64,000 nucleotides of DNA from Verrucomicrobiota bacterium (GCA_038744685.1 JBCDMB010000011.1:1-64000), one strand, 5' to 3'; shown: positions 1-64,000, counted from the first letter of the stretch. The notes: a model not told the origin generated them from the letters alone. Made by a program: numbers and translations.

Positions 1-809
1 CCGCCGCGGCTACCTAGAACGACGTTCCCCGAAGAAACGCCGCTGAACGCGCCAGCAATAGTATCGGCAAGAGAGCCGTCTACGTAGAGCAGAAGATCGC
101 TTCCAGACCTTTCAAAATAAAGGTGATAGGTCCGCCCAACAGTTGGCAGCCAGTTCAAGTCAATATTTGTCGATTCCAGCCGACGGACTACGAGCTGACC
201 GGAGTTATCCCAGAACCCCAAAATCAAATTGGACTGCCCGCCGACACTGAGAATTTGACCAAATGTATCTGCGGAACCCAAAGTGAATTTGAACGCCAGG
301 CTCTCTCCGTCTTCGCCCCACGTCGTGCGTGTATCAATCTCTCCGCTAACTCCATCGAGCCAAACTCCGCCAGCCCTCGCGCGGGCGTTGAGGTCGCTCG
401 TGAGGTCGGCTACAGCACTGGCAGAGGCAAACGAGGAGAGCCCACCGGTGACGGTGTCCGGGAGGATCACGCCAGCCCCGCTCATGTCTACCTCATCGGC
501 AAAGGTCCAAGTCTCGCCCTCTAGAGCGTTTACCCATGAGCTTGCTGAGAAATCCGGCCCAATCGCTTCCGGATCATCGAACAGAAATTTGATCGCCCCT
601 TCGGACATGGTGCCGAGGGTGGTCCGCATACCGGACGCTGTGATGTCGTCCAGGAGAGTCTCGGCGAAGGGGGTTACGGTGAACTCCAGTTTCTCCGCAT
701 TGACAGTGCCGTCTGTGATGTCGCCGCCGTCAATGCGGACGGTTTGGGCGGGGAGAATCATCGGCGTCACCGCCAATGCTACCAGTAAAATTTGTCTTAG
801 TTTTGTCAT
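1..809 (-). CDS. Partial LamG-like phage protein with signal peptide
   Basis: Open to the left edge, so the C-terminus is missing; 269 codons are visible. The ATG overlaps the stop of the upstream gene as TAATG. Residues 1-21 look like a Sec signal peptide (basic start MTKLRQ, hydrophobic core, LPA-Q cleavage site), which is unusual for a phage structural protein. From about residue 150 the pattern (GGVWLDGVSG, WGEDGESLAFKF, TYHLYFERSGSDLLLYVDG) fits a concanavalin A-like/LamG jelly roll of the kind found in tail fibres and adhesins. Last visible gene of the late operon. Role in fibre or host binding is inferred. Confidence 0.7.
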   Translation of the reverse strand, partial: MTKLRQILLVALAVTPMILPAQTVRIDGGDITDGTVNAEKLEFTVTPFAETLLDDITASGMRTTLGTMSEGAIKFLFDDPEAIGPDFSASSWVNALEGETWTFADEVDMSGAGVILPDTVTGGLSSFASASAVADLTSDLNARARAGGVWLDGVSGEIDTRTTWGEDGESLAFKFTLGSADTFGQILSVGGQSNLILGFWDNSGQLVVRRLESTNIDLNWLPTVGRTYHLYFERSGSDLLLYVDGSLADTIAGAFSGVSSGNVVLGSRG

Positions 810-1681
810 TACGAGTTAACCGGTTGGCGGATCAAATTGACGGTTAGGAAGCCTCCCGAAGTGGTGGAGCCTACTTGCGTGCATACGAGAGTGATGACCT
901 CACCAATAGCGAGAGAAACGCCCGAAGAAAGGACGGTCTGCGCGTGAGAGGAACCAGCGGCAAGCGTGACGCTCTCTCCCGTAGTCACCCCGTCTTTGTA
1001 GACGTCAAAAGTAAGGTCTGCCCCAACAGGCGGTTTCTGCGCGGAAAGCTGGACAGCGAGAATAGACTCCGCAACCGGGGCCGTCCAAGAGCCAACGACA
1101 TCGGCAACCGCAAGATCCCCAAACCACGCGAAGAGCGCGGAGGCGCGAAGGCTGGCTTGCTGGGCAAACGTGGAGTTGGCAACCGCAAGGGTGATATAGT
1201 TCGTAATCGGATCGACGGTGGTCGCCAGCCCTACCCCGTCTTCCTCAAACTCGATCTTCCCGTATTGGACAGTGATCGGCTCGCCTGTAGTGAGGTAAAC
1301 CTCCAAGGCCATCCAGTATTTGCCTTTGCCTAAATTGGTAGCACCCTCAGCGAAGAAAAAGGTGAGGTGTTGCGCGGTCCCTGCGTCCCAATCCGCCTGT
1401 GATGGATTGGCTGTAATCGATGTGATCGTCTGTTGCATCAAGGCGGGATCTGCCGGTGAGGGAGCGCCGCCTCCTGTTGCAAGATCCTTGATCGTAAGAA
1501 TCGACGAGGCGATGTTTCCCCCGTCTACGATGGCTGCGTTTTCCTGTAGCAGAAAATCAAAGCGGATGGCGTTGCCCGGAATGAGCTTTGGCGTATCCTC
1601 CGTTGCGACGTCTATCCAGCGATCCCGCTCATCGACGCTAACTACGCTTCGAATCCGTAATGATGAAAGTTGCTCAGGCAT
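809..1681 (-). CDS. Phage structural protein, unknown
   Basis: 290 aa, acidic and rich in Ala, Thr and Val, no membrane segment, no Cys cluster. Residues 1-80 resemble the N-terminal domain of baseplate/fibre proteins in a loose way (IRFDFLLQENAAIVDGG, then SILTIKDLATG). The C-terminal 100 residues have a beta-rich pattern (ADLTFDVYKDGVTTGESVT) like a fibre or carbohydrate-binding fold. It lies between a small tail gene and the LamG gene, so a tail-tip or fibre-adaptor role is likely. I do not recognise a named family. Confidence 0.65.
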   Translation of the reverse strand: MPEQLSSLRIRSVVSVDERDRWIDVATEDTPKLIPGNAIRFDFLLQENAAIVDGGNIASSILTIKDLATGGGAPSPADPALMQQTITSITANPSQADWDAGTAQHLTFFFAEGATNLGKGKYWMALEVYLTTGEPITVQYGKIEFEEDGVGLATTVDPITNYITLAVANSTFAQQASLRASALFAWFGDLAVADVVGSWTAPVAESILAVQLSAQKPPVGADLTFDVYKDGVTTGESVTLAAGSSHAQTVLSSGVSLAIGEVITLVCTQVGSTTSGGFLTVNLIRQPVNS

Positions 1682-1695
1682 GGATGAAAACGGGC

Positions 1696-2106
1696 TTAGG
1701 TCTGAATTGCTGCACGCCCAGCCGAAGCGACGATGAAGCGAAAGGACTGAATGGTAGAGACGCCTTCCTCGCGTCCTTGGTAACGTTGTAGCGCGGCGGT
1801 ATCGAGATAGACGGTGAGACGGGGATCGCCATCGGTAAGGATGCGGAGGGTTTTGGTCTGCCGCTCGGTTCCCTCGAACTGCTTGTCCATGCGAAGGATA
1901 AAATCCTGAGCAGTGCCTTCATCAGGCCACTCTCTTTCAATCGTAAAAGAGAAGTCCCGGAGAGCGTTGCCACGCGGAAAGATTGACGGATGGTCCGCTC
2001 GCGTCTGCGGTTCCACGTCGACAACGCGTTGAATATCGTTCGAGAGGTCCCGAACGGCTTCGCCCTCTTCGGGGGCGAGAAGAATACTACCCCAAAGAAT
2101 CCGCAC
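1696..2106 (-). CDS. Small phage tail-region protein
   Basis: 136 aa, read here from a GTG start just inside the stop of the tail-tube gene (TAATGTG). An ATG two bases earlier opens a different frame (1674-2108) whose product is basic and Ser/Arg rich like a shadow frame, so I chose the GTG frame, which is balanced and acidic. Visible stretches include RDFSFTIEREW and TLRILTDGDPRLTVYLD. No known domain recognised. No purine-rich ribosome site is present, so translation probably depends on coupling to the upstream gene. Confidence 0.65.
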   Translation of the reverse strand: MRILWGSILLAPEEGEAVRDLSNDIQRVVDVEPQTRADHPSIFPRGNALRDFSFTIEREWPDEGTAQDFILRMDKQFEGTERQTKTLRILTDGDPRLTVYLDTAALQRYQGREEGVSTIQSFRFIVASAGRAAIQT

Positions 2107-2107
2107 A

Positions 2108-3049
2108 TTAGGAGGAGGTTTCGATTACGGCGACAGGACCCGCGCGACCGTTTGTGATCGTGCGGGTGGAGCGGAAGTTGAACGTGCCTGCGAGGTGAGG
2201 GGCGGTGCCTAAGCGGTTGGCCAGATCGAGGGGGATAGCCCGCTTGAGTGTGACCTTGGGTGCGCCCGATCCTCCGTCCATGACGAGGTCACGGCCAAAA
2301 GCGCGGCCCATCTTTGTGCCCCTGGCTACCCCCGTTCCCTGCATTTTGCCAAACTCGAGGAGGTTGGCATGCGAGAGGTTGACGGGAATAAGCGTCGCGC
2401 TCGCGCGAAGATCGGTCACGCGCATGTCGATGGTGCCGCCTTTGTCGGTCTTCACGGGCTCAAGGGAGAGGTCGAAGGTAACGTCTACGCCGTCTTCCGT
2501 CTCGATGTCGTTAAAGGGGGAGGCTCCCCAGGCGACCGAATACGGGACGTGAATGAGTGCCTCCTCGTTGAAACTGGTATCGGTGAAAGCGGTATCGCTG
2601 AGAGCGACGATGGAATTCGCCGCGCTGAGTTCTGTCGCATTTCCTTTAAGGGCAGTAAGCGTAAGACTGCCGATAAGGTCCTTCTCTACGCCCAAGCCCA
2701 GCGGCGGGGGCGTAGTGATCGCGCCCCGGGCGTAGGTGTAGCGTTTCCCCTCGGTCATACTCTGGATGACGATCGGTTTATCCACATCGCCAAAGATGCG
2801 GGAGCCGATCGCAGCGGAGAGACAGGAATAATAGATAAGGTTGTGAGCATCCACCCACTGAGCGGGCATGACGGTGATCTCCGCCATCACGTCAAGGAGC
2901 GTATCATCGATGGTGCCAAAGCCGCGAACGCTGTGATCGCGCGTCTCCTTGGTAACGGAGACCTCAATATCTTCTTCAGTGTAGATCGAGATGCCGTCAA
3001 AGCCCACATAAGCGGGACCGGCGATAACAGTAGATGCGTCGGTGCTCAT
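2108..3049 (-). CDS. Putative phage major tail (tube) protein
   Basis: 313 aa. The beta-rich composition, the start (TVIAGPAYVGFDGISIYTEED) and the repeated two-domain beta pattern fit a siphophage or myophage tail tube subunit, and the position right after the tail-terminator-like gene matches the conserved order head completion, terminator, tube. No clear family motif is visible, so this is mainly an inference from context. The gene is preceded by a 71-codon gene and followed directly, with overlapping stop and start, by a small tail gene. Confidence 0.55.
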   Translation of the reverse strand: MSTDASTVIAGPAYVGFDGISIYTEEDIEVSVTKETRDHSVRGFGTIDDTLLDVMAEITVMPAQWVDAHNLIYYSCLSAAIGSRIFGDVDKPIVIQSMTEGKRYTYARGAITTPPPLGLGVEKDLIGSLTLTALKGNATELSAANSIVALSDTAFTDTSFNEEALIHVPYSVAWGASPFNDIETEDGVDVTFDLSLEPVKTDKGGTIDMRVTDLRASATLIPVNLSHANLLEFGKMQGTGVARGTKMGRAFGRDLVMDGGSGAPKVTLKRAIPLDLANRLGTAPHLAGTFNFRSTRTITNGRAGPVAVIETSS

Positions 3050-3055
3050 AATCTA

Positions 3056-3271
3056 CTAAGAGGCGGATTCGGAAGTTTTGACGGCAACGCGGACGCGCCC
3101 GGCATAAACTCCCGTGGCGGTGAAGGCGTGCACGCCCTGTTTGTAAAAGACCGTGCGGCCGGTCGACGGATGGCGGTAAGGCTTCTTGACTGCGGTGGCT
3201 TTCGCGCGGTCAAAAGTGAGTTCGACAGGTTCATTACGAGTGGGCGAAGGAGTGGTCTTTTTCTTGGGCAT
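3056..3271 (-). CDS. Small basic phage protein
   Basis: 71 aa, Lys/Arg rich in the first 40 residues (MPKKKTTPSP), then a short beta-like stretch (RTVFYKQGVHAFTATGVYAG). It lies between the tail terminator candidate and the tail tube candidate with 2-6 nt gaps, so it is co-translated with them. Function not recognised. An alternative reading frame of similar length on the same strand (3046-3234) is very basic and is taken as a shadow. Confidence 0.55.
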   Translation of the reverse strand: MPKKKTTPSPTRNEPVELTFDRAKATAVKKPYRHPSTGRTVFYKQGVHAFTATGVYAGRVRVAVKTSESAS

Positions 3272-3273
3272 GG

Positions 3274-3759
3274 CTAGGCGGTTGGTTTGATAGTGATGTC
3301 GGTCCTGAGTTGGACCGTGTAGAGATAAAGACCGTCGGTCCGGATCGAGAGATCCAGAGGGTCATCAACGATGCGGAAGAGGCTCGAAAGATCCGGACCC
3401 CAGCTCCAATGATGAAGGGCAAAAAGAACGGCTTCGGAGAGATCGAGACCGTTGAGTGTGCCGTTGTATTGAACCGGATTGGCAAAGATTGTGACGACCA
3501 GTTCCTTCGCAAAGCGGGGGAGCGAGAGGTTCTTCTTGCCGTCGGAGGAATCCGAGAAACTAAGGAGGAGGGCAAGCCCTGGGGCCTGAAGCATCTCCTG
3601 ATCAATCAAACCGAAAGCGTCTGGCGTCGTCTCCCGAAAGATAGGCACCGTGGACCCGTCGGGGAGAGTCGGTTCACCGTCGTCAGGATCTCCATCGCGC
3701 AAACCGGACACTTGGTCCAGAAGACGGACTTTGATATCAGAGAGAAGGGTTGAGAGCAT
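3274..3759 (-). CDS. Putative tail terminator/completion protein
   Basis: 161 aa with the start MLSTLLSDIKVRLLDQVSGL. The pattern of an N-terminal helix, a loop, and a central stretch (ELVVTIFANPV, then SEAVLFALHHW) ending in YTVQLRTDITI resembles the small alpha/beta fold of Gp37 or tail-terminator proteins that cap the tube. It sits between a gp10-like gene and the tail tube candidate, the usual place. Family assignment is from pattern and order only. Confidence 0.5.
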   Translation of the reverse strand: MLSTLLSDIKVRLLDQVSGLRDGDPDDGEPTLPDGSTVPIFRETTPDAFGLIDQEMLQAPGLALLLSFSDSSDGKKNLSLPRFAKELVVTIFANPVQYNGTLNGLDLSEAVLFALHHWSWGPDLSSLFRIVDDPLDLSIRTDGLYLYTVQLRTDITIKPTA

Positions 3760-3771
3760 GACAAGGGGCCG

Positions 3772-4524
3772 TTAGTTCTTCACCTTCGCAAGGATGCGTT
3801 GAAAGCGTTTGCGCGTCTCGCGCTCCTCGCGGAGCTGTTGATCCCTGGCGATCATCTCCGAGCGGAACTTCAGGGCGTCCTCAGTTTGGCGGCGGCCGTG
3901 CGAGCCCCCTGCCCAGGCAGAGCGGTTTACGATGCGGATGAAACCACGCTTGGAGGATTGATCGGCCTTGTCTTCAATCGTCCCCGCATCTGCATGACGC
4001 TGTATCCATGCCGCCGCCGGTTTACCTGTGAGCTTGTTGAGCGATTGCGCCCAGCCGCCCTTCGCTTCGCCGACTTTCGCTTCTTTGGCCCGTTTTGTGG
4101 CGTTGTATCCACGCATATCAAAGGTGGCTAAACCTTTTTCGCGGGCAGTCTTCGGCACCCTGCCCCGACGGCGCTCTCTTTCCACCAAAGAAGGAGAGAA
4201 ATCGACGATGTCCTTAATCGGGAAACGACGATCTTCAAGAGCGTTAATGAGCGCCTCTTCGTTCCTTTTCCGTATCAGATCCTTCATTACAGAAGAGCGG
4301 AAATCTTGCGGCTTGAGCAAGCGCACCGCGTAGAACATGCCGAGCCGGATCGCCGCACTCCCCTGCCCTTTCTTCGACGGAGGAGTGATCTTGATCAACG
4401 CGCGAACCAGACGCCCACCTTGGTCATAAAGACCTTGGCGAACGGACACTTTCCGATCTTCCAGGTAAGCGCGGGTAGCATCCTGGAATGCGGGAAGATT
4501 GCTCTTTACGGTTGCGTCAATCAT
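3772..4524 (-). CDS. Putative HK97 gp10-like head-tail/neck protein
   Basis: 250 aa, strongly basic, highly helical. The start (NLPAFQDATRAYLEDRKVSVRQ) followed by GGRLVRALIKITPP is like the first helices of HK97 gp10/minor tail Z-type proteins, but the protein is longer than the usual 110-190 aa. Its start overlaps the stop of the upstream gene by one base. A neck or tail-completion role fits its position between head-joining and tail terminator genes. Homology is not certain. Confidence 0.5.
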   Translation of the reverse strand: MIDATVKSNLPAFQDATRAYLEDRKVSVRQGLYDQGGRLVRALIKITPPSKKGQGSAAIRLGMFYAVRLLKPQDFRSSVMKDLIRKRNEEALINALEDRRFPIKDIVDFSPSLVERERRRGRVPKTAREKGLATFDMRGYNATKRAKEAKVGEAKGGWAQSLNKLTGKPAAAWIQRHADAGTIEDKADQSSKRGFIRIVNRSAWAGGSHGRRQTEDALKFRSEMIARDQQLREERETRKRFQRILAKVKN

Positions 4525-4868
4525 TAGCGGGGACTGACCGATCCTTTAATCGTGAGGAGGAGAGAGCCTGGGTTGTCGTCGGGCTCCGTCACTCGCAGTT
4601 TGTGATACGGCAGCGTGATGGTTTCGCCGGTCTTCGGGTAGCCTTTGGCAAATGCGGCCTGATCGCGGGGGACGTGAAGCGTGCTCTCCGATCCGCCGCT
4701 ATTGCGGGCAAAGGGCCCCATCTGCGTAACAAGAGGCTCTTTTTGCAGCATGGCGCGAAAGGTCTTTGCCTTGCTGCTATCCGTGGGCTTCCAAGAACAC
4801 TCGTCGCCATTCAACTGAATGATCTGCGCGAGCTGCTCGGCGCGGGCCGCTTTGTCCGGACCATCCAC
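4524..4868 (-). CDS. Putative head-tail joining protein
   Basis: 114 aa, mixed alpha/beta, with ETITLPYHKLRVTEPDDNPG and a closing beta strand LLLTIKGSV that resemble small head-closure (stopper) proteins. It follows the Pro-rich gene downstream of the major capsid gene and overlaps the next gene by one base. No signature residue known to me; assigned by size and gene order. Confidence 0.5.
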   Translation of the reverse strand: MDGPDKAARAEQLAQIIQLNGDECSWKPTDSSKAKTFRAMLQKEPLVTQMGPFARNSGGSESTLHVPRDQAAFAKGYPKTGETITLPYHKLRVTEPDDNPGSLLLTIKGSVSPR

Positions 4869-4880
4869 TAGGGCGGGGGA

Positions 4881-5330
4881 CTACTTGCCCTTTTTTGGTG
4901 GAGCGGGTGGTTTCTTGCCACCCTCGGGAGGCGTGGGACTCTGAGGAGGTTCCGGGTTTGTCGGAACGTCTCCGCCTTCAGAATTCTCTCCGCCTTCAGG
5001 AGGCTTGCCACCCCCGGAATTGCCTCCGGTAGCAGGATCTTTGCCTTCACCCGGGTCGGTTTCCGTCTCCGGCTCTTTCGCTATCGGGCGGCGGCTCGGA
5101 GGTAGCTTGGGCGCCGCGACTGCAGCAAGGATCGCTTTTGTATCCAAGCCCGCCTCTTCCGCTGCAGCGAGAAGCGCGTCGCGCTCCCGCAGAAGGAGAG
5201 CAATTGCCGGGATGCGCCTCGAGAGTTTTTTGAGGCGCGTAGCCTGAACCTTTGCCCGTTGCACCCCGCGAAGTTCGTTCTTTGGCGTATGAGGCGCGTA
5301 TTTATCTTTTTTGTTTTCGTTTTCAGCCAT
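4881..5330 (-). CDS. Phage protein with helical head and Pro/Gly-rich tail
   Basis: 149 aa in two parts. Residues 1-80 are basic and helical (VQATRLKKLSRRIPAIALLLRERDALLAAAEEAG has the look of a short coiled coil). Residues 80-149 are low complexity, rich in Pro, Gly, Glu and Lys (PPEGG repeats, closing PPAPPKKGK). It sits just downstream of the major capsid gene beyond a hairpin, in the place of head decoration or completion genes. Function unknown. Confidence 0.55.
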   Translation of the reverse strand: MAENENKKDKYAPHTPKNELRGVQRAKVQATRLKKLSRRIPAIALLLRERDALLAAAEEAGLDTKAILAAVAAPKLPPSRRPIAKEPETETDPGEGKDPATGGNSGGGKPPEGGENSEGGDVPTNPEPPQSPTPPEGGKKPPAPPKKGK

Positions 5331-5362
5331 GACAAAATCAGTTGGAAGGGTTGAGAAAGAAA

Positions 5363-5402
5363 CGGGCGGCCAGAGAAACCCTTTAGAAAATCTGACCGCC
5401 CG
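5363..5402 (-). terminator. Hairpin after the major capsid gene
   Basis: Two 12-nt arms (CGGGCGGCCAGA and TCTGACCGCCCG) pair with one mismatch around a 16-nt loop. Read on the minus strand the hairpin is followed by TTTCTTTCTC, so it resembles a leaky intrinsic terminator or an mRNA-stabilising 3' hairpin. It lies 40 nt after the capsid gene stop, where phages often lower expression of the genes that follow. Confidence 0.6.
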
Positions 5403-5443
5403 CGATAGGGAGTGGGAATGAGTGAGAAAAAAACCGCTAACGA

Positions 5444-6466
5444 TCAGCCGTTGGTGAAGATCCCAACGAGCGGAACGCGATCTGCCGTGCTAACTCCGAG
5501 AGCCCAATTGGCCGCATCCGCCAACTCGGCATTAGTTGGACCAGCGTCGTCTGAAAGCTCACCAGTCCACTTCATGCCATCCGGATGGATGATTTGACGA
5601 GTGCGGTCATAGATCCCGGTAACGTTTTTTTCCTTGTCCATGCTACGCTGGAGCGAGGCCACGTCGATTACGTCCAGACCCTGAGGCTTGGCACCGTAGC
5701 CAAAAGAACCAGGGGCAAGAATATAAGTGTCGTAGACGCTACCGGAGGTCTGCCCCGGACGGGCAAGACGCCGGTCGGTAATGATCTGCAATTCTCGGAA
5801 CATTGTGATCGTCAGACTACCACGTGAAACGTAATGAAAATCGTTTTCATCAAGCTTGCGGAGCGCGGCGATTATGTTGCTGTGGGCGTAGAGAATACCC
5901 CCTTGAAGGGAATCTCCCAGATCGCCCATCACAGCGACCGCATCGGTGATGAGGTCGGAATCGATCAGCTCTGGAGTTCCGCCCACGGCATCTTCATCAA
6001 ACGCACCTACTGCATTCGCAGAGAGAGCGCCTCCTGAACCTTCCGAGATGATTCCACGAAGGATGTTCATCAACGTGGTCTGGTTGCGGAAGCGGCGGTT
6101 GGTTGCCAGCTGGCTAAGGATGTTAGCCACTGGGTCTTGAGTGCGGCCCGGCGTGTTGCTGATCGCTGTGGCAAGAGCTTCAACGCCCCAACCTTTCTCG
6201 CGATTCATGATCGCTGCAATGTTCATGATGTCGCCATGAGCGCCAAGGCTGATCGTTCCTCCCTGGTTGGTCTCCGCATCCTCGGAGAGGTCACGGTAAC
6301 CGGGGACGTTGATCGTCAACCCACCGCCCGAAGCGGCCTGGTCGAGAAGATCGTTTTGAACGAAAACGGGAGAGCCGATAAGGGAGGGATCGGTGCGGAC
6401 TCTTTCGTTAAGCCCCTGAACCCATACTTGAGGCTCCCACAAGTCGGAAATGGTAGTAGCTGCCAT
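5444..6466 (-). CDS. Phage major capsid protein
   Basis: 340 aa. The start (ISDLWEPQVWVQGLNERVRTD) and the stretches INVPGYRDLSEDAETNQGG and GILYAHSNIIAALRKLD are typical of P22-coat-like/HK97-fold major capsid proteins of siphophages; the C-terminal part carries the MKWTGELSDDAGPTNAELAD-type loop seen in these coats. It follows the protease/scaffold gene, is preceded by a 59-nt leader with its own ribosome site region, and is followed by a strong hairpin, all expected for the most highly expressed phage gene. Confidence 0.75.
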   Translation of the reverse strand: MAATTISDLWEPQVWVQGLNERVRTDPSLIGSPVFVQNDLLDQAASGGGLTINVPGYRDLSEDAETNQGGTISLGAHGDIMNIAAIMNREKGWGVEALATAISNTPGRTQDPVANILSQLATNRRFRNQTTLMNILRGIISEGSGGALSANAVGAFDEDAVGGTPELIDSDLITDAVAVMGDLGDSLQGGILYAHSNIIAALRKLDENDFHYVSRGSLTITMFRELQIITDRRLARPGQTSGSVYDTYILAPGSFGYGAKPQGLDVIDVASLQRSMDKEKNVTGIYDRTRQIIHPDGMKWTGELSDDAGPTNAELADAANWALGVSTADRVPLVGIFTNG

Positions 6467-6525
6467 GATATTTGGTTTTGAGTGTTAGGTGATGGAGTGT
6501 GGATAGTGGTTAAAGATAGCGGGCC

Positions 6526-7686
6526 CTAGGCGTCCTTCTTTTCGGGAGCGGGTGCAGGCAAGCCCTTGGCTTGCGCCTCAAGCGTTGCGGCAAGGGTTGG
6601 ATTCTCCTTTTTGAGGCGAATCTGCTCCGTGAGATTGACCGAACCTTCCGCGAAAGGATTTACGGTGGGAACTCCCGAACCGGCAGTGCCGGTGTTCAAG
6701 CCTCCGGTAAAGCCCGAATCCTTGAGGTCGTCATACTTCTTCTGAAGATCCTCCTTCTCGGTGTTTGCGGTCTTGAGCTGCTCCTCAAGAGCAGTCTTTT
6801 CGGTCTTCAGCGTGTCGCGTTCCTCGGTGATCGCCTTGAGGTTCTCGGCTTCATCCTGAGCCTTGAGCTTCTTCTCGATCTCCTCGATGGAGTCTTTGGG
6901 GTTGTTAGCGTGGAGGAGGAGAGCGCGGGACAACCGGGCCTCGTCATCGCCAAACTTCTTCTTCAGTTGTTCGATCATGTCGGTTTGATTTTGGTTGGTG
7001 TTGCCCGCGCTCGGCGCGGAGAAGTTTTCGAGGGCTGGGATCAGCCGCGAAAGTGCATCAACGCCCTTTGAGCGTTTCTTGCCAAAGAAAGAGGAGAGTT
7101 GAGCGAAGAGACCGGAGTTCGCGGCGGGGTCAGAGACGAAGGCAGCCGCCCGAAGATCCGTCACGCGGAAGGCGGGCATCCCCTCGTAGCGAAGCTCAAC
7201 GTCCTCGGGCTTCTGCGAATACTCCGTGCCGTCGAGTGCGACAAAGACCGCATATCCCCAAGGCTCAATCGAAAGCCCGAAAAGGTCTGGCGTCTTCTCT
7301 GCCATCTCAAGAAGGAGCGAAGCCTCCGAGCTATGATCCCGGAGAAAAGTCTCGTAGAAAGAAAAACGTCCGGAGATGAGTGCCGCTTCACCATCAATGC
7401 TCCCTTTCGAGATGCTCTCGAACCAGCCAGGCATCTCCATGAGCCGGTCGATCTCAAGCCACCACTCTTCAAAATTGTCGTGGCAGATTTTTGCCTGCAA
7501 CTTACCGCCGTTCTCAACGATCACTTCGAGAGCCGTTTCAATCGTGCGCTCGTCGATATAAAACCCATGACCCTTCGCGTCGCGCCCGGAAGTCAAGAGA
7601 GCGACATCACTCATTTGCCCAGCTTCCCGATCAACGGAAAACCGCCGCACCGGCGAGGAAAAGTGAAGTGAAGATTTTTCAGGCAT
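6526..7686 (-). CDS. Prohead protease and scaffold fusion
   Basis: 386 aa from the ATG chosen here (MPEKSSLHFSSPVRR); a longer frame extends 33 codons upstream but would overlap the portal gene and is low-complexity basic. The N-terminal ~220 residues fit a capsid-associated maturation protease (GHGFYIDERTIETAL, LFGLSIEPWGYAVF, VTDLRAAAFVSDPAA). Residues ~250-330 are a long charged coiled coil (KKLKAQDEAENLK, LEEQLKTANTEKEDLQ), as in scaffolds, and the tail is Ala/Pro/Lys rich. An internal in-frame ATG at 6978 (MIEQLKKKFGDD) could start a separate scaffold, as Nu3 does within gene C of lambda. Confidence 0.7.
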   Translation of the reverse strand: MPEKSSLHFSSPVRRFSVDREAGQMSDVALLTSGRDAKGHGFYIDERTIETALEVIVENGGKLQAKICHDNFEEWWLEIDRLMEMPGWFESISKGSIDGEAALISGRFSFYETFLRDHSSEASLLLEMAEKTPDLFGLSIEPWGYAVFVALDGTEYSQKPEDVELRYEGMPAFRVTDLRAAAFVSDPAANSGLFAQLSSFFGKKRSKGVDALSRLIPALENFSAPSAGNTNQNQTDMIEQLKKKFGDDEARLSRALLLHANNPKDSIEEIEKKLKAQDEAENLKAITEERDTLKTEKTALEEQLKTANTEKEDLQKKYDDLKDSGFTGGLNTGTAGSGVPTVNPFAEGSVNLTEQIRLKKENPTLAATLEAQAKGLPAPAPEKKDA

Positions 7687-7714
7687 GTTTACTAAGGAAC
7701 CCCAATCGGAAGTT

Positions 7715-9268
7715 TTAATTTTCTTCTGGATCGATTGGGGGTTCTTCGGGCTCTTCTGGGGGTTCGGTTGGCACCGCCGCCGCATTCTTCATCTCCTCTG
7801 GCAAGAGCCCCCGCAGCAGATACAACTCCGGGACCTCGATCCCATCCTCGTCAGCATCCTCGGGAATCTTGCCGGTCGCCTTCATCAGGCTGATATACGT
7901 CGCCCGACGTTTCGCAAAAATCTCTTCCGGGGAATAGCCTAGCTCCTCCCAAATGTCTTCAACCCCTACCTCTCCGGTCTTCAACCGCGTCTCATTGGCC
8001 TTCGCGGTTTTCTCATCGTCGAGGACTTGAGGCTCTCTCCAGCGAAACTCCCACAAATCGGTCTGACCGGTCGGATGCGGGGGAACGTCACTTTCTTTAG
8101 TCGCCTTCGCCAGACGCCAGCCAATGAGACGATCTAAGAAGTTCTCCTTCGCAAAGTTTTGATAACGGCGGCGGCGGCCAATCCAGAGCGTTCCCAGGCC
8201 CTTATATCCCGAATACGAAACATCCCCAACGCCCGAGAACCAAAGCTCAACCGGAAGCCCAATCGGACAAGAAATTTGATGAAGCAGGATAAAGATCAGC
8301 TCCTTGTAATCTTCGGCCCTATACTCCGACATCAATTGATGAAGCTTTTCGCCCGGCTCCAAACCAATGAAAGTGCCGTTAGTCAGTTTAATCGTTATCG
8401 GCTCGTCAGTATCGCGATCAGCGGGGGAATTCTCGTCTTCAGCCGCGGCGTTCGATTCGTCGGGAAGCTCGCTTTGTTTATCCATCCAGTCAGCCGCGCC
8501 GTCTTTCTCGATGGCTCCGCTAATCTGGTTGGCATCCTTGATCTGCTTGGTTTTGGACCGGCAAATTTCGTAAAGATCACGAGCCGGTCGAAGAGATGCC
8601 AAAAGCCAAGGCAGACCACGGCCCATCAATACCCGATCTTTCCGCCAAACATGGATGACAAAACGGGCGGGGATCTCCACCGGCTCGGAGAAATCAACAA
8701 GTCCATAACCGTTGAGCTTGCCGAACAGATAGGCAATCGGCGTTCCTGAACGATTGTAAACAACCCCGTTCATCTCGTATTCGCCATTTTCGCGCGGAGC
8801 GTATTGACCAGCGATAGACCGGGAGCCGCAAAGCTCGGACGTGATCAATTGAATCTTCCCATTCGGGCGGAGAACCGCAAAAATTTCTCCTGCGATCAGC
8901 ATCTCCCGCCAAAGAATCTCCTTCACCGTGTGGAGACTATCCCGCTCTGGAGTGACCATATTCCCCCAAAGCCGAATGAAGCGATCCACCGTTGAGTTGA
9001 AATCAGCATCGGGAGTCCGTTGACGAACCTCCGGGCGACCGATAGCGCCGGGAAACTCTTCAACCAGACCTGCTAAAAAAGCATTGTTGCGAACTTCCGA
9101 GCGGAAGCGCCCAATCGTTGTTGATCGGATCGACGGTGCAAAATGGTAATCCTCGAACCCCCGGATCGGCTGGCCGAAATCGGCCTCGTTCGTTGTCGCC
9201 GAAGCATCATAGACCGCGCCCAGCTCAATGGTTTTGCGGGGAGATTTGTTCAGAGGCGCAACCATCAT
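7715..9268 (-). CDS. Phage portal protein, lambda type
   Basis: 517 aa, the usual size for the lambda gpB family. Diagnostic stretches are RSEVRNNAFLAGLVEEFPGAIG near the start, EILWREMLIAGEIFAVLRPNG, IHVWRKDRVLMGRGLPWLLASL and ISCPIGLPVELWF. The C-terminus is Glu/Pro rich. It forms the dodecameric ring at the capsid vertex through which DNA enters. The start overlaps the gpW-like gene stop (ATGATGG); a second ATG is the next codon. The order terminase, gpW, portal, protease, capsid matches lambda. Confidence 0.85.
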   Translation of the reverse strand: MMVAPLNKSPRKTIELGAVYDASATTNEADFGQPIRGFEDYHFAPSIRSTTIGRFRSEVRNNAFLAGLVEEFPGAIGRPEVRQRTPDADFNSTVDRFIRLWGNMVTPERDSLHTVKEILWREMLIAGEIFAVLRPNGKIQLITSELCGSRSIAGQYAPRENGEYEMNGVVYNRSGTPIAYLFGKLNGYGLVDFSEPVEIPARFVIHVWRKDRVLMGRGLPWLLASLRPARDLYEICRSKTKQIKDANQISGAIEKDGAADWMDKQSELPDESNAAAEDENSPADRDTDEPITIKLTNGTFIGLEPGEKLHQLMSEYRAEDYKELIFILLHQISCPIGLPVELWFSGVGDVSYSGYKGLGTLWIGRRRRYQNFAKENFLDRLIGWRLAKATKESDVPPHPTGQTDLWEFRWREPQVLDDEKTAKANETRLKTGEVGVEDIWEELGYSPEEIFAKRRATYISLMKATGKIPEDADEDGIEVPELYLLRGLLPEEMKNAAAVPTEPPEEPEEPPIDPEEN

Positions 9269-9525
9269 TCCATCGAAGTTTTGGTCTGCGCGATCCCCGA
9301 ACGACGGCTAGTCCCGTTAAGCCGATTCTCCAGCCGAAGAATATCATCCCTCAAATCCCGCTTACGCTTGAGCGCCCGGTTATAGGAAATTTCGGTTACA
9401 GAAGACCCGCCAATTGACCAAGAGCCCCCGTTTTTTTCGTGCCGGTCTATTGTTGCCTCAACCCGGGCCAACTCAGTACGCAGACGAATAAGCCGCTGAC
9501 CAATAGTTTCCTTTTCGACAGCCAT
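9265..9525 (-). CDS. gpW-like head-tail joining protein
   Basis: 86 aa. Two charged helices (TIGQRLIRLRTELARVEATIDRHEK and the C-terminal RALKRKRDLRDDILRLENRL) flank a short Gly/Ser beta hairpin (GGSWSIGGSSV), the pattern of the small gpW family that joins head and tail below the portal. It lies directly before the portal gene with a 4-nt overlap, exactly as gene W does in lambda, although the large terminase upstream is now separated from it by a foreign insertion. Confidence 0.65.
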   Translation of the reverse strand: MAVEKETIGQRLIRLRTELARVEATIDRHEKNGGSWSIGGSSVTEISYNRALKRKRDLRDDILRLENRLNGTSRRSGIAQTKTSME

Positions 9526-9569
9526 CGAAAAGGGGCGGAAACGGAAGTTTTAACAACCAGACATCTCAA

Positions 9570-9818
9570 TCAGCCCACATAAGCCTTCCGGCGTGCCGAA
9601 TAAAACGCACTCCAAGTCCTAACCCCTATAACCCGCCCAAACACCGAAACAGCAATCCGGTTGGCCCGATCTCCCTGGCGAATGACATACTCTACGGAAG
9701 CATACCCCGGACGCGTCACCCGCTCCACCATAAGCAACTCCCCCTCCATCGGAGGATAGTCTCTGGGAGGTCCAGCCATTCTATTCGCAGCCTGCACCAC
9801 CTGCGACCGTCGACCCAT
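9570..9818 (-). CDS. Small phage protein beside the insertion
   Basis: 82 aa from the ATG at 9818 (MGRRSQVVQAANRM), basic, with a likely beta domain (ELLMVERVTRPGYASVEYVI, then IAVSVFGRVIG). The frame stays open upstream to 9938, but bases beyond 9890 belong to the inserted cassette array, so that extension is not original. If the array is removed, the stop TAA of the gene at 12390-12605 lies in the same frame 24 codons upstream of this ATG. A TTG within that space is another possible start. Function unknown. Confidence 0.5.
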   Translation of the reverse strand: MGRRSQVVQAANRMAGPPRDYPPMEGELLMVERVTRPGYASVEYVIRQGDRANRIAVSVFGRVIGVRTWSAFYSARRKAYVG

Positions 9819-9903
9819 CCGCGAACACCGTTCACGAATAGCCTTCTGCTTCCTCTGTCGGAAACTTTGCAAAGTTAGGATATCAACTTGTTCTGCAAAG
9901 GAA

Positions 9904-10320
9904 ATGAATGACATCACCACAGTGGAAGGAATCGGCAAAAAGTTTCGTGAGTATGTGTCTACCCTCGATCTTCCACAATACTATAAGACCTTCCACACTA
10001 CACCCCAACATGACGGATCGCCACATATCGAAAGTGAAGGAAATGAATTCCATTTTGTGGTTACTGAGCGGGGTGAAGAATTCCAACGCATAAGGTCTTT
10101 TGATCCCAATGAAATCCTCTACCTTCTTCTGAGTGGCGTTACTCACTACGCAGCTACGCAGCATGAACTAAAGAACAGAATTGAAGGAAAGGATTGTCGG
10201 GAGATATTCTTTCCTCACCAAGAGCAGCTTCTCCATCAAATGAATCCGACATGGGGAGAAAGAAAAAAGAAGGAGCATGAAGTTATCTTATCGAAGCACC
10301 CTCTACGAAATGAAACCTAG
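9904..10320 (+). CDS. Imm63-family immunity protein (cassette 1)
   Basis: 138 aa. Start TTVEGIGKKFREYVSTLDLP, then PHIESEGNEFHFVVTERGEE, DPNEILYLLLSGVTHYAATQ, HELKNRIEGKDCREIFF and the closing KKKEHEVILSKHP match the pattern I know for the Imm63 family of polymorphic-toxin immunity proteins. No cognate toxin is seen nearby, so it is an orphan. It starts 13 nt after the insertion junction and stops two bases before its hairpin, the compact layout of a gene cassette. A second ATG four bases later is in another frame. Confidence 0.75.
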   Translation: MNDITTVEGIGKKFREYVSTLDLPQYYKTFHTTPQHDGSPHIESEGNEFHFVVTERGEEFQRIRSFDPNEILYLLLSGVTHYAATQHELKNRIEGKDCREIFFPHQEQLLHQMNPTWGERKKKEHEVILSKHPLRNET

Positions 10321-10322
10321 GA

Positions 10323-10384
10323 GCAGAACAAGGCGGTGGTGGCAACGCCGCTAGCGCGCCGTCGCCACACCTTAGCGTTCGAGA
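10323..10384 (+). repeat. attC-like hairpin 1
   Basis: Outer boxes GCAGAAC and GTTCGAG enclose arms AAGGCGGTGGTGGCAACG and CGTCGCCACACCTTAGC, which pair with a few unpaired bases. The junction G^TT is at 10377/10378. It shares AACAAGGCGG and CACCTT-NN-CGTTC with the hairpin at 11770-11839. Confidence 0.6.
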
Positions 10385-10608
10385 AGAGAAAAATGAAATC
10401 GAGCAAGGTATTGATTCCGTGTGATTGAAGTGAATACAACTGCTTGGAAAGAATACCAGCAGGATGGAACAGAGTTTCTCACAGAGGCACCAAGGCACAG
10501 AGAGAAACAAGCTCTGTGTGCTCCGTGCCTCCGTGAGAGAATGGCATTTGGGATCTGCCTCTCAGCTTAGGGTCTTTGCATCTTGGCGTGAGCCCTCCCC
10601 ACTCCGAC
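10385..10608 (+). pseudogene. Cassette 2, no intact gene
   Basis: An ATG lies 15 nt after the junction, like in the other cassettes, but its frame stops after 11 codons (MKSSKVLIPCD). No other frame gives a convincing product; the open frame at 10464-10697 runs through a hairpin repeat and has the low-complexity content of that repeat. The unit therefore looks like a decayed cassette that was also invaded by a dispersed hairpin. Confidence 0.4.
10477..10539. repeat. Dispersed hairpin repeat (CACAGAGGCAC family)
   Basis: Arms TCTCACAGAGGCACCAAGG and CTCCGTGCCTCCGTGAGA are inverted around a short centre. The family (ACCACRGAGR.. arms) also occurs at 11096-11181, 29588-29678 and around the dead GxxExxY gene at 41943-42160. 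Here the arms hold no cargo. Confidence 0.7.
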
Positions 10609-10711
10609 TCGAACAAAACGGCATAGGCAACCCGATGAACGTCTCCGTGAAATCGACAACCCATAGAACGCTGGACCTCTCAGGCCGGGCCGCCTAGCCT
10701 CTACGATAGAC
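10609..10711 (+). repeat. attC-like long repeat, copy 1
   Basis: Begins with CGAACAAAACGGCATAGGC and ends CGCCTAGCCTCTACG^AT. The arms TAGGCAACCCG and CGGGCCGCCTA pair, and the middle (AATCGACAACCCATAGAACG, then CTGGACCTCTCAGG) is nearly identical in the copies at 11259-11344, 12300-12389 and, inverted, 29419-29506. It closes cassette 2. Confidence 0.65.
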
Positions 10712-10718
10712 CGAAGGA

Positions 10719-11006
10719 ATGGAAATCGAAACAATCATATGGGGCGTGTTTCCGTTAGTCTTGTGCGTTGCCTTCACATTTTGGAGTATCCAATTATCTC
10801 GAAAGCGAATAAGGGTTTGGAAGATAATCCTTTCAGCTTTGGTTCTGCTGTCTTTGACCTTTTCCGGGTTGATTCTCGTCAATATGATTCGGGGTGCGTG
10901 GCCTACGTTTATCCCGCATATAGTGATCGGAACCGTCTTCGTCGTGCTATGTCTGCAGCAGCTTTTTACTTCACTGAAAAATCGAGGGTCTATCCAGGCG
11001 AGGTAG
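10719..11006 (+). CDS. Small membrane protein (cassette 3)
   Basis: 95 aa with three hydrophobic segments (about 5-23, 34-55 and 62-80), separated by short basic loops (QLSRKRIRVWK, SLKNRGS at the end), so it should sit in the inner membrane. The ATG is 13 nt after the recombination junction, with GAAGG just upstream. No family recognised; small membrane proteins of this kind are common cassette cargo and may be immunity or resistance factors, which is only a guess. Confidence 0.6.
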   Translation: MEIETIIWGVFPLVLCVAFTFWSIQLSRKRIRVWKIILSALVLLSLTFSGLILVNMIRGAWPTFIPHIVIGTVFVVLCLQQLFTSLKNRGSIQAR

Positions 11007-11072
11007 TCAACCCGAGTTTCACGCCCGGCCTTGTGCTTGAGTCCTCAGGCTCGGTTGCCTACTCTTTACGAT
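11002..11072 (+). repeat. Degenerate attC-like hairpin
   Basis: GTAGTCAACCCGAG near the end of the membrane gene pairs with CTCGGTTGCCTAC about 35 nt later and is followed by TTTACGAT. This looks like a shorter, diverged relative of the long attC-like repeat. If it was once active, the following 11073-11250 stretch would have been a separate cassette without a gene. Confidence 0.4.
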
Positions 11073-11095
11073 ATGGGGAGAAAGAAGAACCGAAA

Positions 11096-11344
11096 CCACG
11101 GATGACAGATGGGCACGGATAAGAGAAGAAGAAGGGAATGAAGCCGATCTATCCGCGTAAACCGTGATATCTGTGGTCAGAAAAAGAATGGAATGACGGT
11201 AATGAACTCGTTCGGTATATCCCGACTAACCGGGCACATTCGGTGGCCATATCCAGCCGGCGTAGGCAACCCGTTGAACGCGCCCGTGAAATCGACAACC
11301 CATAGAACGCTGGACCTCTCAGGCCGGGTCGCCTAGCCTCTACG
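11096..11344 (+). repeat. Composite ~250-nt dispersed repeat, copy A
   Basis: Made of three parts in order: a CCACGGATGACAG..CTGTGG hairpin, a spacer with GGTATATCCCGACT and GGCCATATCCAGCCGG, and a full copy of the long attC-like repeat ending TCTACG^TT. The same three parts occur in the same order on the minus strand at 29419-29678. The last part closes cassette 3 and sets the start of the next gene. Confidence 0.75.
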
Positions 11345-11359
11345 TTGGAAAACAAAATA

Positions 11360-11803
11360 ATGAAATCCTCTTCTAACCCAAAAACTGAAGATAGAGAAAC
11401 TCCATCTTCAGAAAATGAACTCTCTGAAGTGAACTTATCCGCTCCTTGGGGCACGGTTAATGGATGTCAAAATATTGCAAGAGTCTCGAGGATAGATGCG
11501 AAAGAATTTGTCGAAACTAGATCCAAGGTGCATGAGACCTACATAATCGAAAATGAAAAAACGAAAAGAATGTGCCTTTGGATTGCCTGTATTTCCTTTA
11601 TTTCAAGCTGTTTGGTTTTGATCTTTGGTCCTGAAGGAAAAGAAGTAATGACCTATCTTTTAGGAGCATCATTGATGATTATTTCAGCTGGAGCCGTGGG
11701 CTATAAAAGAGTATGGGGAAAGACTGAAAAATTTGAATTCGGTGCCAGTAATTTTGAAGAAAAAACCAATTCCAACAAGGCGGCAGAGAGGAATGCCGAG
11801 TAG
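11360..11803 (+). CDS. Two-helix membrane protein (cassette 4)
   Basis: 147 aa from the ATG 15 nt after the junction; an in-frame TTG at the junction itself is rejected. The N-terminal 75 residues are polar and Ser/Glu rich, then two hydrophobic helices (CLWIACISFISSCLVLIFG and VMTYLLGASLMIISAGAVGY) and a polar Lys/Glu tail. The end of the gene runs into the next attC-like hairpin, as often seen in cassettes. AT-rich compared with the phage genes. No known family recognised. Confidence 0.6.
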   Translation: MKSSSNPKTEDRETPSSENELSEVNLSAPWGTVNGCQNIARVSRIDAKEFVETRSKVHETYIIENEKTKRMCLWIACISFISSCLVLIFGPEGKEVMTYLLGASLMIISAGAVGYKRVWGKTEKFEFGASNFEEKTNSNKAAERNAE

Positions 11804-11839
11804 CTCCGCTCCTCAGCATCCCTCACCTTCCCGTTCTGC
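11770..11839 (+). repeat. attC-like hairpin 2
   Basis: Outer boxes TTCCAAC and GTTCTGC; arms AAGGCGGCAGAGAGGAATGC and GCATCCCTCACCTT pair with bulges on one side only. It overlaps the last codons of the upstream gene. Junction G^TT at 11833/11834; the sequence after it (TTCTGCAAAAGAAAATG) nearly repeats the one that starts cassette 1. Confidence 0.6.
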
Positions 11840-11847
11840 AAAAGAAA

Positions 11848-12291
11848 ATGATATCACTCCAAGAAGAGATTTCCGACATTTTCTCCGTTTTGCACGATGG
11901 GCACATTGAGAGTTCAGAACGAAATGAAGACACCCTTTCTTTTTCGGTTTCCATAATGTATCTCACCGAACGAATTGAAGGTTCCAACATGATACACGTC
12001 GCACTCTTTGGTTATCGCAACTCCGAGTTTATAGCGTGGATGAAAGATGGAAATAGTAAGACCATCTCGGACTACTCCTTGACTGACTTAGACATTCTTT
12101 CTGGAAAAGTAGAAGAAGGGAGAATCAGGGCTGATTTCAGCAATCATTCCTCTGATTCAGAGTACTGTGGAGGCACCCTTTATTTTGAATGCGATTCATA
12201 TGCCATTGAGGCCCCCGAAGGAAAGTCGATAACTCTTCACGCCATCAAAGAAGTTGCCGCAAAGTATTGGGGTGATTTCGGTAAAAAGTAG
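11848..12291 (+). CDS. Unknown soluble protein (cassette 5)
   Basis: 147 aa, acidic, no membrane segment or signal. Mixed alpha/beta pattern: EEISDIFSVLHDGHIE, then LSFSVSIMYLTERIEG, IHVALFGYRN and the C-terminal helix HAIKEVAAKYW. Size, acidity and fold pattern are reminiscent of SUKH- or Imm-type small immunity proteins, but I cannot name a family. The ATG is 14 nt after the junction and the stop touches the next attC-like repeat. Confidence 0.6.
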   Translation: MISLQEEISDIFSVLHDGHIESSERNEDTLSFSVSIMYLTERIEGSNMIHVALFGYRNSEFIAWMKDGNSKTISDYSLTDLDILSGKVEEGRIRADFSNHSSDSEYCGGTLYFECDSYAIEAPEGKSITLHAIKEVAAKYWGDFGKK

Positions 12292-12292
12292 G

Positions 12293-12395
12293 CAGAACAA
12301 AACGGCGTAGGCAACCCGATGTTATCGCCCGTGAAATCGACAACCCATAGAACGCTGGACCTCTCGGGTCGGGTCGCCTAGCCTCGACGTTATGC
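12293..12395 (+). repeat. attC-like long repeat, copy 3 (array end)
   Basis: GGCAGAACAAAACGGCGTAGG opens it and GCCTAGCCTCGACG^TTATGC closes it. Arms TAGGCAACCCG and CGGGTCGCCTA pair; the pairing extends outward imperfectly (AACGGCG against CGTCGAGG-type bases). The two bases after G^TT are also the end of the TAA stop of the phage gene on the other strand, marking the right insertion edge. Confidence 0.6.
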
Positions 12396-12605
12396 CTGCA
12401 TTTCGTAAGCGATCCCGCGCACGTATTTCCACGGGTCACCTATGGCTTCGCGGCGTTCGTAATGCTTTACAAAGCGAATCTTGCCCGCAGTGGTCGGCGT
12501 GGCACGACAAGTAATCTTCCAGAGTCGCCGCTTAAGGTAGCGCCGAACGGGGAAGGCATAACAAGTCGCGGCACGAGAACCGCTCTTAATAGCTTCAGTG
12601 TTCAT
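12390..12605 (-). CDS. Small basic phage protein at insertion edge
   Basis: 71 aa, very basic (KRRLWKITCRATPTTAGKIRF, HYERREAIGDPWKYVRGIAY). Start overlaps the upstream gene by 11 nt. Its stop TAA is placed exactly at the right junction of the cassette array; in the uninterrupted phage it would have been followed by the bases now at 9890 and below, in frame with the next gene. Function unknown. Confidence 0.5.
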   Translation of the reverse strand: MNTEAIKSGSRAATCYAFPVRRYLKRRLWKITCRATPTTAGKIRFVKHYERREAIGDPWKYVRGIAYEMQA

Positions 12606-12894
12606 CGGTCGTCTTAGGGTTCGCGGTCTGTGCGCTTTGATCGTTAGATGAAATAACTTCCACTTCTTCCCGCCACGGGAATGGCCTCTTGATCGGCTCG
12701 TGCCGAAAGATCAATTCTTCGGTCTCTTTTACATACACCTTACCTTCCCACCAAAAAGTCTCCCCACATGGAATTTCCGAAAAAGGCATTTTGTCCATTC
12801 TCGCAGGCAGCCAATGATATCGAATGTATCGAACCAATCGAGATAGCCAACTTCTTCGAGGCAGCGGCGATTGAGAATCAGGCGGGGTTTTCAT
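12595..12894 (-). CDS. Unknown phage protein near terminase
   Basis: 99 aa. N-terminal part basic with SWLSRLVRYIRYHWLPARM, central CGETFWWEGKVYVKETEELIF, acidic Ser/Thr/Asn tail. It follows the large terminase gene in the same direction; a T-rich stretch of 39 nt lies between them. No domain recognised. The KVYVKETE part suggests a small beta barrel, not more. Confidence 0.5.
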   Translation of the reverse strand: MKTPPDSQSPLPRRSWLSRLVRYIRYHWLPARMDKMPFSEIPCGETFWWEGKVYVKETEELIFRHEPIKRPFPWREEVEVISSNDQSAQTANPKTTDEH

Positions 12895-12933
12895 GGTCTT
12901 TTTTTTTGTTAAAAATGGCGGTTAATTTCTACG

Positions 12934-14778
12934 TTACTTCTCAACTTGAATACTTCTTTTCGTCTTTATCTTCCTTCGGCGGGCGGATTGCCTTTGCTGT
13001 AGCGTTCTGAATAACGCCAAGATATACACCTCATCGTCAAACTTGTGGTTGGGACCGACAGCGTAAAACTCGTGATCAGGAAGCCCCAAGCGTCTCTTTT
13101 TGCGGGGGCGCCTCTTTTCATTCAAAATCTCGCGATAGTAGTTTTTCTGGTCCTCGATTTCCTCTCCAGTTGGATCGGCCCCTAGCCGATAACTCCACCA
13201 ATTCTGAATGTCGCCATTGATCCGCTTCTCAATCTCGACCTTGAACGCATACAGCGAGATATCCAACTTGGGGACCATGATGTTCGCCTTCTGCTTCGTA
13301 TCTCCCATATAGACGTTGGCTTTGGTTACTTTCGTAAGGGTTTTCGCAACTTCAAAACCTTCTGCTCCGATCCAGTTCATATGAACACGATGATAGATCG
13401 CCTCAAGCGTCTCAGCACGCCGATCCTCAAAGTTGATATCCCCAATCACCCAGGACGTCCCAAAATGAGAGTAATCGTCCTGAACAGCTTGCAAATCACT
13501 CCAACTAGCCGCTAGCCCATCGTCGATCTTGTAGGATTCACCTGTCCATTGAAAAGCTCGACACACCCACGGAAGACCCCACGTCTGCACATCGAAACCA
13601 ATGATGACCACATCGGCCTTCCACCCCTCAGGAAGAGCGCCTCGTTCGTAATCCTTTTCCAATGCCGCGCATTTATCCACGGAGAGATCAGCGACATTAT
13701 CCACCCAGACCATACCCATCCGTGCGTTCCAAAAGTCCTGCCGGTCGACATAGAAACCGTCTGAACGGGCCTGAAGAAAATCACGAGCCAACCTACCCAA
13801 CGAGTGCGCCTTCAATACGCCATCGAGACCAATGTTTTGATAACTCCGGTAACCAGGAGAGGCTTTCCGGGTTGGCCTCCACTCACCTTGCCGAACGACT
13901 TCCAAACGGACCTCATCATCCCACAGTTCACCTGTCTCCGGGCATTTATACCTTGCAGTGTTCATCACGCCTTCAAGATCCCATTCGCCATCTTCCTGCT
14001 TACACTCTTGATCCCATACCACGTTCGCCCACTCCATCGCGTGCCGCTCTTTCGCACCAGGAAACGAGACAAACCAGCGACGAAGATCGCCTTTAAGAAC
14101 CTCTTTCCACTCAAGGGACTTCTCCCTCCTTGGAGTCGTCGAGTAGTAGTGCTTGCGACGATTCTCAAAAGACTCCGTCCGGTGCATAGACTGTTCGACT
14201 ATCGCCGCTTCATCTTCGGTTGCGGGTCGCCACTTTCCAACCTCATTTCCAAACACGCGAACCACGGTCTCACCGCTGACCTGAGCATCCGAGTTTGCCC
14301 CAAAAACCGTCAAAGCAGCTCCGGGGAACAACATCATCCCATCTCCGTAGTGATGCCGATTGCGGGGCTTTCGGGAACGCAAACACTGGTTCCCCTCAAC
14401 CAAGGGATGCCACTCTTTCTTGATAAAACCGCGACCCTTATCCATCGTTGAATCGATTAGAAGCGCGGGCCCTGGGTCGCCAGCGACACCGTAAGCCATC
14501 CCCACTTTCAACAAAAACGTCTTCCCGAATCGAGTGGGAGCAACATACCAAACCGTCTCAACTGCAGGATCACCGAGACAGTCGATAATCTCCTTCAAAA
14601 ACGGTCTACGATCAAAGGAAACGGGTCCAGGAGTCGTTTCATTTGCACCCGATGGCAGAACTATAGATCGCTCAATAAACTGCGAAGGCGTTTCAAAGTT
14701 ATGCGGACGGAAGAAATTTGCTGAAAAATCAAAGACAGACAAGCCGCCCCGAACGCCTGAATGAAGGTTACTAATCAT
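12934..14778 (-). CDS. Terminase large subunit, GpA-like
   Basis: 614 aa from the ATG at 14778, which overlaps the stop of the small subunit gene; a TTG four codons upstream is less likely. Residues 80-87 (APTRFGKT) form the Walker A-like motif of the packaging ATPase; ALLIDSTMDKGRG and AALTVFGANSDAQVSGET follow as in the GpA family. The C-terminal half has DVVIIGFDVQTWGLPW and WVIGDINFEDRRAETL, the acidic residues of the nuclease domain, and KFDDEVYILALFR. Cuts concatemers and drives DNA into the prohead. Confidence 0.85.
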   Translation of the reverse strand: MISNLHSGVRGGLSVFDFSANFFRPHNFETPSQFIERSIVLPSGANETTPGPVSFDRRPFLKEIIDCLGDPAVETVWYVAPTRFGKTFLLKVGMAYGVAGDPGPALLIDSTMDKGRGFIKKEWHPLVEGNQCLRSRKPRNRHHYGDGMMLFPGAALTVFGANSDAQVSGETVVRVFGNEVGKWRPATEDEAAIVEQSMHRTESFENRRKHYYSTTPRREKSLEWKEVLKGDLRRWFVSFPGAKERHAMEWANVVWDQECKQEDGEWDLEGVMNTARYKCPETGELWDDEVRLEVVRQGEWRPTRKASPGYRSYQNIGLDGVLKAHSLGRLARDFLQARSDGFYVDRQDFWNARMGMVWVDNVADLSVDKCAALEKDYERGALPEGWKADVVIIGFDVQTWGLPWVCRAFQWTGESYKIDDGLAASWSDLQAVQDDYSHFGTSWVIGDINFEDRRAETLEAIYHRVHMNWIGAEGFEVAKTLTKVTKANVYMGDTKQKANIMVPKLDISLYAFKVEIEKRINGDIQNWWSYRLGADPTGEEIEDQKNYYREILNEKRRPRKKRRLGLPDHEFYAVGPNHKFDDEVYILALFRTLQQRQSARRRKIKTKRSIQVEK

Positions 14779-15463
14779 TGGCTTTCTCAAACTGTGGACG
14801 GACCGACTTTAGCCGATCAGTAGTCTTTTCCAAGATCGCCTGAATCGCCTTCTCAATCACCGCTTTCGCCAATCCTGGGTTTTCCGGGTTAGCTTCTACC
14901 GCGATCGCACTAGGCAAAGTTAGCAGTTCGGACCGATGAGGCTGAAATACGTTCCCTACGACATCGAGGACTCGATCCAAGTCCAACAGCATCCCAGACT
15001 TTTCCTGAATCGCCAACCATTGAAGCCGCTGTTCACCCGCAACCTTGGCAGACTTGTTCCAAAGATCCAACGATTGGGTCAACCGATGGACGCTCCCTTG
15101 CTCTGCAGCTTGCTGATATAGCCTGTGCGCAATCAACGGGATTTCTTCCGCGTGACCAAGGATTACATCTTCGAACTCCTTACCTTCGGCCCCCGCCTTA
15201 ATTTCTTCGAAGTTGATGATTACTCCGGGCGCCGTCACACCTACGGACCCGTTCAAAATTGCAGGGTGATGTTTCCGAGCCCACTCGTCAGCCTGATCCA
15301 AAGAAGAGAAGGCAGGCATGTTCTTCTTCGATTTCAATTTTGAGACCATTGCCGGGCTGACTCCCCAATGTTTCGCCAGCTCTTTGCCTTGAATCATTCT
15401 TGAGACAGCCTCTCCGCTTGCTCCGTCCGCAGTCGCAACAAAGTCCCGATCAACCTTATTCAC
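14771..15463 (-). CDS. Terminase small subunit-like DNA-binding protein
   Basis: 230 aa. Residues ~25-55 (IQGKELAKHWGVSPAMVSKL, then KSKKNMPAF) are a winged helix-turn-helix like the Nu1 N-terminus; the rest is helical (EEIPLIAHRLYQQAAEQG, LDRVLDVVGNVFQPHRS) and fits oligomerisation. Position directly before the large subunit with an 8-nt overlap supports the call. It would recognise the packaging site and hand DNA to GpA. Confidence 0.75.
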   Translation of the reverse strand: MNKVDRDFVATADGASGEAVSRMIQGKELAKHWGVSPAMVSKLKSKKNMPAFSSLDQADEWARKHHPAILNGSVGVTAPGVIINFEEIKAGAEGKEFEDVILGHAEEIPLIAHRLYQQAAEQGSVHRLTQSLDLWNKSAKVAGEQRLQWLAIQEKSGMLLDLDRVLDVVGNVFQPHRSELLTLPSAIAVEANPENPGLAKAVIEKAIQAILEKTTDRLKSVRPQFEKAND

Positions 15464-15823
15464 AGTTAACCCCCCTCTGTAAATTTTTCACATAAAAAAA
15501 CGTAAGAATGAGCGGGAACTTCCAAATACCACCTCCCTGGAAAGGACCCGCAAATAACTCTTCAGAATTCGAGCGAACCCAAAGCCTTCTGACATCAAGT
15601 AGTTCTTCAAAGTTCCTTGCCGTCACGCCAACACAGCCAGAGAACACTAACGGGTTAAATAGAAAACCCCGTTTTGTGACAGTGTGACAGAAATACCATA
15701 AACCTATAAACGCACTCGCATACATGAAAGGTCGTCTCCCCGCTGTCACGCTGTCACAACCCAGTATCTCTCGAAGACGATAACGGTTTTTAGCTGTCAC
15801 AAATTCTAGGGTTGCTGTCACAA
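15464..15823. promoter_or_regulatory. Intergenic region with repeated TGTGACAG sites
   Basis: No convincing gene; the open frame at 15456-15827 has an odd composition. The octamer TGTGACAG or its complement CTGTCACA/G occurs six times between 15675 and 15823: two in direct tandem (15675-15690), two tandem copies on the other strand (15743-15758), then at 15794 and 15815 just after the helicase stop. Such spaced copies look like iterons or operators, separating the replication block from the packaging block. Confidence 0.5.
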
Positions 15824-17335
15824 TCACAACTCAACCTCCTTTTGCTCAAACGGTTTATCACTCGCTTTCTTTCTAAGAATCCAATTGCGAGAACCTGTCC
15901 CGCCTTCGCGTTCGTAGTATACTCGGCCTTGAAACTCTTCCTGCTTGGAGAGCTTCGTTAGAATCGTTCCGATCACACTAGCCGCCCACAGGTTGTCCTT
16001 TTCGGATCGACTCAGCTTCTCTGAATTCGCTAGAACGCTCTTCAGTTTTTCTGCACCGCCCTTCCATTCCGACACCGATTCAAAAATTCCACGTTCGATC
16101 AGCTCCCACAAATAGGCGGATTGTGACAGCGAATTTAATCCTCTCATCAAAGAAGGATGATGCCAAAAGCGAACGCCAAAACGCCCCTTGTTCTTCTCAG
16201 CAATCTCGTGGTCGAGCGCCCACTGGATAAAATACGGCAGTTCATAGACGAGCAGTTTCCAATAGGCTTCGCGTTCCGCTCGCGTTTTAGAGGGTAGAGG
16301 CTGTGGCTGACGGTATCCCTTTAAGATCATTAGCTTGTCCCGGATATCGTCATTGACATCCGGAAGGATCTTCAGGCGGTCTGGCTCATCGTTCAGCAGG
16401 ATCATCAATCGCCAGGTAGGGCGTAGTGTGAACCCGTCCTTCTGCATAGCCCTTATCCGCTGATCCAAATCCGCAACCATCACTTTGATCTCTGCTCCAA
16501 ACGCTTGGCGGGCAGCGTAAGTGGTGTTTGCGTTCTCGTCATCGATCGACAACAAAGGAGCCGTAAAAAGGTCGGCGTTGTGGGTCTCGGCCTTAATCAT
16601 GTAGCGATACGGTTTCGCAACCCGGTTCCCAACAGAGGATTGGACCAAGAGCTTTAGCAGAGACTTTCCGCAATCCGCTTCTCCAGCTAACGCCATCGCC
16701 AAACCCTGAGAGTGCTTACCCTCATAAATCGACTCAAGGAAGTGCGCCCACCAAGAAACGAATCGGTCTCGCTGATCACAATCCGGGTCAGATTCTTCGT
16801 CGTTCGGATCATTCTTGTGAAGAAGTAGATTACCTAACAGCATCCCGACTGTTGGAAAACCGTGACAGCCGCCAAAATAATCATCGTTATCCGAGTGATG
16901 CAGAATGCTGGCCACGCACTTGCGCAAAGTTTCGCGATCAGCGAATGCAAAAAGCCTGTTGACCTTCTTCTCCCATTCGAGACGCCAGCCATCAGCCGCT
17001 TTCAACGGTTCAATCAACTCAGGGTCCTTAGTCACTAGGACCGTATGACCAGAGATCGAGTGAACGCCCCTTTTCCAACCGGCTAAGTCGATAGCCATAT
17101 CGACACGATTCCCAAACTCGATTTCTGCCAACTTAGCGTCTAGAGGTGAAAGCAACTCTCCTTTGTCGGGGTGTGGGTCAAAGCCCCGGCCCTTCAATAG
17201 CCGCCTCATTCCAGGCTCATTCGTCGACACATAACGGCCAGTCTCCTCATGGAGAAGCCAATAGCGGCGGGACGATCCATCCTCGAAAAAGTACTCTTCC
17301 TTGGCGGGGGCCGTCAGGTCGTCTGTTAAGCTCAA
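15824..17335 (-). CDS. Phage replicative helicase, SF3-like
   Basis: 503 aa. Walker A at residues 218-225 (GEADCGKS), Walker B-like LLSIDDEN near 260, and a motif C-like stretch WRLMILLNDEPDRL around 310 place it with the superfamily 3/D5-type helicases of phages and plasmids. The C-terminal ~100 residues form a winged-helix-like part. The start overlaps the primase stop by 4 nt. It would unwind DNA with the primase upstream. Members of this type often act without a separate loader. Confidence 0.7.
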   Translation of the reverse strand: MSLTDDLTAPAKEEYFFEDGSSRRYWLLHEETGRYVSTNEPGMRRLLKGRGFDPHPDKGELLSPLDAKLAEIEFGNRVDMAIDLAGWKRGVHSISGHTVLVTKDPELIEPLKAADGWRLEWEKKVNRLFAFADRETLRKCVASILHHSDNDDYFGGCHGFPTVGMLLGNLLLHKNDPNDEESDPDCDQRDRFVSWWAHFLESIYEGKHSQGLAMALAGEADCGKSLLKLLVQSSVGNRVAKPYRYMIKAETHNADLFTAPLLSIDDENANTTYAARQAFGAEIKVMVADLDQRIRAMQKDGFTLRPTWRLMILLNDEPDRLKILPDVNDDIRDKLMILKGYRQPQPLPSKTRAEREAYWKLLVYELPYFIQWALDHEIAEKNKGRFGVRFWHHPSLMRGLNSLSQSAYLWELIERGIFESVSEWKGGAEKLKSVLANSEKLSRSEKDNLWAASVIGTILTKLSKQEEFQGRVYYEREGGTGSRNWILRKKASDKPFEQKEVEL

Positions 17336-18624
17336 ACCGTTACCTCCTCGTTGACCAACCCAAGATCGTAAACCGCTTGGATCATCTCTTCACGGCTCGG
17401 CGACTTCGCCCGATAGTAATCATTAAAATCCTTGCCCCACGGCCCCTTCAGAATACGCACCTCCACCTTTGCTCCGTATATTTCAAGTCTCTCGCGGAAC
17501 GATGGATTCTTTTGGCGGATGCCATACCAACTTTTCCCCGCTTCATCCGAGTCTCCAACCATAAACACCCCTCGATTCTTCAACCCTCGGGCATAGTGAT
17601 CCATAAACGCCGAAACTCCCTGCACTCCCCGTATTCCAAAAATCGCCACAGAGAACGGAAGATCCGGGATTTCATCAAAAAGACCCAGAGCGCCCCAAAA
17701 CGTCAGCGCATCCCACTGCCCCTCCGTTAAGATCCACAGATCCGCCTTCCAAGGGTTTCCCAACACGAACGGGACCGGCGGGCACCATTGATCGCCCTCG
17801 CGAATACCCTCGCCATCAGCGGCCGCCAACAACGCCCTCTGATACACCGTCCGCACCACCTTCGGACGATGCGGGAAAAAAGTCCAACCCTTGCGCCCCT
17901 CGTCTCCGCCATCCTTCGGAGGGACAAAAAACTGTTGGTGGTATCCAAAAAAGTGACGGCTAACATCCTTCAACACCACTTCAACGGGGAAAGCCACAAA
18001 ACGCTTACCCCTTCCTTGCTCTCCAAACTGATCAACCGGAAACCGCAACCATCCCGCCTCCGCTGCAAACCCTGCCCAATCAAAAGGCCAACCCCGCTTC
18101 TTTGCCAGCTTCGCAAGCCGCTCTTCTCCAGGCTCAGAAGCCTCCTGCCAACGCGAACGAACACAATCCGGACAATCCATCAACAAAGCAGCCCCCAACC
18201 TCCGCAGATCGGCTTCCCGCTTCTTTCTGCGTGCGACCATCTCCTCTCTCTCCTTGCGCTGTTTCTGTAGCCTCCATTCTCGCTTCTCAGCAGCCGTCAA
18301 CGTCCTCTTCTCACGGGACGCCTCCCAAGCTCCCGCACCCATCACCCGATCGACAATACACTTCGCCACCTCAGCCTTCGACCACTCTGGACGGCACTTC
18401 TCGACAAACGTCCAGGAATTGCCTCCCTCACCAGTCCCGAAATCTTTCCACAACCGCAAATCCTTCGAAATGGAAAATCCCGGCTTCTTCCCGTCCTCTC
18501 GAAACGGGGATTCCAGCACCCCATCACGAGTCGGGACCGACCTCCCAAACCCAAACGCCGCCGCCAAGTCCCAGACATCGGCCAACGTGACCCGCTCCAG
18601 AGCCTCTGAGACGACATCACTCAT
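17332..18624 (-). CDS. Toprim-domain phage primase
   Basis: 430 aa from the ATG overlapping the clamp gene stop (ATGA). The N-terminal ~80 residues (ESPFREDGKKPGFSIS, LWKDFGTGEGG) match the substrate-binding part of DnaG/phage primases but lack a full CHC2 zinc ligand set. A charged helix follows (~105-145). The Toprim part shows LWILTEGQWDALTFWGALG, with its catalytic Glu, and VFMVGDSDEAGKSW, with the DxD-like acidic pair. It makes primers for phage DNA synthesis together with the SF3-like helicase. Confidence 0.75.
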   Translation of the reverse strand: MSDVVSEALERVTLADVWDLAAAFGFGRSVPTRDGVLESPFREDGKKPGFSISKDLRLWKDFGTGEGGNSWTFVEKCRPEWSKAEVAKCIVDRVMGAGAWEASREKRTLTAAEKREWRLQKQRKEREEMVARRKKREADLRRLGAALLMDCPDCVRSRWQEASEPGEERLAKLAKKRGWPFDWAGFAAEAGWLRFPVDQFGEQGRGKRFVAFPVEVVLKDVSRHFFGYHQQFFVPPKDGGDEGRKGWTFFPHRPKVVRTVYQRALLAAADGEGIREGDQWCPPVPFVLGNPWKADLWILTEGQWDALTFWGALGLFDEIPDLPFSVAIFGIRGVQGVSAFMDHYARGLKNRGVFMVGDSDEAGKSWYGIRQKNPSFRERLEIYGAKVEVRILKGPWGKDFNDYYRAKSPSREEMIQAVYDLGLVNEEVTV

Positions 18625-19757
18625 GCCAACCGCAAAGGCATCACCACGCACTCGGAACACTCGTCAGTTCTAATCACCATCGGGCTCAATTCACCCTGAA
18701 GCCGGAGTTTAACCGTCTCCGCCTCCGACCCGGCCAACACATCAATCAGAAAAGCCGGATTGAACGCGATCCGCAGCTCCCCGCCTTCCCATTCTATTGG
18801 GAGAAAATCCTCGACCTTGCCAAAGTAGGCCCCGCCCGCAGAAACCGTTAGACGGTTCTCCGCGAACGACAAACACACCTTCTGGTGATCCGGATCACAC
18901 ATTAAAGCCTCTCTCTCCAAAATCTCTTGAAACGCCTTTCGAGCCACTTCGACGACATGATCCAATGCTCCGGGATGCGCTTCCTTCCAATCGGGATAGC
19001 GCGCTTCGATCAACCGTCCTCCAATGACGACCGAACCCAAAAGCCCAGCATTCTCCAGCTTCTCTCCCACAGTCAGTTTCACCACTGTCCGCCGGTCATC
19101 CCAACACATAGATAGAGATTCCTCTTCATCACAGAGGCCTTCTATCACATCGATCATCTTGGTCATAAGAACGATCCCACGATCAGCATTCACTTCAATC
19201 GGAAAGTTCCGGCCACTCACTGCCAGCCTTCTGCCATCCGTAGCCACAAGACGGATACAGCTCCCCGCCGTCTCGAGCTTCACACCACAAAGAACATAGC
19301 GGCCCTCATCCCTTGACTGGGCGTAGGCTACCGCCCGAATTCTATCTCTCAGCTCTCCCTGATTTTCCGAAATTTCACTATCAGATTCAACGTTCGCAAA
19401 CGGCGGAAACTCATCCGGGTCGATCGTCTTGAGCGTAAATCGAGCCGACCCAGCTACCATTTCAATCTCAGATTCACTAGCCTTCTTAAACTCAAGACTG
19501 TCATCTCCCAACTTGGCGACGACAGCCGCCATCTTTTTCACCGGCAGACACACCTTCCCCGGCTTTCTTACCCTTGCCTCAACCTTCGCCGTAACGTCGA
19601 GGTCAAGATCCGTAGCACGCAGCCTCAACACACCCTCGACAGCGTCCATCAAAACCATCTTCAAAACCGGCATCGTCGGGCGACCACTCACCGCCTTGCC
19701 GACTACCTTCAACGCAGCCTCCAATGCCTGCTTCTCAACCGTAAATTCTACCATCAT
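18621..19757 (-). CDS. dnaN: Phage-encoded DNA polymerase III beta sliding clamp
   Basis: 378 aa, the normal length of bacterial DnaN. All three domains are visible: the start MVEFTVEKQALEAALKVVGK with RPTMPVLKMVLM, the middle RLVATDGRRLAVSG, and the end with the near-canonical VVMPLRLA tail that lines the partner-binding pocket. It should form a ring dimer that tethers a polymerase. No polymerase is encoded nearby, so it would serve host Pol III. A clamp in a temperate lambda-like phage is unusual. GC-richness is like its neighbours, so it is not a recent host capture. Confidence 0.9.
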   Translation of the reverse strand: MMVEFTVEKQALEAALKVVGKAVSGRPTMPVLKMVLMDAVEGVLRLRATDLDLDVTAKVEARVRKPGKVCLPVKKMAAVVAKLGDDSLEFKKASESEIEMVAGSARFTLKTIDPDEFPPFANVESDSEISENQGELRDRIRAVAYAQSRDEGRYVLCGVKLETAGSCIRLVATDGRRLAVSGRNFPIEVNADRGIVLMTKMIDVIEGLCDEEESLSMCWDDRRTVVKLTVGEKLENAGLLGSVVIGGRLIEARYPDWKEAHPGALDHVVEVARKAFQEILEREALMCDPDHQKVCLSFAENRLTVSAGGAYFGKVEDFLPIEWEGGELRIAFNPAFLIDVLAGSEAETVKLRLQGELSPMVIRTDECSECVVMPLRLA

Positions 19758-20158
19758 CCTGCCTTTCGTTCTCTTTGTTTTTTGGGCACCCGAGGCTCAA
19801 CTGGATTGCGCAACAGCGCCTTTATCTCCTCTCGGTGCGTGTGAAATGCACGTGGGGTGATCCCGCACAAAGCCGCCGCCTGATTGTGCGTTTTCCCCCC
19901 TAAATATTCCGGCGCGCTTTCGGCGAGAAGAGCGACCAAGCGATTCAACATCACCTTTCCCGGCGGCGTTCGACGCGAAATTCTACCCGGACTCAAATAG
20001 GTAAAAAGCTGCTTCAAAAACTCTCGGAACCTCTCGTCACTATCACAAAACAGATCCGCCTGTTCCTCCTTTCTCTGCAGCGCCTCCAAAGGCGTATCCC
20101 CCTCATCTCGCTCATTCCAACCGATCGGATAGCGGCCTCTATTGATATTCCTAGCCAT
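19754..20158 (-). CDS. Phage protein with C-terminal helix-turn-helix-like part
   Basis: 134 aa from the ATG at 20158; a longer frame would run through the neighbour. Basic start (MARNINRGRYPIGWNERD), helical middle (ERFREFLKQLFTYLSPGRI), and HNQAAALCGITPRAFHTHRE, which looks like a helix-turn-helix. It ends with a 4-nt overlap to the clamp gene. Possibly a regulator or sigma-like factor of the replication genes; not assigned. Confidence 0.5.
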   Translation of the reverse strand: MARNINRGRYPIGWNERDEGDTPLEALQRKEEQADLFCDSDERFREFLKQLFTYLSPGRISRRTPPGKVMLNRLVALLAESAPEYLGGKTHNQAAALCGITPRAFHTHREEIKALLRNPVEPRVPKKQRERKAG

Positions 20159-20159
20159 C

Positions 20160-20342
20160 CTAGTCCCGGTCCTCCCACCAATAGCCGCCCGCTGGCTTGG
20201 CGGACCGCACATATCGCTCGCGAAGGCGCTTATTCTTCGCCCGACGCTTTGTGCTTCGCTTTTGAAGCTCTCCGCAAGCCTCAGAGAATGAAATTCCCTT
20301 TCGCTTACTCACCGCCCGGGCCATCGCGATAAACTCACTCAC
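20160..20342 (-). CDS. Very small basic phage protein
   Basis: 60 aa, basic (KRKGISFSEACGELQKRSTK, then RRAKNKRLRERYVR), ending GGYWWEDRD. Start overlaps the methyltransferase stop by 8 nt and the stop is one base before the next ATG, so it fits the operon well. No domain recognised. Confidence 0.45.
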   Translation of the reverse strand: MSEFIAMARAVSKRKGISFSEACGELQKRSTKRRAKNKRLRERYVRSAKPAGGYWWEDRD

Positions 20343-20835
20343 CTTGCGAGACCTCCTTGAAAAACACTACCCAATGGAGCTTGTTGCTCTTTCCACAGCG
20401 GTTACCAAAGAGCGGCCCCGTAGGTGCAAGTGGAAGAATCCGACTCAGAGGAATTTGAACCTCAGACCACTTGAATATCAGAGTTCCATTGCCTTGAAGA
20501 ACTCGCCAGCACTCGGAAAAACCATCTCGAAGCTCTTCTTCCCAATTCTCTTCAAGTTTCCCATACTTGGCTATCATCCAAGAGTTCTTCCCACCCCTCT
20601 TTAGATGCGGAGGATCAAAGACAACCAATGAGAAAGAACCATCACGAAAAGGTAGATTCGTAAAATCCGCAATCAGGTCTGGAGAGACTGTCAAATGGCG
20701 AACACCACTCTTTTTTGAGCGGTCGATCAATTGAAGTTCCTCTGCACGCTTGTCGATAAACACCGCCCGCGAGTCCGATTTATCGAACCACATCATCCGG
20801 CCACCACAGCACGCATCCAAGACAGCAGCACTCAC
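20335..20835 (-). CDS. Phage SAM-dependent DNA methyltransferase
   Basis: 166 aa. VLDACCGGRMMWFDK (residues 5-19) is the SAM-binding motif I and DPPH (74-77) in LVVFDPPHLKR is the catalytic motif IV of amino-methyltransferases, with motif order I then IV (beta-like). WRVLQGNGTLIFKWSE is the following core strand and helix. Short, without a recognised target domain, as is common in phage orphan methylases. Probably modifies adenine to escape host restriction or mark phage DNA. Confidence 0.8.
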   Translation of the reverse strand: MSAAVLDACCGGRMMWFDKSDSRAVFIDKRAEELQLIDRSKKSGVRHLTVSPDLIADFTNLPFRDGSFSLVVFDPPHLKRGGKNSWMIAKYGKLEENWEEELRDGFSECWRVLQGNGTLIFKWSEVQIPLSRILPLAPTGPLFGNRCGKSNKLHWVVFFKEVSQGE

Positions 20836-21257
20836 CCCGCGAGCCTCCCCTCTGCATGGTCGAGCACGATATCCAGTGCCGCCCGCTCGGTTAGATCCGC
20901 TGGGAAATCTCCCCGCGCCAGAAGATCACGCACCAACAGCGGGAGGAAAAACAACCGCTCCTTGCCCGGCTTTGTGCTCGACAGGACCGGGGCCTTCCCC
21001 GGCTTGCGCGTCGCCAGCCGCCGCAACGTCTGGACCGAGTAGCCCTCGTCCCTGCCTCCAAGAAGCTCCGAGACCTCCTCAATCCGATACCCCAACCGGC
21101 GGGGCCCCCGCTCCATCGTAAAGTCAAACTCTCCCGTATCCGGATTCCAGCTACCCGTTACCCGCGTTGCTCCATCCGCAACCAACTGCCTCACGACCCT
21201 CTCCAACCCCTCCGGGATCTTCGCCGCCTCCTCGCTGAACTGGACGAGAGCCGTCAA
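20832..21257 (-). CDS. Unknown phage protein, MerR-like motif
   Basis: 141 aa. Middle part YRIEEVSELLGGRDEGYSVQ followed by TLRRLATRKPGKAP looks like a short winged helix of MerR/excisionase type; the start (FSEEAAKIPEGLERVVRQLV) is a helix and the end an amphipathic helix. It overlaps both neighbours by 4 nt. Could be a DNA-binding regulator; not certain. Confidence 0.5.
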   Translation of the reverse strand: MTALVQFSEEAAKIPEGLERVVRQLVADGATRVTGSWNPDTGEFDFTMERGPRRLGYRIEEVSELLGGRDEGYSVQTLRRLATRKPGKAPVLSSTKPGKERLFFLPLLVRDLLARGDFPADLTERAALDIVLDHAEGRLAG

Positions 21258-21418
21258 CCTTCGCCCTCCTGTTTATTTTTTGCATGCAGCCTCGAATAGA
21301 GTCTTTCACGCGTAGAAAGCCGCTTGTCACGATAGTAAAACCATAGCAAATAAAACGCAGTCCAGAATCCAAATAGATAGAACCACAGGCACAAAATCAC
21401 ATAGATCCAGTCGTCCAC
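21254..21418 (-). CDS. Small one-helix membrane protein
   Basis: 54 aa from a GTG that overlaps the previous stop (TAGTG); an upstream in-frame ATG would run through the neighbouring gene. One long hydrophobic, aromatic stretch (YVILCLWFYLFGFWTAFYLL) followed by a basic tail (RLSTRERLYSRLHAK). It ends in a 4-nt overlap. Size and shape would allow a holin-like or accessory membrane role, but its position far from lysis genes makes this open. Confidence 0.5.
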   Translation of the reverse strand: MDDWIYVILCLWFYLFGFWTAFYLLWFYYRDKRLSTRERLYSRLHAKNKQEGEG

Positions 21419-21888
21419 TACGCCGCCGCCTCCTCTCTCCTTGCCCGCTGGCAACACTTGCCCGTCCGAACAATGCGGATCAACCGGGCGGAGTCCCTAC
21501 CGCCCCGGCGGACGAACTCCTCCTCACCCGGCCCCCCGGCAAACACCCCGAAGAGCGACAACGCCAGTAGCAACACACAAGCCAGCCCCTCACGGAGCGA
21601 ATGCGCCGCCGCGACCGTCCGCTCGATCAGGATCTCTCGTCTGGCAACCGTAAACTCGTCATCCCCCTCCAGGCAATCGGCTAGATCGTCCAAATCGTTT
21701 TCCAGCTTCACCGCGATTTCAGCCGCCTCTAACAGCCCCTCGTCAATAGCCTCCATCCACTTGGCCGCGTGCCCCGGCAGATTCTCCACCTCACGGACCG
21801 TCAACTCGCGATCCCGCCAAAGCCGCACCGCATCGCGAAACACCCGCGCTACTGAGACCAAAGGCTTCACTTCCCGATACCTTCCCAT
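21418..21888 (-). CDS. Unknown phage protein with one membrane segment
   Basis: 156 aa. Residues 1-95 are helical and charged (REVENLPGHAAKWMEAIDEG, DDLADCLEGDDEF), then a hydrophobic helix ~100-118 (ACVLLLALSLFGVFAGG) and a basic tail. The start overlaps the upstream gene by 22 nt. Function not recognised. Confidence 0.5.
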   Translation of the reverse strand: MGRYREVKPLVSVARVFRDAVRLWRDRELTVREVENLPGHAAKWMEAIDEGLLEAAEIAVKLENDLDDLADCLEGDDEFTVARREILIERTVAAAHSLREGLACVLLLALSLFGVFAGGPGEEEFVRRGGRDSARLIRIVRTGKCCQRARREEAAA

Positions 21889-22115
21889 CCTTCCGGCGCG
21901 TCAATCCAATACTGAATAAGCACCTCCTCATGTTCGGGGTCATCGGTAATCGAGAGTCCCGTCAACGCCGATACCCATTCGGGAATCTTCCACTGGATCA
22001 AGCCGCAGAACGGCACAAAATCATAAATTCCAGATTCATCTCGGCACACAATCAATCCCGCAGCCACAATCGCTTTCCCCTCATCCTTACAAGGTTCTCC
22101 TTGATTCCATTTCAT
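21867..22115 (-). CDS. Small phage protein
   Basis: 82 aa. Start MKWNQGEPCKDEGKAIVAAG with CRDESGIYDFVPFCGLIQW, acidic end. The beta-like pattern with IQWKIPEWVSAL is shared with no family I recall. Start and stop are interlocked with both neighbours, which supports a real gene. Confidence 0.55.
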   Translation of the reverse strand: MKWNQGEPCKDEGKAIVAAGLIVCRDESGIYDFVPFCGLIQWKIPEWVSALTGLSITDDPEHEEVLIQYWIDAPEGWEGIGK

Positions 22116-22258
22116 ACCACCTCTCCCAAAAACGCCGCCTCACGCGCCTCCCACTCCTTGAGCCGGGATTGCATCCGCCGGTTCAGGAATTCATTCAGGG
22201 AAAGCCCCAGCCCCACGGCTGGAGCGACAAAGAGAAACAAAATTACAAAAACCGTCAC
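22112..22258 (-). CDS. 48-aa membrane protein
   Basis: Starts at a GTG that overlaps the stop of the RHH gene (GTGA) and ends with an ATGA overlap to the next gene. The protein begins VTVFVILFLFVAPAVGLGLS, a membrane helix or signal anchor, and ends in a charged helix (QSRLKEWEAREAAFLGEVV). The perfect interlocking makes it likely real although it is tiny. Function unknown. Confidence 0.55.
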   Translation of the reverse strand: MTVFVILFLFVAPAVGLGLSLNEFLNRRMQSRLKEWEAREAAFLGEVV

Positions 22259-22464
22259 GCCGTCTTCCTCCCCTCTTGCTGAGGCTCGGCAGCACCCGCA
22301 CCCACCGGAGTGGAAAGGGCGGAGCGGACAGTTTCTCTTGGCAACATTTCACGAATTGCTTCGCGAATTATGCTTTGAATGGATCGGTCCCCTTGATCCT
22401 TCGATCTCTTCAAAAGTTGATCGTAGGTATCACCGTCGATTCGAAATGAGATTTGTTTGTCCAT
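22255..22464 (-). CDS. Ribbon-helix-helix protein, first gene of the phage operon
   Basis: 69 aa from MDKQISFRIDGDTYDQLLKR; the upstream codons of the longer frame lie in the operator. The pattern of a short beta strand (QISFRID) and two helices (TYDQLLKRSKDQG, SIQSIIREAIREM) is Arc/CopG-type. Its start codon lies within an inverted repeat, so it is probably autoregulated. It heads the long leftward operon and could control early gene expression. The C-terminal 20 residues are Ala/Pro rich. Confidence 0.7.
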   Translation of the reverse strand: MDKQISFRIDGDTYDQLLKRSKDQGDRSIQSIIREAIREMLPRETVRSALSTPVGAGAAEPQQEGRKTA

Positions 22465-22506
22465 ATATTTTGGGATACGAAACTGGTTATGTATCACAAA
22501 ATATAT
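22463..22506. promoter_or_regulatory. Operator: 16-bp inverted repeat between divergent RHH genes
   Basis: Arms ATATATTTTGGGATAC (22463-22478) and GTATCACAAAATATAT (22491-22506) are inverted repeats with one mismatch and a 12-nt spacer. The left arm covers the start codon of the leftward RHH gene. A minus-strand TTGACG with ATACAT or CATAAC about 16-17 nt on, and a plus-strand TTGACT with GTTAAT 18 nt later, are candidate promoters. A further ATCACAAAA occurs at about 22533. Confidence 0.65.
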
Positions 22507-22584
22507 CCGTCAACAGGAAAATTCAGAAAATCACAAAAACATTGACTTGGGATGCAAAACCTCCCGTTAATCAGTGATAAACCC

Positions 22585-22848
22585 ATGGCGAGACCACCTA
22601 GATACAAAGACGGTAGACAGATTTCTCTCCGACTAGAGGGCGATCTTTTGACCGGCCTTGATGAGAGGGCAAAAGAGCTAGGTATAGACCGTTCTCAGTT
22701 GATCAACCGTCTCTTAAACAAGCATTTATCGGACAACCCATTTATTGCACCAGAATCAGAAGGTAGTTACGGAGCAAAAAAAAAGAAGGTTCAAGGAAGA
22801 CCCCCGACAAGTGCTGATAGCCTTCCCAAATCAGACAGGACCGCCTGA
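22585..22848 (+). CDS. Second ribbon-helix-helix protein, divergent
   Basis: 87 aa from MARPPRYKDGRQISLRLEG; the 11 codons upstream belong to the promoter region. The strand QISLRLEG and helices LLTGLDERAKELGI and RSQLINRLLNKHL are CopG/Arc-like. A basic tail (GAKKKKVQGRPP) may add DNA contacts. It faces the leftward operon across the operator, so the two RHH proteins may form the switch of this phage. No CI-type repressor was seen. Confidence 0.7.
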   Translation: MARPPRYKDGRQISLRLEGDLLTGLDERAKELGIDRSQLINRLLNKHLSDNPFIAPESEGSYGAKKKKVQGRPPTSADSLPKSDRTA

Positions 22849-22911
22849 TTTGCCTTGCGGGATAGACCCCCGCTATACCCCCTGCCGCTTCTGTGTCCCC
22901 GGCCTCTGGTG

Positions 22912-23640
22912 TTACCGCCCCTGATCCAATTTGACTATTTTTCCGTGGGCTCCTAGGCGAAATTGGTCCCGATCACTTTTTCGGTTCGTCGCTGGTTTGT
23001 AGAATACCCTTTTCACCAACTCTTCAATCTCACTTAAAGACAGATGAGTATCCCAAACGTGCTGGACAACCGTCGGCATAACGTCATACCCCAGTTCATC
23101 TCCAAGAAATTCTGCATCAAAAGTCCTATGCTTCGCGCGATCTCCGAAGAGCTTGTCTAGCCGGGAAATCTTCTCCTCGAGAGTTCGATTCGTTCGGTTT
23201 GACATCTTGTAAAACTGCCGCGGGAAATCCCCTTCTGGAGGCACCTGAACTAAACTGACCGCGTTTTCACCTCGGGGAATAGGCGGCGGCAGATTCGGCT
23301 GCAGCCAGCCTTGGTCACCCTTCCACATTGCACAATACAAGTTCCCCTGTGTCGTCTGAATCTCTTTCTTTTCTTGAGTCCCCGAAAAAGAAACCTCCAC
23401 CCTGACAGAACTCTTCCAATTCGTAGCGAAACTACCCACCACGCCACTCGACCGCTCAGGGAGCAAGATCCGAAACGTCACGCACTCATCCCGCGAACCC
23501 CATTTTCCATAGGCGCTCTTCGCACTATGGAGAATGTCCCCCTGCTCAAACCGACAGAGCGATAGAGCGTCAAGAAAAGCCGTCGGCACGGGCCAAGAGA
23601 AACCATCAACATATTCCATCAAAATTCCTGCCGAACTCAT
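22912..23640 (-). CDS. Unknown phage-region protein
   Basis: 242 aa, no signal peptide or membrane part. Stretches such as DGFSWPVPTAFLDALSLCRF, WGSRDECVTFRILLPERSSG and SLSEIEELVKRVFYKPATNR are not from a family I know. The last third looks helical and basic. Its start overlaps the exonuclease gene stop by 4 nt, so the two are likely co-expressed and may act in one process. Confidence 0.6.
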   Translation of the reverse strand: MSSAGILMEYVDGFSWPVPTAFLDALSLCRFEQGDILHSAKSAYGKWGSRDECVTFRILLPERSSGVVGSFATNWKSSVRVEVSFSGTQEKKEIQTTQGNLYCAMWKGDQGWLQPNLPPPIPRGENAVSLVQVPPEGDFPRQFYKMSNRTNRTLEEKISRLDKLFGDRAKHRTFDAEFLGDELGYDVMPTVVQHVWDTHLSLSEIEELVKRVFYKPATNRKSDRDQFRLGAHGKIVKLDQGR

Positions 23641-24698
23641 GTCTCGCCATCCTCCAACAGCTCATTCAAAAAGACTTCCTCTCGAATAATTCGATAGGAT
23701 TTTGGTGGGTTCTTTATTTTTCCCAAGAATGCTCGTCGGAGCTTCGATCCATTAAGAAGCGAAGTCCAACCCTTTTGAGGGTCCTCCCCAAGAACGAGAT
23801 AGTCTACGTCGTTATTAACCACTTTTGTCTCAGCCACCTTTCCTCCCCGAGCTTCAACAAGTGACTTTGCTTGAGGTCGGGTCCCCCAAGCCATAGCCCC
23901 AGTAAACTGAAAATTCTTTCCTTTGAAATATACAGGTTCCGTCTCGTCGATGAGTTCATACTCAACCAGAAGTGCAGGAAGAGAATAGTGCCCCAACTCG
24001 ACATCTGAGATAAATTGTTCGTGCCTTCTCTCTTCTTCTGCCCGTTGAGCAATCTCGGAAAGAAGTTCATCGTAGTCTATACCTTCGATTTGACAACGGC
24101 ACATCAATAGAGGCTTCTGCTCCGAAAACTGCATAATCTGATCAATTGAATCGAACCCACAATTACGCATTTTGGGGAAGACGATTCTTGTTAGAAGGTC
24201 TACTACAGCCTCCACGTCTCCAAGGGCGCTGTGAGATCGACCACCTTCCAGAGCAAACTCTTCGCGCAAAAAGCTAAGAGAGTGGGTAGGTAACACCGTC
24301 AGAACCCTCCGGGACAGTTCCCACGTGCAAAAACCTCTTGATCCTATCGGTTTTACACCAAGCCTTTTCCATTCTGGAACCAGGACACGACTCCCATCAT
24401 ACCGCAGATAGTGAGCCGCCAAAGCGCCATCACAGACATAATCACGAAACTCTTCGTAGACCTTTATGGGTTCTCTACCATTCGTTTCGATAAAATCGTC
24501 AGTATAGCCATGAATATCGGACGCTTCGACAGGGATTCGAACACCAGGGTTCAAATAAGCATGAAACGGTTCTCCCAAAGGCTGTAACCCGTCAAATCTC
24601 TGAGCCGCAATCTCGACTACATGAATCGGGGCAACCAATCCAGTTGTCTCCGTATCTACCAGAGTCCAATTGTTACTGTTCAAGAAGGAAGGCCTCAC
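23637..24698 (-). CDS. DnaQ-like 3'-5' exonuclease with BRCT domain
   Basis: 353 aa from a GTG. DEDDh exonuclease core: D15 and E17 in LVDTETTG, a middle Asp at ~101 (HYLRYDGSRV), and H156/D161 in RSHSALGDVEAV. Residues ~258-310 (KNFQFTGAMAWG, SLVEARGGKVAETKVV, DVDYLVLGEDP) are a BRCT domain like that of NAD-dependent ligases. Such proteins could proofread or trim DNA ends. With the phage clamp it suggests that the phage tunes the host replisome. The BRCT could bind a nick or a partner. Confidence 0.8.
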   Translation of the reverse strand: MRPSFLNSNNWTLVDTETTGLVAPIHVVEIAAQRFDGLQPLGEPFHAYLNPGVRIPVEASDIHGYTDDFIETNGREPIKVYEEFRDYVCDGALAAHYLRYDGSRVLVPEWKRLGVKPIGSRGFCTWELSRRVLTVLPTHSLSFLREEFALEGGRSHSALGDVEAVVDLLTRIVFPKMRNCGFDSIDQIMQFSEQKPLLMCRCQIEGIDYDELLSEIAQRAEEERRHEQFISDVELGHYSLPALLVEYELIDETEPVYFKGKNFQFTGAMAWGTRPQAKSLVEARGGKVAETKVVNNDVDYLVLGEDPQKGWTSLLNGSKLRRAFLGKIKNPPKSYRIIREEVFLNELLEDGET

Positions 24699-24713
24699 TC
24701 ACTTAACCCAGTA

Positions 24714-25640
24714 TCAATAAAGTCTCTTTAGAACTTCCACTTGCCCTGTCTCCTTAAGAGCCGGAAACAACACTTCTTTCAACCCATTGACAGCAAACTT
24801 TTCTGACCCCGCTCCAGCGTAAGAGGGCCGGACGAAGAAAACATCGTTGGAAATCATCATTTTAAGGACCTGCACCTTTTCCTCATCCGTCATTCCATAA
24901 GACCCAGCGCCCACGGTCACTATTGGCCCATCTCCCCCTCTCACATCGACACCAAAATCGTCAAAATCAGATAGGTCTATCCATATATTCTCCGGGTCGA
25001 CTGAAATCGTAAGTTTCGATTCATTAAAAACCGAACTATCCTCACTGTTGCGGGTAAACCAAAACTCTTTTGCACCATCCATCTCGTCGACCTCCTCGCG
25101 AACTGACCATCTCGCTTTTCGTTCTTCGACCATCGCCTCTTTGCTAGCTTGATTCTCCTCTAGTTGAGTCAAAATACTCTGGCCGATTTCCTGCGCCTCA
25201 CCAGCAGCTTGCACGAACCACACTACCGGGACTCCCACCAACAAAACTAGGAAAAGCAAAAGACCACCCAGAACTCTACCCTGCACCATAGCGACCACCG
25301 CCAACACCGCAGAGACGCCCAACAAAGGGACGTAAATCCAAAACATCAGCACAGAGGCCCACATCGCAAACACCCCGACAAAAGCGCACGCAAAAGCCCC
25401 TACAAGTGCCGTTTGTTTAACGTTTGTCTTCACCTCCTTCTCCGCAGCAGCCGGAGTCTTTGAAACCGCCTCTTTCTCAAACCACTTCGGAAACACCTCC
25501 CCCAACGGCTTCCACTCGCTCCACCCTTCGAGGCAGACCGATTCTTCCGGACCATACATCCCCGCCTTCACCCCGGCAAAAAGATCCGCCTCAGAGACCT
25601 CCAGATTCGTCTCTCCTCGATCTACAAAATAGTTCCCCAT
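24714..25640 (-). CDS. GYF_2-like domain membrane protein
   Basis: 308 aa. Residues 1-55 (YFVDRGETNLEVSEADLFAG, EGWSEWKPLGEVF) match the GYF_2/DUF4339 pattern of short peptide-binding domains. Hydrophobic segments lie at about 78-97, 98-117 and 122-145, then a helix (EIGQSILTQLEENQASKEAM) and a soluble domain with no named family (TISVDPENIWIDLSDFDD, DEEKVQVLKMMISNDVFFVR). Located between the exonuclease and a small gene near the integrase, so probably lysogenic cargo. Confidence 0.6.
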   Translation of the reverse strand: MGNYFVDRGETNLEVSEADLFAGVKAGMYGPEESVCLEGWSEWKPLGEVFPKWFEKEAVSKTPAAAEKEVKTNVKQTALVGAFACAFVGVFAMWASVLMFWIYVPLLGVSAVLAVVAMVQGRVLGGLLLFLVLLVGVPVVWFVQAAGEAQEIGQSILTQLEENQASKEAMVEERKARWSVREEVDEMDGAKEFWFTRNSEDSSVFNESKLTISVDPENIWIDLSDFDDFGVDVRGGDGPIVTVGAGSYGMTDEEKVQVLKMMISNDVFFVRPSYAGAGSEKFAVNGLKEVLFPALKETGQVEVLKRLY

Positions 25641-25701
25641 GGGCTTGACCCTTATTCAAGAATCTTCACGTCCTCAAGAGAATTCCCAACGGCTGGAACG
25701 T

Positions 25702-25908
25702 TTAAGCCGTCATCCCGTTAATCTCTCGTGTTGGTCGCCACAGGCTAGGCGGGGAGATCGATTCCTCCCGGATATGCCACTGCGTTAAACCATATCGGTT
25801 CGCCCAAGTTCGCACTCCATCCGCAAGCCTCAGCGAGACCTGAATCCCCCTGTAGTTCTCAGGAGGCGGCCATGCCAGCCAATCACCCTCATTTTCTTTC
25901 GTTTTCAT
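25702..25908 (-). CDS. Small unknown protein next to HigBA
   Basis: 68 aa from MKTKENEGDWLAWPPPENY; an upstream ATG is less likely because it lies in the promoter area. Middle GIQVSLRLADGVRTWANRYG and C-terminal Pro/Arg-rich part. Aromatic and basic, no family recognised. It is transcribed away from the toxin-antitoxin genes. Confidence 0.45.
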   Translation of the reverse strand: MKTKENEGDWLAWPPPENYRGIQVSLRLADGVRTWANRYGLTQWHIREESISPPSLWRPTREINGMTA

Positions 25909-25949
25909 TCCGATACGGATACTCCAGACCAATCTGATTCCCAAGGCAA

Positions 25950-26008
25950 AAAAAGTTATCAGAAAAGGTAACTTTTTCCTTGCACTTAATTATCAAATTC
26001 GGTAACTT
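25950..26008 (+). promoter_or_regulatory. higBA promoter and operator
   Basis: Inverted arms AAAAAGTTA and TAACTTTTT (25950-25958, 25969-25977) are followed by TTGCAC, 17 nt, and TAACTT as -35/-10 candidates; GGTAAC recurs next to the -10. The start of higB is 6 nt on. This is the usual place for HigA-type autoregulation. Confidence 0.55.
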
Positions 26009-26014
26009 CAAACC

Positions 26015-26296
26015 ATGATCAAGGGATTCAAAGACCGCAAAACCGAAAAACTCTTTGAAGGCACACTCCGCAAGGGCCTCCCCTCCACGATTATTGAAAG
26101 AGCTATCATCAAGCTCGATCAGCTTGACTCCGCTCAGACTCTCGACGACCTCCGCCTACCACCCTCCAATCACCTAGAAGCCCTCTCCTTTGATCGCAAA
26201 GGCCAACACTCTATCCGCATCAACCGTCAATGGAGGATTTGCTTTGTATTTCAAAACGGTCACGCTTACCAAGTAGAGATCGTCGACTACCACTAA
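26015..26296 (+). CDS. higB: HigB-type toxin
   Basis: 93 aa, RelE/HigB fold: IKGFKDRKTEKLFEGTLRKG at the start, LDDLRLPPSNHLEALSFDRK in the middle, and HSIRINRQWRICFVFQNGHA with the Arg-rich active region, ending VEIVDYH. These are ribosome-dependent mRNA interferases. The toxin gene comes first and the antitoxin follows 11 nt downstream, the HigBA order. It lies beside the integrase, where it would help to keep the prophage. Confidence 0.85.
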   Translation: MIKGFKDRKTEKLFEGTLRKGLPSTIIERAIIKLDQLDSAQTLDDLRLPPSNHLEALSFDRKGQHSIRINRQWRICFVFQNGHAYQVEIVDYH

Positions 26297-26307
26297 TTCA
26301 CGAAACC

Positions 26308-26616
26308 ATGACCAAAAAACCAACAGTCAACGCCGCCGCTGCCACACTCGACGAAATCCTCTCTGAGCTTCCCGTCTCCCAGAAGGAAGTTGCAGAGGCG
26401 ACCGGCATCCCGACCGCCCACCTCAGCATGCTCAAGGCCGGAAACCGCCGCTTTACACCGGAATACGACCTCCGCCTCTCGCGCTACTTCCGCCAGAGCG
26501 AAGGCTTTTGGCTGCGCCTGCAAATGCGGGCAGACATCCGCAAAGCCAAAGCCGAAAAACCCGGCATTACCAAGGAGGTCAAAGCCATCGACCAGCGGAA
26601 GCTAGTCAGCGCCTAG
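26308..26616 (+). CDS. higA: HigA-type antitoxin
   Basis: 102 aa from the ATG just after the toxin stop; a longer frame that begins inside higB is rejected. Helix-turn-helix LPVSQKEVAEATGIPTAHLS then MLKAGNRRFTPEYDLRLSRY, and FRQSEGFWLRLQMRADI is the conserved HigA C-terminal core. It should neutralise the toxin and repress the promoter. The end overlaps the integrase 3' end by 15 nt, tail to tail. Confidence 0.85.
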   Translation: MTKKPTVNAAAATLDEILSELPVSQKEVAEATGIPTAHLSMLKAGNRRFTPEYDLRLSRYFRQSEGFWLRLQMRADIRKAKAEKPGITKEVKAIDQRKLVSA

Positions 26617-27792
26617 GATTACCTCTGGTGCCAACCTCCAAAACCTCCCCGCCTTCTCCTGATTCCCCCGGGCGAGGTTCCAGTAATCCCGCCGGGCAAC
26701 CGGCTCGGTATTGCCCATCTGCCCGGCCAACCGCCCAACGTCCCATTCATGGACTGGCAACCAATAGGTGGCGAAAGAATGGCGCATGAAATCCTGCCGC
26801 CATTTCACCCCCGCCGCCTTGCAAATTCCCTCGCGATACCCCCGCGAAAAAGCAAAGAACGGCAACCGATGTTTCCTTAAATACCGTATCCATTCAATCA
26901 AGACAGGCTCCAACGTAACCACCCGTTGACTCTTCCGCGTCACCTTAGAGCGCAAAACGTGCAGCTCCCTTTCCTTCACAAAAACATTTCCCTTCTCCAA
27001 AAACGGAATTTCCGCCTCCGGTCGTAACCCAGCAAAAAAACCAAAGCACAAATACCCGAGCGCAACCCCCCGTCTGTCCCCGGCGGGCTCATAGTCGATT
27101 GCCGCCCTCAACAACGCCTCCACCTCGCCCGGCTCGGCGACCTCTGGAGCCTTCCAACCGATCTCCGGGACAGACAACCCCGCAACCGGATTCTCACGGA
27201 TCGCTTCCCGCTCGACCAGAAACTCACCAAAACGGTGCAACCGCGCCCGCACATTCCGCACCGTCAATGGAGCGCGGTTTTTCTTCAACCCATCCAAATA
27301 CACCCGCAGACGCTCCTTGGTAAAATCACTCACCCGCACAGCTCCCGTATCGCGGAAAAACTTTGTGACAGACTCCGCAAAAGACTTCTCCGTCTTCTCA
27401 CGCCGCCCATTGCCGTCCATCTCCTTCCGGGCTTCAAGCAACCACTCTGAAAGCGTCTTACGGGAATCGGGAGACATGGCTGCCAAGCCCGCCCTTACCA
27501 CCTCGCGAAGGTCAGAATCCCCCGCCTCCGTAAACGCCCACTCCGCGAGCCTCACCCGTTCTTCATCCAACCAAGTCTCGACCGCCCGCCTCCGGGACCG
27601 GATCGAATCGCCAAAAGCGACCACGGCAGCCCGCTTCTCTTCGGCCTCTCTCTCACTGGAAAACCGCCGGCGAACCTTCTCCTTAAACCCAAATCTTTCC
27701 CGCACCCGCCGGTCATGGACCCGCCCAAACAGCAAAAAATACCCCTCACGCGGCTCAACTGCCAAATGCCCCCAAGAATCCCGTTTCCCCAT
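26602..27792 (-). CDS. int: Prophage tyrosine-type integrase
   Basis: 396 aa from the ATG at 27792; a TTG 11 codons upstream is possible. N-terminal arm domain with AEWAFTEAGDSDLREVVRAG, core-binding SAM-like part (SFAESVTKFFRDTGAVRVSD, then RVYLDGLKKNRAPLTVRNVR), and catalytic part: Arg in GFFAGLRPEAE, RHSFATYWL, and the Tyr in ARRDYWNLARG. The usual His of box II is an Asp (DFMRHS) and the His of the box III is a Gln (AGQMGN). The gene points away from the tRNA-Ser whose 3' end is close by. It inserts and excises the prophage. Confidence 0.85.
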   Translation of the reverse strand: MGKRDSWGHLAVEPREGYFLLFGRVHDRRVRERFGFKEKVRRRFSSEREAEEKRAAVVAFGDSIRSRRRAVETWLDEERVRLAEWAFTEAGDSDLREVVRAGLAAMSPDSRKTLSEWLLEARKEMDGNGRREKTEKSFAESVTKFFRDTGAVRVSDFTKERLRVYLDGLKKNRAPLTVRNVRARLHRFGEFLVEREAIRENPVAGLSVPEIGWKAPEVAEPGEVEALLRAAIDYEPAGDRRGVALGYLCFGFFAGLRPEAEIPFLEKGNVFVKERELHVLRSKVTRKSQRVVTLEPVLIEWIRYLRKHRLPFFAFSRGYREGICKAAGVKWRQDFMRHSFATYWLPVHEWDVGRLAGQMGNTEPVARRDYWNLARGNQEKAGRFWRLAPEVILGAD

Positions 27793-27957
27793 GTTGTCCA
27801 AAAAATGTCCAAAACAGGCGTACAAGTGATCGCGAATGATCGCAAGTGATAAAAATAAACTCCTTGAGTTAGCTAAGAAACAAAGCCGCTAGAAAAACTC
27901 CAATCGCCCCACAACCCCACTACACAAAGCAAACAAGGGCCCTACGGCCCCAAATAA
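27793..27957. other. Integrase-tRNA intergenic region, likely attachment side
   Basis: No gene. It contains near repeats GATCGCGAATGATCGCAAGT close to the integrase and a small hairpin GGGCC-CTAC-GGCCC (27937-27950) that, on the minus strand, follows the tRNA and is trailed by TTG-TTTG, a weak terminator for it. The attachment core probably overlaps the tRNA 3' end; the partner site lies left of the window and was not seen. Confidence 0.4.
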
Positions 27958-28049
27958 TGGCGGAGAGGACGGGATTCGAACCCGTGGAACCCCTTTCAGG
28001 GTTCACCGGTTTAGCAAACCAGCGCATTCGACCACTCTGCCACCTCTCC
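27958..28049 (-). tRNA. serT-like: tRNA-Ser (anticodon GCU)
   Basis: The minus strand folds as a class II tRNA: acceptor GGAGAGG pairs with CCTCTCC, anticodon stem CTGGT/ACCGG with loop TTGCTAA (anticodon GCT, reads AGC/AGU), a long variable arm (ACCCTGAAAGGGGT), T arm with GGTTCGAATCC, discriminator G and an encoded CCA. Its 3' end faces the integrase, so this is the probable insertion target of the prophage, which would have restored it. Confidence 0.95.
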
Positions 28050-28091
28050 GTAGTCTGTCGAAAGATCCTACGGTCTGTGGGCTGTCGTCAA

Positions 28092-28115
28092 GTTTATACC
28101 GAATTCGGTATAAAC
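28092..28115. promoter_or_regulatory. Perfect 24-bp palindrome
   Basis: The halves GTTTATACCGAA and TTCGGTATAAAC are exact inverted copies without spacer. It lies about 43 nt upstream of the tRNA-Ser 5' end and 15 nt after the barrel gene stop on the same strand. It could be an operator, or a hairpin ending the barrel transcript (no T-run follows). Confidence 0.5.
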
Positions 28116-28130
28116 CCACAGGAGATGCCT

Positions 28131-28631
28131 TTAAAACGCGTATCGGAGACTCGCGCCCAAGAAAACCGTGTCGGTATCGATTTTCGTATCGTCGTCCTGC
28201 AAATCCGCAGTGTCGTTGAACCGGTAGTTCGCAGAGATATCGAGGTAAAAGTTCCCAATTAGAATGAAGTCGAAACCCGCTCTCAGGGCATAGAACGGAC
28301 TGCTTTCCCAGTCGCCGTCGGCATTGACGATTCCAATGCCTGCACCCAGGTAAAAGCCTTCGCCAAAGAGGATAAAGGCTTCCGGGGCCCAAGCGTTCTG
28401 ACCGAAACGATCCGGCAAGAGCTCGGCGGCCAACTCCAAGGCCCACAGGCCATCCCAGTATTGATAGGAAACCAGGTAAGAAAATCCAGTGTCATCCACG
28501 TCGTCGCTCAAATCGTCGAGAGTCACCCAGTAGTTGACCCCTCCCCCAAAGCGACTCTGTGTTTCCTTAGCCGAGACCAACCCGGAAACGAAAAAGAAGG
28601 TAGAAAGAATGGTGAGCAGTGAACGAACCAT
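28131..28631 (-). CDS. Outer membrane beta-barrel protein
   Basis: 166 aa. Signal peptide ~1-21 (SLLTILSTFFFVSGLVSAKE), then alternating strands (YLVSYQYWDGLWALELAAEL, AFILFGEGFYLGAGIGI, FDFILIGNFYLDISANYRF) and a C-terminal aromatic residue (LGASLRYAF) as BAM-assembled barrels have. About eight strands, so a small OmpA/OmpW-like barrel. Next to the prophage insertion site and transcribed away from marC. Function unknown. Confidence 0.8.
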   Translation of the reverse strand: MVRSLLTILSTFFFVSGLVSAKETQSRFGGGVNYWVTLDDLSDDVDDTGFSYLVSYQYWDGLWALELAAELLPDRFGQNAWAPEAFILFGEGFYLGAGIGIVNADGDWESSPFYALRAGFDFILIGNFYLDISANYRFNDTADLQDDDTKIDTDTVFLGASLRYAF

Positions 28632-28717
28632 CCGCTGACCATCAGGTGCATACTACCAATTGACCAGCATATTTTGCTACTCGCACCCCTTCCTCTCTAC
28701 CGCCAGTCTCCTCTAAG

Positions 28718-29338
28718 ATGGACGATATTTCCTTTCAGACACTGCTCGCTACCTTTGTGCTTCTCTGGGCGGTCATCGATCCGATTGGGACCATACCCGT
28801 CTTCATATCGGCTACCCGGGATCGAACCGATGAAGAGCTCAAGAAGATTGCAGCCGTTTCCGCATTGGCCGGTGGGGGAATTTTGCTTTTTTTCCTCATA
28901 GCTGGCGAAATTATTCTGCGAGCAATGGGCGTTCCCTTGCAGGCGTTTCAGATTGCAGGTGGTCTTGTCCTCTTTCTTTTCGCTCTGACCATGATATTTG
29001 GCGAAAGTAAGCCTGAGGGTGAGGTGAGAATGTGCCGCTCGGTTCACGAAACGGCCATTTTCCCTTTGGCTACACCATCGATCGCCTCACCCGGAGCTAT
29101 GATGGCGATCGTCCTTCTCACTGAAAACAGTCGACATTCTCTTCTTCAGCAGACCCTGACGGGCGTCATCATGATCCTCGTCGTGTTTATCGTTTATTTG
29201 CTAATGAGAATAGCGGTCAAGCTCTCCCGCTTTATTGGCGAGGCAGGTGCCAGCATCATCAGCCGGGTTATGGGGCTCATCTTAGCTTCAATTGCTGCCA
29301 CTAATGTTCTTGCCGGAATCAAGGAGTATTTTTCCTGA
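28718..29338 (+). CDS. MarC/UPF0056 family membrane protein
   Basis: 206 aa, six hydrophobic segments. Start LLATFVLLWAVIDPIGTIPV (DPIG) and FPLATPSIASPGAMMAIVLL are the two family hallmark regions, each with the short Pro-Gly motif, in an internal repeat. GLILASIAATNVLAGIKEYF closes it. The family is annotated as multiple-antibiotic-resistance related, but a transport function is not shown. The start codon follows a short leader after the divergent barrel gene. Confidence 0.85.
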   Translation: MDDISFQTLLATFVLLWAVIDPIGTIPVFISATRDRTDEELKKIAAVSALAGGGILLFFLIAGEIILRAMGVPLQAFQIAGGLVLFLFALTMIFGESKPEGEVRMCRSVHETAIFPLATPSIASPGAMMAIVLLTENSRHSLLQQTLTGVIMILVVFIVYLLMRIAVKLSRFIGEAGASIISRVMGLILASIAATNVLAGIKEYFS

Positions 29339-29854
29339 GGTCTTGTGGAGCAGCCGCTTCAGTTACCATTCGAAATCCAAATCGAAATCACTATCGGTCC
29401 CGAGCGCAGCGACTGTAACGTCGGGGCTAGGCGACCCGGCCCGAGGAGTCCAGCGTTCTGTGGATTGTCGATTTTACGGACGATCCCACCAAGTTGCCTA
29501 CGCCGGCTGGATATGGCCCCGAATGCTTCCGGCCAGTCGGGATATACCAAACAGGGCCGTTCCCTTTATTCCATTATCTTTTTCACTTAACCACGGAGAA
29601 CACGGAAAACACGGATCAAATAGTTTATTTTTTCTCTTCCTTCATCCATCCGTGCTCTCTGAGTCATCCGTGGTTCGTGTTCGTATCTCTTCCATATCAG
29701 AAAGGTCCCCGGATACTACCGATCACGATCCGATACCGATTGTTCTGGTCGGATGATATGAGCTGGCTTAATAACCGGTCATTGGAAAGAGGCATAACCT
29801 CTGAAATCGGATCGAAGGAATTGACTCCCACCTCGAAAACTTCCTCCATGAGGA
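29339..29854. other. Repeat-filled intergenic region
   Basis: Between marC and hflK. Contains short AATCGAAAT/ATCGGTATCG-type inverted pieces (29370-29400 and 29715-29745) on either side of the composite repeat. Open frames here run through repeats and are rejected. Near the end, TTCCTCCATGAGGAGTG forms a tiny hairpin overlapping the hflK start. Confidence 0.6.
29419..29678 (-). repeat. Composite ~250-nt repeat, copy B
   Basis: Read on the minus strand it has the same order as 11096-11344: hairpin AACCACGGATGACTC..TCCGTGGTTAA (plus-strand 29588-29678), spacer with GGTATATCCCGACTGGCCGG and GGCCATATCCAGCCGG, then the long attC-like repeat ending CCCCGACG^TTAC. No cassette gene follows the junction here. 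It shows that this element family is scattered in the chromosome and not only in the prophage array. Confidence 0.8.
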
Positions 29855-30814
29855 GTGAAATTAGAATTCCCTGACGGACGAGAAGTCGAATTTAACCCCT
29901 GGCGCTTTGCGTGGATTCCGATCGTGGTCGTGATCGGACTGGTCGTGGCGACGAGCTTCCACCAGGTAGATGCGGATGAGGAGGGCGTTTTACTTCGCTT
30001 TGGAAAGCATGTGAAGACCGTCGGTCCCGGGCTCCATTTCCATCTACCCTACCCGATTGACGAGATGGTCAAGGTAACCACCCGACGGGTCGATGTGCAG
30101 GAGTTTGGATACCGCAGTGTCTCAGGCGGCCGGATCTCCGAGCGGGGCTACGAAAACGAATCTTCGATGCTCACGGGAGACCTCAACATTGTCCTTGCCG
30201 GGTGGGATGTTCAGTTCAGCCGCGAAAATCCGGAAGACTTCCTCTTCAATGTGAAGGACCCACTCGCGACCCTCCGCGATATCGCTCAATCGGTGATGCG
30301 GGAGATCATGGGAGACCGGGCAAGTATCCCGATTCTAACGGTTGGACGGGCCGAGATTCAGGAACGCGTCCGAAAATTGATCCAGGCGCAGGCCGATCAG
30401 TTTGAAATGGGCCTTCGGATCAGCGAAGTAAATTTGATTTTCGTAAGCCCCCCTCAACAAGTGCAGGCGGCGTTCAACGATTTGAACAAAGCCGAGCAGG
30501 ATGCGCAGCGATTCTTCGAGGAAGCCTCTCGGGAGTATCAGGAGAAAGTGCCACGAGCGAAGGGACAAGCGGAGCGTCTGGTCCTCGAAGCTGAAGGGTT
30601 CCTCGAAAGCCGCGTCAACCGCGCGGAAGGAGATGCTGGACGGTTTCTCGAAATGCTCACTGCGTATGAGGAAGCCCCAGAAGTCACTCGACAAAGACTC
30701 TATTTGGAAACGCTGGAAACACGGCTCCCCGCACTTGGACAAGTTTGGGTAGTCGACGAGGAGCTGAAGGGAGTGCTTCCACTTCTGAACCTCAATGAAG
30801 GAGGTGCAGAATGA
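29855..30814 (+). CDS. hflK: HflK-like protease modulator
   Basis: 319 aa. A GTG start is forced by a stop just upstream, with a purine run (GAGGAG) unusually close to it. One N-terminal membrane helix (ARG-flanked WIPIVVVIGLVVATSF), then the SPFH/band 7 domain (EEGVLLRFGKHVKTVGPGLH, FHLPYPID) and a long coiled coil with DLNKAEQDAQRFFEEASREY. HflK and HflC form a complex around FtsH at the inner membrane and modulate its proteolysis. Overlaps hflC by 4 nt. Lacks the Gly-rich N-terminal tail of the E. coli protein. Confidence 0.85.
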   Translation: MKLEFPDGREVEFNPWRFAWIPIVVVIGLVVATSFHQVDADEEGVLLRFGKHVKTVGPGLHFHLPYPIDEMVKVTTRRVDVQEFGYRSVSGGRISERGYENESSMLTGDLNIVLAGWDVQFSRENPEDFLFNVKDPLATLRDIAQSVMREIMGDRASIPILTVGRAEIQERVRKLIQAQADQFEMGLRISEVNLIFVSPPQQVQAAFNDLNKAEQDAQRFFEEASREYQEKVPRAKGQAERLVLEAEGFLESRVNRAEGDAGRFLEMLTAYEEAPEVTRQRLYLETLETRLPALGQVWVVDEELKGVLPLLNLNEGGAE

Positions 30815-31860
30815 GTGCTGCAAAAGGAGTCACTGGCGCAAAGGGGGTTCTCATCCTCGTTCTGGTCGTTGTCTTGGGTGGGGTTGGTTGGACGAGCCTG
30901 TATACGATTAACGAATGGGAACAGGCGGTCATCACCCAGTTTGGTGAAGTGGTTGGCGAGCCGGTCACCGAGGCGGGTCTTCACGTGAAACTACCGTGGC
31001 AGCGGGTACAACGTTTCGACTCCCGACTTCAACGTTGGGACGGCAGCCAGACCACGACAATCACCCGTGACCGGAAGACGGTCAATGTCGACGTCACCGC
31101 CCGCTGGCGAATCAACGACGCTAAACGCTTTTTGGAAGCCATCCGCTCGATCAACCAGGCAGATACCAGGCTCAACGGTATTATCGCCGGTGCCGTCAAA
31201 GACGAGATCGCGAAGTATGACCTCTTCGAGGTGATCCGCAGCAGCAATCGTATCCTTGAGGTCGAAGAAACGGAAATCGGAATTGATCTGGATTCGGAAG
31301 AAATGGCGGAAATCACCGTTCAGGAGGTAGCCACTCTCGGATCCGACCTACCGGAATTGCCTCAGGCACCCGACGGTGCCTATCTCGCAGGCCGCCCGAT
31401 CGTCCTCGAAGGCATTCTTCTCGAGGCCCGGAAACGATTGAACCAGATCGGTCTCGGAATCGAGCTCGAGGACATCCTGATCAAACAGTTGAACTACACG
31501 CAGGAGATCGAAGCCAACGTGTACGCCCAAATGAACGCCGAACTCCAGAAAATCTCTGCCGGGTTCCGCTCACAAGGAAAGAAACGCGCCGAGGAGCGAC
31601 TCGGTGAGATGGAACGGGAGCTGGCGCGCATCAATAGTGAAGCTGAACAGCGCGCTCAACTCATCCGAGGACAGGCCGAAGCGGAAGCGATTCGCATCTA
31701 TGCCGACGCCTACAACCGAGATCCAGATTTCTACCGTTTCCTGAGGACCCTGCAGGCCTACGAGACCGGACTCGGACCCAACAGTCAGATCCTGATCGGC
31801 TCGGACAGCCCCTTCTTTGAACTTCTCAAGGATTTTAGGGAACAGAAACCCAGCGAGTAA
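30811..31860 (+). CDS. hflC: HflC-like protease modulator
   Basis: 349 aa. N-terminal membrane helix (VLILVLVVVLGGVGWTSLYT), SPFH domain with NEWEQAVITQFGEVVGEPV and EAGLHVKLPWQRVQRFDSRL, then coiled coil with EMERELARINSEAEQRAQ and the family typical AEAEAIRIYADAYNRDPDFY and FLRTLQAYE. Translationally coupled to hflK and forms the membrane microdomain with it. Normal length for the family. No hfl A-type gene follows. Confidence 0.9.
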   Translation: MSAAKGVTGAKGVLILVLVVVLGGVGWTSLYTINEWEQAVITQFGEVVGEPVTEAGLHVKLPWQRVQRFDSRLQRWDGSQTTTITRDRKTVNVDVTARWRINDAKRFLEAIRSINQADTRLNGIIAGAVKDEIAKYDLFEVIRSSNRILEVEETEIGIDLDSEEMAEITVQEVATLGSDLPELPQAPDGAYLAGRPIVLEGILLEARKRLNQIGLGIELEDILIKQLNYTQEIEANVYAQMNAELQKISAGFRSQGKKRAEERLGEMERELARINSEAEQRAQLIRGQAEAEAIRIYADAYNRDPDFYRFLRTLQAYETGLGPNSQILIGSDSPFFELLKDFREQKPSE

Positions 31861-31881
31861 GGCACTTTCGGTCCAAAGGAG

Positions 31882-31938
31882 CGGCGACTTCAGTCGCCGA
31901 AAGAAAACCCTAGCTTTGCCTCACCTTCAAGGCGAGGC
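31882..31938. repeat. Two small intergenic hairpins
   Basis: CGGCGACT-TC-AGTCGCCG (31882-31899) and GCCTCaCCTT-C-AAGGcGAGGC (31918-31938). The first is followed by GAAAGAAAAC and could act as a transcription end for hflC, the second looks like a REP-type unit. No gene in this gap. Confidence 0.55.
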
Positions 31939-32041
31939 ATCCCATAAAATTCCTTGAATCGAAAGAACCGACTAAGTGCAAAAAACCTCTTCTCCAACTC
32001 AAACATTGCAACCAACCTGAAAAACCGTAGGACTGCTTTGC

Positions 32042-32824
32042 ATGAAAAGGGCACTGCGGTCAGCACGATCCGCGTTATCGGTTGCAACGTTGCTTCTCGG
32101 AGCAGCCTTTTCTTTCGGCGCAGAAAGCGAGAACGAGAGCATCAGGGAATGGACGAATTTGAGAGGCAATACGATCGAGGCGGAAATGATCGGCTTTCGC
32201 TCTGACAGTGGCTGGGAATACGTTACGGTCCGACGAGTTGATGGGAGGGTCTTCGAAATCGCCTTACAGGATTTGGTTCCTTCTGATCAGGCTTATGCCC
32301 GCTCCCGGCAAGATCGATTTTCTGCCGATGGATCTGCTTCAGAATCGGGTGACTCCCCAATCCAGCTCACCCGATTCGAGGAGTCTGCCCGTGAACACCT
32401 CGTTGAGTTCAACGGGCGACGACTGGACGACTGGGAATCCAACATACAGCCGGAATACTACGCCATTTATTACTCTGCCGGATGGTGCGGGCCGTGCCTT
32501 CAGTTCACTCCTAACCTGGTCGATTTCTACGATCGCTACCACGACCGATACGAAAATTTTGAGGTCATTTTTGTCAGCAGCGATCGCTCTGAAGATGAAA
32601 TGGAGGCTTACATGGAGAAGGCGGATATGCCCTGGCCTGCCTTGGAGTTTTCGAAGAAGAGCCGAGTAAGGGAGCTCACCCGGTATTCCGAGAGGGGAAT
32701 CCCCAATCTGGTCGTGGTCGATCGGGACGGCGAGGTCCTTTCGACCAGTTACGTGAATGGCAGCTATGTCGGTCCCTCGAAAGTCCTCCGCGATTTGGAG
32801 GATTTGGTCAAAAAAGAAAGCTAG
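32042..32824 (+). CDS. SHD1-thioredoxin secreted protein
   Basis: 260 aa. Signal peptide about 1-27 (LSVATLLLGAAFSFG), then an SHD1-like small domain (REWTNLRGNTIEAEMIG, WEYVTVRRVDGRVFEIALQD) of the kind fused to many planctomycete and verrucomicrobial proteins. From about residue 125 a thioredoxin-like fold with WCGPC in YYSAGWCGPCLQFTPNLVD, EVIFVSSDRSEDEM, and GIPNLVVVDRDG (cis-Pro). It resembles tryparedoxin/TlpA-type disulfide enzymes, so it likely acts in the periplasm. A single gene with its own upstream region. Confidence 0.85.
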   Translation: MKRALRSARSALSVATLLLGAAFSFGAESENESIREWTNLRGNTIEAEMIGFRSDSGWEYVTVRRVDGRVFEIALQDLVPSDQAYARSRQDRFSADGSASESGDSPIQLTRFEESAREHLVEFNGRRLDDWESNIQPEYYAIYYSAGWCGPCLQFTPNLVDFYDRYHDRYENFEVIFVSSDRSEDEMEAYMEKADMPWPALEFSKKSRVRELTRYSERGIPNLVVVDRDGEVLSTSYVNGSYVGPSKVLRDLEDLVKKES

Positions 32825-33227
32825 CGAGCTTCGAGGCCTGAACGGAGAAGATTACAGTTAGCAATGGACTGGCGTTATCGGATAGCCGAGCCCAGAATGA
32901 CGCCAAGATAGATTTTCTTCAGGAAGATTGAGTAGCATCCAACGCGGAGGCGGATGATTTCGGAGCCATAAGAAACCAGAGGCCTTTGGGGTCATCGGTC
33001 TTTGGGGCCGATGCAGCATGAAGTTGAACACGAAGGCTTCATTCGAGAGAACCTCCAACCTAGCCCACTCTTAAAAGCATCTCAACAAGCACCCGTTGGC
33101 TTGCGACTGAGAAGCAAAAGCACACCTCAACACCCTCCCAAGCCATCAGATCCCAAGCTCAAAGATCCGAAACATCCAGACTTCTTCACCAGATTTCCCA
33201 TGTTTCACCTTCGTAACAGTAGAAAAA
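32825..33227. other. Intergenic region with dispersed repeat
   Basis: Holds an IR (TGGCGT..ACGCCA, about 32870-32905) and the 90-nt dispersed element (32930-33023). The remaining stretch up to the promoter contains no convincing gene; a 102-codon frame at 33002-33310 starts within the repeat and has no support. Confidence 0.6.
32930..33023 (+). repeat. 91-nt dispersed repeat, copy 1
   Basis: Starts GAGTAGCATCCAACGCGGAG and ends GGCCGATGCAGCATGAA, with GCCTTTGGGGTCATCGGTC in the middle. The same unit is at 36459-36555. Inside it CATCGGTCTTTGG..CCGATG forms a hairpin. Confidence 0.75.
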
Positions 33228-33261
33228 TTGACCTCTCGTTAAAAACTGGCAGAAAACCAGC
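33228..33261 (+). promoter_or_regulatory. Sigma-54-like element before PEP-CTERM gene 1
   Basis: TTGACC, then 10 nt, then AACTGGCAGAAAACCAGCT. The GG at 33248-33249 and GC at 33260-33261 are 10 nt apart, as in -24/-12 promoters. The same arrangement is found before the second PEP-CTERM gene. The predicted start leaves a ~75-nt leader. Confidence 0.5.
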
Positions 33262-33345
33262 TCTCCTACTGATCAAATTCGAGCCAATAGCTCCATTCAA
33301 ATCCGACTAAAATATTATAGAATGACTGAGAACACAGGAAGAATC

Positions 33346-34074
33346 ATGAAAGCCAACCTAACCGTAGCTGCTTTACTCACAGCAAGTGTCACCAATGCCC
33401 AAATTTTTAGTGAGTTTGAGCCAAACCCTGCAGGCGGCGACCCAGCTAATCAAAACGTCGAACTATTTGGAACGGCACTGGCTGCCTTTGATTTGTGGAT
33501 TCTTTCAATCGAAAACGACGGTTTTGACGGCTCTGTTGATAGAGCAAGCAACGTCACCGGTAGTTTTGACGCAAACGGCATCGCGGTCGTCTCAATTCCG
33601 GATTTGGAAAACCCATCAAACACACTTGTCCTCACCGATAGCTTTACCGGTAGTACATCCACTGACATTGACCCCTTAGACGACGGGGTGCTTGATCTGT
33701 CCACAATTGGAACCGTTCTCGACGCAGTTGGTGTATCAGACGAGGTGGGTGATGATGGAGTTCTCTACGGATCGATTCTCGGCGGCTTTGACATACTCTT
33801 CAATGGCCAGTTTGAGCCACTGAACGTATTTCGTCTCGGGAGCACCGGTGCCTGGTACAACTCTGTAACCTTGAACTTCGGCCAACCTGATGAGCGAATC
33901 GGACTTTTTGGGCCAAACAACCCAACCACCGAAATATTGAATGCACCCTCTGACACCCTCGCCACCACCTTTGGTTCTATAAACCCAACAGTCGTTCCTG
34001 AGCCGAGTATGTATGGTGCCCTAATTGGGCTACTGGCGCTTGGGTTTACGGTTTCACGACGACGGGGCCGATAA
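33346..34074 (+). CDS. PEP-CTERM secreted protein 1
   Basis: 242 aa from MKANLTVAALLTASVTNAQ, whose first 19 residues are the signal peptide; an ATG 8 codons earlier is out of the pattern. The C-terminal tail is VVPEPSMYGALIGLLALGF followed by SRRRGR: the PEP motif, a hydrophobic helix and a basic end, the exosortase sorting signal. The body is acidic and beta rich (FEPNPAGGDPANQNVELFG, DILFNGQFEPLNVFRLGSTG) without Cys, lamin-tail-like at the start. It would be anchored or released at the cell surface. No exosortase is in the window. Confidence 0.85.
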   Translation: MKANLTVAALLTASVTNAQIFSEFEPNPAGGDPANQNVELFGTALAAFDLWILSIENDGFDGSVDRASNVTGSFDANGIAVVSIPDLENPSNTLVLTDSFTGSTSTDIDPLDDGVLDLSTIGTVLDAVGVSDEVGDDGVLYGSILGGFDILFNGQFEPLNVFRLGSTGAWYNSVTLNFGQPDERIGLFGPNNPTTEILNAPSDTLATTFGSINPTVVPEPSMYGALIGLLALGFTVSRRRGR

Positions 34075-34241
34075 CGAAAAATCTCTTACATGTTATCGGT
34101 AACTAGCTTACAAAAAAAGTCGTCCTTAAGGAGGGCCCCTCAGATGCGCTCACCAATACTGAAAAGGACTTTTCCACCAAACCATTCGTAACACGCCTAA
34201 ATCCCACACCGACTTATTCCACAATGATAGCTTTAGGATAG

Positions 34242-34275
34242 TTGACCCGCTGCTGTAAACTGGCAGAGAGCCAGC
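34242..34275 (+). promoter_or_regulatory. Sigma-54-like element before PEP-CTERM gene 2
   Basis: TTGACC, 10 nt, AACTGGCAGAGAGCCAGCT; GG (34262-34263) and GC (34274-34275) are 10 nt apart. The core CTGGC..GCCAG is palindromic. Near both genes TTATAGA also precedes the start, so a standard promoter is not excluded. The ATG follows after ~93 nt of leader. Confidence 0.5.
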
Positions 34276-34379
34276 TGAAGTTCTCGGCAACTACTGTTAC
34301 TGACATCAATGGTGAGACGCCAACTACCGGAAATCACCTTTTCCAGAAATCACATCGAGAATTATAGACTAGAAAAACA

Positions 34380-35060
34380 ATGAAGAAAAAATTAGTCACG
34401 CTGGCCCTTGGGGCTGGACTAGTCGGAGCTGTTAACGGCCAAGTGCTAATCACCGGCGTAGTCGACGGCACACAAACTGGGGGTAACCCAAAAGCAATCG
34501 AAATTGTTGCCACCGAGGCAATTGCCAACTTATCGATCTACTATCTCATCCGCGACACCAATGGAGCGGGTCCATTCGACACGTTCGAGCAGCTTCCCTC
34601 AATCGCGTTGAGCACTGGCGACTTCTACTACATCTACGGTAACGGAGATTCCGAGACGATCATGACGGGTTTTGGTTTTCCGGCATCTTCGTCTGATGGT
34701 GCGGAAACAAACGGTGTCGCCAATGTCAATGGCGATGACATAATCGGCCTTGGAACACCAAACGGAACGTTCACCGACGGCTCGACAATTAGCCAGTATG
34801 ACCTCATCGACTCATTTGGCCAAGAAGGTCAGGGAGATACAAACTTTTACGCAGATAGCTACGCCTACCGACCAAACGATTCCGCAGCGAACCCATCTGG
34901 AGTGTTTGACGCTGGAAACTTCACGATTACCGCCTATTCTGATTCAGGTTTGCAAGCGACATTCGGAACCTACGTCGTTCCAGAGCCCAGCATGTATGGC
35001 GCGATCGTCGGTATCCTCGCTCTCAGCTTCGCAGCGACTCGCCGTCGCCGTCGAGGCTAA
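34380..35060 (+). CDS. PEP-CTERM secreted protein 2
   Basis: 226 aa. Signal peptide ~1-20 (LVTLALGAGLVGAVNGQ). Body with VLITGVVDGTQTGGNPKAIE and AIANLSIYYLIRDTNGAG, lamin-tail-like in style (the family often starts with 'ITEI..'), Asp/Gly rich. The tail VVPEPSMYGAIVGILALSF with TRRRRRG is a PEP-CTERM sorting signal, almost identical to that of the previous gene, so both are substrates of the same exosortase. Followed by a strong terminator. Confidence 0.88.
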   Translation: MKKKLVTLALGAGLVGAVNGQVLITGVVDGTQTGGNPKAIEIVATEAIANLSIYYLIRDTNGAGPFDTFEQLPSIALSTGDFYYIYGNGDSETIMTGFGFPASSSDGAETNGVANVNGDDIIGLGTPNGTFTDGSTISQYDLIDSFGQEGQGDTNFYADSYAYRPNDSAANPSGVFDAGNFTITAYSDSGLQATFGTYVVPEPSMYGAIVGILALSFAATRRRRRG

Positions 35061-35090
35061 GCGAGCTTGAAATTGACCCAGTTTTTTTTG

Positions 35091-35116
35091 AGGCCGTCCT
35101 TTGAGACGGCCTTTCT
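35091..35116 (+). terminator. Terminator after PEP-CTERM gene 2
   Basis: AGGCCGTC-CTTTGA-GACGGCCT followed by TTCTTTG, preceded by a T/A-rich run (GTTTTTTTTG), so it can work in both directions. Confidence 0.85.
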
Positions 35117-35526
35117 TTGTCCGTATCTTTCACCCAGAAGATCTCCTCATTGGCCCTAGCCCTATCGGTAAATGTTTCAACGCTACCCAAAGACCGCGAA
35201 CTCTTGACTGTCACGACCATCAGCGATGTCGGTTCGCTCGGTCTCAGTGCGTCATCCCCTTTCGCCCGGAATACTGTCAGGTAGTCTCACCGTCCCACTC
35301 CAACGATGCGATGAGCAAACAAATAGGGCCAGCCCAACGTTCGGTGCTAGAACACCATAATTGAGCCCTGATCGCGAGCTTGGCTATCGAGGGGTGAACC
35401 CTCGTCCTACGGTTTGTTGTTAAAGACCGGTTATCGGGTGTGCGAAACCGATTCCATCAGCGCTAATCGCCGAAATCGGTGGATCGACTCGCAAAGCATC
35501 AAAGCGTCCGCTATGCTCCTTAAATT
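35117..35526. other. Intergenic region with small repeats
   Basis: No gene supported. CGAGGGGTGAACCCTCG with CCTACGG (about 35385-35409) is the reverse of GTAGGA-GAGGG-TTTATCCCTC at about 36208-36228, so it is a small dispersed hairpin. ACCGATT and AATCGGT flank about 20 nt at 35447-35480. The start of the following gene has no clear promoter. Confidence 0.5.
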
Positions 35527-36177
35527 ATGAAATCTCTGGTTCTTCTTTTCTTCGCAGCGACCGCGCTTACCGGTCAAACCGCCACCAAAGTCGCTACCTC
35601 GAACGAAAGCATTGAAAGTGGTGGGCCGTCCGGGACGCCATGGTTTCATAACGCTCAGACCCTTGGAACCTTCCAAGAATATGGGATTTCCAGTTTTGCC
35701 TTTGTGCCTACGGACTTCGGGTTTCCGACTGTCACTGGAATCTCAGCCATCAAGATTTCTTACCTGAAAAACGGGGCCAGTTTCACGAAAGACGGACCCG
35801 TTGAGTTTTTCATCACCTTCGACACCAAGATCGCCAGCGGGAACTTCAGCGGACTTACCCACAACGGTCTGGCAGCAGGTATTGAAGATACGCAGTTCTC
35901 CGATACCCCCACTCTCCAGACTGTCGGAACCGGTTCTTTCGTTGAATCTGCTGGGGGTCTTGTGGATACCTACCCATTGACTCTTTCGCCGGAGTTGGAA
36001 ACTTCATTGGTCAGCGCCATCAACGGCGGGGAACCATTTGCCGTCATTCTGGGCGCGCCCTCTGGCAACACCTCGGCAACCTACGCAGGCCTTGAAAGTA
36101 ATCTCTTTGAAAGCAGAGGAGGATCCCAGCCCGACAGCAATAGAACCAGTCTCACGATCACTGCTTCCGGCGAATGA
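35527..36177 (+). CDS. Secreted protein of unknown function
   Basis: 216 aa. Signal peptide ~1-16 (KSLVLLFFAATALTG). The rest is beta-rich and acidic (TPWFHNAQTLGTFQEYGISS, VEFFITFDTKIASGNFSG, GGEPFAVILGAPSGNTSATY), Ser/Thr/Gly rich, like the body of PEP-CTERM or choice-of-anchor proteins, but its C-terminus lacks the sorting tail. It could be an extracellular or periplasmic protein. Neighbours are the two PEP-CTERM genes in the same direction but with long gaps. Confidence 0.6.
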   Translation: MKSLVLLFFAATALTGQTATKVATSNESIESGGPSGTPWFHNAQTLGTFQEYGISSFAFVPTDFGFPTVTGISAIKISYLKNGASFTKDGPVEFFITFDTKIASGNFSGLTHNGLAAGIEDTQFSDTPTLQTVGTGSFVESAGGLVDTYPLTLSPELETSLVSAINGGEPFAVILGAPSGNTSATYAGLESNLFESRGGSQPDSNRTSLTITASGE

Positions 36178-36818
36178 GTCTAACGAAACTAACCACTAGC
36201 TAAGTTCTTGTAGGAGAGGGTTTATCCCTCGACAGAAGAGCAGTGAATTCCAACCCTACCGTGTGAGGGGTGAGTCCTATCCCAAAGTCGCGTGCCTCTT
36301 CGAAAAGAGCACCGTATCCCGAAAGTCATTTCTAGTAACTACAGGTGGGGCTCCGACAAGCCGTGCACTCTGAAAATAAGTCCCATTGTATTAGACGCGA
36401 CCACGCTTACTAAAACTGGAACAGAGTCGTGCTAGGACAAGCCTTTACGAGGAGCATAGAGTAGCATCCACCGCAGAGGCGGATGACTTCGGTGCCATGA
36501 ATATACCGTCAGCCTTTGCGGATCATCGGTCTTCGCGATCGATGCTACATGAATTTGCCCGGAGTGATTCTTATTAATTCGCTACTCAAATAGAACCTAC
36601 TTGGGATTCGATGTCGGTATCGAAATCGTGTCTCGAGAGCATTCGATAGCGATACCGATTTCGATTTCGATTTTTGCGATCATGCTTTGTACGGGGCGCG
36701 GTTTAATAAACTAGTGACATTCATGACAAAGTCTCCCTCTGTTTTTATTACCTCGCGGCTTGCCGGACCTGTGGTGAGCCTGCCGAAACGAGCTCACGCC
36801 CTACCGCGGAAAACTCCC
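36178..36818. other. Repeat-rich gap, no gene seen
   Basis: Contains GTAGGAGAGGGTTTATCCCTC (36209-36229), the second copy of the 91-nt repeat, and at 36610-36672 an inverted pair (TCGGTATCGAAATCG and CGATACCGATTTCGAT). The short open frames here have no support. Confidence 0.6.
36459..36555 (+). repeat. 91-nt dispersed repeat, copy 2
   Basis: GAGTAGCATCCACCGCAGAG opens it; GATCGATGCTACATGAA closes it. The ends GTAGCATC and GATGCTAC are an exact inverted pair, better kept than in copy 1. Confidence 0.75.
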
Positions 36819-37247
36819 TCAATCCAACTGATCCGGGAACCTCAAAAACAGCAAAATTGGCAACTGCGCCAAGACTAGAAAGATCAAAGTGCCGTCCCAC
36901 GCGGGTAGGCCAAGTTCACCGCCGCCTGCTTCAATGACGCGTGCGGAAAAAAGAACGCCGATGATCCGCGCGAAGACGAAGATCACCGAGAAAAAAATCA
37001 GGACAAAAAACATCCGTCTCCATAGCCCGGGATCCGTCTCGCCCCATCGACCGAAGGGAAGGAGGAGAAGAATTCCCAGCAGGATTTCGAATACGGCGCG
37101 AGAGACAAAGAACCACGCAGGTTCCCAGGGTGGCTCGATAAAAGTGCGCGACGCAGAGACGAATAGCACAACCGCTACGACCACAGACAGCCATCGCAGC
37201 AGTCGAAGGATTTTTAGCTGGGCAGCCCGATCGCTCTCTTCCGGCAT
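36819..37247 (-). CDS. Four-helix membrane protein
   Basis: 142 aa. Hydrophobic helices at about 18-33 (WLSVVVAVVLFVSAS), 46-65 (VSRAVFEILLGILLLLPFG), 80-101 and 118-135. A polar start (PEESDRAAQLKILRLL). It lies 5 nt after the cytochrome c gene, so probably in one transcript with it. No known family; may belong to the respiratory cluster. Confidence 0.65.
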   Translation of the reverse strand: MPEESDRAAQLKILRLLRWLSVVVAVVLFVSASRTFIEPPWEPAWFFVSRAVFEILLGILLLLPFGRWGETDPGLWRRMFFVLIFFSVIFVFARIIGVLFSARVIEAGGGELGLPAWDGTLIFLVLAQLPILLFLRFPDQLD

Positions 37248-37252
37248 CGCCG

Positions 37253-38092
37253 TCAGATCGCTGCGCCCGGAATTACCTCTTCTTCCGGTGCGGCTTCAAC
37301 GGTGCCGGCATCACCACTGTCTTCTTCCTCAGCCTCTACCGCTTCACCCACCTCCTCCACTTCGGGAATGGCCAAAATGGTTTCCAGCTCAGGAAGATCC
37401 AACAGCTCGGTAGCTCCCCACGGAGATGCCCGACTGCCATACAAAGCTCTGGCTTCGGCAACCTGCTCCTCGGAGATCGGTCCCGCATCATTCCCCCAAG
37501 CCTGTCGGATGTAGGTAAGGACCGCACCAATATCGCGGTCACTCAAGATGCCTGCGAACGCTGGCATATTGCCGTTGTAGACGTTCCCCATGACTTCGAT
37601 TTCGCCGACGAGTCCATTGATCAAAATCGCCGTCGGTTTTACCCTGTTTTCAACTACCCAACGGGCACCGACGAGAGGAGGATAGACTCCGGGAACTCCC
37701 ATCCCTGTTCCTTGGTGACACTGCGCACACTGCTGCGAAAAGACTCGTTCACCTCTCGCAATCGGATCGAATGCCGGCGCTTCCTGCACCTGGCCAAGCA
37801 TCGCCGGATCAAAATTGGGGTCGTAGACATCCCAGCGGAACCCAGCTGAGTTTTTACCCATGTAAATTCCGCAGACAAAAATCACGATCGAGAAAAGAAA
37901 CAGCAGAGCGATGGGGACGGGAGGAAACCCTTCCCGCGGTTCCTCTTTCTCCCTCATCAACTGAGCATGCACGTCCTGCATCTCCGGATCCGAGAGTGGG
38001 GACTTTTCCGAGCGGGGCTCGTGTTTCAGGGCGGGGGGAAGTTCGTCCTTACCGCTGCCCATGTCAGGCTGGTCGTTCATTCCTTGATTCAA
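37253..38092 (-). CDS. Membrane-anchored cytochrome c
   Basis: 279 aa. Polar N-terminus, one helix at ~60-78 (IALLFLFSIVIFVCGIYMG), then a class I cytochrome c domain with CAQCH at 122-126 (ERVFSQQCAQCHQGTGMGVP) and a Met ligand in VYNGNMPAFAGILSD. The end (residues 215-279) is an acidic low-complexity tail rich in Glu and Val. Divergent from the oxidase operon, so it may deliver electrons to the caa3 oxidase. Two ATGs (codons 1 and 5) are possible starts. Confidence 0.8.
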   Translation of the reverse strand: MNQGMNDQPDMGSGKDELPPALKHEPRSEKSPLSDPEMQDVHAQLMREKEEPREGFPPVPIALLFLFSIVIFVCGIYMGKNSAGFRWDVYDPNFDPAMLGQVQEAPAFDPIARGERVFSQQCAQCHQGTGMGVPGVYPPLVGARWVVENRVKPTAILINGLVGEIEVMGNVYNGNMPAFAGILSDRDIGAVLTYIRQAWGNDAGPISEEQVAEARALYGSRASPWGATELLDLPELETILAIPEVEEVGEAVEAEEEDSGDAGTVEAAPEEEVIPGAAI

Positions 38093-38162
38093 TCGTTGCT
38101 ATCCTTACCCCATTCACCTTAGTCTGCCTACACAAAAGTTTCAATAGTCACGCCCCTTCTTA

Positions 38163-39353
38163 ATGTTAGGCAATTTCCTTCGGCGATTCACGCCGCTTCT
38201 CACAGTTCTCTTCCTTGCAGGTTGCAATTTCAATGCCCGGCAATCGTTCATGGACCCCAAGGGCGTTATTGCAGAAAAGCAATACCACCTGTTCATGCTC
38301 ACGGTTGGGGTGACCGCCGGAATCTTCGTCGTTGTCGGAGGAGTGCTCTTGTGGACAGTTTGGCGCTATCGCGAGAAGAAAGGACAAAAGGATGAGCTGC
38401 CCTCCCAGTCCCACGGAAATCCTCTCATCGAAATTGGGCTGATCGGCGTCTCGGTAGCACTCCTCGTGGTTATCGCGGTCCCCACTCTAAGAGAGATCTG
38501 GTATACCCACAGCATGCCTGACGACCCCGCCAGTAATCTCGGGCAGTGGTTTGATGGAGAAACCGCGGAAGATACCGACGAGGAACCGTTGATCGTATAC
38601 GCTCGCGGTTGGCAGTGGTGGTTCTCCTTCGAATACCCACAGCTGGGGATCACAACCGGAAATGAATTTGCGATCCCTGCGGGAAAGACAGTCCGCATAG
38701 AATTGCGAGGTGAAGACGTGATCCACTCTTTCTGGCTTCCGAAAATCGCTGGAAAAGTCGATATGATCCCCGGGCGAAACAATTACATGTGGATTCGTTC
38801 AGATGAACCCGGTTATTACTATGGGCAGTGCGCCGAGTATTGCGGAGAGGCCCATGCTTACATGCAGTTCCGGACCGAGGTTCTACCCGAAGAGGAATTT
38901 GAAAAATGGGTGGAAGAACGCCGCTCCTATCCAGCACCACCAGCTGGGGAGGATTGGAACCAATTCATCGGGATGATGGCAAGGACTCCGGAAGAGCTCC
39001 CTAGTGACGATCTAATCAAGGGCGCAGGCCTCTTTTTCGGCAAGGGCACCTGCGTGCAATGCCACGCAATCGACGGGACCATTGCCGCAGGAAAGCTGGG
39101 GCCAAACCTGACCCACGTTGCCGACAACCGTTCCATCGCCGCTGGATGGATGGAACACGAGAACCCCGATGGGTCGATCAACAAAGAGCAGCAACTCGAG
39201 AACTTCTACAACTGGATCCGGGAATCCGAGAAGATTAAGCCCGGTAATCTCATGTATTATGGAAGCCGAGGAATGAACAACGGTCTAAACAACGTCGAAC
39301 TCAGTGATGAGGAGGTTCGACAGATCGCCGTGTTCATGCAGGCGCTCCAATAG
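38163..39353 (+). CDS. coxB: caa3-type cytochrome c oxidase subunit II
   Basis: 396 aa. Lipoprotein-like start (LLTVLFLAGCNF, lipobox LAGC), two membrane helices (LTVGVTAGIFVVVGGVLLWT and IEIGLIGVSVALLVVIAV), then the Cu(A) domain: H188 in DVIHSFWLPKIAGK and C223, C227, H231, M234 in CAEYCGEAHAYM. A C-terminal cytochrome c domain carries CVQCH at 297-301. It takes electrons from a cytochrome c and passes them to subunit I. First gene of the oxidase operon. Confidence 0.95.
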   Translation: MLGNFLRRFTPLLTVLFLAGCNFNARQSFMDPKGVIAEKQYHLFMLTVGVTAGIFVVVGGVLLWTVWRYREKKGQKDELPSQSHGNPLIEIGLIGVSVALLVVIAVPTLREIWYTHSMPDDPASNLGQWFDGETAEDTDEEPLIVYARGWQWWFSFEYPQLGITTGNEFAIPAGKTVRIELRGEDVIHSFWLPKIAGKVDMIPGRNNYMWIRSDEPGYYYGQCAEYCGEAHAYMQFRTEVLPEEEFEKWVEERRSYPAPPAGEDWNQFIGMMARTPEELPSDDLIKGAGLFFGKGTCVQCHAIDGTIAAGKLGPNLTHVADNRSIAAGWMEHENPDGSINKEQQLENFYNWIRESEKIKPGNLMYYGSRGMNNGLNNVELSDEEVRQIAVFMQALQ

Positions 39354-39361
39354 CACTTTCC

Positions 39362-41335
39362 ATGTCCCTCACCACTACAACGACAACCGCTCCGAGCCCT
39401 ACTCCTCCTCATACGAGTGAAGAGGGACCATCGCGGAGCAACATCGGGCTGGTTCGGCCCGATTTCTCTACTGGTCTCAAGGATCTATTGACGACAGTCG
39501 ATCACAAGAAAATCGGAGCGATGTATGCGATTTTCGCTCTGGCTTTTCTCATTATCGGTGGTGTCGAGGCCTTATTCATCCGCGCCCAACTAGCAGTGGC
39601 TGAGAACAATCTGGTCTCTGCCGAGACTTACAACCAGCTCTTTACCATGCACGGAACGACCATGGTCTTCCTTGCGGTCATGCCACTGAGTTCCGCCTTC
39701 TTCAATTTTCTCGTCCCCTTGCAGATCGGCGCTCGGGATGTCGCCTTCCCTAGACTCAACGCCTTTAGCCTTTGGACCTTTGTCGCAGGGGCTATCGTAG
39801 TGAACATTAGCTGGTTGTTCCAGGCAGCCCAGGCTCTGGGATGGTTTACCACTGAGAACGGTATGACTGACATTGTCCCAGCGGGGGGATGGTTTGGATA
39901 TGCACCGCTGACCAGTGATGAGTATACTGGCATCGGAACTGATTTTTGGATCTTCGGCCTTCAGGTTCTTGGCATTGCCTCGATTGCAGCCTCGTTGAAT
40001 TTTATCGTTACGATCATCAACTTCCGGGCACCGGGAATGAAGATGATGCGACTCCCGGTTTTCGTTTGGATGACTCTGATCACGTCGATTCTGGTGATCT
40101 TTGCGTTCCCCCCGATCACAGTCGCTCTCGGGGAGCTCATGTTTGATCGCTATTTTGGAACGAACTTTTTCCGTGTTGATCAGGGGGGACAACCCATCCT
40201 TTGGCAGCATCTTTTCTGGGTCTTTGGTCACCCGGAGGTTTACATCCTCATCCTCCCTGCGATGGGTATCATCTCTGAGATCCTCCCAGTCTCCTCCAAG
40301 AAACCGTTGTTCGGCTATTCCCTCATCGTCTTTTCCGGAGCCGTGATCGGCTTTCTAGGTTTTGCCGTTTGGAGTCACCACATGTTCACCACCGGACTGG
40401 GCAAAGTTGCCACCGCTGCCTTCTCACTTCTGACAATGGCGATCGCCGTGCCGACTGGAGTGAAGATATTCAATTGGATTGGAACCCTCTGGGGTGGTCG
40501 GATCAAGTTCACCGTCCCGATGGTGCTTTCTCTAGGATTCATCTGGATGTTCATGATGGGTGGTTTCTCCGGAATCATGCACTCTTCCGCCCCTTCGGAC
40601 GCTCAACAGCAGGACTCCTACTTCGTAGTCGCGCACTTCCACTACGTCCTCATCGGAGGAAGCATCCTTTCCCTGATGGCTGGGGTCTACTTCTGGATGC
40701 CGAAGATGACCGGAAAGATGTGGTACGGTAAGTTGGGTTATTGGGTCGCGGGAATTGTAATCGTCGGTCTGAACCTGACCTTCTTCCCGATGCACTTCCT
40801 CGGAATGATTGGGATGCCTCGTCGGACCCATACCTATCTCGAGGGGACCGGGTGGGAGCCCATGAATCTGGTCTGCACGATCGGTGCTTTCATTCTCGCA
40901 ATCGGTATCTTCTTCTTTCTCTACGATATCTTCCGCACCCTGCGGAAAGGTCCACCTGCTGGAGACGACCCTTGGGACGGGCGGACATTGGAATGGACGA
41001 TCTCCTCACCGCCCCCCGCCTACAACTTTGCCCGCACCCCCATCGTCCATTCACGTGACGCTCTATGGGCGCACAAACATGGGAAGGAGAGTGTGAAGCT
41101 GGGATCTGTCGAGCCTTCGCCCGGTGGAATCCATATGCCGAGTAACTCATGGTTTCCTCTGGTCGCTTCGGTTGGATTCCTCATCCTCGGTGTGAGTATG
41201 GCGCTGAAACAAGCGGGAGTCCCCTATTGTGGATACATTGCCATCTCCGGCCTTTTGATCACTTTTGTTGGCATCTACCTCTGGGCGCTGGAGGGTCCCG
41301 GCGGCTACCACCTCCATCCTGAGGAAAAAGCATGA
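39362..41335 (+). CDS. coxA: Cytochrome c oxidase subunit I
   Basis: 657 aa. Heme-copper oxidase with the helix VI motif GHPEVYILILP (H~290), the His pair in VWSHHMFTTGL (~338-339) and H425/H427 in AHFHYVLIGG for hemes and CuB. The usual twelve helices plus a C-terminal extension with additional helices (LVASVGFLILGVSMAL), typical of caa3 enzymes. It reduces O2 to water and pumps protons. Eight nt after coxB, and overlaps coxC by 4 nt. Confidence 0.97.
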   Translation: MSLTTTTTTAPSPTPPHTSEEGPSRSNIGLVRPDFSTGLKDLLTTVDHKKIGAMYAIFALAFLIIGGVEALFIRAQLAVAENNLVSAETYNQLFTMHGTTMVFLAVMPLSSAFFNFLVPLQIGARDVAFPRLNAFSLWTFVAGAIVVNISWLFQAAQALGWFTTENGMTDIVPAGGWFGYAPLTSDEYTGIGTDFWIFGLQVLGIASIAASLNFIVTIINFRAPGMKMMRLPVFVWMTLITSILVIFAFPPITVALGELMFDRYFGTNFFRVDQGGQPILWQHLFWVFGHPEVYILILPAMGIISEILPVSSKKPLFGYSLIVFSGAVIGFLGFAVWSHHMFTTGLGKVATAAFSLLTMAIAVPTGVKIFNWIGTLWGGRIKFTVPMVLSLGFIWMFMMGGFSGIMHSSAPSDAQQQDSYFVVAHFHYVLIGGSILSLMAGVYFWMPKMTGKMWYGKLGYWVAGIVIVGLNLTFFPMHFLGMIGMPRRTHTYLEGTGWEPMNLVCTIGAFILAIGIFFFLYDIFRTLRKGPPAGDDPWDGRTLEWTISSPPPAYNFARTPIVHSRDALWAHKHGKESVKLGSVEPSPGGIHMPSNSWFPLVASVGFLILGVSMALKQAGVPYCGYIAISGLLITFVGIYLWALEGPGGYHLHPEEKA

Positions 41336-41940
41336 GCCACGCTGCAGACGCTTCCCATCCGGCTGACCACATCCCGACCGGGCTAGACAACAAGAAGCTC
41401 ATGATGTGGTTGTTCCTCGCGTCCGACTGCATGTTTTTCGGCACTTTGATCACGACTCACCTCGTCTATCGAAAAATCTATGAAAACGTAGGCGTGGATC
41501 CAATTACGGTATTCGACATTGAGCTAACCACTGCCAGTAGCTTCATCCTCCTGATGAGTTCTCTCCTGATGGCTCTAGCTGTGTCGGCCATTCACAAAGG
41601 GGACGTGAAGTCATTTCGGTGGAATCTCGTCGGAGTCATCATTTTTGGGACTCTGTTCCTCGGCGGGCAGGTTTACGAGTTCAACCACTTTGTCCACCTT
41701 GGCCTCACTCTCTCAACAGGGACATTTGGTTCGACCTTCTATGTCATGACCGGCACACACGGGGTTCACGTCGCTCTCGGGATTCTGTGGCTCATCTCAT
41801 GGTTGGTTTACTCATTCTCTCCCAAGTTCAACGCGCACGAGAACGCAGTCGATGTTGAGACCGCAGGGCTTTACTGGCACTTCGTCGACATTGTTTGGAT
41901 CGTCATCTTCACCGCGGTGTATCTGATCGAGTATGTGTAG
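41332..41940 (+). CDS. coxC: Cytochrome c oxidase subunit III
   Basis: 202 aa, shorter than mitochondrial type as in caa3 enzymes with five helices. Motifs LMMWLFLASDCMFFGTLITT, FGSTFYVMTGTHGVHVALGI and GLYWHFVDIVWIVIFTAVYL (the WHFVD signature). It stabilises subunit I. Start overlaps coxA by ATGA. The space to the next subunit gene holds a decayed foreign element. Confidence 0.95.
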   Translation: MSHAADASHPADHIPTGLDNKKLMMWLFLASDCMFFGTLITTHLVYRKIYENVGVDPITVFDIELTTASSFILLMSSLLMALAVSAIHKGDVKSFRWNLVGVIIFGTLFLGGQVYEFNHFVHLGLTLSTGTFGSTFYVMTGTHGVHVALGILWLISWLVYSFSPKFNAHENAVDVETAGLYWHFVDIVWIVIFTAVYLIEYV

Positions 41941-41942
41941 GG

Positions 41943-42118
41943 ATGAACCACAGAGGGCACGAAAAACACGAAGGAACTGAAGAGTGTTAAAGCTATCGAC
42001 CCCATTCACGTCGCAACAAATCCTGACCTACATGAAACTCGCGCAAATCCATCTCGGGCTGATTCTCAACTTCAACGTTTCTACACTCAAGGACGGTATC
42101 AAGCGCCTCATTCTCTAG
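41943..42118 (+). pseudogene. GxxExxY-family remnant inside inverted arms
   Basis: An ATG two bases after the coxC stop opens MNHRGHEKHEGTEEC and stops, the start typical for the GxxExxY family. The following DNA in shifted frames reads ELKSVKAIDPIHVA and, after one extra base, QILTYMKLAQIHLGLILNFN then STLKDGIKRLIL, the conserved end of that family. The central part with the GxxExxY motif is deleted. Repeat arms surround it. Dead gene. Confidence 0.75.
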
Positions 42119-42160
42119 CCCTCAGATTCTCTGTGCTCTCCGAGTCCTTCGTGGTTGCCC
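41945..42160. repeat. Inverted arms around the GxxExxY remnant
   Basis: AACCACAGAGGGCACG-AAAAACACGAAGG (left) and GAGTCCTTCGTGGTT (right end) with CTCTGTGCTCTCC before it are inverted and of the CACAGAGG family also seen at 10477, 11096 and 29588. In this copy the gene remnant is the cargo between the arms. Confidence 0.7.
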
Positions 42161-42191
42161 AACTCGCAGATTCAAATCCAAAACACCACCC

Positions 42192-42584
42192 ATGTCACAC
42201 GCCACGGTAGCCGATCCCTCAGTCGATAAAGAATTTCTCATCGCTGAGCAGAAAAAGTATTTCACTTTCATGAATCTGGCCTTCCTGATGACGGCTTTGA
42301 CGGGCATCGAGCTGGTGATCATTTTCCTCCCCTTTCCCGGCTCGTGGTTGATTTTTGGTTCTCTGATTTTTTTGTCCCTCGTAAAGTTTGTCGGCGTGAT
42401 TTTTTGGTTCATGCACCTCATTTACGACGGGAAATTGCTGACCATAATTTTTCTCTTCGGCATGGCACTCGCATCCGGAACCGCCGCCGCCCTTCTGCTC
42501 CTTTTCGACGACAAGCACATCGACAAAGATCTACCGTTCTACCAGGAAGCTGAACTTATGGAAAGCGATGGTGCCGGGCATTGA
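42192..42584 (+). CDS. Cytochrome c oxidase subunit IV-like
   Basis: 130 aa, three hydrophobic helices: LAFLMTALTGIELVIIFLPF, IFGSLIFLSLVKFVGVIFW (the conserved K-x-x-x-V-x-x-x-FMHL region: FWFMHLIYDGKL) and LTIIFLFGMALASGTAAALLL. This is the COX4-prokaryotic family pattern. The acidic end (YQEAELMESDGAGH) is polar. It lies 250 nt after coxC, separated by the GxxExxY element, which probably inserted into the operon. Confidence 0.85.
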   Translation: MSHATVADPSVDKEFLIAEQKKYFTFMNLAFLMTALTGIELVIIFLPFPGSWLIFGSLIFLSLVKFVGVIFWFMHLIYDGKLLTIIFLFGMALASGTAAALLLLFDDKHIDKDLPFYQEAELMESDGAGH

Positions 42585-42744
42585 ATATCGAGCCGGTTCT
42601 TTTCCTTGCTGAGGGGGCATAGGGAGCCACCCAAAGGCGCCACGGACCGAGCTGAAAAACAGCAAAGAGACAGCTTCACCCTGGAGATGAGAGTTTCGCT
42701 TTTGGCATCGACCTTTTTCGCATCCTGACGCTACACAAGACTCA

Positions 42745-43680
42745 GTGGAAGCCGCTGCACAGGTTTTGGAGTCTTTGCCCTGGTTGGGGTGGGTTTTCGC
42801 TTTTGTCCTAGGTTCAATCGTCGGGAGCTTCCTCAATGTCTGTATCTACCGGATTCCCGAAGGTAAATCAGTCATATTTCCCGGCTCGAAATGTGCCTGC
42901 GGAAAATCAATCTCTTGGTATGACAATATTCCTATTCTGAGCTGGTTCATCCTCCGGGGAAATGCCCGCTGCTGCGACCTCCGTTTTTCTATCCGCTACC
43001 CCTTTGTCGAGTTTCTAACCGGCTGCCTTTTCCTAGCTTCTTGGCTAATTGCACCAATCCCTGTAGCACTCTGCTGGTGGGTGTTCTTCGCACTCCTCGT
43101 GCCTGCAGTCTTCATCGATCTCGATCATTTCATCATTCCGGATCGTTTTTCGGTTGGTGGAATGTTTGTCGGAGTCTTTTTGTCGGCTTTAGTCCCTGAG
43201 CTCCACGATTTTGCCAATCCCGGAGGTGTTGCCACGTTCTCCGGGTTGAGCACTGCGGTTATCGGCGCACTCGTTGGATCTGCCGTCCTGTATTGGTTCG
43301 GAGCCATTGCGGAGATTATCTTTCGAAAAGAGGCACTCGGCCAGGGCGACGTAAAATTGGCGGGCTGTTTCGGCGCTTTTTGTGGTTGGGAGGGTGCGGT
43401 ATTCTCCCTTTTTGGCGGTGCGGTGATAGGAACCGTTGTTCTTCTCCCCATTCTCCTCTGGAAGCGGGTCAGTGGAGATGGGGAAAAATCAATCGAACCC
43501 CCCAAGAACGATGGTCGGGAAGGGGAGTCGGAAGAAGAAAGTGAAACTCTTGGCTTCGGAACGGCAGTTCCATTTGGACCCATGCTCTGCCTCGCGGTAA
43601 CGCTTTACGTATTCTGGCTTAGAGAGCCAGTGCGAAACTGGATTGCCGATGTCGGCGATCTGCTACGAGTTCTTTTGTAG
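42745..43680 (+). CDS. pilD: Prepilin peptidase, A24 family
   Basis: 311 aa from GTG. Start WVFAFVLGSIVGSFLNVCIY is the typical N-terminus; residues with Cys pairs (CACGK, CCDLRF) in the N-terminal methylase region; the two catalytic Asp are in PAVFIDLDHFIIPD and in LGQGDVKLAGCFGAFCG (GxGD-like, here GQGD). Eight membrane helices. It cleaves and methylates type IV pilin and pseudopilin leaders. The loop before the last helix is unusually long and charged (~245-275). Confidence 0.9.
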   Translation: MEAAAQVLESLPWLGWVFAFVLGSIVGSFLNVCIYRIPEGKSVIFPGSKCACGKSISWYDNIPILSWFILRGNARCCDLRFSIRYPFVEFLTGCLFLASWLIAPIPVALCWWVFFALLVPAVFIDLDHFIIPDRFSVGGMFVGVFLSALVPELHDFANPGGVATFSGLSTAVIGALVGSAVLYWFGAIAEIIFRKEALGQGDVKLAGCFGAFCGWEGAVFSLFGGAVIGTVVLLPILLWKRVSGDGEKSIEPPKNDGREGESEEESETLGFGTAVPFGPMLCLAVTLYVFWLREPVRNWIADVGDLLRVLL

Positions 43681-43786
43681 CAATGCCTCGACCCTGCATC
43701 AAGAAACCCCTTTCTCACGAACCCACCTTCCTGTTTGAAGGATGACAAAATAATCAATATCGTTCCTGCTTTCTAAGACCATCTCC

Positions 43787-45058
43787 GTGCGCTTTCGAAC
43801 TTTCATCATCTCCGTCCTAGTGATCTTTGTTTCGGTCCAGATGGTGTTTCTGTACATCCGTGCCCCTCATCTCGATGGTGTCTTTTCAGTCTCCTTCTGG
43901 CGTAATTTGGGCAAAGTCGGATACGTAATGCTGCTGGCCGAGGAGTCCTACGTCAGCGAATCACGGTCACACTTTGATCAACTGGGCGACAATGCTCTCC
44001 ATGGTTTGATCGGAGGACTGGACTCTTACTCGACCTATTTGACCGATTCCGAATTCGAAACCTACGACATCCCTACTCGACAGTCCTATGGAGGGATCGG
44101 GGCAGAAGTACGGGAAGTCGAAGGAAAAGTCTATATTATGGGCCTGAATCCACAGGGTGGAGCTCGTGAGGTAGGGTTTCTCGCCGGTGATTGGATCGTG
44201 GAGGTAGATGGCCAAGACGTGAGCATGGAAGGAACGGGGGGAGTAGTCGCACTCTTGCGTGGGGAACCAAAGACTACTGTCCAAGTCGGGGTGCGACGAG
44301 AGGGTGAAGCAGAAGTTTTGCGCAGATCTGTCGAAAGGAGACAGCTTACCTTCGCGAGCATAGGCGACGTAGAATTGCTCGAAGGAAATGTCGGTTACAT
44401 CCCCGTGGGGATCTTTGGACAACGGACTGCCGACGAATTACGGGAGGCCATAGGAAAGATGGTAGAGGACAACGTGTCCGGCCTGATTCTGGATTTACGC
44501 AACAATCCGGGAGGGCTGCTCACCGCTGCACAGGAAATGATCGACCTCTTTGTCCCGGCGAATCAGACGGTCTTGTCCGTAGAGGGAAGGGGCGCTGGGG
44601 TCGTGCAGCAATTTCGAACGACGGAGCCTGTCTTTGTCCCTGAGTATCTTCCCATCGTCATTCTGCAGAACCGCTTCAGCGCATCCGCTTCTGAGATTCT
44701 CGCCGGTGTCCTTCAATCTCTAGGACGAGCCGTTGTGGTTGGAGAAGTGTCTCATGGAAAAGGATCGGTGCAATCCGTCTTCCAGTTTGAGGGAGGCGAC
44801 GGGCTTTCCCTGACGACGGCTCGGTATATTTTACCAGACGGTCGGGCAATCGAAGGAGTTGGACTCGAGCCGGACATGGTAGTCGACCTGAGTGAAGAGG
44901 ACATTCTTCGGCTATCCATCCAATCCAGTCACGATTTCGGGCTCTCCGAAGATGAGTTCGTGGAACGTTTTGGATTCACTCCTGTGGAGGATGAGACTCT
45001 TGAGACCGCTCGAAGGTTAATCACCGGCGAGCAGCGAGACTATGATCCTCGGAGTTGA
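43787..45058 (+). CDS. ctpA: S41 C-terminal processing protease
   Basis: 423 aa from GTG. N-terminal membrane anchor (TFIISVLVIFVSVQMVFLYI), S41 N-terminal helices, PDZ (SYGGIGAEVREVEGKVYIMG, NPQGGAREVGFLAGDWIVEV) and the serine-lysine core: SASASEI at 298-304 in FSASASEILAGVLQSLGR and K325 in VSHGKGSVQSVFQF. Degrades or trims secreted proteins in the periplasm. The end overlaps the start of tsaD by 17 nt. Confidence 0.92.
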   Translation: MRFRTFIISVLVIFVSVQMVFLYIRAPHLDGVFSVSFWRNLGKVGYVMLLAEESYVSESRSHFDQLGDNALHGLIGGLDSYSTYLTDSEFETYDIPTRQSYGGIGAEVREVEGKVYIMGLNPQGGAREVGFLAGDWIVEVDGQDVSMEGTGGVVALLRGEPKTTVQVGVRREGEAEVLRRSVERRQLTFASIGDVELLEGNVGYIPVGIFGQRTADELREAIGKMVEDNVSGLILDLRNNPGGLLTAAQEMIDLFVPANQTVLSVEGRGAGVVQQFRTTEPVFVPEYLPIVILQNRFSASASEILAGVLQSLGRAVVVGEVSHGKGSVQSVFQFEGGDGLSLTTARYILPDGRAIEGVGLEPDMVVDLSEEDILRLSIQSSHDFGLSEDEFVERFGFTPVEDETLETARRLITGEQRDYDPRS

Positions 45059-46076
45059 GAGTTCCTGCGATGAATCAGCTCTTGCCGTCTTCGATCCTTC
45101 CCAAGGGATAGTTTGGTCCGTCGTCCATAGCCAACTCGATATACATCGTGAATTTGGAGGCGTGGTTCCCGATCTTGCAGCGCGAGAACACCTAGGGCAC
45201 TTCTCCCGTTTGTTCCTCGAATTCCGCAGGTCTATTGACCCCAACGAGATCACTCAGGTAGCGGTAACACGCGGTCCAGGCCTTGCCGGATGCCTTGCAG
45301 TAGGGATTGCAGCCGCCAAGGGATTTTCGATCTACAACGACTGTCCAATCGTTGGTGTGAACCATTTAGTCGGGCATGCATGGTCTCCTTTTCTCGGGAT
45401 ACACACAGCAGCTCCCAGTTCTTTTCGCGAGGAAGTAGATCAGCTGCTTCCACACCTCGGTTTGATCGTGAGCGGGGGTAACACCCTGTTATTCCGTATC
45501 GAGAAAGACCTGGAACTCTCGATCCTTGCCGAAACCCGAGACGATGCAGCGGGTGAAGCACTCGATAAAGGAGCAAAGCTTCTTGGCTTGCCCTACCCCG
45601 GAGGCGTCGAGATCGAAAGGTTGGCGCAGGAAGGAAACCCTCGAGCATTTCAATTCCCTCGAGCCTTTGCTGATTCCACTGATCGAGCTTTCAGTTTCAG
45701 TGGGGTAAAAACGAGCCTTCGCTACCGGTTGGAAAAAATGGATTCTTTGTCAATCAAGAGTTCCATGAACGACCTTTGTGCCTCCTACCAAGAAGCGGTG
45801 GTCGACGCGTTGTGCCGAAAAGTCGAGCAAGTGCTCAAGGGAGAGGAAACGATCCGAAGCCTCGGTCTTTCAGGAGGTGTGGCCAATAACCGCTCTCTGC
45901 GCAGCCGTTTCACTGCAATTGGTGAAGAAAAAAAACTTCCGGCCTTAATTGCCGATCCTGAACTGACAGGAGACAATGCAGCGATGATTGCGTTTGCGGC
46001 TTTCGCCGATTCCGATCGGGTCGCAGAAGATGGGGATTCGCTTTCCTTCGAGCCTTCGCTCCAGCTAACCGAGTGA
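45042..46076 (+). CDS. tsaD: tRNA N6-threonylcarbamoyladenosine transferase
   Basis: 344 aa, typical length. Start ILGVESSCDESALAVFD, metal ligands H108 and H112 in VGVNHLVGHAWS, the nucleotide part in GLIVSGGNTLLFRIEKD and GEALDKGAKLLGLPYPGG, and the Asp in AGDNAA-like position (TGDNAAMIAFAA). Transfers threonylcarbamoyl to A37 of ANN-decoding tRNAs with TsaB, TsaC and TsaE. Reads its start inside the protease gene, so the two are coupled. Confidence 0.95.
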   Translation: MILGVESSCDESALAVFDPSQGIVWSVVHSQLDIHREFGGVVPDLAAREHLGHFSRLFLEFRRSIDPNEITQVAVTRGPGLAGCLAVGIAAAKGFSIYNDCPIVGVNHLVGHAWSPFLGIHTAAPSSFREEVDQLLPHLGLIVSGGNTLLFRIEKDLELSILAETRDDAAGEALDKGAKLLGLPYPGGVEIERLAQEGNPRAFQFPRAFADSTDRAFSFSGVKTSLRYRLEKMDSLSIKSSMNDLCASYQEAVVDALCRKVEQVLKGEETIRSLGLSGGVANNRSLRSRFTAIGEEKKLPALIADPELTGDNAAMIAFAAFADSDRVAEDGDSLSFEPSLQLTE

Positions 46077-46112
46077 TACCGACTCGATTTGATTCCTCCA
46101 AAGACGAGTGCT

Positions 46113-47612
46113 CTAAAAAGTGCTGGCTCCCGTTCGCTCCATAATCCAATAAAGCACCTTCCTGAAGGCCGAAGGATCGTGGTATTTGTCAAAGCTCAGG
46201 CTCGTGACCAAATCCGAAGGAACACCCTCGCTGCCCTGACGAGAATCATCCCCCCACACGAACGAAAAGTAGTCACCCGCCTCCACAAAAACCGGTGAAC
46301 TGATCGGTCCAGACAGCGAAACGTTGGTCTCAAGATTGTAGTTATCCAGATTGCGACGAGTCCAGTTGGCGGAGCCAAGAATAAGGGTGGCTCGATTTCC
46401 TCCGTATCGAAAGAGCGCCATTTTCGTGTGAAACTGCTCACCGCTTGTCCGGAACCATCTTACCTCGACTCCCCGTTGAACCAACCATTGCGCCACCTGA
46501 CGGTTGGGGATGCCGTTCTTCTTACGTCCAAACGCATCTTCACTAGGATCCAACAAGAGGCGAACAGTCGCACCCCGTTCTTCTGCTTCGACCAGAGCTC
46601 TTTTGAGTTCGAAATCTGAAAAATAAAAAAGGGCGAGGTCCAACTCATCCCCTTTACCAAGCCCACCAATTTGATCCAGAAGCTCCCGTTTGATCGCTTT
46701 CTCCGTAATGATTTTCGCCTCCAGACTCTCCTCATCCTTAACCTCATCGATGGTCTCCGTTTTGAGCACCTTCTGAATCTCCAAAGGAAAGTCCTCACCC
46801 GTAGACATACGGTAGACTGCCTCCTCAGAACGGAGTAGATCCACTGCCAAGGGGCCCGAAAATTCAAGAGCAACATTTCCATGTAAGCTACTAGCACTGT
46901 GAGGATTAGCGGAAGTCACCAAACCGAAAGTGTCTCCCTCGTTCATTCCGATAATCAACAGTTTGCGATGATTGGCCTTGAAATTCAGCATTTCGAGGAA
47001 CGCATGAAGTCCGATCCTACCCTCCCCTAAAGGGTTTTTGACCAGTTGACCTCGCGGGCTTCCCCACCAACCGAAAAAAGCGCGCCAGAATGCGGAGTAA
47101 GCCAGATTACTATCCCGTAGCTGGCGAAGATCCGTCAAAACAACTTCTACTCCACTTTGATCAAGCTTTTCGAAAAGCGGTTGATCTATGCCACCGTAGA
47201 GGGTGTTGAGCGGATCCGTGATCAAGATCACCGGCATCGCTGGGCTCGCACGCTTCGCCTCTACTAGTGCTTCGACAAAACGGGACGACAAAGAGTCATC
47301 TTTCTCCACGCCTTCTGGAGGACCACCAGCAAACTCATTGATCAAAAAAAAGTCTGCAACAATGAATCGGTCCGCAGAACGGATCTGCTGAAGAACGGTC
47401 TCAAAAATCTCCTGACTCACCCAGCGTTCACCACCCGAACGCTCTGCCGTGATGTCGGCATAGAACTTCACGCTTTCCGGACTCAGAAAACGAACGGGCC
47501 CACGTTCGTTGAGTCCGGACGGGACAGACTTTCGAAAATGAAAAATACCTACAGCGGCCACCACACAGAGAATGAGTAACAGGAAGAGCAGCGCTACCTT
47601 CATCAATGGCAT
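46113..47612 (-). CDS. Phospholipase D-like protein
   Basis: 499 aa from the ATG at 47612 (MPLMKVALLF); another in-frame ATG three codons on is possible. N-terminal membrane anchor (ALLFLLLILCVVAAVGIFHF). Two HKD repeats: ANHRKLLIIGMNEGDTFGL and EQFHTKMALFRYGGN, each followed by the typical SANPHSASS / GSANWTRRNL. It fits cardiolipin synthase-like or PLD nuclease-type enzymes, with a phosphatidyl or DNA substrate. It lies 13 nt after the permease gene on the same strand. Confidence 0.8.
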   Translation of the reverse strand: MPLMKVALLFLLLILCVVAAVGIFHFRKSVPSGLNERGPVRFLSPESVKFYADITAERSGGERWVSQEIFETVLQQIRSADRFIVADFFLINEFAGGPPEGVEKDDSLSSRFVEALVEAKRASPAMPVILITDPLNTLYGGIDQPLFEKLDQSGVEVVLTDLRQLRDSNLAYSAFWRAFFGWWGSPRGQLVKNPLGEGRIGLHAFLEMLNFKANHRKLLIIGMNEGDTFGLVTSANPHSASSLHGNVALEFSGPLAVDLLRSEEAVYRMSTGEDFPLEIQKVLKTETIDEVKDEESLEAKIITEKAIKRELLDQIGGLGKGDELDLALFYFSDFELKRALVEAEERGATVRLLLDPSEDAFGRKKNGIPNRQVAQWLVQRGVEVRWFRTSGEQFHTKMALFRYGGNRATLILGSANWTRRNLDNYNLETNVSLSGPISSPVFVEAGDYFSFVWGDDSRQGSEGVPSDLVTSLSFDKYHDPSAFRKVLYWIMERTGASTF

Positions 47613-47625
47613 CGTAACCAATCGA

Positions 47626-48522
47626 CTAGTCCACTCCAGCCACAAAAAGCATCAGGTAGATCGCCACCAGAATCAAAACCGATCCACTTGCCCGGGCCGC
47701 CAACACCCATTTGGCCAACTTTCCTTCGCGGTTCCCAAAAAAAGATCCAATCAACACTACAAGAATTACGGCCCATAACCCGCGGCTCGAGTAGATCGTA
47801 TTCACCACAATCGGATTCTCGACCACCAATGCAAGCCCGAGCAGAAGAGCTTGAAAAGCCAGCAAGAATCCACCCAACCCCAACCACTTCCATGCAGAAA
47901 CGGGAATCGCCCGTAACGGCGCACTAAAGAAAGGAATCAGGACAACAGACATCACTGCAACCGTCAGAAACGTAATCACAAGAAACGCTGGCCTCCCAAA
48001 AGCCGGTGACCACTCCGATACAAGATTGTCGCTCATCGAAAAAAACGAACACGAGACAAACGCCCAACCAATGGCCTTCCAGACAGAAGCCCTACTCCCT
48101 TCCGAGTCAGGTGTGATTCCAAGAAGAACGACTGCGCCTCCCGCTAAAACCACCGCAACCCAACCCATCATACTCAATTCCCTCCCAAAGAAAAGACTCC
48201 CATAGACCGCAACAAGAATCACTTTGGTGCCCATCGTCGGGGTGACTATTGACACATCCCCCACTCGGATTGCGACAAAAGTGAAGACTTGCCCAAGGAA
48301 AAAGAAGAGACCTCCAATCAGTGGAAGATGGAGATTACCCCATTGGATCGGTTCTCCTTCTAAGGGAAGAAGCCCAATGATCATGAATCCCATCATTATA
48401 TTTGAAACGAACAGCACTCGCATCAATCCGACACCATCCTGAAACGCTTTTTTCAAAAAGAGGGAAGAAAGCGCATACAAGAATCCCGCCAGCAGCGGGA
48501 GGAGGATTAGGACTAGAGACAT
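47626..48522 (-). CDS. EamA/DMT family permease
   Basis: 298 aa, ten hydrophobic helices in two similar halves: LLPLLAGFLYALSSLFLKKA and later SAWKWLGLGGFLLAFQALLL. Stretches like RVGDVSIVTPTMGTKVILVA and LVVENPIVVNTIYSSRGLWA show the typical EamA loops after helix 3 and 8. Substrate not predictable. Start overlaps the oxidase gene by 10 nt. Confidence 0.8.
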   Translation of the reverse strand: MSLVLILLPLLAGFLYALSSLFLKKAFQDGVGLMRVLFVSNIMMGFMIIGLLPLEGEPIQWGNLHLPLIGGLFFFLGQVFTFVAIRVGDVSIVTPTMGTKVILVAVYGSLFFGRELSMMGWVAVVLAGGAVVLLGITPDSEGSRASVWKAIGWAFVSCSFFSMSDNLVSEWSPAFGRPAFLVITFLTVAVMSVVLIPFFSAPLRAIPVSAWKWLGLGGFLLAFQALLLGLALVVENPIVVNTIYSSRGLWAVILVVLIGSFFGNREGKLAKWVLAARASGSVLILVAIYLMLFVAGVD

Positions 48523-49493
48523 TCAGAGACGAGAAACTGTCCGAGCTTGAGTCCGGACACTGCAGATCCCTCAACACGAGGCCCTCCGAATCCATCACCC
48601 GCTAGCCCAAGGGAATACTCGCTGCTCCAATAGTAGCCGCAATCCAAACCGCGCAGCGGCACATTGAACTTCCAGCGATGAACTGAACCCTCGACAACGG
48701 TCGATCCAAGATGGACTTCCGCAGCCTCTTGTAAGAGAGGTAACCTTTCATCGTCCGGGGCATCCCAATACTCTCGCGCAAAAGCGGGAGTGCTATGCAC
48801 CGTGACGGTCGAAACGCCGGGAGAAATCCCTTTGCGGGTATTGTCGCCGAGCCACTCAATCGGCTCCCCCGACAGCTTCACGCCACCGGGCTCCGGCAAC
48901 CCACTTGGACCATCGAGAACGAGAAGAGCAGTCAAACAGGGCTCATAGCCAACGGCTTGGATAGCAGTCCAATCGTGGGCTGGAAGCGATATTCTGGAGC
49001 CATCCAAAAGGGCCACCGCTTGCGGGACCGGAGCGGTCACGATCAGCGTATCCGTCTCGTAGGTCTCCCCATTTTCAACCTTTACTCTCCAGCGGTTTCC
49101 ATCCCAACGTGTCGATTCTACCCGAACCGAACGCTCCACATCCAGCTCCGCCCCTAAGCCCTTTGGCACCTCGGTCATGCCCGAGATCCCTACGTAGCGA
49201 GGATGGCCTCCCGGAGTCGAATCCCACGGCGCCTCCCGAAACCACTCGCGAATCCATCCTTTTTCCAACCATTCTTCGACCCAGACGCCAAACTCGGGTG
49301 TGCGGACCGTAAAAAACTGTGCCCCATGATCAAGGCGACCTCCCGCCATCCGCCGCGTCGCCATCCGACCGCCAAAACCGCGGCCCTTCTCCAAGACCTT
49401 CACTGAAACACCGGCCCGTTGAAGCGTAACCGCCGCCAAAAGCCCGGCAATCCCTGCACCGACTATGAGAACTCTGCTCTGGCTCCTTTTCAT
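48513..49493 (-). CDS. Renalase-like FAD oxidoreductase
   Basis: 326 aa from MKRSQSRVLIVGAGIAGLLA; the longer frame adds 12 non-conserved codons. Rossmann GxGxxG in LIVGAGIAGLLAAVTLQRAG, the EKGRGFGGRMATRR flavin loop (RxxGGR) and LDHGAQFFTVRTPEF as in amine oxidases of the renalase/NAD(P)-binding family; the C-terminal GLAGDGFGGPRVEGSAVSG is the second FAD-binding part. Probably oxidises alpha/beta NAD(P)H forms. Divergent from the DUF2071 gene. Confidence 0.88.
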   Translation of the reverse strand: MKRSQSRVLIVGAGIAGLLAAVTLQRAGVSVKVLEKGRGFGGRMATRRMAGGRLDHGAQFFTVRTPEFGVWVEEWLEKGWIREWFREAPWDSTPGGHPRYVGISGMTEVPKGLGAELDVERSVRVESTRWDGNRWRVKVENGETYETDTLIVTAPVPQAVALLDGSRISLPAHDWTAIQAVGYEPCLTALLVLDGPSGLPEPGGVKLSGEPIEWLGDNTRKGISPGVSTVTVHSTPAFAREYWDAPDDERLPLLQEAAEVHLGSTVVEGSVHRWKFNVPLRGLDCGYYWSSEYSLGLAGDGFGGPRVEGSAVSGLKLGQFLVSECL

Positions 49494-49630
49494 CCCGGAA
49501 AGGGAGTCAGCCTTTCGTTGAAAGCGCAAGTTAGTCGGGGGATTGATGTTTACGGAGTCCGACTTGAGGAATCACTGGTCTACCGCAATCGTGGATTATG
49601 TCTTTGCAAGCCTGCAAGAAGAGAGTGGTG

Positions 49631-50326
49631 ATGACCCAACGGTGGAAAGATCTTCTGTTCCTCCATTGGAGATTCGAGGAAGGAGCAATCGCAAAGACAC
49701 TACCGGAGGGTCTGAGAGTGGATACGTTTGACGGCTCGGCATGGGTGGGGATCGTACCATTCCAGATGGAAAAGGTGCGGGTGCTCGGTTTTCCACTTCC
49801 AGGAAAGCGAAGTGCCTTCCCTGAACTCAACCTTCGCACCTATGTAAGGGATTGGAAAGACAGGCCTGGAGTATGGTTTTACTCCCTTGACGCCGGAGCC
49901 CCTTTCGCAGTCTGGGGGGCGCGGGTTTTCTTTCACCTGAACTACAAAAATGCGAGGATGAGCGTCAGCGTGGTGGATGACAGCATTCACTACCGGTCAG
50001 AACGACGAAACCGCCATACCGAGAATCCCATCGACGAGTTTATCTGGAGGCGCCCTTCCGAGGGTCTTCAAACTGCAAGGCCCGAGACACTGGAATATTT
50101 TCTTCTCGAACGATATCGCCTTTTTGCCTCAAACCCACGCAACGAAAAGCTGTATACGGGAACCGTATCCCACGAGCCCTATCGCTTCGCACCCGTTACC
50201 CCAGATAAGTGGACAGCACATCTTTTTCCCCTCAATGGGTTCGAGCCTCTTGAAAGACCTCCAGAATCCTGTCTCGCCTCTCCGGGGTTCCCGGTAAGGA
50301 TTCATCCTCTGGAAAAGGTGTCCTGA
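49631..50326 (+). CDS. DUF2071/YqjF-family protein
   Basis: 231 aa from MTQRWKDLLFLHWRFEEGAI, which is the conserved start of the family (a little earlier ATG is less conserved). LPEGLRVDTFDGSAWVGIVP and FPELNLRTYVRDWKDRPGVW and FYSLDAGAPFAV match YqjF signature stretches. These proteins have a conserved fold without known enzymatic role. Their ends converge on the DUF429 gene with a gap of 5 nt. Confidence 0.85.
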   Translation: MTQRWKDLLFLHWRFEEGAIAKTLPEGLRVDTFDGSAWVGIVPFQMEKVRVLGFPLPGKRSAFPELNLRTYVRDWKDRPGVWFYSLDAGAPFAVWGARVFFHLNYKNARMSVSVVDDSIHYRSERRNRHTENPIDEFIWRRPSEGLQTARPETLEYFLLERYRLFASNPRNEKLYTGTVSHEPYRFAPVTPDKWTAHLFPLNGFEPLERPPESCLASPGFPVRIHPLEKVS

Positions 50327-50331
50327 CTTTC

Positions 50332-51018
50332 TCATTTGGGTATCCATATTTTTGGCTCAGAGGGATTGGCATCTTCCGGCAGGAACTTCAAAGATCCTCC
50401 GGCCACCCGAGCGAGGATAGCCGCGTCGAGATAATCATCCATCTTGGCCTTCTTGAGTGGCTGACAATTCGTTGCGTTTTGCAGACTCTCATCGAAATCC
50501 AAATCAAACCGCCGCAAAATCTCCATCCGCTTGAGAATCCCTTCGGCAGTATGCTTGCTACCCATATCGTGACTACCGGATAGTGCTTGAAAACACACCT
50601 CTGGGTGAGACTCGCGCAGATCGACCGTTGGAGACCTCGCCAAAAACTCCTCTACCTCCCGAATCTTAGGGACGAGGTTCCACGCCTGGATAGAGAACCC
50701 TTTTCCGACTTCAGCACGGTTCGTTTCTAAGGCTTTCGAGTAACTTGGAGAACGACTCGCGTTTCCCGAAGGAGGAGAAAAGACACTTGAGCTTCTTCCT
50801 TTTCCAATTCGCCTCCGCGCCTCACTATCGCACCGACGGAACGGCTGTTCGCGAGTAGGAAGTCCAATCGGTATATCGATCAAGACAAGACTTGATCCAA
50901 CTTCTTGGAATAGCCCGCGGAGAGAATCTAGAAACGACCAACGATAACCCGATTGGTCCCACGCGGCCAGGATCCAGCCACCGGAGCAGCCGTCGATCCC
51001 GTACCCGTTGGTCTCCAA
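50332..51018 (-). CDS. DUF429 family protein
   Basis: 228 aa. YGIDGCSGGWILAAWD at the start, LVLIDIPIGLPTREQPFRRC, SVFSPPSGNASRSPSY, RESHPEVCFQALSG and DDYLDAAILARVAGG are the series of acidic motifs of DUF429, an RNase H-like fold. The role is not known; a nuclease is likely from the fold. It lies 15 nt after the Dps gene (stop to ATG). Confidence 0.85.
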   Translation of the reverse strand: METNGYGIDGCSGGWILAAWDQSGYRWSFLDSLRGLFQEVGSSLVLIDIPIGLPTREQPFRRCDSEARRRIGKGRSSSVFSPPSGNASRSPSYSKALETNRAEVGKGFSIQAWNLVPKIREVEEFLARSPTVDLRESHPEVCFQALSGSHDMGSKHTAEGILKRMEILRRFDLDFDESLQNATNCQPLKKAKMDDYLDAAILARVAGGSLKFLPEDANPSEPKIWIPK

Positions 51019-51033
51019 ACCCTGGACCCAGAA

Positions 51034-51492
51034 CTACCCTTTCAGGTAGCTTCCCAACATCCAGCAAGTCTTCTCGTGGACTTGAATCCGAGCAATCATC
51101 AAGTCCTCCGTTTCCTTGTCATTCGCGGAACCAGCGGCATCGCGCGCCTCCGCCAGATGAGCGATGAGGAGTTTGTTTTGCCCAATTAGCTTTTCTACCA
51201 TCGTTTTTGCCGGAGCATCTTCGACGATCTCTTCAAAACCAGCCATCTGTGCCAGGTTTGCGAGACCTCCGGGTGAATAGGCACCCAGCGCACGGATTCT
51301 CTCTGCGATTTCATCCACTGCGGTGAACAGCTCGGTATACTGCTCTTCGAAGGCGGTATGGAGCGTGAAAAAGCTCGGTCCCTCCACGTTCCAGTGACAG
51401 AGCTGAGTCTGCCCGAGAAGGGCATAGCAATCAGCAACGACTTGCCGGAGAGAGTCAACGACACGGGTGTGAGTATCAGTTACTACAGTCAT
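51034..51492 (-). CDS. dps: Dps-like ferritin
   Basis: 152 aa from MTVVTDTHTRVVDSLRQVVA; the upstream frame has no support. Dps helices with QLCHWNVEGPSFFTLHTAFE and EEQYTELFTAVDEIAERIRAL carry the inter-subunit ferroxidase residues (His, Asp, Glu), and SYLKG ends it. The 12-mer stores iron and protects DNA from oxidation. The start faces the next gene over a short shared promoter space. Confidence 0.9.
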   Translation of the reverse strand: MTVVTDTHTRVVDSLRQVVADCYALLGQTQLCHWNVEGPSFFTLHTAFEEQYTELFTAVDEIAERIRALGAYSPGGLANLAQMAGFEEIVEDAPAKTMVEKLIGQNKLLIAHLAEARDAAGSANDKETEDLMIARIQVHEKTCWMLGSYLKG

Positions 51493-51587
51493 AGACGGAG
51501 GATACTTAGGAAGGTGAATAGATGCAACCAAGGTCCGACGAAGAAAAGGCTTTGCACTCTTCCGGGCTCCTGCCAACTGTTACCTTG

Positions 51588-52358
51588 ATGAGCGCTGAAT
51601 CCGAAAAAGGCGGTGGGCAAACCCGGCAAATCAATCTTCAGGACCTGGTCAACCAATTCATGGGCGGGCTCCAACGCCATTTTGATATGCTGGCTTTCAA
51701 CCTAGCCGCTAGACAACGGGCCGAAGAAGAGGATTACGACAGGATCGCGAAAGGTGTGTTTATCATGCCTGCCGGACGCGCTCACCAGAACTTTGAGCAA
51801 ACCCAAGCCTACGCGCGAGACCTACTGATTCGGCAGGTGGTAGGTGATGCCATGAATCTAAGTGTAACCTGCCTCAACAATGCCCATCTCTTTCTATCTC
51901 TCGCAAAAGCAAACCGTGATCTACCTGGGCAGCAAAAGGAGATTCAGGATCAAGCCCAGACAGCGCAGAAAGCATTCGTGCAAGCGCCCCTTGACCAGAA
52001 ATTTGACGCTCTCGAGAGAGATTACGACATTCGCTGTGAGCTGGAGGATTCCCTGACCTCACTCGGCTTCATCGCCCAAGGATTTATGCGACAAAAGACA
52101 AAGGTGGACGCCTCGCAAACCGACGAGAGCGGGGAGTTGGTCGTAGAATTGAAAGCCGTCGACGAATCCACTGTCATCGATCCAGAAGTCCCTCCTCTCC
52201 AACCGCAGATGATTGAAAAGCGGAAGGTCTTCCGAGAAGGTGATACGATCTTTTTCACGGACCAAGAACTGCAACTCGTTCTAGTGACCATTGCCTCCTT
52301 CGCTCATGCCCTTTTTGCCTCAGTTGCCAATTACGCAAGAGAGGCACAGCAGGGTTGA
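51588..52358 (+). CDS. Unknown soluble protein
   Basis: 256 aa from MSAESEKGGGQTRQINLQDL. All-helical pattern: NLQDLVNQFMGGLQRHFDML, MNLSVTCLNNAHLFLSLAKA, EDSLTSLGFIAQGFMR, with a polar middle near 170-200 and a last amphipathic helix (LVTIASFAHALFASVANYAR). No signal. It is not a family I recognise. Starts near dps with opposed direction, so shared regulation is possible. Confidence 0.6.
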   Translation: MSAESEKGGGQTRQINLQDLVNQFMGGLQRHFDMLAFNLAARQRAEEEDYDRIAKGVFIMPAGRAHQNFEQTQAYARDLLIRQVVGDAMNLSVTCLNNAHLFLSLAKANRDLPGQQKEIQDQAQTAQKAFVQAPLDQKFDALERDYDIRCELEDSLTSLGFIAQGFMRQKTKVDASQTDESGELVVELKAVDESTVIDPEVPPLQPQMIEKRKVFREGDTIFFTDQELQLVLVTIASFAHALFASVANYAREAQQG

Positions 52359-52410
52359 TCCAATTGAATCTCAAATTTGAGATTTCAAATTTCAAATCAG
52401 GAGTGTCAGG

Positions 52411-53808
52411 CTACCTTTTGAACTCCGCTACGAGCGCTGCCACCGTTTCTTTTGCATCACCGTAGAGCATTCTTGTTCTTTCAAGAAAATACAGCTTGTT
52501 CACCAGGCCCGAGAATCCGGCGCCCTGTCCTCGCTTGAGAGCGTATACCGTTCGGGCTTCATTGGCCGTGATGATAGGCATCCCGTAGATTGGGCTGGAA
52601 GAATCTTCTGACGCTGCAGGATTAACGACATCATTTGCACCAATCACGATAGCCACATCAACGGATGACATCCGCGGGTTGATCGCATCCATCTCGACCA
52701 ACTGCTCGTAGGGAACATCAGCCTCTGCTAGTAGCACATTCATATGGCCCGGCATCCTGCCAGCCACCGGATGAATCGCGTAGGAGACTTCGGCGCCGTT
52801 ATCTTCCAGAAGATCGCCCAATTCCTTGACCACGTGTTGAGCCTGAGCAACCGCCATTCCGTATCCAGGTATGATGACTACAGAGCGAGCAGCTTCCAAA
52901 ACGTAGTAGGCATCCGATACAGAGGCCGCTTTCATCTCACCCTCTACTTCCTCAGTGCTTCCCTGAGTTTCTCCGCCAAACCCGCTGAACAAGACGTTTG
53001 CCAGATTGCGGTTCATGGCCTTGCACATAATTAAGGTCAAAATCAGACCTGAGCAGCCTACCAAACAACCGGCAACAATCAGAACATTGTTCTGAATCGC
53101 GAATCCCGCTGCCGACGCAGCCAAGCCCGAAAGACTATTGAGCAGCGAAATCACTACCGGCATGTCCCCACCGCCAATAGGCAGCACGCCGAAAATACCA
53201 AGGCCTATCCCTGCAACCAGAACCCCTAGAAATATCCCGTACGCGATCGGACTGTCTGGGTAGAGACCGAAAACCGTTCCGCTTGATATCGTTAGCACCA
53301 CAAGAACAACGGCAATGAGCCGTTGCCTCGGAAGCAGCGTAGGTTTCCCAGATAGCCTTCCCGAGAGCTTTCCCCACGCAACCATACTGCCCGAGAATGT
53401 GAGTCCTCCGATCCAGGTAGCCGCCACGATTACAACCGCCAGAAAAGTCGCGTTCTCAACTCCACCAATTCCACCTTCCGAAAAGTATTTTTGATACTCC
53501 GCCCAAGCGACGAGAGTAGAAGCCAAACCTCCAAACCCGTTGAAAAGAGCTACCAGTTCCGGCATTCCAGTCATTTTGACCCAACGCGCCCAAATCGCAC
53601 CAATGACAGCACCAACCCCGAGACCAATCCACACCCACTGGTAATCCATTCCGGACTTAAAAAGGGTGACAACAATCGCCAGCAACATACCCAATGCTGA
53701 GATTAGGTTACCTCGACGTGCCGTGTCGGCAGAGCCGAGCATCTTGATCCCGAAGATGAAAAGGATTGCAGCAGCGATGTAAGCGATATTGACGAGAATC
53801 GAGCTCAC
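52411..53808 (-). CDS. pntB: NAD(P) transhydrogenase beta subunit
   Basis: 465 aa. Nine or so membrane helices (LVNIAYIAAAILFIFGIKM at the start) and the soluble NADP(H) domain (PGYGMAVAQAQHVVKELGDL, HPVAGRMPGHMNVLLAEADV, VAIVIGANDVVNPAA). GANDVVNPAA and KRGQGAGFSGLVNKLYF are the typical NADP-binding parts. Together with the two alpha parts it uses the proton gradient to make NADPH. Overlaps pntA2 by ATGA. Confidence 0.95.
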   Translation of the reverse strand: MSSILVNIAYIAAAILFIFGIKMLGSADTARRGNLISALGMLLAIVVTLFKSGMDYQWVWIGLGVGAVIGAIWARWVKMTGMPELVALFNGFGGLASTLVAWAEYQKYFSEGGIGGVENATFLAVVIVAATWIGGLTFSGSMVAWGKLSGRLSGKPTLLPRQRLIAVVLVVLTISSGTVFGLYPDSPIAYGIFLGVLVAGIGLGIFGVLPIGGGDMPVVISLLNSLSGLAASAAGFAIQNNVLIVAGCLVGCSGLILTLIMCKAMNRNLANVLFSGFGGETQGSTEEVEGEMKAASVSDAYYVLEAARSVVIIPGYGMAVAQAQHVVKELGDLLEDNGAEVSYAIHPVAGRMPGHMNVLLAEADVPYEQLVEMDAINPRMSSVDVAIVIGANDVVNPAASEDSSSPIYGMPIITANEARTVYALKRGQGAGFSGLVNKLYFLERTRMLYGDAKETVAALVAEFKR

Positions 53809-54095
53809 TGTGAGTCCTTCTCCTTCTTCTTGAACATCACTAGCATGCGGTTGGTGACCAGATAGCCGCCCACAACATTTACCGTAGCCAAAACGAGCGC
53901 AACAAAGCCAAGAACATGAGAGAACGTCGAATCGGAGAGCCCTGTTGCCATGATCGCACCTACAATTGTGATGCCGGATATCGCGTTCGATCCCGACATA
54001 AGTGGCGTGTGAAGTTGGGAAGGAACCTTGGCAATTAACTCAAATCCGAGAAACGCGGCTAGGGTGAAAATAAAGAGTAGTAGTACTAGTTCCAT
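53805..54095 (-). CDS. pntA2: NAD(P) transhydrogenase alpha subunit, membrane part
   Basis: 96 aa. Three membrane helices: ELVLLLFIFTLAAFLGFELI, VPSQLHTPLMSGSNAISGIT then IVGAIMATGLSDSTFS, and VALVLATVNVVGGYLVTNRM. SGSNAISG is the conserved membrane channel motif. In this operon the alpha chain is split, as in Rhodospirillum. 21 nt after the first part. Confidence 0.93.
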   Translation of the reverse strand: MELVLLLFIFTLAAFLGFELIAKVPSQLHTPLMSGSNAISGITIVGAIMATGLSDSTFSHVLGFVALVLATVNVVGGYLVTNRMLVMFKKKEKDSQ

Positions 54096-54116
54096 CGTCT
54101 TGTGCAGTTGGGGTGT

Positions 54117-55253
54117 TCAGGATGTCTTGAAAGAATCTTTGATGATTTTGCCATCCTTCACAACGAGGCATCCCTGCAAAATTTCATCGTCTTCCCGGTA
54201 GCCAAAACCGTCGGCTCCTTTGTCATAAAAATGATCGATCAAAGCGAGTAGGTTCGAGGCTAGCATTCCCGATGCGTCCCGAGCAACGGTGGCCTCCAGG
54301 CACGTAGTGCCAACTATCCTTATTCCCTTGTCCAATTCGACTACTTCTCCTGCAACCGTTCCCTCCACATTGCCTCCACTGTCTGCAGCCAAATCAACGA
54401 CCAAGGCGCCCGGCCGCATCTGGGCCAACATTTCCTTGGTCACAATCCGGGGAGCAGGCCGCCCAAAAACTTTGGCGGTAGTGATGACCACGTCGGCATT
54501 CGCACAGGCTCTCGCCATTCCTTTCTTCTGCAACTCAATCTGTTCAGGACTGAGCTCTTTTGCGTAACCTTGGTCGGTCTGGCCCGTCTTCCCAATATCG
54601 ATTTTAAAATACTTCGCTCCCAGCGACTTTACCTGCTCCTCCACATCGGGACGGGTGTCGTACGCTTCGACCCTGGCACCAAGGCGTTTCGCAGTCGCAA
54701 TTGCCTGAAGTCCAGCCACTCCAACTCCGATCACAAAAACGCGAGCCGGAGATATCGTTCCAGCCGGCGTCATCATCATCGGAAACACTTTTCCCAAGAG
54801 CTGGGCGGCTGTGATCACAGCTGAAAACCCAGCGAGGCTGGACTGCGAGCTCTGAACATCCATTTTCTGCGCAAGAGTCGTTCGGGGAATCATTTCAAGG
54901 CTAATTGCGTTTACGCCTCGCTCGGCAAAGGCCTGAACCAAGTCCGAATTTACCTTCGGGTCCAGAAGGCTGATTGAGAGACTACCCGCCTGATAATCCT
55001 TCACCAGGTCCAGATCGGGCGGCCGCACCCCAAGAACAATGTTCGCTCTCGCCAAACCCTCTACCGGAGAGGGCAAAACTGTCGCGCCAACGGATCGGAA
55101 ATCCTCGTCAGAAAAACCTGACGCCTCCCCGAGACCGGTTTCAACCAAAACCTCCACTGGAACTTCGAACTCGCGGTATTTCTTTACCGTTTCAGGGGAG
55201 ACGGCACACCGCCTCTCCCCTGCCCGAGACTCATTTGGAATAAAGACTACCAT
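54117..55253 (-). CDS. pntA: NAD(P) transhydrogenase alpha subunit, NAD-binding part
   Basis: 378 aa from MVVFIPNESRAGERRCAVSP; the frame is open 36 codons upstream but without family match. FIPNESRAGERRCAVSPETV and the double alanine dehydrogenase-like fold (PARVFVIGVGVAGLQAIATA, RLGARVEAYDTRPDVEEQVK, GALVVDLAADSGGNVEGT) mark the NAD(H) domain I. A minus-strand TATAAT lies 12 nt before the ATG, suggesting a very short leader. Confidence 0.93.
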   Translation of the reverse strand: MVVFIPNESRAGERRCAVSPETVKKYREFEVPVEVLVETGLGEASGFSDEDFRSVGATVLPSPVEGLARANIVLGVRPPDLDLVKDYQAGSLSISLLDPKVNSDLVQAFAERGVNAISLEMIPRTTLAQKMDVQSSQSSLAGFSAVITAAQLLGKVFPMMMTPAGTISPARVFVIGVGVAGLQAIATAKRLGARVEAYDTRPDVEEQVKSLGAKYFKIDIGKTGQTDQGYAKELSPEQIELQKKGMARACANADVVITTAKVFGRPAPRIVTKEMLAQMRPGALVVDLAADSGGNVEGTVAGEVVELDKGIRIVGTTCLEATVARDASGMLASNLLALIDHFYDKGADGFGYREDDEILQGCLVVKDGKIIKDSFKTS

Positions 55254-55606
55254 AGAGTAATACCCATTATAAAAACATATCCGATTGCCCCGCATCAACA
55301 GAAGCTTTGAGGGATCAGGGGCGTGAAGTGACCAAACCATCGAAGTCTGCCGGAAAAGCAAATTTTATTCGATATACGGAACACGAACCCCGGAATTGAA
55401 AGAACTCTCAAACAACTCTTATACCCATTATCCAGTTTGTGAAAGAAGTGGGATCTACTGAGCCAAAATTCCGAAAAGATCGAACGAATCTTCCTGCTCA
55501 ATCAGACTAAACCAGCTTTGAAGACCTTCCCTCTCTCGCAGTCCTCAGAAATTTCGAACCACCTCAACAGCCCAGTCGAAAAAAACGCCAATCCATTCCG
55601 GGTAAC
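55254..55606. other. Gap between pntA and galK
   Basis: No gene seen. The motif ATACCCATTAT occurs twice (55259-55270 and 55424-55434), the first directly upstream of pntA where its complement holds TATAAT. This might be part of the pntA control region. Otherwise plain AT-rich sequence. Confidence 0.5.
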
Positions 55607-56767
55607 CTAGGGCTTTGAAACTTCCACGACAGCTCCCTCGGTTATCGACATCTTTGCGAAGCGTGGCGAACTTCCATACTCGTCAGCAAAAGAATCCGCT
55701 ACTCTCCGAGCGTCTTCCTCTGAAAAGTCATTGGACCCTAGAGCCATCACTGCGCCACCAAAGCCACCTCCAGTAAGACGTGCACCGAATACGAGATCTT
55801 CCTGACTCAACAAGGACACCAAAGTATCCAATTCCGGAATACTATTCTCGAAAAGTTTGGAAGAACTCCAATGCGATTCCTTCAATAGTCGACCCACACC
55901 CTCTAAATCAGAGATCTCTAAAAGCCGCACACACTGTTCGACTCGTCGGTTCTCGCCGATGACGTGACGCGCCCGTTTCACGATCACCTCCGGCATGCGA
56001 TCTTCTACTTCATCAAGTTGCGCCGGTGTCACATGCGCAAGAAACTGAATTTCCGGAAATACTTCCCGAATCATTTCAAAAGCTTGCACGCACTCGCCGT
56101 GGCGCTCCGCATACAGGGAATCGACAAGGCTGTGTTTGATTCCTGACTCAAACACCCACAAACACGAGTCTACCGGACCAGCAACCGTCCGAATCGTCTC
56201 GTCCGCACAGTCGATATGAACCAGACGATTTTCTTCTCCGAACCCGGACACTCCCTGATCAAGAATTCCACAGGGGACACCGACTACTTCGTTCTCAGCT
56301 CGTCTGCAAAGACGGACCCTTTCAAGACGGTCGATGGTTTGACCAGAGAGCTCTTCAAAAGCCAGCGATGACGCCAATTCGAAAGCCGCACTACTGCTTA
56401 ACCCTGCTCCTGAGGGGATTGCGCTGGACACCAGGAAAGAGAACCCACCATCAAAACTGACACCCTTCTCCCGCAGTAGCTGTAGGACCCCCAACGGATA
56501 GCGAAGCCAACCCTCTCCTCGGGAAAGAGCTGACTCGATGTCAGGAAACACTTCTACTTTCGGATTCCCTTCCGAAGCGAAATGGACCTCACCATCCTCT
56601 CTTGGAGCAACGCCAACCCTAAGGAACCGATTCACAGCAGCACCTAGAACCTGCCCTCCGTTGTGATCAGTATGGTTCCCTATAAACTCTACTCGGCCAG
56701 GGGCACGGGTTACAAAGACAGGCTTCCTTTGAAAGAGGGTTTCAAAAACTCTGTGAACGTCACTCAA
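55607..56767 (-). CDS. galK: Galactokinase
   Basis: 386 aa, normal length. RAPGRVEFIGNHTDHNGG (21-38) is the GalK signature, PSGAGLSSSAA (118-128) the GHMP ATP motif, ARLTGGGFGGAVMAL the third motif; the catalytic Asp is near GVPCGILDQGVSGFG. It phosphorylates galactose in the Leloir pathway. Alone here, without galT or galE. Tail-directed away from a strong terminator with the HU gene on the other side. Confidence 0.93.
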   Translation of the reverse strand: MSDVHRVFETLFQRKPVFVTRAPGRVEFIGNHTDHNGGQVLGAAVNRFLRVGVAPREDGEVHFASEGNPKVEVFPDIESALSRGEGWLRYPLGVLQLLREKGVSFDGGFSFLVSSAIPSGAGLSSSAAFELASSLAFEELSGQTIDRLERVRLCRRAENEVVGVPCGILDQGVSGFGEENRLVHIDCADETIRTVAGPVDSCLWVFESGIKHSLVDSLYAERHGECVQAFEMIREVFPEIQFLAHVTPAQLDEVEDRMPEVIVKRARHVIGENRRVEQCVRLLEISDLEGVGRLLKESHWSSSKLFENSIPELDTLVSLLSQEDLVFGARLTGGGFGGAVMALGSNDFSEEDARRVADSFADEYGSSPRFAKMSITEGAVVEVSKP

Positions 56768-56805
56768 GGCTTACGAGGATCAGTCGGTTAATCACGGTAG
56801 CAAGA

Positions 56806-56837
56806 AAAAAGCCCGCCGGATAAACCAGCGGGCTTTG
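56806..56837 (-). terminator. Terminator of the HU gene
   Basis: GCCCGC-CGGATAAACCA-GCGGGC (56811-56833) with AAAAAA in front (T-run on the minus strand), so it ends the HU transcript just before galK starts; also works as a two-way signal. Confidence 0.85.
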
Positions 56838-56856
56838 CGAAAAACATCTAAAATTC

Positions 56857-57171
56857 TTAGAGGAGGTCCTTCAGTCCAGCCCCTGGCTTGAACTTCACGT
56901 TCTTGGCAGCCTTGATCTTGATCGCTTCACCAGTTGCAGGATTGTGACCGGAGCGTGCATCACGGCGGACTACAGAGAAGGTTCCGAAACCAACGAGTTG
57001 AACGGCCTCTGCCTTGCTGGCATCACCACTCAGCTTCACTTCTTTTCCAGCTGACGCGATGCTGGTTTTGATAGCGTCAAGGACGGCAGTCAAAGAGCGC
57101 TCTGCGGCTGCTTTCGAGGTGTCGTCCCCTAAGTTGGATTGGATTTGTTCGACGAGTTCTGCTTTATTCAT
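56857..57171 (-). CDS. hup: HU/IHF-family DNA-binding protein
   Basis: 104 aa, a little over the common 90. NKAELVEQIQSNLGDDTSKA, AVLDAIKTSIASAGKEVKLS, VQLVGFGTFSVVRRDARSGH and NPATGEAIKIKAAKNVKFKP are the HU core with the arm (RSGHNPATG). The 10 extra residues lie between helix 2 and the beta arm (SGDASKAEAV). Bends and packs DNA. Single transcription unit with own terminator. Confidence 0.93.
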   Translation of the reverse strand: MNKAELVEQIQSNLGDDTSKAAAERSLTAVLDAIKTSIASAGKEVKLSGDASKAEAVQLVGFGTFSVVRRDARSGHNPATGEAIKIKAAKNVKFKPGAGLKDLL

Positions 57172-57328
57172 AATTCGGTTTTAGTCTGTTGAGGTTATTA
57201 GATTCGTTCCTATGGAAGCAGGCTTCCAATTTGCTAGTCAACAGGTAAAACGCGCAATTCCCCCTCTATTAGCTGGTCTGAGAGGAATTTACCCTTCTAA
57301 AAATCGGGAAATATAAAACGCTGATCCT

Positions 57329-57616
57329 CTATTGCCTGTCGTGGTCGATCGGGATGCCGTTTTCTTCCATGATCTTTTCGGCTTGAGCGATCTTACTGAG
57401 CAGACGCCCCATAGCCTCAATCGGAGCAATTGACTCTTCGTCTGCCAACTGAGTCGCCTTTTTCATCAGCTGCCTCACTGCGATCTCGGCTTGCTGTCGC
57501 GTTCCTCCACGACGTTCCATCCAACCCATTAAACTCTCACGGTCCTCTTGGGAAAACTGCTCCTTTTCCATGAATCCGACCATACTTTGAAGGCGACCCT
57601 CCGTCAACGGGCCCAA
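57329..57616 (-). CDS. Small unknown protein after the symporter gene
   Basis: 95 aa; the true start may be the ATG at codon 12 or 16. Helical, charged (SQEDRESLMGWMERRGGTRQ, QAEIAVRQLMKKATQLADEE), short end with IPIDHDRQ. It lies 8 nt after the symporter stop, so co-transcribed. No family recognised. Confidence 0.5.
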   Translation of the reverse strand: MGPLTEGRLQSMVGFMEKEQFSQEDRESLMGWMERRGGTRQQAEIAVRQLMKKATQLADEESIAPIEAMGRLLSKIAQAEKIMEENGIPIDHDRQ

Positions 57617-57624
57617 GGTCGAAG

Positions 57625-59073
57625 CTATGGACTTTCTGAGGAGGTATCCCGTTCAGGCCATATCTCAGGGTCAAGGCCGGGAACACTTCCACCATCAAAG
57701 ACTGGCGTTGCACCGGACTTGTCCTGCTTATTGTAGTCTCGGATCGTCGAGATTCCTTTCCTCGAAAGAATAATGAGCGCCGTGATGTTTGTCAGCGCCA
57801 TCAAGCCCATCGTGACGTCAGCCAAGCCCCAAACGACTGGAAGGTCGAGAAGTGCACCAGTCATGACGACTACCAAAACCACCAACCTGAACGGAAAAAG
57901 CCCTTTCGGAGTATTTCCATTCAAGAACAGGAAATTGGTCTCCGCGTAACTGTAATTCGCGATAATCGAACTGAAACAGAAAAACAGTATCGAGAGACCG
58001 AGAAAATATTTGATCCAAGCACCTAATTCTTCTGACAAAGCAAACTGCATGAGACTGATGCCCGTCCTGCCATCTGCATGCTCAAGTCCCCCAGTCAACA
58101 AAATCATCGCCGCGCTCGCTGTGCAGATGACGAAAGTATCCACAAAGACTCCAAGCATTTGGACATATCCTTGGGAGGCAGGGTGATTCGGCACCGGTGT
58201 CGCACTTCCCGCGATATTGGCCGCAGACCCCATCCCCGCCTCGTTGGAAAAGAGGCCGCGCGAGATACCATGTCGCATAGCCTGAGCGATGGTGTAGCCG
58301 ACTACCCCTGCACCTGCTTCCCGAACGCCAAACGCGTCCTGAAAGACGAGCAAAAAGGCACTCGGCACTTCGCTGATATTTAGCACAACGACGAGAAGGG
58401 CGATTAGAAGATAGCTGACTGCCATGATCGGAACCAGGATCCCAGCAGTTGTCGCGATCTTTTTCAGACCACCCATGATCACAAAGGCGGTGAGAACGAC
58501 TACGACGATGCCGATCACGTAAGCCTTCACATCGAATATACCGCCCATTGAATCGACAATGGTGTTGGACTGCACTGCGTTAAAGGCGAAGCCGAAGGCC
58601 AAGATCAGCAGGACCGAAAAAAGCATTCCCATTTTTCGCGAGCCTATGCCTTTCTCCATGTAGTAAGCCGGACCACCCCGAAACTCTCCTTCGGAATCCC
58701 TGATCTTATACACCTGTGCGAGGGTCGACTCGACCAGAGAGGTCGCCATTCCAAGAAAGGCACTCAACCACATCCAGAATATGGCTCCGGGTCCTCCCAT
58801 CGTCATTGCAATCACGACTCCGGCAATATTTCCGGTCCCAACACGGGCGGCAAGCGAAGTGCAAAAGGTCTTGAATGGACTGATACCCGAATCAACGTGG
58901 CGGCCCTTGTTCAAGACCTTTACCGAGTGAACCAAACGGCGAGCCTGAATGAAACCGAGGACGGTGGTAAAATACAAACCGGAACCGATGAGCGCGAAAA
59001 CGAGGACCTTCCCCCAAAGGACATCGTTGATTGAATTGATTACGCCCATTAGCGCTTCGTTGATTCTATCCAT
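57625..59073 (-). CDS. Sodium:alanine symporter family protein (AGCS)
   Basis: 482 aa, eleven or so membrane helices. SLAARVGTGNIAGVVIAMTM with GPGAIFWMWLSAFLGMATSL is the AGCS signature, as are FRGGPAYYMEKGIGSRKMG, GISRGLFSNEAGMGSAANIA and IANYSYAETNFLFLNGN. It takes up alanine or glycine with Na+ or H+. The C-terminal 40 residues are polar. Alone with the small gene downstream. Confidence 0.93.
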   Translation of the reverse strand: MDRINEALMGVINSINDVLWGKVLVFALIGSGLYFTTVLGFIQARRLVHSVKVLNKGRHVDSGISPFKTFCTSLAARVGTGNIAGVVIAMTMGGPGAIFWMWLSAFLGMATSLVESTLAQVYKIRDSEGEFRGGPAYYMEKGIGSRKMGMLFSVLLILAFGFAFNAVQSNTIVDSMGGIFDVKAYVIGIVVVVLTAFVIMGGLKKIATTAGILVPIMAVSYLLIALLVVVLNISEVPSAFLLVFQDAFGVREAGAGVVGYTIAQAMRHGISRGLFSNEAGMGSAANIAGSATPVPNHPASQGYVQMLGVFVDTFVICTASAAMILLTGGLEHADGRTGISLMQFALSEELGAWIKYFLGLSILFFCFSSIIANYSYAETNFLFLNGNTPKGLFPFRLVVLVVVMTGALLDLPVVWGLADVTMGLMALTNITALIILSRKGISTIRDYNKQDKSGATPVFDGGSVPGLDPEIWPERDTSSESP

Positions 59074-59121
59074 TAGGTCACCTCGTAAATTCTCTACCCG
59101 AATTAGCCTTCCCTAATTGAT

Positions 59122-59616
59122 TTATTCTTCAAACATGGAGATTCCCATGTTTTTCCGCGTCTCCTTAGGGTCAAAGACACGACCGTGCATGACGATATAA
59201 ACTCCAGGATCAAGAAATTGTGCGGCAAGCACTGCCGAACCGATGTTGAAGACAGCCTCAGAGTCCCGAAACCGATACGGTATCATCGCACCCGTGAAAA
59301 CAACCGTTTTGCCAGCGGTGTTTCCTACGCTACGTGCAGCTTCTACCATTCGATCTGTTCCGTAGGTGACAACGATTCTTCGGACAGAAGCATTGGTGAT
59401 GCCAGTTCTGAGAGCTTCCAAATCGGCCTCATCCACCCGGTTACTGTCCTTTGCAAAAACGGACTCGATTTCGTAGGGAACAGAGAGACGGCTATTCGCT
59501 AGGATGACCTTGATCTGTGGATCCCCTACCTGGTCGTTGAGCTCGGTTGCGAAATTGACTTTGTCGATGGTTCCTCCGCAAGTAAGGAACAGGATCGGTT
59601 CAGGAGCTTTCGCCAT
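59122..59616 (-). CDS. One-domain asparaginase-like protein
   Basis: 164 aa, only the N-terminal domain of the type I/II asparaginase family (usual ~330 aa). LFLTCGGTIDKVNF holds the first active-site Thr, RRIVVTYGTDRMVEAA the second triad Thr-Asp (usually THGTD), and KTVVFTGAMIPYRFRDSEAV follows. The C-terminal domain that completes the site in neighbours is absent and no remnant follows, so it is a known short variety and not a frameshifted gene as far as seen. Activity open. Confidence 0.8.
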   Translation of the reverse strand: MAKAPEPILFLTCGGTIDKVNFATELNDQVGDPQIKVILANSRLSVPYEIESVFAKDSNRVDEADLEALRTGITNASVRRIVVTYGTDRMVEAARSVGNTAGKTVVFTGAMIPYRFRDSEAVFNIGSAVLAAQFLDPGVYIVMHGRVFDPKETRKNMGISMFEE

Positions 59617-59623
59617 CAATGCT

Positions 59624-60526
59624 CTAAAAGGAGATGACCGCGCTTATGTTCATCCAAACATTGGTCTCTCGGCCGCCAATGTTACGACTGGCTCCATCGT
59701 TGTTGGTCGCTATTTGAGGACCGATAAGCACTCGCAGTTGTTCGTCGTAAAACGTGTGCCCCAGATTCACTCTACCCATCGCCCAAGCCCAGCTATTCTT
59801 ATCGCCAAAGCTCGTGTCCCCCTGATCCGCGTAACCGAAGTTACCGCCAAGAACTACGAACGCTCCGCTATAACCGAAGTAGGGTTCCAAGTCGATTTCG
59901 TGGTTTAGAATGAAATACAATTCATGTCTCTCCCTCTCAAACTTGTATTGATACAGAAACGTTGGACTCGCGAAAATCGAGTCCAGCTCAGCCGCGAAAG
60001 ATAGACCCCAGACTGTGCGAGGATCCGCAAGCTGGTTAGGATAATACTCCAGAAGACCGCCCACTGTGATGTTCAAACCATCGGTAGCGGAAAAACCATA
60101 ACTGAGGGTGAAATCGAATTCCTCTACGTCATCGTCATTGATCGATGAATCGAGAGGAAAGTTGCTCCACATCCCAGCAGTCAGTCCAAGATACGAAACA
60201 GCGATCGACGTCTGGTACACTTCATAGCCGATCTGCTTACCTCTGGACACATATTGCGACTCATAATTGAGACCGATACCCAGATTCACCGCATCTTCTG
60301 CGGCAATATCCGTATCGATACTGGTGGTTAAAGAAGTGTCGTCGACGGATACGACATCGTCTAAAAGGAGATCATCATCCTCCGATGGACCGCCCTGTAA
60401 ACCATCGCTAGTGTGATCGTGAGGAGCGGGGTCTCCCGATACGCCCTGCCCATTTGCAACCAAGAAAACCAGCGGGGAGAGGACAAAGGATAAGAAACCA
60501 ATTCTAGAAATATCCCGACAACTCAT
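59624..60526 (-). CDS. Outer membrane porin-like barrel
   Basis: 300 aa from MSCRDISRIGFLSFVLSPLV, which gives a normal signal peptide (cleaved after VANGQG-like end). An acidic low-complexity part follows (~30-75, DDDLLLDDVVSVDD), then strands of a barrel (YVSRGKQIGYEVYQTSIAVS, FDFTLSYGFSATDG, VWGLSFAAELDSIFASPTFL) and a C-terminal Phe (NISAVISF). Fits the family of TorF-like/DUF barrel proteins with unknown substrate. Follows the one-domain asparaginase in reverse order with a 4-nt gap. Confidence 0.7.
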   Translation of the reverse strand: MSCRDISRIGFLSFVLSPLVFLVANGQGVSGDPAPHDHTSDGLQGGPSEDDDLLLDDVVSVDDTSLTTSIDTDIAAEDAVNLGIGLNYESQYVSRGKQIGYEVYQTSIAVSYLGLTAGMWSNFPLDSSINDDDVEEFDFTLSYGFSATDGLNITVGGLLEYYPNQLADPRTVWGLSFAAELDSIFASPTFLYQYKFERERHELYFILNHEIDLEPYFGYSGAFVVLGGNFGYADQGDTSFGDKNSWAWAMGRVNLGHTFYDEQLRVLIGPQIATNNDGASRNIGGRETNVWMNISAVISF

Positions 60527-60700
60527 ATTGAACACCTTTCTTCTGTTTAGTTTTGCGGCTCTCAACCGCCTCGCGCGATTCCTCATGCTGAACATAAGAA
60601 AGACTGATAGCCAACTGTTTTTTTACCGAACCTAAATTTAATGTCGGGTAGGCGGATTGAGTCGCTTGACTGCCACCAGCAACGGATTTTGTCTCCAAAC

Positions 60701-61780
60701 ATGATTGTAGCACCGCAAGCGATCAGAGAGATCACCTCGGATTGGCTGACAGTTGTTTTAAAAAGCGCCGACCTAATCCGCTCAAGCAAAGTGGTCGGCG
60801 CAGTGCCTACCGTTTTGAGTGAAAACCGGGGGTTTCTCAGTGTAGTTGCAAAATTCGCTCTTAGTTATGATGAGCCGGAACCAACAGCGCCAAACACTGT
60901 GGTCGTCAAAATGGAGACTCCTGATCCTGAACTGCATATGATCGGAGACGAGAAACATGCCTTCGAACGAGAGATCAAATTCTATCAAGAGGTTGGTCAA
61001 AGGACGGGTATCCGGCTCCCCTCCGTCTACTTCGCTGTGGATCAGCCGCCTCATTTCTGTCTCGTTATGGAGGACTTTTCTCACTGTGAACCAGGAGATC
61101 AAGTGGCGGGGATGCCTTTAGACTTGGTCGGAACCGCTGCTCAAATGATGGGAACTCTGCAGGCCCGCTTTTGGAACAATGAAGCTCTGGAATTATTGAA
61201 TTGGATGCCAACTTCCAATCGGATTGAGGCCGACTACGAAGAGAACTGGACGTCGTTTAAAAAACACTACGGGCACTTTATCGAGAAAGGTGGAATTGAG
61301 TTGGGTGATCATTTGCTTTCTTATATCGACTGGGTGTTCGAGGAGATTGAGCATCGCCCGAAGACCATCACTCATAACGACCTGCGCGAAGATAATCTTC
61401 TTTTTGGCAAGGCCGGAACGAATGAAGAAGTGATCATTATCGATTGGCAGCTGGCAACCCGTAGTATGGGCGTTTTTGACATCACCCGATTGATTTCAGG
61501 AAGTACCCTTCCGGATCTTCGGCGAGGTCACGAAATTGAAATCCTTCGGATCTGGTACGATTCTCTCATCCGCGGAGGAGTGGAGGGCTACTCTTGGGAA
61601 GATGCCCGCTATGACCTTCACCTCGCCTTGCTCGAGTGCATTTGCTACCCGATAAAGTTTCACACGGCATTCATCGATAAACCCCATGAGGGCCGCGGGT
61701 ACCAACTGACGGAGGCAATCATCCGCCGGCATTTTGCATCCGCTGTCGATCTGAATGCGGCTGAGATCCTTCCTGGCTAG
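60701..61780 (+). CDS. Phosphotransferase of the EcKinase/APH type
   Basis: 359 aa from the ATG at 60701. ATP-grip-like part NRGFLSVVAKFALSYDEPEP, then VVVKMETPDP (Lys), the typical PHFCLVMEDFSHCEPGDQVA hinge, catalytic THNDLREDNLLFG (HxD..N) and IIIDWQLATRSMGVFDITRL (DxD-like). It resembles DUF1679/ecdysteroid-kinase-like and aminoglycoside phosphotransferases. Substrate unknown. Divergent from the barrel gene. Confidence 0.82.
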   Translation: MIVAPQAIREITSDWLTVVLKSADLIRSSKVVGAVPTVLSENRGFLSVVAKFALSYDEPEPTAPNTVVVKMETPDPELHMIGDEKHAFEREIKFYQEVGQRTGIRLPSVYFAVDQPPHFCLVMEDFSHCEPGDQVAGMPLDLVGTAAQMMGTLQARFWNNEALELLNWMPTSNRIEADYEENWTSFKKHYGHFIEKGGIELGDHLLSYIDWVFEEIEHRPKTITHNDLREDNLLFGKAGTNEEVIIIDWQLATRSMGVFDITRLISGSTLPDLRRGHEIEILRIWYDSLIRGGVEGYSWEDARYDLHLALLECICYPIKFHTAFIDKPHEGRGYQLTEAIIRRHFASAVDLNAAEILPG

Positions 61781-61994
61781 GACTCCCTCGCGGTTCGTCT
61801 GATCCGTCCGGTTGGATAAACGAAGGCAGCAAACCTGTCTCGCCGTAGCTCTTCAGCGAAGGCGGAAGGCGGCCTCATCGGGCAGCGTTAGCAGATAGGT
61901 CCGAGAGCCTATGTGGCCCGCAAACTTCTCAGCGGCCTCACCCGGATTCCGGCGGTGTCGAAATCACGAGCCAAAGGAGATTAACCGAAGGGCC
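61781..61994. other. Intergenic gap with a hairpin
   Basis: CGCC-GTA-GCT-CTTC-AGC-GAA-GGCG (about 61841-61864) is a double-stem hairpin, of a type (CGCCGTAGCT..AGCGAAGGCG) I know as a frequent intergenic repeat in related genomes. Further, GGCGG and CGGTGTCG-like GC-rich parts follow. No gene. Confidence 0.55.
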
Positions 61995-63242
61995 CTAAAA
62001 CGAAAATCGATACTTCGCCAAACGGGTGCGAATCTCTTCCACCACCCGCTCTTCATTTTCCTCGCCGTGCGCCTCGAAGGTCACAGAGAACCGCACAAAG
62101 GCACCAACGTCGTCCCACGGGACGGTGCTGACGAGCTCTTCTCGAATCAACCACTGGCTGAAGTCTTCCCCTGTATCGAAATTCGTTTTCTCCCCAGAGG
62201 AGTCTTCGGCGGCAGACGGTGCCTTCACGTAGAGAAAAAAGCTTCCTTGTGGCTTCTTTGCATCGAAGCCGGCCTCTCGGAGAGCTCCAACAAGGCGGTC
62301 CATCCGACGCGAGTATTTAGCAGCGATTTCCTGAGTGATCCAAGGTTGACTGAGCGCCGTCTCCCCCGCCTTTTGGATCGCTAAAAACTGGCCGGAATCC
62401 GAGTTGTCTTTCACATGCCCATAGGCAGCGACAATCAGTGGATTACCAACCACGAATCCGATCCGCCAACCTGTCATGTTGAAACCCTTTGACAACGAAT
62501 GCAGCTCGACAGCGACATCTTTGCCACCTTCGACCTGTAGGATCGAAAGCGGTTCCCCTTCGAAAATGAGAGCGGCATACGCTGCGTCCTGAATCACGAC
62601 GATCTCGTTCTCCTTTGCAAAACGGACTACTTCTTCGAAAAACTCACGGGTTGCAGAAGCACCGGTTGGGTTATTCGGGTAATTGAGCACCATGACTTTG
62701 GCACGTTTGCAAATATCTGCCGGCACTGCCGCCAAATCGGGGAGAAAACCATTTTCTGCATGGAGAGGCATATTGAACACCTCCCCACCGTAATACTGCG
62801 CATGAGTGCCGAGAACCGGGTAGCCCGGAGTCGTCATCAAGACGACATCACCAGGGTTCACGAAACAAGCGGGAAGCATGGTCAGAGCCGTCTTCGATCC
62901 GATCGAGTGAAGCACCTCGGTTCCCGGATCGATCCCTTTCACTCCAAAGACCTTCTCCATGTAGTGCGCCGCTACTTCAAGAAACGATTCACAACCATTA
63001 TCGGCGTATCCGCGATTCTCTGGACGAGCCGCCTCGTTTTGAAGGGTTTGAACGACCTCCGGGTATGCCATACGATCGGGCTCGCCTACCCCCATATCGA
63101 TCAATGCCTTTCCAGGGTGTGTCTTTACCGCTGCCCGCTTTGCACGCTTGATCTTCTCAAATTTGTAGATGGCGGTGTCTTTGCCGAACCCGGCTCCCCC
63201 AATTCGCTCTGCAAATTGTGATTGAATGTATGACTCACCCAT
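61995..63242 (-). CDS. dapL: LL-diaminopimelate aminotransferase
   Basis: 415 aa from MGESYIQSQFAERIGGAGFG; the 19 codons before it are not conserved. Fold type I PLP enzyme: KALIDMGVGEPDRMAYPEVV, NRGYADNGCESFLEVAAHYM, VLNYPNNPTGASATREFFEE, and K252 in HSLSKGFNMTGWRIGFVVGN. DapL makes LL-DAP from tetrahydrodipicolinate in one step, a route found in PVC bacteria, plants and Chlamydiae. Stands alone. Confidence 0.9.
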   Translation of the reverse strand: MGESYIQSQFAERIGGAGFGKDTAIYKFEKIKRAKRAAVKTHPGKALIDMGVGEPDRMAYPEVVQTLQNEAARPENRGYADNGCESFLEVAAHYMEKVFGVKGIDPGTEVLHSIGSKTALTMLPACFVNPGDVVLMTTPGYPVLGTHAQYYGGEVFNMPLHAENGFLPDLAAVPADICKRAKVMVLNYPNNPTGASATREFFEEVVRFAKENEIVVIQDAAYAALIFEGEPLSILQVEGGKDVAVELHSLSKGFNMTGWRIGFVVGNPLIVAAYGHVKDNSDSGQFLAIQKAGETALSQPWITQEIAAKYSRRMDRLVGALREAGFDAKKPQGSFFLYVKAPSAAEDSSGEKTNFDTGEDFSQWLIREELVSTVPWDDVGAFVRFSVTFEAHGEENEERVVEEIRTRLAKYRFSF

Positions 63243-63378
63243 GGGCTCGTATAATTTTAACAGACTTGTGGTAAAGCAAGGAGCGAATCGCTTTTCCACT
63301 GCGGTTCGAAAATCCTGCTTCCCACCTCCACCTCAGTTTTAGTTGAATCAGAGCGGTCTTTGCGTTTTGGTCGCTCGA

Positions 63379-64000
63379 ATGCAGATCATCGAGTCAATCA
63401 ACGAGATGCAATCCGTCGCGATATCGAATCGCTCCAAAGGACGCCTAATCGCCCTGGTTCCAACCATGGGAGCCCTCCACACCGGACATGGTGGGTTGAT
63501 CAAGGAGGCGAAAGAAAAAGGCGACCTCACTGTCGTCTCCCTCTTCCTCAACCCAACTCAGTTTGCTCCCAACGAAGACTTTCAGTCCTACCCAAGAGAC
63601 TTCGCGAAGGATCGCGCCTTTTGCGAAGAGCACCAGGTCGACATCCTCTTTGTCCCAAAAGAAGAAGAAGTCTTCCCTCCAAACTATTCTGTTCATGTCG
63701 AAGAGTCTTTTGTAAGTGCGGGTCTTTGTGGGATCTCCCGTCCCCAGCACTTCCGCGGGGTTACGACTATCTGCGCGAAGCTCTTCAACATCGTCCGTCC
63801 GGACGCTGCCGTTTTTGGACAGAAAGACGCCCAACAATGCGCGGTGTTGCGGAAAATGATCCAAGACCTTCACCTCCCGATCGAACTGGTGGTTGCACCG
63901 ACAGTTCGTGAAGACGATGGGCTCGCATTGAGCTCCCGTAACCAATATCTCACTACGGAGCAGCGGAACGATGCTAAATATCTCTTCAAGGCGCTGGAAG
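63379..64000 (+). CDS. panC: Pantothenate synthetase (cut by the window end)
   Basis: 207 codons visible of about 280. Start MQIIESINEMQSVAISNRSK; VPTMGALHTGHGGLIKEAKE is the ATP HxGH motif (usual HEGHLSLV), then VVSLFLNPTQFAPNEDFQSY, RPQHFRGVTTICAKLFNIVR, DAAVFGQKDAQQCAVLRKMI and VREDDGLALSSRNQYL, all typical. It joins pantoate and beta-alanine. Opposite in direction to dapL with a ~135 nt gap. Confidence 0.95.
   Translation, partial: MQIIESINEMQSVAISNRSKGRLIALVPTMGALHTGHGGLIKEAKEKGDLTVVSLFLNPTQFAPNEDFQSYPRDFAKDRAFCEEHQVDILFVPKEEEVFPPNYSVHVEESFVSAGLCGISRPQHFRGVTTICAKLFNIVRPDAAVFGQKDAQQCAVLRKMIQDLHLPIELVVAPTVREDDGLALSSRNQYLTTEQRNDAKYLFKALE

Follow-up and report, generated by a model that had tools for sequence, protein, structure and literature searches.

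A cassette array, very probably a CALIN, antisense in the late operon of a tRNA-Ser prophage from a Verrucomicrobiota bacterium

A prophage in the genome of a Verrucomicrobiota bacterium carries an insert of ~2.5 kb (9890-12389, plus strand) that is, very probably, a CALIN: six integron gene cassettes in one orientation, each with an attC site at its end, within a temperate phage that is now integrated at a tRNA-Ser gene. The six attC sites lie within 2.1 kb with no intI adjoining the array. This is not a complete integron, as intI is absent from the window (the whole 64-kb stretch of DNA that was analysed) and both ends of the array are phage sequence. The most likely course is insertion by IntI, with a non-classical, attG-like phage site as the target. 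The presence of cassettes in a phage is not novel, since attC clusters in phages have been reported (PMC9892861); it is an already-described phenomenon, of which the present case is an additional example. Here the donor integron, two intI genes, discrete cassette copies and the phage carrier are found together in one genome.

The cassettes and their attC sites

The left junction of the insert is at 9890, and the crossover G of the successive sites falls at 10377, 10705, 11070, 11344, 11833 and 12389. The bounds, the orientation, the hairpins and the G^TT/G^AT junctions had been described in an earlier, sequence-only reading, with which base-by-base reading and an attC model agree. That reading counted five units, having missed the site at 10992-11070; its single third unit splits into a coding cassette (10705-11069) and a non-coding one (11070-11343). 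It also placed G^AT at one junction, where GAT is in fact found at two of the six sites (G 10705 and 11070), with GTT at the remaining four. The inverted end of the sites reads AAC in four cases and ATC in two. As for its claim that an ATG follows each junction at constant spacing, the distance is near-constant, 14-16 nt past the crossover G, but this applies only to the four units that have a clear ORF.

Cassette A (9890-10376) encodes the one product with a family match, a protein of 138 aa (CDS 9904-10320) that matches Pfam Imm63 with an E value of 4e-20, as the earlier reading had proposed for this cargo. Its attC runs from the AAC at 10327 to the crossover G at 10377. This is the sole Imm63 gene across its own genome and 17 relatives, and no match to the Imm63 cassette was found in phages, viral contigs or relatives. 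The other three ORF-bearing units are cassette C (10705-11069; CDS 10719-11006, 95 aa; attC from 10992 to G 11070), cassette E (11344-11832; CDS 11360-11803, 147 aa), whose short attC (11774 to G 11833) overlaps the end of the CDS, and cassette F (11833-12389; CDS 11848-12291, 147 aa; attC of the 90-nt type from 12296 to G 12389). By inspection, the cassette C protein is hydrophobic and that of cassette E has a hydrophobic stretch. None of the cassette proteins other than Imm63 matched a family above cut-off, PADLOC assigned none of the four to a defence family, and a single-sequence AlphaFold prediction of the cassette F protein was unusable (pLDDT 39).

Cassettes B (10377-10704) and D (11070-11343) have no clear ORF, and both end in attC sites of the 90-nt type (10612 to G 10705 and 11251 to G 11344, respectively). 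Each contains a REP-like inverted sequence (CACAGAGGCACC...; ACCACGGATGA...), at 10464-10545 and 11095-11175, and such a sequence is also present at 29580-29700 of the window. The G+C content of the insert is 46.6%, compared with 53.8% for the prophage and 45-49% for the chromosomal attC arrays.

The attC sites were scored with a model that combines position weights and arm pairing, trained on 20 sites picked by eye from the arrays of two host contigs only (C5 and C51). The six top plus-strand matches in the 64-kb window are all within the insert: site A (10327-10377) scored 58.7, site B (10612-10705) 67.4, site C (10992-11070) 48.8, site D (11251-11344) 65.5, site E (11774-11833) 40.8 and site F (12296-12389) 75.5, the highest. 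Among 20 shuffled 64-kb windows, a single match reached 42.1, which is above the score of site E, and all others were at or below 35.4. An attC covariance search had been suggested beforehand as a check on the hairpins. When done with an Infernal model (R1) of seven 90-nt-type sites from the same two contigs, it matched four of the six sites, three of them at 110-116 bits (B, 110.6; D, 113.8; F, 115.9) and site C, at 10993-11075, at 20.3 bits. The genome as a whole gave 38 matches to the covariance model.

The canonical R' consensus GTTRRRY is not followed by the sites of the insert, in which GTT alone fits, and the host's own array sites depart from it likewise (GTTCTGC, GTTCGAC). Arm pairing in five of the six sites surpasses that of >99.8% of random window pairs, the exception being site C, whose stem is the weakest and, at 10% by this measure, not outstanding. 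The three 90-nt sites have a single bulged base at an identical position in the L'' arm. Bottom-strand folds beat those of shuffles in the short sites (A, z -3.6; E, z -3.2). Long sites folded whole did not outperform shuffles (z -1.4 to +0.3), their variable middle dominating the energy. No match was obtained from an Rfam search, nor from exact attC-core scans of the viral and genome contig collections. The model matches show that the sites belong to the same attC family as those of the host's own chromosomal integron, and the predicted sites may recombine today.

Copies of the cassettes and the integrons of the host

The own genome was searched at the DNA level for copies of each unit, and the alignments were inspected together with the 60 nt flanking either end. 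Three units (B, C and D) have cassette-length copies elsewhere, the best copy of each being 80-91% identical. Copies of unit B are found at C10:101894-102223 (91%) and C51:3441-3774 (85%), a copy of unit C at C3:228665-229016 (82%), and copies of unit D at C28:18607-18885 (80%), at 29417-29704 on the minus strand of the window (75%) and on C12 (71%). For units B and D, the homology spans from crossover to crossover, starting with GTTCGAG and GATATGG, respectively, and ending at ACG^TT; past these points the sequences are unrelated. The boundary of unit C is sharp at the 5' end, while at the 3' end its C3 copy is degenerate. The alignments therefore show that the units are discrete cassettes, clearly for B and D and, for C, at its 5' end. 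The same search gave no cassette-length copies of units A, E and F; a distant relative of cassette F (24%) is found within another attC array on C15. Together with the attC models from the host arrays, the cassette-length copies bear out the earlier identification of the units as integron-type cassettes.

The unit D relative at 29417-29704 is a lone cassette that lies beyond the prophage, flanked by host genes, and carries an attC of its own at 29512-29419 on the minus strand (model score 64.3; 90.1 bits with the covariance model). A similar lone copy is the one on C28. Their appearance suggests that cassettes also insert outside the integron, landing singly in the chromosome.

Two complete IntI genes, both above the TIGR02249 cut-off, are present in the genome, on contigs C5 and C21; this whole-genome search returned no IntI match on contig C11, to which the window belongs, and none in the parts of the prophage seen. 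The earlier statement that the array has no integrase is thus accurate for the window and for those parts of the prophage, but not for the genome, with its two complete genes on other contigs. The best PDB match of the C5 IntI, over the whole catalytic length, is VchIntIA (2a3v, the Vibrio cholerae IntI), and the protein has the motif HxLRHSFATH. On C5 the complete intI is followed by a cassette array, the cassettes being in line with intI, and a similar array is located beside an IntI C-terminal fragment on C51. Such C-terminal fragments, possibly from decayed IntI genes, are found at C51:5962-6072, C16:49241-49426 and C3:37296-37397. Around the second complete IntI gene (C21:58028-58963), 17.9 kb were read without an attC site; since this gene is only 0.9 kb from the contig end, the contig may not include its array.

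Arrays of attC sites were found on C5, C51, C10, C32, C47, C15, C12, C30 and C23, and several of them reach contig ends. They probably represent at least one large chromosomal integron that the assembly has split. At the contig edges, the C5 and C51 arrays finish in a common sequence of ~140 bp that probably represents a mobile element, an IS or an intron, that has entered the arrays. The same attC family is present in two congeners, with 19 and 16 matches, and absent from three other genomes of the order, so that the capture of the cassettes probably took place within the genus.

The prophage and the place of insertion

That the array lies inside a prophage, as the sequence-only reading held, is confirmed by a set of minus-strand genes: a terminase large subunit of the gpA type (12934-14790; Pfam GpA_ATPase, 7e-39; phrog_15, 3e-54), a portal protein of the lambda family (7715-9268; Pfam Phage_portal_2, 1e-29) preceded by a gene in the gpW position (9265-9525), a major capsid protein (5444-6466; phrog_247, 8e-40), and a tyrosine recombinase-type prophage integrase with an open reading frame (26602-27825; phrog_1, 2e-18). 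The small terminase and replication genes are also on the minus strand. A 65-bp direct repeat, corresponding to the 3' part of tRNA-Ser, marks the prophage ends. One copy (27956-28020) is in the tRNA-Ser gene at 27958-28049 and the other is on contig C37 (~18426-18490), where the adjoining minus-strand ORFs form a block that would fit the downstream structural module of the phage. The prophage is spread over two contigs, C11 beginning at window position 1. From the integrase beside tRNA-Ser, and the repeat beside the structural block on C37, we deduce a tRNA-Ser-integrated prophage of at least ~38 kb. With its integrase, attachment repeats and structural gene module, it has the features of a temperate phage. 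No close relatives were found for the terminase and capsid in viral contigs, or for the portal in genome contigs; terminases in genomes of the order are 22-30% identical, and those in phage records less than 60%. A second phage-like region in the same genome (C17:25000-60000) has otherwise unrelated genes, but shares one 100-aa gene (76%), and a further stretch of it is 77% identical to positions 1-404 of the window.

The array is antisense to the late operon and located within the terminase-portal interval, between two small phage genes that are both intact and on the minus strand. In the sense of the late operon, p71 (12390-12605, 71 aa, no family match) is directly upstream of the insert and p100 (9570-9872, 100 aa) directly downstream. 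The stop codon of p71 (TAA, 12392-12390) abuts the right junction, and the insertion breaks no phage ORF. We also considered that the insert might split one phage gene, p71 and p100 being in the same frame. This was rejected, because the TAA between them is the phage's own sequence and p100 is a separate gene in its two relatives, at C17:37135-37437 (76%) and in the IMG/VR contig L087 (70%).

In neither relative was an attC array seen beside the p100 gene, although L087 ends 26 nt upstream of it. The joined flanks of the insert read AACAAGTTGATATCCTAACTTTGCAAAG / GCATAACAAGTTGATATCCTAACTTTGCAAAG, to be compared with GAGAACAAGTTGATATCCTAACTTTGCAAAG in C17 and, less exactly, TAGAACAAGTTGTTATGAGAACTTTGCAAAG in L087. 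Both match the joined flanks on the p100 side plus two bases (AA) only. The comparison fits a G^TT as the original target; with only those two bases shared past the junction, it does not amount to proof of an empty site. An exact empty site was not found in the collections searched, which hold no close relative of this phage. In an IMG/VR relative in which the terminase is 45%, the gpW-position protein 49% and the portal 37% identical, the same interval is occupied by ordinary co-directional genes with no attC. A comparison with cassette-free relatives had been called for, and this relative lacks the cassette genes here. In more distant prophages of the order, the terminase, a small gene and the portal are mostly near each other.

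Origin of the array and comparison with known systems

Joining of the folded attC bottom strand by IntI is established integron biology. In the scheme that we favor, IntI of this host, or of a previous host of the same genus, would excise cassettes as circles and recombine attC, as a folded bottom strand, with a phage G^TT, the attG-like secondary site ...CAACTTG^TTATGCC.... The array could then have grown by further insertions, or one multi-cassette circle could have entered once. Given their orientation opposite to the late operon, the cassettes are unlikely to be transcribed from its promoter; if expressed at all, they would probably be expressed during lysogeny, from their own weak promoters. 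A promoter scan was no richer than chance. On induction, the cassettes would enter the particles along with the phage DNA and become available to the integron of whichever host is infected next, and the phage would in this way carry cassettes between cells. A broader proposal would be that temperate phages of this lineage repeatedly gain host cassettes through an attG-like G^TT between terminase and portal, invariably in the orientation opposite to late transcription, and regularly ferry them into the integrons of new hosts. We consider this improbable.

An alternative to insertion by IntI at a secondary site is that the array arrived in one block when the phage recombined, homologously or illegitimately, with chromosomal integron DNA. 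The units are indeed homologous to chromosomal cassettes, and there is mosaicism at this place in the phage, the sequence upstream of p100 differing between this prophage and C17. However, both junctions are exactly on the G^TT crossover, and the array is not flanked by attI, intI or a partial cassette, which makes a block transfer unlikely. Much less probable still is an assembly chimera, in which phage and integron contigs were joined through repeated attC sequence. The genome is a draft of 56 contigs, with integron arrays broken over several of them, but the sequence at the left junction is not repeated, each break coincides with the crossover and not with the interior of the 90-nt repeat, and phage genes continue on both sides in the expected order. 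Finally, it is hardly credible that the units are ordinary phage morons, i.e., small accessory genes with terminator-like hairpins: the terminase-gpW interval is variable in a related phage (L088), which has two additional ORFs there, co-directional and by inspection resembling a kinase and an SSB, but the attC model matches, the uniform antisense orientation, the cassette-like G+C, the cassette-length copies outside the phage and an intrinsic-terminator scan no richer than shuffles are all at odds with this, and for B and D it is refuted by crossover-delimited copies that lie in attC arrays or stand alone in the chromosome.

The array has several known counterparts. In a screen of 10,705 phage genomes, Qi et al. 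2023 (PMC9892861) obtained 17 CALINs and several complete integrons; six phage attC sites were tried with IntI1 and five were active. One of their cases, the Shewanella prophage vB_SspM_M16-3 (MZ568829; PMC9892861), is likewise a temperate phage with an integrase-less run of cassettes in one orientation, antisense to and between late structural genes (plus-strand ORFs at 14664-16921 between minus-strand baseplate and tail genes). M16-3 alone also has a complete integron, an attI at the start of the array and a broken phage integrase, whereas the present prophage has no intI in the parts seen, no recognised attI and an open phage integrase, and belongs to another phage family with the array at another place (terminase-portal). 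The Vibrio anguillarum phage Va_90-11-286_p16 (MK672802; PMC9892861) likewise has cassettes from the sedentary chromosomal integron of its host. In that case, however, a complete integron with intIA was gained, by excision at attC sites, while the present prophage has cassettes only, at an internal site. The host's own sedentary chromosomal integron (C5; probably also C51, C10, C32, C47, C15 and C12) has the same attC families, the same layout and shared cassettes, and differs in that intI is present on C5 with the cassettes in line, where the prophage array lacks intI and any recognised attI. The present case supports the proposal that phages move integron cassettes, and does so beyond the well-studied Vibrio and Shewanella cases.

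Insertion of cassettes outside integrons, at attG sites, is described by Loot et al. 2024, as cited in passages of PMC11023631 and PMC12901181. Going by these passages, such insertions resemble the present array in being outside an integron with a G-T core junction, and differ in their target, which here is a prophage. In this genome, cassettes appear to have landed outside integrons at G^TT/G^AT sites in two settings, in the prophage and alone in the chromosome.
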